From a virus, in the IMG/VR virus record IMGVR_UViG_3300017769_000119, positions 1 to 24,685 of that record: DNA of 24,685 nucleotides; one strand, given 5' to 3'. The notes under the pieces are model-generated. The model worked only from the letters and a program-made list of their open reading frames with translations. It was not told the DNA's origin and made no database searches. Each line of letters starts with the position of its first letter. The stretch's first letter is position 1. A program made the translations under genes and the position numbers. Positions 1-24,685 of the stretch are shown piece by piece.

Positions 1-198
1 ATAGAACTACAGCGTAAAAACGACTCTTTAGAAAGCAAAGTAGAACAGCTTGTAATGGCAAAAGACAAATTAGAAGAAATGCTCATCAAGGTTCAAGACG
101 ATACGATTGACAGAATACTTTTAAATAAGTCTCTTAACCTCGATGACTGCAAAAGCGGCAAGTGCGGTTGTAAAAACGAATGCGAGAATGAATCTTAA
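1..198 (+). CDS. Partial hypothetical coiled-coil protein, C-terminal 65 residues
   Basis: An open frame runs from the first base of the window to TAA at 196-198, so the true start lies upstream. The visible part is a charged, heptad-like helix rich in Glu, Lys and Leu. It is followed by a short Cys-rich tail with four cysteines (C-x4-C-x-C-x3-C) that could bind a metal. The stop overlaps the start of the endolysin gene at 188, which suggests translational coupling in the late operon. I do not recognise the family. A small structural or lysis-accessory protein is possible, but the function is unknown. Confidence 0.6.
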   Translation: MELQRKNDSLESKVEQLVMAKDKLEEMLIKVQDDTIDRILLNKSLNLDDCKSGKCGCKNECENES

Positions 199-589
199 AT
201 ATTTTAATATTGAGGAATTTGACAGCCCTGACTATCAAGGCTCTGCTGTTTTGCACATGGATAGGGATTTTCTTAGGATGCTCGACACAGCTAGAGGTTA
301 CAGTAATGGGACACCCTTTAAAATCACTTCGGGGTATCGCACACCAGAAAAAAATCGAGCCATATACAAAAATCTTGGCAAGCCAGAAATTAAGTCCTCT
401 CATCTATACGGAAGGGCGGCAGATATACAGGCCACAACCTCAAGGGACAGGTTCAATATCGTTAACGCCCTTATTAAAGCAGGATTTAATAGAATCGGTA
501 TATCAGGAAAGTCAGGGTTCATCCATGTCGATAATGACTGTGATAAGTACGGAGGACAAAAGTCATCCGATGTCATTTGGATTTACTAA
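188..589 (+). CDS. M15-type peptidoglycan peptidase (probable endolysin)
   Basis: This 133-residue protein looks like a zinc D-Ala-D-Ala carboxypeptidase/endopeptidase of the peptidase M15A group, cutting peptide stems of peptidoglycan at host lysis. The zinc-site motifs are visible: SxHxxGxAxD as SSHLYGRAAD (His72, Asp79) and the late HxD as IHVD (His113, Asp115). A typical SGYRTPEKN stretch lies at about 48-56. I chose ATG 188 over the upstream ATG 143: homologues begin with a motif like LKYFNIEEFDSPD, and 188 overlaps the preceding stop. There is no signal peptide, consistent with release by the adjacent holin. The single-domain length is normal for phage M15 enzymes. Confidence 0.85.
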   Translation: MNLKYFNIEEFDSPDYQGSAVLHMDRDFLRMLDTARGYSNGTPFKITSGYRTPEKNRAIYKNLGKPEIKSSHLYGRAADIQATTSRDRFNIVNALIKAGFNRIGISGKSGFIHVDNDCDKYGGQKSSDVIWIY

Positions 590-607
590 TACAGTAGGAT
601 CAACATT

Positions 608-985
608 ATGCTTAAAGCCTTACTTGGTTTATTGGGAGGAAAATCTAAAGGACAGTCTGCAATAGGTGGACTCGCTTTAGATATTAGAGAAGCTATAAAA
701 GGCAAAGAACTAGACCCGAACCAAATCTTAGAAATTCAAGCTAAAATTAATGAAATTGAAGCACAACATCGCAGTCTATTTGTTAGTGGCTGGCGGCCTT
801 CCGTTGGCTGGGTATGCTCTCTGGCTTTTGCTTATCACTTTGTGGCCTTTCCAATTATTAAAACTATATATCCAGATACTGATTTTCCTGTCTTGGACAC
901 AGAGCCTTTGTTTACTGTGCTAATGGGAATGCTTGGTTTAGGTGGACTTAGAACATTTGAAAAACTAAAAGGCAAAACTAGCTAA
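608..985 (+). CDS. Holin of the three-transmembrane (GTA/T-holin-like) type
   Basis: This 125-residue protein has a polar, helical N-terminal half. It is followed by the motif SGWRPSVGWVCS (about 59-70) and two clear hydrophobic segments at about 66-86 and 98-115. The GWRP-x2-GW motif is characteristic of the 3TM holin family found in gene-transfer agents and many prophages (GTA_holin_3TM type). Its place directly after the endolysin supports a role in permeabilising the inner membrane. The C-terminus is basic (EKLKGKTS). The stop overlaps the next start (TAATG). The role is inferred from family and position; no lysis phenotype can be read from sequence. Confidence 0.8.
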   Translation: MLKALLGLLGGKSKGQSAIGGLALDIREAIKGKELDPNQILEIQAKINEIEAQHRSLFVSGWRPSVGWVCSLAFAYHFVAFPIIKTIYPDTDFPVLDTEPLFTVLMGMLGLGGLRTFEKLKGKTS

Positions 986-1119
986 TGGCAAAGCAGCAGG
1001 TTTCCACATACTACAAAAAGGTAAAGGTTAAAAGAAAGGGTGTCCATGCTAAAAGCAAATCATCTAGTCTAAAGACTTCTAAGCTTTACAAAAAGCCTTA
1101 CAACTCACAGGGAAGATAA
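985..1119 (+). CDS. Small basic protein, 44 residues
   Basis: A short gene lies between holin and phosphoesterase, starting ATG 985 and stopping TAA 1117-1119. It overlaps both neighbours by TAATG. The protein is extremely basic, with many Lys and Ser residues: it begins MAKQQVSTYYKKVKVKR and ends KPYNSQGR. I recall similar Lys/Tyr-rich mini-proteins next to lysis genes in other flavobacterial prophages, but the function is not known. Binding to nucleic acid or to the acidic cell envelope would fit the charge. The perfect double stop/start overlap is the main support that it is translated. Confidence 0.7.
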   Translation: MAKQQVSTYYKKVKVKRKGVHAKSKSSSLKTSKLYKKPYNSQGR

Positions 1120-1829
1120 TGTTTGAACAAAGACCAAGACTTTCAGGCAATAAACTAGCAGCCTACAATCACATCACTAAGAACGAGAGAAGAATTTTAG
1201 TAGTGGGAGACTTGCATTGTCCTTTTGAATTAGATGGCTACTTTGACTTTTGCAAGAAAACCTATGCTGAGTGGAACTGCAATCAGGTAGTTTTTATAGG
1301 TGATATAATAGACAACCACTACTCTTCCTTCCATACTACCGATCCTGATGGCTACGGAGGTGGGCATGAGCTAGAGAGAGCTATTGATACTGTTCAAAAA
1401 TGGACTAGAGAATTTCCTGTGGCTGATGTGTGTATTGGAAACCATGACAGGATTATAATGAGAAAAGCTTTTGACTCTGCTATTCCTAGAGCTTGGATTA
1501 AATCTTACAATGAAATATTAGGAACAAACTGGAACTGGATAGAGAGAGTTGTATATGATAATGTACAATACTGTCATGGAGAGGGAGGCACAGCTAGAAC
1601 TAAAGCTAAAAATGATATGATGTCAACTGTAAAGGGGCACATTCACACACAGGCTTACACCGAATGGATGGTTGGCAGAAAGTTTCGTATCTTCAGCTTA
1701 CAGGTGGGCTGTGGAATAGACTCTAGTGCTTATGCTGCGGCTTATGCAAAGCACTTTAAAAAGCAAGCCATAGGATGTGGAGCTGTCTTAGGAGGTCATA
1801 CTGCAATTAACTGCCTTATGAAGCTCTAA
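1119..1829 (+). CDS. Calcineurin-like metallophosphoesterase
   Basis: This 236-residue protein has the ordered metal-binding motifs of the metallophosphoesterase superfamily: GDLH (Asp31, His33), GDIIDNH (Asp62, Asp65), GNHD (Asn108, His109), a later CHG and then GHIH (about 174-176). These residues would hold two metal ions and hydrolyse a phosphoester. The substrate cannot be told; nucleotide phosphatase, phosphodiesterase and polynucleotide phosphatase are all seen in this superfamily. It is the last gene of the lysis block, coupled to the 44-residue gene by TAATG, and is followed by the attP-like region. It may be an accessory gene rather than part of lysis. Confidence 0.85.
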   Translation: MFEQRPRLSGNKLAAYNHITKNERRILVVGDLHCPFELDGYFDFCKKTYAEWNCNQVVFIGDIIDNHYSSFHTTDPDGYGGGHELERAIDTVQKWTREFPVADVCIGNHDRIIMRKAFDSAIPRAWIKSYNEILGTNWNWIERVVYDNVQYCHGEGGTARTKAKNDMMSTVKGHIHTQAYTEWMVGRKFRIFSLQVGCGIDSSAYAAAYAKHFKKQAIGCGAVLGGHTAINCLMKL

Positions 1830-1848
1830 AAAGGGTTAACTTTTAGCT

Positions 1849-1872
1849 AAACTGTCTCTAAAACTGTCTCTA
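1849..1872 (+). repeat. Left pair of direct repeats (candidate integrase arm sites)
   Basis: Two perfect tandem copies of AAACTGTCTCTA lie at 1849-1860 and 1861-1872. The core TGTCTCTA (1853 and 1865) recurs at 2046, and TGTCTCT at 2058, just before the integrase gene. Orientation and the 12-base spacing are the same in both pairs. Repeats of this layout flanking a crossover core are typical of arm-type sites for tyrosine integrases. Binding is inferred. Confidence 0.6.
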
Positions 1873-1880
1873 AAAAAACA

Positions 1881-1903
1881 AACCCCTAGTATTAATAGGG
1901 GTT
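1881..1903 (-). terminator. Hairpin with a U-tract in the leftward direction
   Basis: A perfect 8-base stem, AACCCCTA / TAGGGGTT, encloses a 7-base loop. On the + strand it is preceded by a run of A and has no T-run after it. On the minus strand it would be followed by a T-rich tail, so as an intrinsic terminator it works best for leftward transcription. It could still end the late operon weakly, or act on transcripts coming leftward through int from the repressor gene. Confidence 0.55.
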
Positions 1904-1917
1904 AACAAGCTATCAAG

Positions 1918-1939
1918 CAGAGAGGAAGGGACTCGTACC
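1918..1939 (-). other. Candidate attP core resembling a tRNA 3' end
   Basis: Read on the minus strand, this segment begins GGTACGAGTCCCTT and continues CCTCTCTGC. That resembles the T-loop (consensus TTCGANT, one mismatch), the 3' T-stem strand and the acceptor strand of a bacterial tRNA. No complete tRNA can be folded here. A tRNA 3' fragment beside an integrase gene is the classic attP core, restoring the tRNA after integration. It sits between the two repeat pairs. The tRNA identity is not assigned. Confidence 0.45.
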
Positions 1940-2008
1940 AAAACTAAATACAGTAAAAAACTCATAAAAACAGGAAAATTACATCTATAAATATAATCCT
2001 TTTTATTT

Positions 2009-2026
2009 TTTTAATCGTTTTAATCG
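2009..2026 (+). repeat. Tandem 9-base repeat in the attP region
   Basis: TTTTAATCG occurs twice without a gap at 2009-2017 and 2018-2026, inside a very AT-rich stretch between the tRNA-like core and the int start. It may bind a bending or directionality protein (IHF/HU-like or excisionase), by analogy with other attP sites. This is inference from position only. Confidence 0.4.
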
Positions 2027-2034
2027 TTTTTTAA

Positions 2035-2042
2035 TACTTTTG
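2035..2042 (+). promoter_or_regulatory. Candidate int promoter -7 box
   Basis: TACTTTTG matches the Bacteroidota -7 consensus TAnnTTTG exactly and lies 23 bases before the GTG start of int. No TTG is seen at the expected -33 spacing, so the promoter may be weak or need an activator. The right-hand repeat pair (2046-2064) covers the expected start of transcription, which would let integrase repress its own synthesis. Confidence 0.4.
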
Positions 2043-2045
2043 AGG

Positions 2046-2064
2046 TGTCTCTAAAAGTGTCTCT
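2046..2064 (+). repeat. Right pair of direct repeats (candidate integrase arm sites)
   Basis: TGTCTCTA at 2046-2053 and TGTCTCT at 2058-2064 are spaced 12 bases apart, as in the left pair at 1853 and 1865. The second copy touches the integrase start codon. See the left pair for the interpretation. Confidence 0.6.
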
Positions 2065-3243
2065 GTGAGTTTTTATTTGCATCAAGGATTTGTTTTGTTC
2101 AATTACTGGATTAAATCTAAGAGGCACAGATACTCCACAAAAATAAAGATAGACAGATCGGAGTGGGATTTAAAAACACAAAGACCAAAAGCTAGAAGAG
2201 GGAAAACAGGAGAGGCCAATAGAAAGATTACCTACGAACTAAACGAATACCAACAAGCTTTTGATGTTCTTAAATCTAAATACAAGGAAAGCCTTACAAA
2301 AGAAATAGTCAAAAAAAACTTTGACAGACATTTCCAACTAGCTCAAACAGTAAAGACCCTTACTTACTCAGATTACTTTGAGATTTATATCCAGCAGAAA
2401 AAGCAAAGTGAAGCTATAAAAAAAAGATCAACTCAAGCCTATACAACAATACATACAGCTATCATAGCCATGCAAAAGAAAGCCAAAAAGACTTTCTACC
2501 TAAAAGACTTTGACAATGCTTTTTTTATGGACTTTATTGCTTACCTAAGAACAGAAAAGGATATTTCTGACAATACCCTTCAGAGAAAGCTAGGCTTTTT
2601 TAAAAGCTTTTTGAATTGGTGTATAGTAAGCGGCTACCAAGTAAACATGGATTTTAAAAAGGTAAGGGTAAAAACTAGGGAGACTTCTCATGTTTCATTG
2701 ACTGAAGAGGAACTAGAAATTTTAACAAAGGTAGAACTAAGCGAAAGGCTAGATTATTATAGAGACCTTTTTCTGATTGGTGTTTACTCAGGCCAACGTT
2801 ACTCGGACTACTCTAGGTTCAATAAAAAATACATAGAGGGGGATAATATAAAGATCAGAGCCAAAAAGACAGGGCAGTTCAGTTATATCCCTCTTAGCAG
2901 AAAACTAAAAACAATATTGGACAAATATGACTGGAAACTTAGAACTATCGCAAGTCAAAAGTTTAACATAGCTGTGCAAGACATTTGTAAGATCGCTGGG
3001 TTTGATGAAACCATTCAGGTAGATAAATTCTACGGATCAAAGAAGGTTTCTAAGGATGTGCCTAAGTGGAAGATGATAGCCTCTCACACAGCTCGTAGAA
3101 CGTTTATAACGCTGTCTTTAAACAAGGGAGTGCCTGAGTATCTAATTATGCAGGTAACAGGGATCAAAAGCCTTAAAACGCTTCAGGGTTATATAAGATT
3201 TGATAAGAAATTAAATAAGACTATTTCTCAGGCTTGGGATTAG
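2065..3243 (+). CDS. int: Tyrosine recombinase (phage integrase)
   Basis: This 392-residue site-specific recombinase would integrate and excise the phage by strand exchange at att sites. It has three parts: an N-terminal arm-binding region with the RYSTKIKI...W pattern usual in Bacteroidota integrases (about 20-34), a SAM-like core-binding domain (about 100-195), and the catalytic domain. Catalytic residues are Arg245 (GQRYSD), Lys267/268, His341 and Arg344 (HTAR), and Tyr376. The position normally His in the GH motif is Ile367 (TGIKS), an unusual substitution. The start is GTG 2065, chosen because the conserved N-terminal pattern begins within a few residues. The gene converges on the repressor with a 23-base overlap and no terminator between them. 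Confidence 0.93.
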   Translation: MSFYLHQGFVLFNYWIKSKRHRYSTKIKIDRSEWDLKTQRPKARRGKTGEANRKITYELNEYQQAFDVLKSKYKESLTKEIVKKNFDRHFQLAQTVKTLTYSDYFEIYIQQKKQSEAIKKRSTQAYTTIHTAIIAMQKKAKKTFYLKDFDNAFFMDFIAYLRTEKDISDNTLQRKLGFFKSFLNWCIVSGYQVNMDFKKVRVKTRETSHVSLTEEELEILTKVELSERLDYYRDLFLIGVYSGQRYSDYSRFNKKYIEGDNIKIRAKKTGQFSYIPLSRKLKTILDKYDWKLRTIASQKFNIAVQDICKIAGFDETIQVDKFYGSKKVSKDVPKWKMIASHTARRTFITLSLNKGVPEYLIMQVTGIKSLKTLQGYIRFDKKLNKTISQAWD

Positions 3244-3967
3244 AGTGCTTCTTGTAGTTTCCAATTTCACTAACAAATTCAATAGCCTTTTTTGTGTTAG
3301 CATCTGAGTTCTTTTTAAAATCAGCTTTAACCTCTTCAAACTTATCATGCAAAAACTTCAGCCTTTTATCATCTAGCTCATTTGTAAGTTTTAAACGTTC
3401 TGCTCTAGCTGCTAGACTATCTTCTCTAATAGCGGTAAATTCATTTTCTAATGTTTTAGCAAACTCTCCAAGGTCATTATCTATTTTGGCTTTGTACTTT
3501 TCCCAGTTTTGTTTTACTTCTGTATTAACAATTTCAATCTTTTCTTCAAATACAGTCAGCCTATCATTTACCTGCTGAAATGTTTTAGTGGAAGATAAAA
3601 GAGCTTTTTCGATTTTATTAGCCAAATAGTTTAAAGCGTAGTCATGATTTTCTAGATACTCTTGTATGTTTTCATAAGAAGCATCTCTAGACTTTTTTAA
3701 AGAATCAGAGCCAGCAGGTTGTTTTTGCATCCCCTGAACTATCATTTCTCCATAGCCAAGTAACACCCAGTCATGATTTAACTGCGGAAACCTTTTTACA
3801 ATTTTATCTAAAAGCTTAGTAGATGGCGTTTTGCCAACTGATATTACATTATGTAAAGAAGATGAGCTTTTGATTTTACATTGTTTGCCAAATTCTGTCA
3901 ATGACATTCCTGTTGAATCAATAAAAACTTTAAGTCTTTGGCTTTGTGGAGACTTACTTGTTTCCAT
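3221..3967 (-). CDS. CI-like repressor: XRE helix-turn-helix plus long coiled coil
   Basis: This 248-residue protein is the only minus-strand gene. The N-terminal 75 residues look like the XRE/CI DNA-binding domain of Bacteroidota phages: RLKVFIDSTGMSLTEFGKQ, then a recognition-helix region, then the closing NHDWVLLGYGEM motif. The rest (about 95-235) is a charged, heptad-rich coiled coil, probably for oligomerisation. There is no S24/LexA-type peptidase domain or Ala-Gly cleavage site, so induction by RecA-stimulated self-cleavage is not expected. Divergence from the early operon and convergence with int fit a lysogeny repressor. An antirepressor-sensitive repressor or another HTH regulator are alternatives. 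Confidence 0.75.
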   Translation of the reverse strand: METSKSPQSQRLKVFIDSTGMSLTEFGKQCKIKSSSSLHNVISVGKTPSTKLLDKIVKRFPQLNHDWVLLGYGEMIVQGMQKQPAGSDSLKKSRDASYENIQEYLENHDYALNYLANKIEKALLSSTKTFQQVNDRLTVFEEKIEIVNTEVKQNWEKYKAKIDNDLGEFAKTLENEFTAIREDSLAARAERLKLTNELDDKRLKFLHDKFEEVKADFKKNSDANTKKAIEFVSEIGNYKKHSNPKPEK

Positions 3968-4006
3968 AATATGTTTATTTTTTAATTATTTTATGTACTT
4001 TTTTTT

Positions 4007-4060
4007 CTTTTATATTCTTTTTTTATATATTTGGATTATAAAACGAATATAAAAAGAATA
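4007..4060. promoter_or_regulatory. Divergent control region with inverted repeat and rightward -7 box
   Basis: The 128-base gap between repressor and early operon is almost pure A/T. CTTTTATATTC (4007-4017) is mirrored by GAATATAAAAAG (4045-4056), whose complement differs from the left arm only by one extra T. This makes a good candidate repressor operator. TATATTTG (4026-4033), an exact match to the -7 consensus TAnnTTTG, lies between the arms and would serve the rightward early promoter. No -33 TTG is evident. On the minus strand TATATTCG (4044-4051, one mismatch) could serve the repressor gene. Confidence 0.5.
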
Positions 4061-4095
4061 AATTTTTCATAATTGTCCATTAAAAATAAATAAAA

Positions 4096-4410
4096 ATGAC
4101 GCACAATCACTTTAAAAAAGTTAAAAGTTGTTTAGAAGCTATTAACAAAATTCAACTTCAAGTAGATGATAATCAAACTTTTACTTCTAAAAACGCAGTA
4201 AAGGTTGATTATAAGCACACTATAATTGATCTTGATGATTATTCTTTAATTATTAGCGGATCAGCCGAGCAGCATTATAAGCAGCACCATTCTACAGAGA
4301 AAATCTTTCTTTTTATTTCTCTATATGATTCTGAAAATAATGAGATGTTTTTAAATAAAAAACAGCACACACAGGTTAGGGAATTAGTAAAAATTAAAAC
4401 AGCAGTATAA
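4096..4410 (+). CDS. Hypothetical early protein, 104 residues
   Basis: This is the first gene of the rightward early operon, about 60 bases after the candidate -7 box. The protein is mixed alpha/beta, with a histidine-rich middle (EQHYKQHHSTEK, about 58-69) and a strand-like core (IIDLDDYSLIISG). No DNA-binding motif, signal peptide or membrane segment is evident. Its stop overlaps the next start (TAATG), so the two are probably co-translated. By position it could be a Cro-like or antirepressor function, but nothing in the sequence shows this. I do not recognise it. Confidence 0.65.
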   Translation: MTHNHFKKVKSCLEAINKIQLQVDDNQTFTSKNAVKVDYKHTIIDLDDYSLIISGSAEQHYKQHHSTEKIFLFISLYDSENNEMFLNKKQHTQVRELVKIKTAV

Positions 4411-4706
4411 TGAGCAGAAAAAACTTTGAGGCCGAGCCATTAGATCAATTAGAAAAAAGATTAGAGAGTTTAGTCAACAGCATTAATCTGGCAACTCAAA
4501 AGATTGACATGATTGACAAAAAGCTAGGAAGCGAAGGGCTAGTCAATATTGATAAGTTTTACACTTTAAGCGAAGTCAGTAAGATAGTAGGCCTTTCTCC
4601 TTATCACATTAAAAAAGATATTGAAAACGGAAGGCTTAAACCTTTAAAAAGAGGTGGCCGAACTGTCTTTAATAAAGAGAAAATTAACAGCTACATAAAA
4701 GAATAA
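4410..4706 (+). CDS. Excisionase-like helix-turn-helix protein
   Basis: This 98-residue protein has an N-terminal coiled coil (about 8-40) and a C-terminal MerR/HTH_17-type domain. The pattern is FYTLSEVSKIVGLSPYHIKKDIENGRLKPLKRGGRTVF followed by a helix KEKINSYIKE, given here in two parts across residues about 50-98. This is the excisionase/AlpA fold that binds bent or repeated DNA. In a phage with a tyrosine integrase it could be the directionality factor. In Bacteroidota the same domain also serves as a transcription factor. The N-terminal coiled coil suggests dimerisation. It overlaps the preceding gene by TAATG. Confidence 0.65.
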   Translation: MSRKNFEAEPLDQLEKRLESLVNSINLATQKIDMIDKKLGSEGLVNIDKFYTLSEVSKIVGLSPYHIKKDIENGRLKPLKRGGRTVFNKEKINSYIKE

Positions 4707-4725
4707 TTTAAAACAAAACACAATG
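4706..4725 (+). repeat. Repeated translation leader, copy 1
   Basis: The 20 bases ATTTAAAACAAAACACAATG, ending in the start codon of the annealing-protein gene, recur exactly at 7716-7735 before the ParB-like gene. Bacteroidota genes usually lack Shine-Dalgarno sites and prefer A-rich unstructured leaders, so this is probably an efficient initiation leader that was copied or selected. It may also be a binding site for a translational regulator. Confidence 0.55.
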
Positions 4726-5217
4726 CAAACTATAAACATCAAAGGCAAAGAATACGTTCAGGTAAACGAAAAGCTAAAACATTTTAGAAAAAACTACCCA
4801 AACTATTCTCTAACATCAGAGGTAGTTGAAAAAACAGATAAAACCATTTTAGTTTTAGCTACTATTAAAGATGAAAACGATAAGGCTCGAGCAACAGGAT
4901 TAGCAGAAGAGGTTCAAGGATCAACTTTTATAAATAAAGGTTCTCATGTTGAAAACTGTGAAACTTCTGCATGGGGTCGAGCGTTGTCAAATTTTGGGAT
5001 AGGCATAGATACTTCGGTTGCTTCTTATGAGGAGGTTAAAAATGCTATGATAAACAAAGAGGCAAAAGTTAAAAAGCCTTTTACTGAGGATATGCTTACA
5101 GGCATGATCGATAGTATTGGAAATGATAAGTATTCGTTTGAATATATAGACGAAAACTATGATTTGCCAAATGATGTAAAAGAAAAGCTAAAAGCTGTAA
5201 AAGAGATAACTCAATAA
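4723..5217 (+). CDS. Probable phage single-strand annealing / ssDNA-binding protein (Rad52-DdrA-like)
   Basis: This 164-residue protein carries the pattern TFINKGSHVENCETSAWGRAL with FGIGIDTSVAS after it (about 68-104, split here). It resembles the (S/N)x(T/G)SxxENxETSAxGRAL block of phage Rad52/DdrA-like annealing proteins. These bind single-stranded DNA and drive recombination and concatemer formation in replication. The N-terminal part (KEYVQVNEKLKHFRKNYP) matches the usual start of this family. The C-terminal 50 residues are helical and charged, and probably mediate partner contacts. Position with other replication genes agrees. Family assignment is from motif memory; the exact subfamily is unsure. 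Confidence 0.6.
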   Translation: MQTINIKGKEYVQVNEKLKHFRKNYPNYSLTSEVVEKTDKTILVLATIKDENDKARATGLAEEVQGSTFINKGSHVENCETSAWGRALSNFGIGIDTSVASYEEVKNAMINKEAKVKKPFTEDMLTGMIDSIGNDKYSFEYIDENYDLPNDVKEKLKAVKEITQ

Positions 5218-5219
5218 TT

Positions 5220-5717
5220 ATGGAAGCAGTAAAATTAAAAGCACATCAGCCTACAAACCGAGAGGCCGAGATCATAACACAAAAGAGAACAGGTAAAATG
5301 TTTTTAGAAAAGGTTGTGCATGAAGTACAACAGGGAAACATTCCAGCCACATTTGCAGCTCTTCAAATTAAGCAACTAGAAAAAGAGTTTAAGTCTGCTT
5401 TAACTCAAATAGAAGAACAAGCAAAAGAGGAGTTGATAGGCACGGGGGTTTATGTTTACGGAGACTATCAAATTAAAGCTAGAGAAGGATCACGCACAGT
5501 TGACTTTACAGAATGTGAAGAGGTTACTAAAGCGCAGGCTGATGTTGATGAGATGAAAGCATATTTAAAACAATCTTTAATCGGCCTAGACAAAGGTATT
5601 ACAGAAGTACAGCCTGACCATCACTTCGCCTGTAAACTATCGGGAGAAATAAGAAAGCTTCCTAAGTGGAAATATAACAAATCAAGTATTGTTTTAACTA
5701 AGATAGGGAGGGGCTAA
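5220..5717 (+). CDS. Hypothetical recombination-neighbour protein, 165 residues
   Basis: The gene starts two bases after the annealing-protein stop. The first 90 residues are helical (GKMFLEKVVHEVQQGNIPATFAALQ). They are followed by a beta-rich stretch with KAREGSRTVDFTECEE (about 88-103), then helices and a basic C-terminus. The xxGSxxxDFxxC pattern is shared with unnamed proteins beside annealing proteins in other flavobacterial prophages, as I remember them. A role as a recombination or nuclease accessory is possible, but no catalytic motif is visible. The last codons form the left arm of a terminator-like hairpin. Confidence 0.6.
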   Translation: MEAVKLKAHQPTNREAEIITQKRTGKMFLEKVVHEVQQGNIPATFAALQIKQLEKEFKSALTQIEEQAKEELIGTGVYVYGDYQIKAREGSRTVDFTECEEVTKAQADVDEMKAYLKQSLIGLDKGITEVQPDHHFACKLSGEIRKLPKWKYNKSSIVLTKIGRG

Positions 5718-5741
5718 CTAGACATTAATCCTCCCTATTTT
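5703..5741 (+). terminator. Terminator-like hairpin after the recombination genes
   Basis: ATAGGGAGG (5703-5711) pairs perfectly with CCTCCCTAT (5730-5738), followed by TTT. The loop is 18 bases and holds the stop codon of the upstream gene. The stem overlaps the coding end, so translation could block hairpin formation and couple ribosome flow to read-through into the replication genes. Confidence 0.55.
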
Positions 5742-5756
5742 ATAACACACAACATT

Positions 5757-6269
5757 ATGAAATATAAAGCAAATGGTGTCAAGTACAATACAGACATTCA
5801 AACAACTTCTAAATCTATAATTAATGGCTATATGTTACAGCTTAAACAGTATGATGATATCATATTTGATGAATTTGGTATTAAAATTGGTGAGCGTGGA
5901 AGGCAATCTTTTGCAGTTGATTTAAGAAGAATTTTTTTCAAGTTTGTTAGAAATAAATTCCCACAGTTATCACTTGCATTTATTGGATCATACCTTAACA
6001 AAGACCATGCAACTGTTCTTCATGCGCTAAAGTCTTATGATAACCTATATTTAAGCGACCCTGATTTTCAAAAACTAGCAGACCATTTACGACTTAGGTT
6101 TAGAACTATTGACAGCGAGTCCCCTTCAGATGAATATTTAATTAAACTTACAACTCTTATAAACAACTCATCTGAGGCACTACGAAAAGAGTTTTACGAG
6201 CTAATTGCAACTCACAGTATAATAAAAAACAACTTAGATAAGGTTGAAAAGATATTAAATAATGAGTAA
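5757..6269 (+). CDS. DnaA domain IV-like DNA-binding protein (replication)
   Basis: This 170-residue protein contains a block from about 57 to 92: FFKFVRNKFPQLSLAFIGSY, then LNKDHATVLHALKSY. It closely follows the DnaA C-terminal domain pattern, with a helix, a SLxxIGxxL helix and the DHxTVLHA signature that contacts DnaA boxes. The AAA+ ATPase domain of full DnaA is absent. Host DnaA is about 450 residues, so this is a stand-alone binding domain with a helical C-terminal tail. It may mark the phage origin or compete with host DnaA. It overlaps the DUF1376-like replication gene by 8 bases, so the two were probably selected together. Confidence 0.75.
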   Translation: MKYKANGVKYNTDIQTTSKSIINGYMLQLKQYDDIIFDEFGIKIGERGRQSFAVDLRRIFFKFVRNKFPQLSLAFIGSYLNKDHATVLHALKSYDNLYLSDPDFQKLADHLRLRFRTIDSESPSDEYLIKLTTLINNSSEALRKEFYELIATHSIIKNNLDKVEKILNNE

Positions 6270-6948
6270 AGACCCAGCATTTCTTTTTTACTCTTCTGAT
6301 TTCCTTACAGGTGTCTCTGACCTTACTATGGAAGAGAGAGGACAATTCATTACTCTGCTTTGTTTACAGCATCAAAAAGGTGCTTTATCAGAAAAACTTA
6401 TGCGATTGCAATGCGGTGGCATTCCCAATGCAGATGTGTTGGCAAAGTTTCGCATAGATGAAAATGGTCTTTACTACAATAAGCGTATAGAGGAAGAAAG
6501 AGAAAAAAGGCAAGCCCATTCCGACAAGCAAAGGCTAAACGCATATAAACGTTGGGATAAAGATAAAAACAAGAATAATAAAACACTATACAATGGCAAT
6601 GCCATGGCAATGCCTTTAGAAAATGAAAATGAAAATGAAATTGTAATTGATAATGTAATTGAAATATATCCGAGCTTCGATGATTTTTGGAATTTGTACG
6701 ACTACAAAAAGAATAAACCTAAATCAACTACAGCTTGGAATAAATTAAAACAAAAAGATAAAGAGGCTATTATGGACTATCTGCCTATTTATATTAGATC
6801 AACTCCTGAAAAAGCATTTAGAAAACACCCAACAACCTTTTTAAACAACAGAGGGTGGGAAGATGAAATCACATTAAAAAATGAAACACAGCAAACAAAT
6901 TACGACAACCTCAGAAGATCAATCACTCCAGCTCTATCAGTCAAGTAA
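6262..6948 (+). CDS. DUF1376/YdaU-like phage replication protein
   Basis: This 228-residue protein has two parts. The N-terminus (about 1-90) has DPAFLFYSSDFLTGVSDLTM and EERGQFITLLCLQHQKGALS, characteristic of DUF1376-type replication initiators with a winged-helix fold. A low-complexity linker follows (about 92-135, NxNENENEI). The C-terminal domain (about 136-205) contains FDDFWNLYDYKKNKP and HPTTFLNNRGWEDE, found at the ends of phage replication proteins. Such proteins bind the origin and help load the host helicase. The DNA encoding the linker is a tandem array and could be the origin, as in the lambda O gene. The ATG lies inside the end of the DnaA-domain gene. Confidence 0.75.
   Translation: MSKDPAFLFYSSDFLTGVSDLTMEERGQFITLLCLQHQKGALSEKLMRLQCGGIPNADVLAKFRIDENGLYYNKRIEEEREKRQAHSDKQRLNAYKRWDKDKNKNNKTLYNGNAMAMPLENENENEIVIDNVIEIYPSFDDFWNLYDYKKNKPKSTTAWNKLKQKDKEAIMDYLPIYIRSTPEKAFRKHPTTFLNNRGWEDEITLKNETQQTNYDNLRRSITPALSVK
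6593..6666 (+). repeat. Tandem repeats inside the replication gene (candidate origin iterons)
   Basis: ATGGCAATGCC is perfectly duplicated at 6593-6603 and 6604-6614. Eight consecutive hexamers follow at 6619-6666: GAAAAT three times, then GAAATT, GTAATT, GATAAT, GTAATT, GAAATA. All fit GWWAWW. The array encodes the linker of the replication protein and is AT-rich, a layout like the lambda origin inside gene O. Origin function is inference; simple low-complexity coding is the alternative. Confidence 0.5.
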
Positions 6949-7369
6949 TATTTTATTTAGCAATAATATTACAACAATTGAGCAGGCTATTAGAGATACT
7001 TCTACACCTAGTCTTGGCAAGTTAAAAGCTAAGAACGAAGAAAGCACCATAGCACTTATAATGAATTGGCTGATGGATTTAAACGATATACTCCAGCCTA
7101 AAGTCAAAATGAGTGAGATACAAATCAAAATCACAGCAAGATCAATCCTGTCGGAATATTACTACCTAAAGATCACAGACATTCAGGTGATATTTCAAAA
7201 CATAATTAACAACGTTGAAAACACTTATCACTCAAACATGATGGAAAAGGTAGTCAATAACTTCAGGGTGTATGCTAACAACAGGATGCAAGTAGCAAAA
7301 CAAACACCTAGACCAGTTCAAGAAATTAATCCAAAAATAATAAACATAAATAAAATCAAGAAATCATGA
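6881..7369 (+). CDS. Replication-associated protein, helicase-loader-partner type (unnamed family)
   Basis: This 162-residue protein overlaps the replication gene by 68 bases in another frame. From about 35 to 120 it shows a helical pattern seen in Bacteroidota mobile-element proteins: TPSLGKLKAKNEESTIALIM, NWLMDLNDILQPKVKMSEIQ, then ARSILSEYYYLKITDIQVIF. I associate this with unnamed proteins found beside phage replication genes (DUF6633-like, from memory). The usual YGxLYxRxDGxxI motif seems degenerate here. The C-terminus is Asn/Ile/Lys-rich. ATG 6881 is kept because the next Met would cut into the conserved block. It overlaps the SSB-like gene by ATGA. Exact role unknown. Confidence 0.6.
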   Translation: MKHSKQITTTSEDQSLQLYQSSNILFSNNITTIEQAIRDTSTPSLGKLKAKNEESTIALIMNWLMDLNDILQPKVKMSEIQIKITARSILSEYYYLKITDIQVIFQNIINNVENTYHSNMMEKVVNNFRVYANNRMQVAKQTPRPVQEINPKIININKIKKS

Positions 7370-7713
7370 TCATAGAAACAAAAGGCACAATTAAGAAAAT
7401 TTACAATAAGCAGTACAGGGGGCAAAACAAGTTTGAGATTGCACCTATCCTTCTAAACGTAGAAAACAAAGACTACTACCTTGAAGCAATAGGTATGTAC
7501 TCAGGTATTCCTAATAAGTTTGAAGAAGGAAATCCTGTTAGATGTAAACTAGAAATCAAATCACAACAAGACAAAAGAGATGCTGATAGATACTGGACAA
7601 ACTTTAACCTAGTAGAGTGTGAGCTAGATATTGAACAGCCTGCTGGGCAACCATTTGAAACAATCCCTGAATCTAAGTCTCTTGATCCCCAAGAGAATGA
7701 CCTTCCATTTTAA
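7366..7713 (+). CDS. SSB-like OB-fold protein with acidic DLPF tail
   Basis: This 115-residue protein is beta-rich over residues 1-90 (ETKGTIKKIY, NKFEIAPILLNV, NPVRCKLEIK, YWTNFNLVEC), consistent with one OB fold. It ends in an acidic linker and PQENDLPF. The D-L-P-F tip is the conserved C-terminal peptide by which bacterial SSB recruits replication and repair partners. The same tail occurs on DUF3127-like SSB relatives in Bacteroidota. It probably coats phage single-stranded DNA and docks host or phage enzymes. It is shorter than host SSB (about 150 or more). The start overlaps the previous stop. Confidence 0.7.
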   Translation: MIIETKGTIKKIYNKQYRGQNKFEIAPILLNVENKDYYLEAIGMYSGIPNKFEEGNPVRCKLEIKSQQDKRDADRYWTNFNLVECELDIEQPAGQPFETIPESKSLDPQENDLPF

Positions 7714-7715
7714 CT

Positions 7716-7735
7716 ATTTAAAACAAAACACAATG
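7716..7735 (+). repeat. Repeated translation leader, copy 2
   Basis: Exact 20-base copy of 4706-4725, again ending at an ATG (7733) a few bases after the upstream stop. It fixes the start of the ParB-like gene at 7733 rather than the upstream in-frame ATG 7631. Confidence 0.55.
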
Positions 7736-8659
7736 AAAGTAAAATTAAAAAACATCAGAAAAAACCCTCACAGAGACTATAATCTAAACCCATTAAATGC
7801 TGAAAAAGTAAATAGACTAAAAGAATCTATTGAAGAAACAGAGTTTTGGGATAATATTCTAGCAAGAAAAAAAGGTGATTTTTATGAATTAGCCTATGGA
7901 CATCATAGAGTCAAAGCATTAGAAGAAATTTTTGACGAAGATTATTTGATTGAAATAATAGTTCGTGATTTAAATGATGATGATATGCTAAAAATTATGA
8001 TTAATGAAAATGACAACTGGTTTGGATCATCAGCAAACAAACACGAAGCCTTAGCAGCAGCTAAAAAGTTACATCCAAAATATACTGATAAAGAGATTGC
8101 TAAATTATTAAATATATCACATTATAATCTTACAGCTTTTAATAATGTAACAAAAGCAATTGACAACGATTATATGGACAAAAACACAATTAATAAAGTT
8201 GATAATTATATAAATCTAGGCACACTTTCAGCTGCTGTAATAAAAAACAAAATAGAAAAAAATGAAATAGAAGAAGTTTACAAAAGGGCGAAGCAATACT
8301 CTTCAAAAAGTTCTTTAAACAAAAAAGATTATGAAAATGCTTTTAAAGACATTCAAAATGAAAAAACTTTTTTAAAAAGAGATAATAAAGTAGAAGAAAA
8401 AAAAGAAGAAATAATTCATCTGCATCAAGCAATTTCAAAAACCTCACAATTAGTCTTTAGTGCTAAAGTAGAAGTTCAAAAGATTATCGGTTTTAAAAAC
8501 CTCTTAAATAGTAATAAAGACCTTTTTAGGGCTATGAGGTTAGTTAGTGAAATTAAAGATTTTATAAAAATATCACAACCAATATTGGAACAATCAACAG
8601 ACACAGAAAACAAAACAATTGATTTAGAATCTAAAAAATTTAAAAACATTTTATCATGA
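7733..8659 (+). CDS. ParB-like nuclease/DNA-binding domain protein, early region
   Basis: This 308-residue protein has an N-terminal ParB/Spo0J-type domain. It starts MKVKLKNIRKNPHRDYN and has the C-motif relative LAYGHHRVKALEE (about 59-71; classic ParB has GHRR). A helix-turn-helix region follows (KYTDKEIAKLLNISHYNLTA, about 120-139). The remaining 160 residues are Lys/Glu-rich and helical, with KDFIKISQPIL near the end. Such proteins act in partitioning, as CTP-switch clamps, or as regulators of DNA modification in phages. There is no ParA partner in the window, so simple partitioning is doubtful. Start chosen at the repeated leader. It ends in an ATGA overlap with the next gene. Confidence 0.75.
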   Translation: MKVKLKNIRKNPHRDYNLNPLNAEKVNRLKESIEETEFWDNILARKKGDFYELAYGHHRVKALEEIFDEDYLIEIIVRDLNDDDMLKIMINENDNWFGSSANKHEALAAAKKLHPKYTDKEIAKLLNISHYNLTAFNNVTKAIDNDYMDKNTINKVDNYINLGTLSAAVIKNKIEKNEIEEVYKRAKQYSSKSSLNKKDYENAFKDIQNEKTFLKRDNKVEEKKEEIIHLHQAISKTSQLVFSAKVEVQKIIGFKNLLNSNKDLFRAMRLVSEIKDFIKISQPILEQSTDTENKTIDLESKKFKNILS

Positions 8660-9147
8660 AAAACGGAAAAAGTATATCAACACCAGCATCTATTGCTCAA
8701 TATATGACAAGAGATGAAGACAAGCTTTACACATCTAAAGAGTTAAAACATTATGCTACTGCATTACTTGTCAGCCCTAAAGCAAAATCAGCTTATGAGG
8801 TTCATTATCAAAAGGTAAGTAAAACATTTAGCACTAAAATAAACACAGTAAAAAAGATTTTAATTAGTGCTTATGGAAAAGAATTAATTAAAATATATAA
8901 GCCAAAAAAAGATGGGGATGGTTGTATTAACATAATAAAATATTATAAAATACATACTGGCTCAAAAGATGATCAGATTTTATTTAATGAAATGATAGAA
9001 CATAACACAGATATGAGCAGCAGGCGTTTAAATAATATATCTATTGATGCAAAAAGAGGTAATAGCTTTTTTTCTAGTCTTTTAGAAAAAATATGTAGAG
9101 ACTTTAATCGACTTGGAAATGGTTTAAATAACGAAAATGCAGCATAG
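8656..9147 (+). CDS. Hypothetical protein coupled to the ParB-like gene
   Basis: This 163-residue protein is joined to the ParB-like gene by an ATGA overlap and is the last gene before a strong terminator. It begins with KSISTPASIAQYMTRDEDKL and is basic through the middle (YKPKKDGDG). It has predicted short helices, one of them (TFSTKINTVKKILISAYGK) like a DNA-binding helix pair. No catalytic motif or membrane segment is seen. The coupling suggests it works with the ParB-like protein. I do not recognise the family. Confidence 0.6.
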   Translation: MKNGKSISTPASIAQYMTRDEDKLYTSKELKHYATALLVSPKAKSAYEVHYQKVSKTFSTKINTVKKILISAYGKELIKIYKPKKDGDGCINIIKYYKIHTGSKDDQILFNEMIEHNTDMSSRRLNNISIDAKRGNSFFSSLLEKICRDFNRLGNGLNNENAA

Positions 9148-9197
9148 CCTGATCCACTTACGGATTATTTTTTCATTTGTTTAATTAGTTTGGTTTG

Positions 9198-9222
9198 CCC
9201 CCCTTCATTGGGGGGTTTTTTT
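9198..9222 (+). terminator. Intrinsic terminator ending the early operon
   Basis: CCCCCC (9198-9203), loop TTCATT and GGGGGG (9210-9215) are followed by seven T. This is a strong rho-independent terminator 50 bases after the last early gene. It separates the early operon from the NinG/sigma/terminase operon, so the latter needs its own promoter or antitermination. Confidence 0.9.
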
Positions 9223-9247
9223 GTTGATATAATTTAAAAATTTGGTA

Positions 9248-9278
9248 TTGTGAGTATAAAAATAAATTTATAAACTTG
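9248..9278 (+). promoter_or_regulatory. Candidate middle promoter before the NinG gene
   Basis: TTG (9248-9250) is followed after 20 bases by TAAACTTG (9271-9278), one mismatch from the Bacteroidota -7 consensus TAnnTTTG. The spacing is within the 17-23 bases usual for flavobacteria. It lies between the terminator at 9222 and the NinG start at 9304, where a promoter is required. Transcription would start near 9285. Confidence 0.5.
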
Positions 9279-9303
9279 AGTTGTCTAGTTAGCCATTTTA
9301 TGT

Positions 9304-9711
9304 ATGGCTACAAAAAACAAATATTTAGATAAAACACTATCCCAGCTCAAGGCGATAGCAGTTACTCATTTCCATAAATACATCAGAAACAGAGACAGAG
9401 GGAAACCATGTATCTCCTGTGGCCGACACACCACACTTCAAGCTGGACATTATTACTCAGCAGGACAGCATCCTTCTGTAAGATTTGATGAGGATAATGT
9501 GTTCGGCCAATGCCTATCCTGCAACTACTACAAACATGGCAACCTTATAAACTACAGCCATAACCTTCTAGATAGAATCGGTCAACAAAGGTTTCAGAAC
9601 CTAAAGCTGAAGATTGATCTTTCTAAGCGGTCAAGATTCAAATGGGATAAGTTCTACCTGATTGAGATTATAGAGAAATATAAAGCCCTTAACAAAAAAC
9701 CTAATGGATAA
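9304..9711 (+). CDS. ninG: NinG/Rap-like recombination nuclease
   Basis: This 135-residue protein matches the NinG (Rap) family of lambdoid and Bacteroidota phages, HNH/endonuclease VII-like enzymes that cut branched DNA during phage recombination. Visible features are CISCGR (Cys36, Cys39), QAGHYYSAGQHPSVRFDEDN (His49 and the family core) and GQCLSCNYYKHGN (Cys70, Cys73), giving a zinc site and the catalytic His region. It has about normal core length, without the long N-terminal extension of lambda NinG (about 200). It is the first gene after the terminator and overlaps the sigma-like gene by 8 bases. ATG 9304 is in frame; an ATG at 9300 is out of frame. Confidence 0.88.
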   Translation: MATKNKYLDKTLSQLKAIAVTHFHKYIRNRDRGKPCISCGRHTTLQAGHYYSAGQHPSVRFDEDNVFGQCLSCNYYKHGNLINYSHNLLDRIGQQRFQNLKLKIDLSKRSRFKWDKFYLIEIIEKYKALNKKPNG

Positions 9712-10273
9712 AAATAAAGCCATGAAGCTTATCTATGATCAATACGAAAAGATCAAAGAAAAGGTCTATGACATTGAGGTGAAATACTTTCACAAAAAAG
9801 GGATTTACCATGAGGATATTACTCATGACATGTTTTTAAAAATATACTCAGAGCTAGAAAAAATAGAAAACAGACCTGATCAAATTTTGAAATTTATAGA
9901 CCGAATCATTAATGGTCAGTTGTCTTATATATATATAACCGCCAAGAATATGTATCTCAACTTTTTAAGGAGAGAAAATAAATATGTGGCTTTTGATTAT
10001 CAAAAATTAACCAAAAGAGAAAAGGAAAGGCTAATTGAAATGCCTGAAAAATATCAAGAGTTTGATGATAACATACAGAAAAAAGTTGATGACTATGTAA
10101 AGACTTTTTACTGGTTTGACCAGAAGCTATTTGATCTGTATCGGTACGAGTTCAAAATGCACAAAACAGAAATGAGTAAGAAAACTAAACTATCCTACTC
10201 CACGATTTATAGAACTGTGAAGCGGTGCAAGGTTAAAATAAAAGACAAATTAAAAGGGGACTACTATGAGTAA
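9704..10273 (+). CDS. Sigma-70-like factor (phage late regulator candidate)
   Basis: This 189-residue protein has the layout of a small (ECF-like) sigma factor. The region 2-like part has YHEDITHDMFLKIYSELEKI (about 35-54) and a region 2.4-like helix with YITAKNMYLNFLRRENKYV. After an acidic linker (KYQEFDDNIQ), a C-terminal region 4-like helix-turn-helix follows: FDLYRYEFKMHKTEMSKKTK, LSYSTIYRTVKRCKVKIKDKL (about 145-184, split). Such proteins redirect host RNA polymerase. Here the likely targets are the two identical elements upstream of structural genes (13097 and 23981). Region 2 is divergent, so a HTH regulator is the alternative. It overlaps both neighbours by 8 bases. Confidence 0.7.
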   Translation: MDKNKAMKLIYDQYEKIKEKVYDIEVKYFHKKGIYHEDITHDMFLKIYSELEKIENRPDQILKFIDRIINGQLSYIYITAKNMYLNFLRRENKYVAFDYQKLTKREKERLIEMPEKYQEFDDNIQKKVDDYVKTFYWFDQKLFDLYRYEFKMHKTEMSKKTKLSYSTIYRTVKRCKVKIKDKLKGDYYE

Positions 10274-10640
10274 AAGCAAAGGTCTTGGAGATACTGTAAA
10301 AAAAGCAGCTCGCTATCTAGGGCTAGACAGACTTGCTAAAGAATACGAAAAAGCAACAGGAAACGATTGCGGCTGTGCTGACAGACAGGCTACTCTAAAC
10401 AGGTGGTTTGGATATAAGGGCACGTTTAGTCAATGGGAGTATGAATATCTAGACAGCTTTTTTCAAAGTTACACAGGCGGCAATCTTGAAAGTTTTGACC
10501 AGAGAGATATGCTGCTGCAAATATCAAACAGGATTTTTAATAGAAACGAGCCTCCTACTAGCTGCTCTTCCTGTCTAAAAAGCATGATCAATAGTTTAAA
10601 AACAGAATTTGATAAGTATGAAACGACTGGAAAAGATTAG
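10266..10640 (+). CDS. Hypothetical Cys-rich phage protein
   Basis: This 124-residue protein starts GLGDTVKKAARYLGLDRLAKEY, then NDCGCADRQATLNRWFGYKG (Cys35, Cys37), and near the end has SCSSCLKSMINSLKTEFDKY. The two cysteine pairs could share a metal. The same arrangement occurs in unnamed proteins just upstream of terminase genes in flavobacterial phages, as I recall. A structural, DNA-binding or assembly role is possible but not shown. It overlaps the sigma-like gene by 8 bases and the next gene by about 20 bases. Confidence 0.65.
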   Translation: MSKSKGLGDTVKKAARYLGLDRLAKEYEKATGNDCGCADRQATLNRWFGYKGTFSQWEYEYLDSFFQSYTGGNLESFDQRDMLLQISNRIFNRNEPPTSCSSCLKSMINSLKTEFDKYETTGKD

Positions 10641-11055
10641 AAATGTCAGAACGCATCCTGACAACCCTCGGCTGATTAAAGACATCAAGTTCGAAAAGCT
10701 GGTGCAATCTTTAAGGGACTTTCCTGAGATGCTTGAGAAGAGGCCTATCGTAGTAAATCAAGACTTGGTTTGCCTAGGTGGGAACATGAGACTGAAGGCA
10801 GCAAGAGAAGCAGGACTGAAAGAGATATGGATTGATGTAGCTGACTGGTCAGAGGAAAAACAAAGAGAGTTTATTATCAAAGACAACTCAGGCTTTGGAG
10901 AATGGGATTGGGATATACTAGCAAACGAGTGGAATCCTGAAGATTTAAATGACTGGGGGCTTGACCTACCTCCTATGTTTGAGGAAGAAGAAAAAGAAAA
11001 GAAAGAAAAACAAATATGTGATGTCTGTGGAAAACAACTATCGGCCTCTGCCTAA
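10618..11055 (+). CDS. ParB/Srx-domain protein (ParB nuclease-like, modification type)
   Basis: This 145-residue protein carries the compact ParB/sulfiredoxin-like domain common in Bacteroidota phages: NPRLIKDIKFEKLVQSLRDF, RPIVVNQDLVCLGGNMRLKA, then EKQREFIIKDNSGFGEWDWD. The GGNMRLKA loop replaces the GHRR motif of partition ParB. In many phages this domain is fused or adjacent to a DNA methyltransferase. Here there is none, but a SET-domain protein methyltransferase gene overlaps its end. The C-terminus is an acidic/basic run followed by CDVCGK, a half zinc ribbon. I prefer ATG 10618 to TTG 10609. It is the second ParB-like protein in the window. Confidence 0.78.
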   Translation: MKRLEKIRNVRTHPDNPRLIKDIKFEKLVQSLRDFPEMLEKRPIVVNQDLVCLGGNMRLKAAREAGLKEIWIDVADWSEEKQREFIIKDNSGFGEWDWDILANEWNPEDLNDWGLDLPPMFEEEEKEKKEKQICDVCGKQLSASA

Positions 11056-11302
11056 ATTTTTGACAATTAGTAAAAGCCAAATTCATGGCCTAGGATTATT
11101 CTCTACATCAGAGATACAGGCAGGAGTATGTTTAGGCATTAGCCACATAATAAAAACTAAGTGCTTTAGAACACCACTAGGAGGGTTTATAAATCACAGC
11201 GACCAGCCGAATTGTTTCATCATAGAAAAAAAAGACAAGAGATACTTGTACACAATACGGAAAATAAAAAAAGAAGAATTAACAGTTTATTACAGATTTT
11301 AA
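11021..11302 (+). CDS. Minimal SET-domain protein (putative lysine methyltransferase)
   Basis: This 93-residue protein shows the SET signatures in order: the N-terminal SAM-site motif IHGLGLFS (21-28), FINHSDQPNC (56-65; canonical NHSxxPNC), and the C-terminal EELTVYY (85-91; canonical ELxxxY). These bind S-adenosylmethionine and the substrate lysine channel. SET domains usually run about 120-140 residues, so the insert is almost absent. Start ATG 11021 is chosen because the conserved RPLPKFLTI lead-in begins a few residues later; the upstream open frame is the ParB tail read out of frame. It overlaps the ParB/Srx gene by 35 bases. Substrate unknown. Confidence 0.82.
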   Translation: MSVENNYRPLPKFLTISKSQIHGLGLFSTSEIQAGVCLGISHIIKTKCFRTPLGGFINHSDQPNCFIIEKKDKRYLYTIRKIKKEELTVYYRF

Positions 11303-11306
11303 AATT

Positions 11307-11441
11307 ATGAGAGATTGGGAAATTACAGCAAGCTTATACCTAGGAATCCTATTTGGCTTTAGAACATACGATCATCACGATTGTACAGACTATGCCTTAT
11401 ACATTCCTTTTTTAAATATTACTTACACACGATACAAATGA
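11307..11441 (+). CDS. Small hypothetical protein, 44 residues
   Basis: ATG 11307 follows the SET stop by four bases, and TGA 11439-11441 overlaps the next start (ATGA). The protein starts MRDWEITASLYLGILFGFRT and ends YALYIPFLNITYTRYK. It is aromatic and partly hydrophobic, but has no clear transmembrane helix of full length. I recall similar mini-proteins with a YIPF motif before terminase genes in marine phages. Tight packing between coupled genes supports translation. Function unknown. Confidence 0.6.
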   Translation: MRDWEITASLYLGILFGFRTYDHHDCTDYALYIPFLNITYTRYK

Positions 11442-11608
11442 TAAATGCAAAAAGACAGATCACTACTGAGACTATGATCGACTACTATTTAGATGTTTAT
11501 GAGAGAACTTTAAAACCCTCTCATCAGAATTATGCAATAGCGATGATTCAATACCATTTGAAGATGGCCGATTATCCGCATTGGGAGGTGTTTGGAACTT
11601 TGGAATAA
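11438..11608 (+). CDS. Small hypothetical protein, 56 residues
   Basis: It starts at ATG 11438, overlapping the previous stop. The longer upstream frame from 11381 runs through the 44-residue gene and is unlikely. The protein is helical: MINAKRQITTETMIDYYLDV then YERTLKPSHQNYAIAMIQYH. It has no recognised motif. It lies just ahead of the small terminase gene; the stop falls in the first copy of the TAATGAGAAAA repeat. It may assist packaging, but nothing proves it. Confidence 0.55.
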   Translation: MINAKRQITTETMIDYYLDVYERTLKPSHQNYAIAMIQYHLKMADYPHWEVFGTLE

Positions 11609-11627
11609 TGAGAAAATAATGAGAAAA
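11606..11627 (+). repeat. 11-base tandem repeat at the small-terminase start
   Basis: TAATGAGAAAA is perfectly duplicated at 11606-11616 and 11617-11627. The first copy contains the stop of the upstream gene, and the second ends at the terminase ATG (11627). Each copy offers an ATG. The first of these opens only ATG-AGA-AAA-TAA, so ribosomes may re-initiate here. A terminase recognition site is a weaker possibility. Confidence 0.5.
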
Positions 11628-11989
11628 TGGCTCGAGAAGATAATTTAAAACCCTTTAAGAAAGGTCATAAGATGGCAACAGGCAGACCAAAGGGATCACC
11701 TAACAGATCAACAGTAGCCAAGAAGTGGTTAGCTGCCATGACTAAAGGTATTAACCCTGAGACTGGAGAGGAAGAAAAAATGACATTGGAAGAAAGGATG
11801 ACACTTGCTCAAATATCAAAAGCGATAACAAGCAAAGACACACCAGCTTACAATGCTATCATGAACTCTGCCTTCGGTATGGCCAAAGAAACGATTGACC
11901 TGCATCAGATAGCAGAGCAACCCTTATTTGAAGATGTTCAAAAAGACAACAGCGATACAGAAGATTCAGAGGCTGACCAAGAGGAATAG
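11627..11989 (+). CDS. Probable small terminase subunit
   Basis: This 120-residue protein begins with a basic segment KPFKKGHKMATGRPKGSPNR (about 8-27). The GRPKGSPN stretch is AT-hook-like and typical of the N-terminus of phage small terminase-type proteins (DUF5681-like). A helical middle follows (TLEERMTLAQISKAITSKDT) and an acidic tail (EDSEADQEE). It sits directly before the large subunit and overlaps it by about 60 bases. Small subunits recognise the packaging site and recruit the motor. No classical HTH is obvious, so assignment rests on position and the basic N-terminus. Confidence 0.65.
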   Translation: MAREDNLKPFKKGHKMATGRPKGSPNRSTVAKKWLAAMTKGINPETGEEEKMTLEERMTLAQISKAITSKDTPAYNAIMNSAFGMAKETIDLHQIAEQPLFEDVQKDNSDTEDSEADQEE

Positions 11990-13088
11990 AATTATACAGG
12001 GAGGGACTTCGGCTTCTAAAACTTTTGGAATCCTAGCCTACCTTATAGACTACCTAATTAAAAACCCTTACATGGAATGCTCTGTCGTAGCGCAGACCTA
12101 CCCACATTTAAAAAGAGGTAGCCTTCGTGATTTTAAGAAGATCATGCAAATGACAGGCAGGTGGTTTCCTAATCGCTACAATAAATCTTCTTCTACATAC
12201 GAGTTTTTAAACGGATCAAAAATAGAGTTCTTCAGCGTTGACAATGAATCACGCATTAGGGGGGCACGCCGATCTATTCTGTTTATGAACGAGGCCAATA
12301 CCATTGGAAACTATGACACCTTTTTACAGCTATCTGTAAGGACAAGTCATTTCTGTTTCTTAGACTTTAACCCTACCCATGAATTTTGGGCGCACACAGA
12401 GCTTAAAAATGATCCAGATAGTGAATGGCTAGTCTTGAACTGGAAAGACAACGAGGCAGCCCCTGAAGCTGCTGTAAAGGAAATATTAAAAGCTAAAGAG
12501 AAAGCAGATAAAGGGAATGGTTTTTGGCAGAACTGGTTTTCAGTTTATGGTCTTGGGACTGTAGGGAAACTTTCTGGGGCAATATTTCAAAACTGGGAGA
12601 TAGGCGAGTTTCAAGAAGTATCTAAATCTGTGTTTGGTCAAGATTACGGAATGAACGATCCATCTACCCTTATAAAAACTTCGATCGATAAAGACAAAAA
12701 GATCATCTACGCCAAAGAGTGCTTTTACAAACAGAACCTAGTAACCTCTCAGATAGCACAGCTCAACAAAACATTTGCAGGGAATAATTTAATCATAGGA
12801 GACTCAGCAGAGCCAAGACTTATTCTAGAGCTGTCAAAAACATCAAACATAAAACCCTCGATCAAAGGACAGGGATCAGTAAACTTTGGAATCAGCATGA
12901 TGCAGGACTATGACATTGTAATTGATCCTCAAAGTGAAAACCTAATCAACGAACTTAAAAACTATGTATGGCTAGAGAAGAAAAGTCAGACACCAATAGA
13001 TGACTTTAACCATTGCATCGATGCCATGAGGTACGCTGTAGCCTATCAACTCTCCAATCCTTTTGCTGGAGAATATCACATTATTTAA
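11928..13088 (+). CDS. terL: Terminase large subunit (packaging ATPase and nuclease)
   Basis: This 386-residue motor protein pumps DNA into proheads and cuts concatemers. The ATPase domain has Walker A QGGTSASKT (24-32), Walker B ILFMNEAN (117-124, catalytic Glu122) and the coupling motif FLDFNPT (144-150). The RNase H-like nuclease has Asp239 (FGQDYG), Asp292 (IIGDSAEPR) and a late acidic motif DDFNHCIDAMRYA (358-370). It belongs to the Terminase_3/Terminase_6C type common in Bacteroidota phages. ATG 11928 gives the usual short lead-in; ATG 11934 is possible. A promoter-like repeat follows directly after the gene. Confidence 0.95.
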   Translation: MKMFKKTTAIQKIQRLTKRNRIIQGGTSASKTFGILAYLIDYLIKNPYMECSVVAQTYPHLKRGSLRDFKKIMQMTGRWFPNRYNKSSSTYEFLNGSKIEFFSVDNESRIRGARRSILFMNEANTIGNYDTFLQLSVRTSHFCFLDFNPTHEFWAHTELKNDPDSEWLVLNWKDNEAAPEAAVKEILKAKEKADKGNGFWQNWFSVYGLGTVGKLSGAIFQNWEIGEFQEVSKSVFGQDYGMNDPSTLIKTSIDKDKKIIYAKECFYKQNLVTSQIAQLNKTFAGNNLIIGDSAEPRLILELSKTSNIKPSIKGQGSVNFGISMMQDYDIVIDPQSENLINELKNYVWLEKKSQTPIDDFNHCIDAMRYAVAYQLSNPFAGEYHII

Positions 13089-13096
13089 AATTCTTA

Positions 13097-13135
13097 GACC
13101 GAATACACCCTTTTCAATTGTTTATATAATATAAC
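13097..13135 (+). promoter_or_regulatory. Late promoter candidate, copy 1 of a 39-base element
   Basis: GACCGAAT (13097-13104), ten variable bases, then CAATTGTTTATATAATATAA plus C (13115-13135). The same blocks, with identical 18-base offset, recur at 23981-24019, each time just before a structural gene (here 10 bases before ATG 13146). TATAAT at 13125-13130 is not the Bacteroidota -7 box. The element may be read by the phage sigma-like factor encoded at 9704. Confidence 0.7.
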
Positions 13136-13145
13136 GCAATGCCAA

Positions 13146-13820
13146 ATGTTCAAACAGAAGATAGAAGTTCCAAATAAACTCTCAGAGATTACGCTGGGTC
13201 AATACCAAAAATTCAGCAAGATATTTACTGAGGACACAGATCAAGACTTTCTACAAAAAAAGATGGTTGAGATATTCTGCGGCATACCTATCGCAGAAGT
13301 AAACAAGATAAAATACAGCTCAGTTAAAAAGGTTGTGGAGGTGATCTCAAATATGTTTAACGAAAGACCCAAGCTTAAAAAAACATTTGAACTAGGCGGC
13401 AAAGAGTTTGGTTTCCATCCACAGCTTTCAGATATGAGCTTCGGAGAGTTTATCGATGCAGACACCTTTACAGGGGATTGGCAGACAATGGATAAAGCAA
13501 TGAGTGTTTTATACAGGCCAATCAAAGATAAATTCAACGATAGCTACCTGATTGAAGAGTACGATGGTAAAACAAAAGAGTATATGAAGCAGATGCCTTT
13601 GGATGTGGCATTCGGTGCGATTTTTTTTTTGTCGAATTTAAGAAACGAACTCATGAAACTTATCCTCAATTATTCAGCAAAAGAGATGAAAAAGATGACT
13701 ACTCATCAGCGTCAGCTTTTGGAGAAAAATGGGGATGGTATAGCTGCCTGTATAGCCTCAGTTCAGAGAGCATCACAAAACTTGACCAAGTTGAAAGACT
13801 CGGAGTTAATACCTGCCTGA
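13146..13820 (+). CDS. Tail assembly chaperone-like protein (zero frame)
   Basis: This 224-residue protein follows the late promoter candidate. It is mostly helical, with IEVPNKLSEITLGQYQKFSK at the start and a central FHPQLSDMSFGEFIDADTF then AMSVLYRPI (about 90-122). It resembles conserved flavobacterial phage proteins that I associate with tail assembly chaperones. Chaperones of this kind hold the tape measure before tail polymerisation and are often made in short and frameshifted long forms. A -1 frame open to 13891 supports that here (see separate entry). A ten-T run at 13621-13630 lies in the coding part. The usual place of a chaperone is upstream of the tape measure, as here. Confidence 0.6.
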   Translation: MFKQKIEVPNKLSEITLGQYQKFSKIFTEDTDQDFLQKKMVEIFCGIPIAEVNKIKYSSVKKVVEVISNMFNERPKLKKTFELGGKEFGFHPQLSDMSFGEFIDADTFTGDWQTMDKAMSVLYRPIKDKFNDSYLIEEYDGKTKEYMKQMPLDVAFGAIFFLSNLRNELMKLILNYSAKEMKKMTTHQRQLLEKNGDGIAACIASVQRASQNLTKLKDSELIPA

Positions 13821-13891
13821 CATGGCTAACATTTGTAAAAGAAAAAAATGAACTCGAAAGACAACAAATCAGAAATGCAAGAAAAAAGTAG
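13571..13891 (+). CDS. Probable -1 frameshift extension of the tail assembly chaperone
   Basis: The -1 frame is open from 13571 to TAG 13889-13891. Its distal part has protein-like sequence: FGEKWGWYSLSSESITKLDQ then VERLGVNTCLTWLTFVKEKN, and a charged end. The KWGWY-x-n-D(E)xxxL pattern is one I know from the long forms of tail chaperones. It has no start codon of its own suited to this length. A single -1 slip anywhere in 13571-13820 gives a 248-residue fusion. Candidate slip sites are T-TTT-TTT (13622-13628, in the ten-T run), G-AAA-AAG (13688-13694) and G-AAA-AAT (13724-13730). This mirrors lambda gpG/gpGT. The exact slip site is not determined. Confidence 0.6.
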   Translation, partial: NKRVYEADAFGCGIRCDFFFVEFKKRTHETYPQLFSKRDEKDDYSSASAFGEKWGWYSCLYSLSSESITKLDQVERLGVNTCLTWLTFVKEKNELERQQIRNARKK

Positions 13892-14156
13892 TCTAGTAGA
13901 TGCACTCTACGAAAGAAGGCTTTTAAATGACGATGAAGAGATAGTTCTCTCTGATGGTTTTGATGCTGCCCTGATGGGCATCAGTAGTTGTGAGCCAAAG
14001 ATTGCAATCTATGACTTTTGGAAAGCACTAGACTGCATAATCAAGAAGAACCCCGACCTAGAGTTTAATCAAGCTTTAGAATGGCTTGAGGATTTTAGTC
14101 AACTAAAGATTGAAGGCTCTGAGGACTTAACCCCAATTTTTGTCAAAACACTATGA
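13848..14156 (+). CDS. Conserved hypothetical phage protein, 102 residues
   Basis: The protein has the pattern VLSDGFDAALMGISSCEPKI then AIYDFWKALDCIIKKNPDLE, and ends with GSEDLTPIFVKTL. The DGFDxAxxGI ... YDxxKxLxxL ... TPxFV order is a widespread unnamed phage family, often annotated only as hypothetical. The first residues overlap the end of the frameshifted chaperone frame; a second Met at 13875 is an alternative start. It overlaps the next gene by ATGA. Among tail genes it may be a regulator or an assembly helper. Its function is unknown. Confidence 0.65.
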   Translation: MNSKDNKSEMQEKSSLVDALYERRLLNDDEEIVLSDGFDAALMGISSCEPKIAIYDFWKALDCIIKKNPDLEFNQALEWLEDFSQLKIEGSEDLTPIFVKTL

Positions 14157-14608
14157 ACACCTATTTTAAAGTAATTCAAGATATTAAAACAGCACTTAGT
14201 GCCGAGCCTTTTATAAATAAAGTCAGTCAGGGGGACATCTATGAAGTCGATTTAAGCAAGAAAACCCTGTTCCCCTTGGCTCACTTAATCATTGATAAAA
14301 TAGACATACAAACCAACAGAATCCAGCTATCTCTTAGTCTGCTTCTAATGGATATTGTCGATCTGTCTAAAGAATCATCTTCTGATCTTATTAGGGGTAA
14401 CGATAACGAACTGGATGCCATTAACAACATGGTAAACGTAGCCGCTAGACTTCAGGCGGTATTAGCCAAGACAGACACCTACAACGCAAACTACGAACTA
14501 GAGGGGTTATTCAGTTGCACACCCTTTAAGGAAAGGTTTGAAAACAACCTCGCTGGTGTTAGTGCAGACTTTACTATCAACCTTTCTAACGATATGACTA
14601 AGTGCTAA
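14153..14608 (+). CDS. Tail completion/terminator-like protein
   Basis: This 151-residue protein has an N-terminal helix (YFKVIQDIKTALSAEPFINK) and alternating strands (LFPLAHLIIDKIDIQTNRIQ, LSLSLLLMDIVDLSKE). It then has a pattern NMVNVAARLQAVLAK and a C-terminal strand pair GVSADFTINLSNDM. The alpha-beta layout and position between the chaperone block and a gp10-like gene resemble phage tail terminator (gpU-like) proteins, which stop tail tube growth and join the head. Sequence identity with named families is not visible to me. It overlaps the next gene by TAATG. Confidence 0.5.
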   Translation: MNTYFKVIQDIKTALSAEPFINKVSQGDIYEVDLSKKTLFPLAHLIIDKIDIQTNRIQLSLSLLLMDIVDLSKESSSDLIRGNDNELDAINNMVNVAARLQAVLAKTDTYNANYELEGLFSCTPFKERFENNLAGVSADFTINLSNDMTKC

Positions 14609-15174
14609 TGGCAACCCTAAACGATTTTATGAAATTTACTAAGGAGGCACTTGATGACTTTGCAAACTATGTAGAGGACAACTCTAGAAAAAGGCTTATT
14701 AGAAAATATAAGTTTCAAAAAAAAGCATCTGAAAAAGGGAATCTCTACAATTCCATTGGCTCAAAGGTTGAAGTTTTTGAAAACAGCATTTTAGTACGCT
14801 TTCCATTTATGAAAGATGTTGACTATGCCAAATTTGTAGATCAGGGTGTAAAAGGCAAGACATCAACCTACAGCCCTTCCCGATCATCACCTTTTAGGTT
14901 TGGCTCAGGAACAGGTAAAAAGGGCGGCTTAACAAATGGTATCAATAGATGGGTTAAAGCAAAGAGGTTTCAGTTTAGAACAGAGGATGGGAAGTTTATG
15001 AGTTATCAATCTATGACCTATTTAATCTCTAGAAAAATCTACAACAAAGGCATCCCTGCTAAAAAGTTTTTTACTAGATCATTCAATGAGGCTTATAAAA
15101 ATTTACCTGAAGAAATTGTTGAGGCATTTGCCCTAGATGTAAAAGAACGATTTAAAGAATTTACAAAGAAATGA
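14608..15174 (+). CDS. HK97 gp10-like neck/tail completion protein
   Basis: This 188-residue protein starts at ATG 14608, preferred over GTG 14602 because of the TAATG overlap. It shows DFANYVEDNSRKRLIRKYKF, a central ASEKGNLYNSIGSKVEVFEN, then MKDVDYAKFVDQGVKGK. The GxLxxSI... (V/D)YAxxVxxG pattern is that of HK97 gp10-like tail completion proteins that sit at the head-tail interface. The loop YSPSRSSPFRFGSGTGKKGG is enlarged compared with short family members. It overlaps the next gene by ATGA. Confidence 0.65.
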   Translation: MATLNDFMKFTKEALDDFANYVEDNSRKRLIRKYKFQKKASEKGNLYNSIGSKVEVFENSILVRFPFMKDVDYAKFVDQGVKGKTSTYSPSRSSPFRFGSGTGKKGGLTNGINRWVKAKRFQFRTEDGKFMSYQSMTYLISRKIYNKGIPAKKFFTRSFNEAYKNLPEEIVEAFALDVKERFKEFTKK

Positions 15175-16784
15175 GTACAAAAATAAACGTAAGAAGCCCA
15201 TACTATTTAAACTTTACAGAGCCAGCTCTACCAAGCGTTGCTTTTGATTGTACAATAGCCAACGGAACTGACTTAGAAGTTGATCAGTTCGGAAACGTTA
15301 CAATGCCTAATTTTAGTTATGGAGACATCATAAGCTACACCTGCTCCGACTCCGATTTTGCAAATGGCAAATTCAGCACAGTAAGCGTATCGACATCAAG
15401 AAGTATTGTTTTTACTTTAGCTATCCCTCAAAACTTTAGCAATTCAAGTCTTAACACATTTGACTGTACGCTTCAAGTCAATCAGCCTGCCTTTACTTGT
15501 ACAGGCGGAGTAACTACAAACGGAAGCATCCCTGCGCAAGCGCTCGATAGCGGTGGCAACTCTGTAACATTAGACCTTTTGAGTTATTTTACAGCAGGCA
15601 CAGACCCAATTTCTAGGTATAAAATAACTAACACTAATACCAGTAATGTGTCTCACAGCCTTGATGGTTCAAACCTTACTTTGCACTCTTTAAACAGAAC
15701 AGGAACTGTAACAATCTTTGTTGAGGCTAGTGATGAAAACCCTTTGACTTGTAATGCCACACAGTCCATTAGTGTTACAATCTCATCTGCCATCACTTAC
15801 AGTTGCGATGATTCTAGGTTTGTTGGCGGTAGTATTGCAAATGATGGTACTATCGTCAAGCCTACAGCCAACGGAACTGTCGGAGATATAAAATTATCTG
15901 CTGGGGGTTCAACTATTACAAGCCATTCTGCAAACAGCACAGGAAGCTCTAGAGAGGTAACCTTATTTTTTGAGATTACAATTCCAACTGGAGTCGGATA
16001 TACAAACGGAGGCAGTACTATTGACTGCTCAAAAACATTTACACAGCCATCCTCCTCCCTGCCTGAGTTTAAATGTAAAAATGCTGGTTTAACAGGCCAA
16101 GCGGTTTATAAAAACGGAACTATAGTTAAAGGCACATCAAAGGAAGGAACTATCACAGGCTTTAGTCCTTTAAATTTTACAGGCGATATAACAACAGACA
16201 CCCTAAGAAATGTTAATTATAGCATAACCCCACCCTCTAGCGGTTACACAAATAGTGGAGGCAGCGATATTATTTGCCCATTGCCACTAACTCAGCCAGC
16301 TCCAAATCCGCAAACAGGAAATGTCAGGTGGACTACTACGCTTTTTCAAAATTTGCAAGGGCAAAGGTTTTCGTTTTTAAGAACTGCCGACTATAATGCA
16401 GCAGGTTACTCTGGTTCAGGCCTAAGTGGTTATCATAATCTAGAGGCTAGATTAGACAGCCCTAACAGACATCTGCCTAACACAAATGCAGTTATTTATT
16501 TAGTTTCCTCAGTTCCGCCTAGTCTTATAGGAACGTTTATTTCAGAGACACCAAACGGCAGTCCTGCTGTATTTAATTCAAGATTTTATTCCAGCCGCAA
16601 CCCAAGCGGAGGATTTTATGCTAGAATAGCACAAACACAGATGCCTGCAACAACAAGTAGCATCAGAACTATAAACGATGCTCAAGGTGGGACAGACTTT
16701 TGGATCAAGATAGAACTGTCAGGAGCAATCTCAGAAATATGGTACGTCCATTTAATTAATAAAACTTTTACAAGAATAGCATAA
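15171..16784 (+). CDS. Repeat-rich Ig-like tail protein
   Basis: This 537-residue beta-rich protein is built of related modules. Units at about 25-107, 210-295 and 300-377 each have an N-terminal Cys (for example YSCDDSRFVGGSIANDGTIV), a GTI turn, a GYTNxGxxI motif and a closing Cys...TQP. One cadherin/Ig-like unit lies between (about 108-207). The C-terminal 150 residues (from about 383) are a separate domain, perhaps receptor binding. The same module occurs twice in the gene at 22726. Such modules form surface-exposed tail or fibre proteins. There is no signal peptide or metal-site signature. Cysteine pairs may be disulfides only outside the cell. Confidence 0.65.
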   Translation: MSTKINVRSPYYLNFTEPALPSVAFDCTIANGTDLEVDQFGNVTMPNFSYGDIISYTCSDSDFANGKFSTVSVSTSRSIVFTLAIPQNFSNSSLNTFDCTLQVNQPAFTCTGGVTTNGSIPAQALDSGGNSVTLDLLSYFTAGTDPISRYKITNTNTSNVSHSLDGSNLTLHSLNRTGTVTIFVEASDENPLTCNATQSISVTISSAITYSCDDSRFVGGSIANDGTIVKPTANGTVGDIKLSAGGSTITSHSANSTGSSREVTLFFEITIPTGVGYTNGGSTIDCSKTFTQPSSSLPEFKCKNAGLTGQAVYKNGTIVKGTSKEGTITGFSPLNFTGDITTDTLRNVNYSITPPSSGYTNSGGSDIICPLPLTQPAPNPQTGNVRWTTTLFQNLQGQRFSFLRTADYNAAGYSGSGLSGYHNLEARLDSPNRHLPNTNAVIYLVSSVPPSLIGTFISETPNGSPAVFNSRFYSSRNPSGGFYARIAQTQMPATTSSIRTINDAQGGTDFWIKIELSGAISEIWYVHLINKTFTRIA

Positions 16785-17770
16785 TGAGTTTAAAATCTAT
16801 TGATCTACAGATATACATCTATCAGGGCACTTCAGGCTCTTACACAAATGCGGACTTAAAATATACTATTCAAAAAGGGGTAGTTGGTAGCGACACCAAT
16901 GTCGTTTTTGAAATTGCTGAATTAGTTAGGGATTATATTACTTTAACTTTTAACAACGACTATCTTTCTCGGTGTGTTTGGGTTACTACAGTCGGCACAG
17001 CAATAGATGATAATGATGTTATATATACCTACGGAAGTCCTATCACAAATACCTATCTAGCACTTGATGGTTATGGTTTCTTTGAGGATGAAGTAAATCC
17101 TGCTTTGTCAAGTCATGCACTAATAACAGCAAACACAATCTATTTGCCTGAAAATGTCGCTGGTAAGATTCCAATTTTTGCTGAGGGAGTCGGTAAAGTT
17201 TCTATCGACAACGTTGATACTCAAATAACCGACAACGGAAACACGAATCAAAAAATCCAGTACATCACAATCCCAGCCAATAGCAGCACAATTCAGGTTT
17301 ATGGAACTGATGATGCTACCATTTTAAAAACAGTTACGGTGAACAGCGTTTGTGAGCCTAAGTTTAATCCATATAAAATCACTTTTGTCAATCGCATGGG
17401 TTGCTATCAGGATTTGTGGGCATTTAAAAAGTCAGTAGAGAAATTGTCCGTTACCGACAAAACTTTCAAGAAAAATATAATTTCATCAAGCTCAGCGTCT
17501 TATCCAGTTTACGAAGGGCAAAAGGAAAGGTATGGCACAAATGCACAAAAGTCTATCACACTAAACACGGGATTTATAAACGAGGATAGCAATGCTACTA
17601 TAGAGGAGTTATTTTTAGCCGAGCAGGCTTGGATTAGGTACGGATCACAGACATTGCCAGTCATCCCTAAAACAAAGTCTTTGACTTATAAAACAAGCGT
17701 TAATGATAGGCTTGCGAATTATAAAATAGATTTTGATTTTGCCTTTAATGCTATAAATAATGTGAGATAA
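16784..17770 (+). CDS. Conserved flavobacterial phage tail protein, 328 residues
   Basis: This beta-rich protein starts LKSIDLQIYIYQGTSGSYTN, with EIAELVRDYITLTFNNDYLS (about 43-62) and a conserved-looking segment CEPKFNPYKITFVNRMGCYQ then DLWAFKKSV (about 191-219). I recall this last block from unnamed tail proteins in Bacteroidota phages. It lies between a module-repeat protein and an 885-residue baseplate-like protein, both joined by TAATG or adjacent starts. It is probably a distal-tail or adhesin-carrier component. No enzymatic motif is seen. Confidence 0.6.
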   Translation: MSLKSIDLQIYIYQGTSGSYTNADLKYTIQKGVVGSDTNVVFEIAELVRDYITLTFNNDYLSRCVWVTTVGTAIDDNDVIYTYGSPITNTYLALDGYGFFEDEVNPALSSHALITANTIYLPENVAGKIPIFAEGVGKVSIDNVDTQITDNGNTNQKIQYITIPANSSTIQVYGTDDATILKTVTVNSVCEPKFNPYKITFVNRMGCYQDLWAFKKSVEKLSVTDKTFKKNIISSSSASYPVYEGQKERYGTNAQKSITLNTGFINEDSNATIEELFLAEQAWIRYGSQTLPVIPKTKSLTYKTSVNDRLANYKIDFDFAFNAINNVR

Positions 17771-20427
17771 TGCTAAACCTACAGCTTTACATTGAAGGTC
17801 AGCAAGTAGATTTATTTGATGATGAGTCCGTTACGCTGACCCAGACTATCCAAAATGTAATGGACATTGATAAAGTTTTTACTGACTTTTCCAAAACCTT
17901 TAGCGTTCCAGCATCAAAAATAAACAACAAAATATTTAAGCACTTCCACAATCCTTTTATTGTTGGCTTCGATGCTAGATTTAAAAAAGAAGCAGAGCTT
18001 CACCTAAACTACAAGCTTTTTAAAAAGGGTAAAATAAAACTTGAGGGATCAACCAAAAAAGACAATAAGGCTGACACATACAAACTCACATTTTTTGGAA
18101 ACACAATTGCATTAAAAGACCTTATCGGAGAAGATAAACTAGATGCTCTAAGTTTTATAAACAGGTATTTTTCTTTTCAATACACAAACAGTAACATTAA
18201 ATTATATATGGAGAACGGGTTAGACGTTCTCGCAGAAGATGAACTGATCGAAGATGCAATAATATTCCCTTTAATCACTCACACAAAGAGGCTGATCTAT
18301 GACTCAGGTCATGACTCCACTAACATAAATACTGAGACAACTAACAACATCGCCTATATTAATGACTCAAATTATGGCCTAGAAATAGCACAATTAAAAC
18401 CAGCAATAAAAGTACACGCCATAATTAAGGCAATAGAGAGTCAATACAACTTAGAGTTTAGCAAAGACTTCTTTTCAACTACAAATGATGTTTATTCAAA
18501 ATTGTATCTGTGGCTGCATAATAAAACTGGAGGATTAAGTACAGGTGAAATAAACCAATCGTTTGCTGAAAACTTCGCCATGGAAGAAAACGATGGAGGT
18601 GTTACTCTTAAGCCAAATGGATTTAAATTAACAAGGGATAACTCTAAGGGTTTAAACATATTAGTCAGGCCTACTTCAAACAATCCATTTAATGTTGTTG
18701 TTTATAGGGATGGAGAGGAATTAGCAAGATATGATCAGGTAAGTTTAAATTACAATGACAATACAGAATGGGATTTATTCCACCAAATTAACGGACACAT
18801 AGACGGTTTAGTAAACGGTGATTTTCAGATTGCTATTGAAAGCGAAACATCAAACACATTTTTCTTAAGGTTTCATGTAAATTTTGTAAGCGGAACTTTT
18901 AAAAGGTCTAGAGATACCTACTTTAATGCAGAGGCTACAGTTGGTGTAAACATGAAAATCAAAGCAGCGAGGCAGATGCCTGACATGAAAGTAATGGACT
19001 TTCTTACAGGGTTATTTAAAATGTTTAATCTGACTTCATTCAGAAGAGATGATGGCGTAGTTGAGGTAAAAACTTTAAATGATTTTTATAAAGATTCTAC
19101 TAAAACTTGGGATGTTACTAAGGACATTGACAAAACATCGCAAGAGGTTAATACAGTTTTGCCATATAAGCAAATCGATTTTTCCTACAAAGGCAACGAT
19201 TCTTTTTTAGCTGCATCTTTTGAAGAGATTAACAAAAAAAAATGGGGGTCTTTAAGCCACAATGTAGAGAGAAAATTTGATGGTAAAATTTATAAGGTTG
19301 AGCTACCTTTTGAGCATTTTCAGTTTGAACGTTTAAACAACATTAATAACGGTAATAACACTACAATTCAATGGGGATGGAGTGCTGATATAAAGCAAGA
19401 GGCCTATGTAGGAGAACCGTTGCTCTTTTACCCCATATTAAATACAGGTGCTTTTGGCATAGTAGATATTGATGGGGTAGTATCACAAAAAACGCAATAT
19501 TATCAACCGTCAAACTCATTAGCTCTAGAGGATTCCTTTAATATTAACTTTAAAGCGGAATACAACGAATATTCAAGGCCATCAATACCCTATCAAAATA
19601 CATTATTTAAAACGTTTTATGAAAACTATATAAGCGAGGTATTTGATCCACAAAAAAGATTGACAAAAACTAAGGCCTATCTGCCGATGTCTATGTTAAT
19701 GGAGTTTTCCTTAGCAGATAAAATTAGAATTTTTGATGTTCTGTACAGAATAAATAAAATTACTACCAACTTCGAGACAATGCAGTCTAGTCTTGAGCTA
19801 ATTAATACCAAAGAAAACTTCGGTGAAAAGATTAGTGTTGATCCAGTAGTTCCTGACAGATTTAAGCCTGTAGATTTATGTGTTACTATTGATGACACTA
19901 CAAGCTTATTTACATACTCAAACAAAACGATTGACATTAGTTGCGACACAGACGGTCTAGAATTTATTTCTACAAGAGAGCTAATCCCTGATGACATTAG
20001 TACTGGAAATAAACCCAAGCAAAACAACGTTTCTGTTCCTGTAGAAGTTACATCAGCGACAGTTGATTCAATAACTACAGGAGTAAGCGCAACAGAAATT
20101 CTTACTTCCTACTTTATTACTAAGCTTGGTAAGGTGGGACAGGTTGCACAATTAGATGAATACGGTATTTTCCATTCTACTACAGTCTCTGATTTGTTGG
20201 GCACTACATACGATGCTTTAGTAGCTGGAAGTGCAACTCAGGTTAAGTTTGAAACTACAGAGCTTGACAAAAGACCTGAATTGCCAAAACAGGTATTGGT
20301 AAAAGTATCAGGACTAACAAGCGGGACTACTGTTTACTGGAAAGGATATGTTAGAACTAACACCGATTCTCAATATAAAACATCTGACACAATAGGCCCA
20401 CTAAAAAGCGGAACAACTCATGCTTAG
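17770..20427 (+). CDS. Large baseplate/distal tail-like protein, 885 residues
   Basis: The N-terminal 120 residues carry QQVDLFDDESVTLTQTIQNV, DKVFTDFSKTFSVPASKINN and a KLTFFGNTIALKDLIGEDKL block. I recognise these as the conserved start of large structural proteins of Bacteroidota siphophages. The middle (about 130-640) is beta-rich with FKRSRDTYFNAEATVGVNMK and a helical MKVMDFLTGLFKMFNLTSFR. The end (about 770-880) is fibronectin III-like, with LPKQVLVKVSGLTSGTTVYW. It probably forms the tail tip together with the neighbouring proteins. Its last 8 bases overlap a small open frame at 20420. Confidence 0.65.
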   Translation: MLNLQLYIEGQQVDLFDDESVTLTQTIQNVMDIDKVFTDFSKTFSVPASKINNKIFKHFHNPFIVGFDARFKKEAELHLNYKLFKKGKIKLEGSTKKDNKADTYKLTFFGNTIALKDLIGEDKLDALSFINRYFSFQYTNSNIKLYMENGLDVLAEDELIEDAIIFPLITHTKRLIYDSGHDSTNINTETTNNIAYINDSNYGLEIAQLKPAIKVHAIIKAIESQYNLEFSKDFFSTTNDVYSKLYLWLHNKTGGLSTGEINQSFAENFAMEENDGGVTLKPNGFKLTRDNSKGLNILVRPTSNNPFNVVVYRDGEELARYDQVSLNYNDNTEWDLFHQINGHIDGLVNGDFQIAIESETSNTFFLRFHVNFVSGTFKRSRDTYFNAEATVGVNMKIKAARQMPDMKVMDFLTGLFKMFNLTSFRRDDGVVEVKTLNDFYKDSTKTWDVTKDIDKTSQEVNTVLPYKQIDFSYKGNDSFLAASFEEINKKKWGSLSHNVERKFDGKIYKVELPFEHFQFERLNNINNGNNTTIQWGWSADIKQEAYVGEPLLFYPILNTGAFGIVDIDGVVSQKTQYYQPSNSLALEDSFNINFKAEYNEYSRPSIPYQNTLFKTFYENYISEVFDPQKRLTKTKAYLPMSMLMEFSLADKIRIFDVLYRINKITTNFETMQSSLELINTKENFGEKISVDPVVPDRFKPVDLCVTIDDTTSLFTYSNKTIDISCDTDGLEFISTRELIPDDISTGNKPKQNNVSVPVEVTSATVDSITTGVSATEILTSYFITKLGKVGQVAQLDEYGIFHSTTVSDLLGTTYDALVAGSATQVKFETTELDKRPELPKQVLVKVSGLTSGTTVYWKGYVRTNTDSQYKTSDTIGPLKSGTTHA

Positions 20428-20572
20428 AAATGTGATAGAAATGCTTGAGATAGCAAAAGAAAATAATTTAAAAGGAGACCTGACAAATTTTGCTTTAGGT
20501 AAAAATAAAATTCCAGAAAACTTCAGCGAGGTTTTCAAATTAACACTACTTAAAAAATGGCGGAAAAAATAA
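20420..20572 (+). CDS. Small hypothetical protein between baseplate and tape measure genes, 50 residues
   Basis: ATG 20420 lies inside the last codons of the 885-residue gene, and TAA 20570-20572 lies inside the first codons of the tape-measure gene. It therefore fills the 129-base gap exactly. The protein reads MLRNVIEMLEIAKENNLKGD, then LTNFALGKNKIPENFSEVFK, and ends KKWRKK. It is helical and basic at the end. The overlaps at both ends are the support for translation. Function unknown. Confidence 0.55.
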   Translation: MLRNVIEMLEIAKENNLKGDLTNFALGKNKIPENFSEVFKLTLLKKWRKK

Positions 20573-22146
20573 CATTAGAACTAGAAGCAAAACTAGGCGA
20601 TGCTGTCAAAAGACTTGATGGCATTGAAAAGCAGTTGGTTGATGTTGGCAAAGAATCTAAAAAGGCATCAAAAGGGATTGGAGGTATTAAAAAAGCACTT
20701 TCGGGAGTAGGTGCTGTCCTTACTGGTGGACTGTTTAAGGCAGGCTCTTTAATATTCGAGAAGCTCACAGAGCTGTTTATGTCAAATCAAACTGTAGTAG
20801 ATACTTTGAGTACTGCTATGAATAGCTTAAAAATTGTTTTTAACGACCTTGTATGGTTTATTTCTAATATGACACTTCCTACCTTTTCTGAGCTTTATAA
20901 TAGCATTAGAAATGGTTTTGTAAAAAGATTCTACGAGGCTATGGATGTAGTAGGTCTATTAGGTCAATCTCTTTTTAAATTAGTGCAAGGAGATTTTAAA
21001 GGTGCTTTTGAATCAATTAAGAAAGCAGGAAAGGAGACGATAGACGTTTTTACTGGAACAGATGAGTCGTTTGAAAAGGTTACAAATAGCGTCAAGAATT
21101 ATGCAAAGGAAACATTTAACGCTGCAAAAAGTCAGGTTGATTTAAACAAACAGGCACAACTTGCTGAGGCTATTAACGCAAAACTTCTTCAGCAGTACGA
21201 TAGAGACGCAGAACTACAAAGACAGATTAGAGATGATGTCTCTCTTACCATAGAGGAGAGGATTGCAGCCAACGTTAAACTTGGAGAAATTTTAGATGAG
21301 CAGCAAAAAGTCATGATGGACAATGCTCAACAGCAAGTTGATGCTGCCCAAGCCGCTCTTGATATTGACAAAGAAAACCTTGATCTACAGATTGCTCTTA
21401 TAAACGCACAGACAGAGCTTGTAGATGTTGAGGCTCATGTTACTGGACTCAGAGCAGAGCAGCTTACAAACACTAATTCACTACTGCAAGAGCAACTGGA
21501 TTTAGAAAATGAGGCTAAAGAAAAAAAGGTTGAAGAGCAAGAGGCTGATGATGCAAGAAAAGAAAAGGAGCTTGAAGATTTAGCTATAAAAGCAGAGCTT
21601 GAAGAAAAATTAAAAAATCAAAAAATTCAAGGTATTCATCAGGCACTAGATGCTGTGGCTATGGCGGCAGGTTCTGAAAGTAAAATTGCAAAAGCAATGT
21701 TTCTTGTAAAAACTGGAATGATACTTAAAGAACAAATTGCATCAGCAAAAGCAACTCTTGGTAAAATTACAGCCTCAGCAGCAGAATCAGGGGTTGATGG
21801 CGCAAAAGGATTAATGAAAGCAGCAGCAGCAGCTCCGCCTCCTGCGAACGTTCCTTTAATTGCAATTATGGCTGGTCAAGTTGCAGCAATTGCCATGAGC
21901 ATTGGAAGTGCTGTTAATGCAGCAAAAAGCTCAATCGGTAATGTAGGTGGCGGTGGTGGTGGCAGTAAGCCTCCTGCGCCTCCTGCACCTCCATCTTTTA
22001 ACATAGTAGGAGCAGCACCTGAAAATCAATTGGCAGTAGCCATGGGAGAAAATGAAAAAGAGCCAGTCAAGGCTTTTGTAGTAAGTTCTGATGTCAGTAG
22101 CGCACAGGCATTAGATAGAAATATTGTAGAATCAGCAACCATATAA
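20557..22146 (+). CDS. Tail tape measure protein
   Basis: This 529-residue, mostly helical protein has an N-terminal coiled coil (KITLELEAKLGDAVKRLDGI), hydrophobic segments at about 50-110, a long charged coiled coil (about 185-350) and an Ala-rich hydrophobic part (about 355-455). A GGGGGGSKPPAPPAPP linker follows. The end has SSDVSSAQALDRNIV, a motif I know from Bacteroidota tape measures. The tape measure sets tail length; at the usual 1.5 angstrom per residue a tail near 80 nm would be expected. No lysozyme or peptidase domain is seen. Confidence 0.82.
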   Translation: MAEKITLELEAKLGDAVKRLDGIEKQLVDVGKESKKASKGIGGIKKALSGVGAVLTGGLFKAGSLIFEKLTELFMSNQTVVDTLSTAMNSLKIVFNDLVWFISNMTLPTFSELYNSIRNGFVKRFYEAMDVVGLLGQSLFKLVQGDFKGAFESIKKAGKETIDVFTGTDESFEKVTNSVKNYAKETFNAAKSQVDLNKQAQLAEAINAKLLQQYDRDAELQRQIRDDVSLTIEERIAANVKLGEILDEQQKVMMDNAQQQVDAAQAALDIDKENLDLQIALINAQTELVDVEAHVTGLRAEQLTNTNSLLQEQLDLENEAKEKKVEEQEADDARKEKELEDLAIKAELEEKLKNQKIQGIHQALDAVAMAAGSESKIAKAMFLVKTGMILKEQIASAKATLGKITASAAESGVDGAKGLMKAAAAAPPPANVPLIAIMAGQVAAIAMSIGSAVNAAKSSIGNVGGGGGGSKPPAPPAPPSFNIVGAAPENQLAVAMGENEKEPVKAFVVSSDVSSAQALDRNIVESATI

Positions 22147-22148
22147 TC

Positions 22149-22733
22149 ATGAGAATAGTAGAATTAATTTTAGAAGATGATGACATCGGAGTCGAAGCCA
22201 TTTCGGTAGTCCACTCACCAGCAATCGAGGAAGATTTTATTGCACTTAAAAAAGAAGAGTACAAGTTTGCAGAACAAGACAAAGAGAAAAGACTCCTAGT
22301 CGGTGCTGCTTTAGTTCCTAACAAACCCATATTTAGAAAAAACGAAGATGAAGAATACTACATTTTCTTTTCAAAAGAAACAGTTAGGAAAGCATCACAG
22401 ATGTTTTTTAAAAATGGCAATCAATCTCAAGCAACTTTAGAGCATGAGGTTAAGCTAGATGGGATGACTGTAGTCGAGTCTTGGATTGTAGAATCTGAAA
22501 AAGACAAATCAAGGCATTATGGTCTAGATGTTCCAGTAGGCACTTGGATGGTGTCTATGAAAGTAGAGTCTGAGGCTGTTTGGCAGGACTATGTTAAAGA
22601 TGGCAAAGTCAAAGGTTTTTCAATTGAGGCCTACTTCTCAGATAAAATGTCAAGACCCAAAGACAAAGACCTAAAAGAAGAAGCCTCCCAAGAATTTATA
22701 GACACAATAAAAAAGATTCTAAAAGATGCGTAA
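22149..22733 (+). CDS. XkdF-like prohead serine protease
   Basis: This 194-residue protein begins MRIVELILEDDDIGVEAISV and VHSPAIEEDFIALK, the usual lead-in of XkdF proteins (Phage_XkdF). Then come LVGAALVPNKPIFRKNE, LEHEVKLDGMTVVESWIVES (His99 candidate) and VKGFSIEAYFSD (Ser158 candidate). The H...S pair resembles prohead proteases of the S78/assemblin fold, which cleave scaffold and capsid proteins during maturation. The downstream scaffold-like and capsid genes fit. The third catalytic residue is not assigned. The end overlaps the next gene by 8 bases. Confidence 0.82.
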   Translation: MRIVELILEDDDIGVEAISVVHSPAIEEDFIALKKEEYKFAEQDKEKRLLVGAALVPNKPIFRKNEDEEYYIFFSKETVRKASQMFFKNGNQSQATLEHEVKLDGMTVVESWIVESEKDKSRHYGLDVPVGTWMVSMKVESEAVWQDYVKDGKVKGFSIEAYFSDKMSRPKDKDLKEEASQEFIDTIKKILKDA

Positions 22734-23943
22734 AAAAAGAAAATACAAATCTGAATCTAAAATTACACCTAGAGGAGGTAGGCGAGGATGTTTGTGTAAA
22801 GATCGCAAAACCTACCACCCCGACTGCTGTACAGGTGAAATGCACGCACAGGGCATAGGTAGAATTTCAGCCATAGCATCAACAGATGAAACTTTAACTA
22901 CTGTAACTTCTGAGGGTTTAACGATCTCAGGACTTTCAATAAATTCATCTGGAGTTGTTACATTGCCAACAGCTACTTTTGAAGGTACAAGTTTTGGAAC
23001 TGTAACATCTGTAACACCGTCATCTTTTCCTATAGTAGATACTGACACAAATCAAACAGTAACTGCTACAGTAACTGTTCCCGAAGGCTATTCTAATTCA
23101 GGTGATACAATTTCGACAAATGAAACAGTAACACAATCAGCCACTCCAACGCTTTCCTGTAGTGATATTACATTGTCAGGATTTGCTGTGTCAGATGCAG
23201 GTGTTATTACATCACCGACTATTGACATTGGCACAATATCCTCTACAAGTCCATCTTCGTTTAGTACAGTAAGCGTAGCCACAGTAAGAACGCTAAATGT
23301 TAACATTACTGTCCCTAGTGGATATTTTAACTCGGGTGCTACCTTAGCCTGTACGACAACCGCAACGCAACCAATAGCAACATTATCAAACCCTGTTACA
23401 AGTAACCCATTTAAATATCAATTTACTGGCTATCCTACGGGAATTGTGATTTATAGATTTGCTTACAATAATGCAGGCGATTTTATAGACTTAAAAGGCA
23501 TAAGGGGTGAACTAGGACAATCTTTAAATATAACTATTTCATCTTTTAGCAAGCCTGAAGTGGTTGATGGCAATGCAACGGGTCTCGCAATGAATGAGAC
23601 CGAGGATGCGGCTTTAGCACTAATTGGCGCAGTAATGAGCCATGGCGGTAATGATATTCAATATTTTTCTGAAACATTATTTACAACAATACAAACGGGT
23701 TCGACAAACGTAGGCACGGTTTATTATACTAACAACCCAAATAATACTGCCAATAATTATGGCTTATATGATTCAACTAATAGTATTGGGATAGGAGTTT
23801 ACACAAACTTACTTGCAAGTATTCCTGTAAGCGATGCAACTTTACTTAATCAAGCCCTAGCCAATGGATATTACACAGCCTATAACAATCCAAAGCAAGT
23901 TAGAATCGAAGATGGGGTAATTAAAGAAGTTTTAGACATTTAA
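22726..23943 (+). CDS. Structural protein with Cys motif and two Ig-like tail modules
   Basis: This 405-residue protein has a basic N-terminus with RGGRRGCLCKDRKTYHPDCC then TGEMHAQGIG (Cys22, 24, 34, 35). I recall this pattern from other flavobacterial phage proteins. Two modules follow, at about 62-139 and 142-217, each with a GVxTxPT turn, a (S/T)PSSF block, VP(E/S)GYxNSG and a TQ(S/P). They match the modules of the 15171 gene. The C-terminal 185 residues are a separate beta-rich domain (from GIVIYRFAYNNAGDFIDLKG). A head decoration or fibre protein is likely, given its position between protease and scaffold. The N-terminal Cys motif may bind zinc. Confidence 0.6.
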   Translation: MRKKRKYKSESKITPRGGRRGCLCKDRKTYHPDCCTGEMHAQGIGRISAIASTDETLTTVTSEGLTISGLSINSSGVVTLPTATFEGTSFGTVTSVTPSSFPIVDTDTNQTVTATVTVPEGYSNSGDTISTNETVTQSATPTLSCSDITLSGFAVSDAGVITSPTIDIGTISSTSPSSFSTVSVATVRTLNVNITVPSGYFNSGATLACTTTATQPIATLSNPVTSNPFKYQFTGYPTGIVIYRFAYNNAGDFIDLKGIRGELGQSLNITISSFSKPEVVDGNATGLAMNETEDAALALIGAVMSHGGNDIQYFSETLFTTIQTGSTNVGTVYYTNNPNNTANNYGLYDSTNSIGIGVYTNLLASIPVSDATLLNQALANGYYTAYNNPKQVRIEDGVIKEVLDI

Positions 23944-23980
23944 GAATATAACAAACAGCTAAAAAAAAATGTTAAAATTT

Positions 23981-24019
23981 GACCGAATTACCCTACCTCA
24001 ATTGTTTATATAATATAAC
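23981..24019 (+). promoter_or_regulatory. Late promoter candidate, copy 2 of the 39-base element
   Basis: GACCGAAT (23981-23988), ten variable bases, then CAATTGTTTATATAATATAA plus C (23999-24019), the same as 13097-13135 including the 18-base offset. The scaffold-like gene starts 9 bases later at 24028, followed by the capsid gene, which needs very high expression. It lies after a coding gap with no terminator. Confidence 0.7.
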
Positions 24020-24027
24020 CCTTAAAG

Positions 24028-24618
24028 ATGAAGGCAACAGACATTGTAAATCAGATAAGAGAAGTTCTAGGAATGGAATTATCAAAAGAAGTGAAATTGG
24101 CAGTTATGAAACTGGACAATGGTACTGAAATAGAAGCTGAAGCTTTTGAGGCAGATCAACAAGTATTTATTAAAAACGAGGACGGAGAATCAATTCCCCT
24201 TCCTGTTGGTGATTATACTCTTGAAGATGGTCAGTCTCTAAAAGTTGAGACAGAGGGTGTGATAGCATCTATTGGAGAAGCAGAGGCAGAAGAAGAAGTT
24301 GAAGCCAAAGAAGAACCAAAAGAAGAAGAAGCACCAACTGAAGAAGTAGTAGCTGAAGAAGAAGAAATGAGCTACGCTACTAAAGAAGAACTAGAAGAAG
24401 TTAAATCAGTTCTTCAGGAAATTAAAGATGAAATAAAATCTCTAGGCGAAAGCAAAGAGGAAATGAAAAAAGAGGAATCTGTAGAAGAGATAGAAATGAC
24501 TGCTGAAGTTGTTGAGCCTATTGCTCACAACCCTGAAGCTCTTTCTTCTCACAAACATAAAATTTACAGAAGCAATAATCCTCAACTAGACTTAATAAGA
24601 AAAATAATAAATAAATAA
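24028..24618 (+). CDS. Scaffold-like acidic coiled-coil protein
   Basis: This 196-residue protein has a small folded start (TDIVNQIREVLGMELSKEVK, then a beta segment IPLPVGDYTLEDGQSLKVET, about 57-76). An extremely Glu/Ala-rich stretch follows (about 82-115), then a coiled coil (ATKEELEEVKSVLQEIKDEI, about 116-135). The end has AHNPEALSSHKHKIYRSNNP, which may contact the capsid. Position between the XkdF-like protease and the capsid start, plus the acidic helical character, fits a scaffold cleaved during head maturation. The late promoter candidate lies directly upstream. A head-assembly role is inferred. Confidence 0.7.
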   Translation: MKATDIVNQIREVLGMELSKEVKLAVMKLDNGTEIEAEAFEADQQVFIKNEDGESIPLPVGDYTLEDGQSLKVETEGVIASIGEAEAEEEVEAKEEPKEEEAPTEEVVAEEEEMSYATKEELEEVKSVLQEIKDEIKSLGESKEEMKKEESVEEIEMTAEVVEPIAHNPEALSSHKHKIYRSNNPQLDLIRKIINK

Positions 24619-24619
24619 A

Positions 24620-24685
24620 ATGGCAACAACCTCAAGTATAACAACGACATATGCAGGGCAGGCGGCCTCTGGTTACCTAACCGCA
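24620..24685 (+). CDS. Partial major capsid protein, first 22 residues
   Basis: ATG 24620 begins MATTSSITTTYAGQAASGYL and runs off the window. The start is one base after the previous stop. The N-terminal TTTYAGQAA...YLTA is the pattern I know at the start of HK97-like capsid proteins in flavobacterial phages. The gene follows the protease and scaffold, the normal order for a head module. The rest of the protein cannot be seen. Confidence 0.65.
   Translation, partial: MATTSSITTTYAGQAASGYLTA

Follow-up and report, generated by a model that had tools for sequence, protein, structure and literature searches.

A compact SET-domain protein, probably a lysine methyltransferase, in an exchangeable slot before the terminase genes of a flavobacterial-type phage

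Does a 93-residue open reading frame lying ahead of the terminase genes of a phage encode a lysine methyltransferase of the SET type, and what might such an enzyme do there? The window analysed is the whole 24,685-nucleotide stretch of IMG/VR record IMGVR_UViG_3300017769_000119. The original prediction, made from the DNA alone, described a SET protein far shorter than usual, of a kind rare in bacterial viruses, that overlaps a ParB/Srx gene and precedes the terminase. To our knowledge, SET lysine methylation has been studied almost only in eukaryotes, giant and algal viruses and secreted bacterial effectors.

The mini SET gene and its fold

Translation of positions 11021-11302 yields the protein MSVENNYRPLPKFLTISKSQIHGLGLFSTSEIQAGVCLGISHIIKTKCFRTPLGGFINHSDQPNCFIIEKKDKRYLYTIRKIKKEELTVYYRF, with GLGLF at residues 23-27, NHSDQPNC at 58-65 and ELTVYY at 86-91, just as predicted. 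The features of the gene are as follows.

11021..11302, + strand: mini SET-domain protein, 93 aa plus stop; identified by PF00856, phrog_28741, an AlphaFold (AF2) model and the fold match to vSET
11039..11053, + strand: YRPLP motif, residues 7-11, the N-terminal signature of the family, inside the overlap with the ParB-like gene; Y7 in 72/73 viral relatives, P9 and L10 in 73/73
11087..11101, + strand: GLGLF, residues 23-27, the SET GxG motif on the SAM side; G23 and G25 invariant; aligns with GRGLF of MLL
11144..11146, + strand: invariant His42 of a (T/S)H pair, where SET-I would begin; 7 residues to R50
11168..11215, + strand: RTPLGGFINHSDQPNC, residues 50-65, with the NHxxxPN SAM/pseudoknot motif; R50, P52-H59, P63 and N64 invariant; aligns with FINHSxxPNC of MLL
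11276..11293, + strand: ELTVYY, residues 86-91; Tyr91 is the predicted catalytic tyrosine; E86 and Y91 invariant

Conservation was counted over 73 distinct viral relatives, with 28 copies from bacterial contigs as a second set. Twenty positions are invariant in the viral set (73/73: P9, L10, S19, G23, G25, G39, H42, R50, P52-H59, P63, N64, E86 and Y91). These include the GxG, NHxxxPN and catalytic-tyrosine positions, and the GxG, NHxxxPN and (E)LTxxY motifs by which SET domains are recognised are all present. G25, N58, H59, N64, E86 and Y91 are also invariant in the bacterial-contig copies, where G23 and P63 are common, not invariant.

The protein matches PF00856 (SET) at E 2.7e-9 (37.8 bits; Pfam cut-off 22.4) and phrog_28741 at E 2.7e-21 over profile positions 3-94 of 100; NCBIfam supplies no name for it. 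The PHROGs v4 cluster phrog_28741 (100 positions, function not assigned) represents the same family, since 29/29 members of alignment A2 match it; it is a cluster description only, without chromosomal members or slot analysis. The AF2 model, built from a 36-row alignment of relatives, has a pLDDT of 89.6 and a pTM of 0.77. Among solved structures Foldseek ranks vSET (3kma) first (TM 0.75), with MLL, PRDM and further SET domains next, and in the library of predicted structures viral SET proteins fill the list of matches. Model and Foldseek matches together place the protein in the SET (beta-clip, pseudoknot) fold. The SAM and catalytic motifs, taken with the Pfam and fold matches, support the view of an unusually short SET-fold protein.

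The gene is under purifying selection, with dN/dS of 0.07-0.31 across 12 pairs of relatives (window against L003, 0.09; window against L004, 0.13), and in 70/75 loci it is co-directional with and close to the upstream gene. Its shortness and its overlap with another gene might suggest a chance reading frame that resembles SET motifs. That reading has a negligible probability and is already excluded by the Pfam, PHROG and fold matches, the homologues (at least 598) and the low dN/dS. The exact start is uncertain: the codon at 11021 is kept as a start in L002, L003 and L322, while L004 has Ile at the matching position and must start further upstream. Starting at an alternative in-frame ATG, at 10949, would lengthen the protein to 117 aa.

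The SET-I insert and the C-flank, which are typical of PF00856 but variable and not strictly defining, are missing from the 93-residue protein. His42 and Arg50 are joined without SET-I, the model has one short helix at 52-55, and the C-flank amounts to 2 residues past Tyr91. Many relatives, chromosomal ones included, stop within a few residues of the catalytic tyrosine, which makes the reduced form characteristic of the family, not a truncation in the window phage. Others carry C-terminal tails, and that of one chromosomal copy is predicted to be disordered. With SET-I and the C-flank missing, the substrate channel and adenine pocket would therefore be completed by something else; the substrate itself could do this, as could the YRPLP arm or a second subunit in a vSET-like homodimer.

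The closest fold match, vSET (A612L of Paramecium bursaria chlorella virus 1, PDB 1n3j/3kma), is likewise a stand-alone viral minimal SET protein. The family profile covers it almost completely (positions 12-95 on 4-105, E 7.6e-9). vSET has 119 aa against 93; 102 of its residues align to 84 profile positions, 14 residues follow the last aligned one against 2 in the window protein, and identity across the fold alignment is about 19%. It has been titled the smallest histone methyltransferase (PMC7019647); it trimethylates Lys27 of histone H3 of the algal host and is packaged (PMC7019647, PMC3089700). Unlike in the algal host, histone H3 is not expected in the host of the window phage, which terminase relatives indicate to be flavobacterial. 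The top solved-structure sequence matches of the profile are MLL SET domains (E 2.3e-10). The motifs shared with eukaryotic SET domains of the MLL/KMT2 type align (GRGLF, FINHSxxPNC, GEELTYDY), whereas the SET-I, pre/post-SET parts and partner proteins of that type all have no counterpart in the window protein. In the cited accounts, prokaryotic SET methyltransferases (chlamydial, and archaeal on MC1-alpha) are active on DNA-binding proteins (PMC3089700; PMC10117894). These are prokaryotic like the window protein and, as far as those accounts describe them, include no phage member; the likeness is drawn from the cited papers, not from sequence comparison.

Occurrence in viruses and bacterial chromosomes

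A scan of IMG/VR returned at least 598 confirmed relatives, and a second query, made from chromosomal members, at least 594, which may overlap with the first. By contrast, 50,697 phage records contain four good matches: pelagiphage Kolga, single-cell virus AG-345-P14 and cyanophages P-SSM7 and P-RSM6. Where annotated, these copies carry the label 'hypothetical protein'. The supposed rarity in bacterial viruses thus fails for environmental viruses and holds only for isolates; set side by side, the two counts make it a matter of which phages were isolated. Its members come from phages or contigs of Flavobacteria, Pelagibacter and cyanobacteria. In the open-access papers searched, none joined the SET domain with cyanophage, P-SSM7, viral contigs or auxiliary metabolic genes, and none on SET domains in phages or prophages described this family.

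Bacterial and archaeal genome contigs hold 49 relatives, some of them probably phage sequence in metagenome bins. Gene context marks three sets as chromosomal: (i) in marine Flavobacteriaceae, with M16-peptidase-like genes as neighbours along with genes for a bile-acid symporter, a GDSL lipase and a glycosyltransferase; (ii) in other Flavobacteriaceae contigs (L082, L083, L086), inside the arginine biosynthesis operon in the argC–proC gap; (iii) in SAR92-type Porticoccaceae (L102, L103, L104, L115, L119, L128, L130), directly 3' of fabA-fabB. Each context is stable and the three are mutually unrelated; inspection of the surroundings of these copies revealed no phage genes. In several of the fabA-fabB-linked copies the Pro of the PN motif is replaced by Ser or Ala. 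Strong matches (E < 1e-20) occur in 20/397 Flavobacteriaceae genomes, mostly small ones.

In a tree of 120 proteins the virus and genome copies are interleaved, and well-supported branches force at least 3 changes of label. This branching demonstrates, at the level of protein sequences, that transfer between virus and chromosome has been repeated. The window copy sits amid mostly viral sequences, outside the flavobacterial chromosomal clade.

The slot before the terminase

The neighbourhood of the gene comprises the following features.

10618..11055, + strand: ParB-like N-terminal domain protein, 145 aa; ATG at 10618, stop ending at 11055; equals the N-terminal part of the fusion protein of L323, L325 and L371
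10981..11305, + strand: exchangeable cassette, the end of the ParB-like gene and the SET gene; an N6/N4 DNA methyltransferase of ~0.9 kb instead in L323; left edge A-rich, 10981-11006
11627..11989, + strand: probable small terminase or pre-terminase protein (DUF5681, E 0.0029, under the Pfam cut-off), named by its place before TerL
11928..13088, + strand: terminase large subunit (TerL; PF17288, E 4.6e-18)

The ParB-like and SET genes (10618-11055 and 11021-11302) share 35 bases, the overlap that had been claimed. The label ParB/Srx is fair at the level of the fold, given matches to ParB-like PHROGs with E as low as 2.5e-17 and a ParB_N match under the Pfam cut-off (E 0.0029). As a conserved pair the overlap was rejected, being confined to close relatives of the window; in L005 the two genes are adjacent or overlapping, depending on the start chosen. 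ParB-like proteins that are followed by SET (window, L004, L005) end in a short CxxCGK tail (ICDVCGKQLSASA, LCDTCGKQLSASA, CKICGKDI), and the DNA-methyltransferase fusions are without it.

TerL begins about 630 bases downstream of the SET gene, which confirms the predicted position ahead of the terminase. Among isolates, its nearest relatives (43% identity) are the TerL proteins of Flavobacterium psychrophilum phages. In 25/26 SET loci with this terminase family TerL follows downstream on the strand of the SET gene, and these loci represent several lineages of the terminase (8 groups at 60% identity, 6 at 40%). A second sample had this terminase family in 3/71 SET loci, two of them contigs already counted, and the pre-terminase position was rejected as a trait of the whole SET family; it belongs to one terminase family. 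In T4-like cyanophages the gene stands by nrdB/talC or by baseplate genes. A search for a neighbour conserved across the family, as a pointer to the substrate, found none; the neighbours change with phage type.

Two further features lie upstream in the window. A protein at 9704-10273 has weak similarity to sigma-70 region 2 (E 0.0046, under the cut-off) and an HTH-like C-terminal end, and is possibly a regulator of late genes. A strong terminator-like hairpin with a T run at 9197-9216, just 5' of the NinG gene, may part the replication genes from a NinG-ParB-SET-terminase unit.

The slot itself is variable. Contig L323, without a SET gene, has TerL 98%, the TerS-like protein 100% and NinG 100% identical to those of the window. 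By blastn, identity between the two is 91.0% as far as 11006 and resumes, with 97.5%, at 11306, four bases past the SET stop. The L323 slot (L323:2108-3304) encodes a 398-aa protein, the remainder of which fills the space between these points and in which a ParB-like domain is joined to an N6/N4 DNA methyltransferase (PF01555, 4.1e-26); L325 and L371 have the same fusion in the slot. In L327 the slot is taken by a C5 DNA methylase together with a Tet/JBP oxygenase, and L004 has a SET gene followed by a C5 methylase. Across related phages the C5 methylase of the slot occurs either by itself or along with a Tet/JBP oxygenase. Since the window arrangement recurs in L002, L003 and L322, and ParB stands next to SET in L005 as well, a single misassembly cannot explain the swap.

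Because the L323 slot contains the full fusion, the ParB-like gene of the window corresponds to that fusion minus its DNA-methyltransferase half, with SET in its place. These fusions (phrog_498-type) occupy the same locus and have their ParB-like N-terminal domain in common with the gene upstream of SET. They differ from SET in fold and target, SET being a beta-clip protein methyltransferase and PF01555 a DNA methyltransferase. The best reading is that the SET cassette replaced the DNA-methyltransferase half of the ParB fusion, a direction of exchange that we infer from comparing the loci. A predicted DNA methyltransferase in this slot of near-identical phages changes how both the ParB-like and the SET gene are to be read. 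A DNA methyltransferase beside SET was rejected as a trait of the family: it is seen at few of 151 SET loci and the swap is local to the window lineage. L032 and L040, from two lineages, keep both genes.

Activity and target

We propose that the mini SET protein is probably a minimal SAM-dependent protein-lysine N-methyltransferase, encoded by an accessory gene of a flavobacterial-type temperate phage in an exchangeable modification slot. The protein would bind SAM and methylate a lysine, as suggested by its sequence and model, and the slot would lie between replication genes and terminase, with exchangeable modification genes as its contents. At the biochemical level alone, an active SAM-dependent lysine methyltransferase is strongly favoured by the fold, the conserved motifs and the selection on the gene. 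A SET fold that is catalytically dead and serves as a binder or scaffold would fit the want of SET-I and of almost all the C-flank, which leaves the modelled monomer with pockets for substrate and adenine that seem incomplete. Viral relatives down to 47% identity to the query keep the putative catalytic and SAM residues without exception, and we regard loss of catalysis as quite improbable.

As to what an active enzyme would modify, the family spans several bacterial phyla and unrelated chromosomal operons with changing neighbours, which favours, tentatively, a widely conserved bacterial protein over a neighbouring phage protein. That the chromosomal neighbours are unrelated speaks against a substrate in a single pathway, and with neighbours that vary and the same gene in unrelated chromosomal contexts, no neighbouring virion protein is indicated as substrate. 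A target among structural, packaging or DNA-binding proteins of the phage, the place before TerS and TerL reflecting a function in packaging, would accord with the same-strand TerL downstream in 25 of the 26 loci of this terminase family, across several lineages. The different placement in T4-like cyanophages, the scarcity of this terminase in the second sample and the chromosomal copies free of nearby phage genes all tell against such a target, which appears improbable. The cassette swap makes a role in counter-defence possible. The slot would then serve evasion of host restriction or defence, and SET would methylate and disable a host defence protein, or act on a phage protein exposed to it, in place of a protective DNA methyltransferase; the DNA-modifying enzymes found in the same slot of L323, L325, L371, L327 and L004 point this way. 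Yet the swap is local, few of the 151 loci have a DNA methyltransferase near, two lineages carry both genes, the stable chromosomal copies adjoin housekeeping genes, and PADLOC defence profiles gave no match to the SET protein at E <= 1. We consider counter-defence unlikely. That mini-SETs methylate a conserved bacterial protein (a nucleoid protein, say, or a factor in transcription or translation), with protein methylation taking over the task of DNA modification at the swap locus, is a speculative extension of the proposed methyltransferase role, to which we give a low probability.

The mini-SETs, a family more compact than vSET, are common in marine phages and have become fixed in some marine bacteria, and the open-access papers searched describe no such family. 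Since isolates exist (Kolga, P-SSM7, P-RSM6), methyl-lysine proteomics during infection is feasible, and the exchange of DNA methyltransferase and SET between near-identical phages offers a ready natural comparison.
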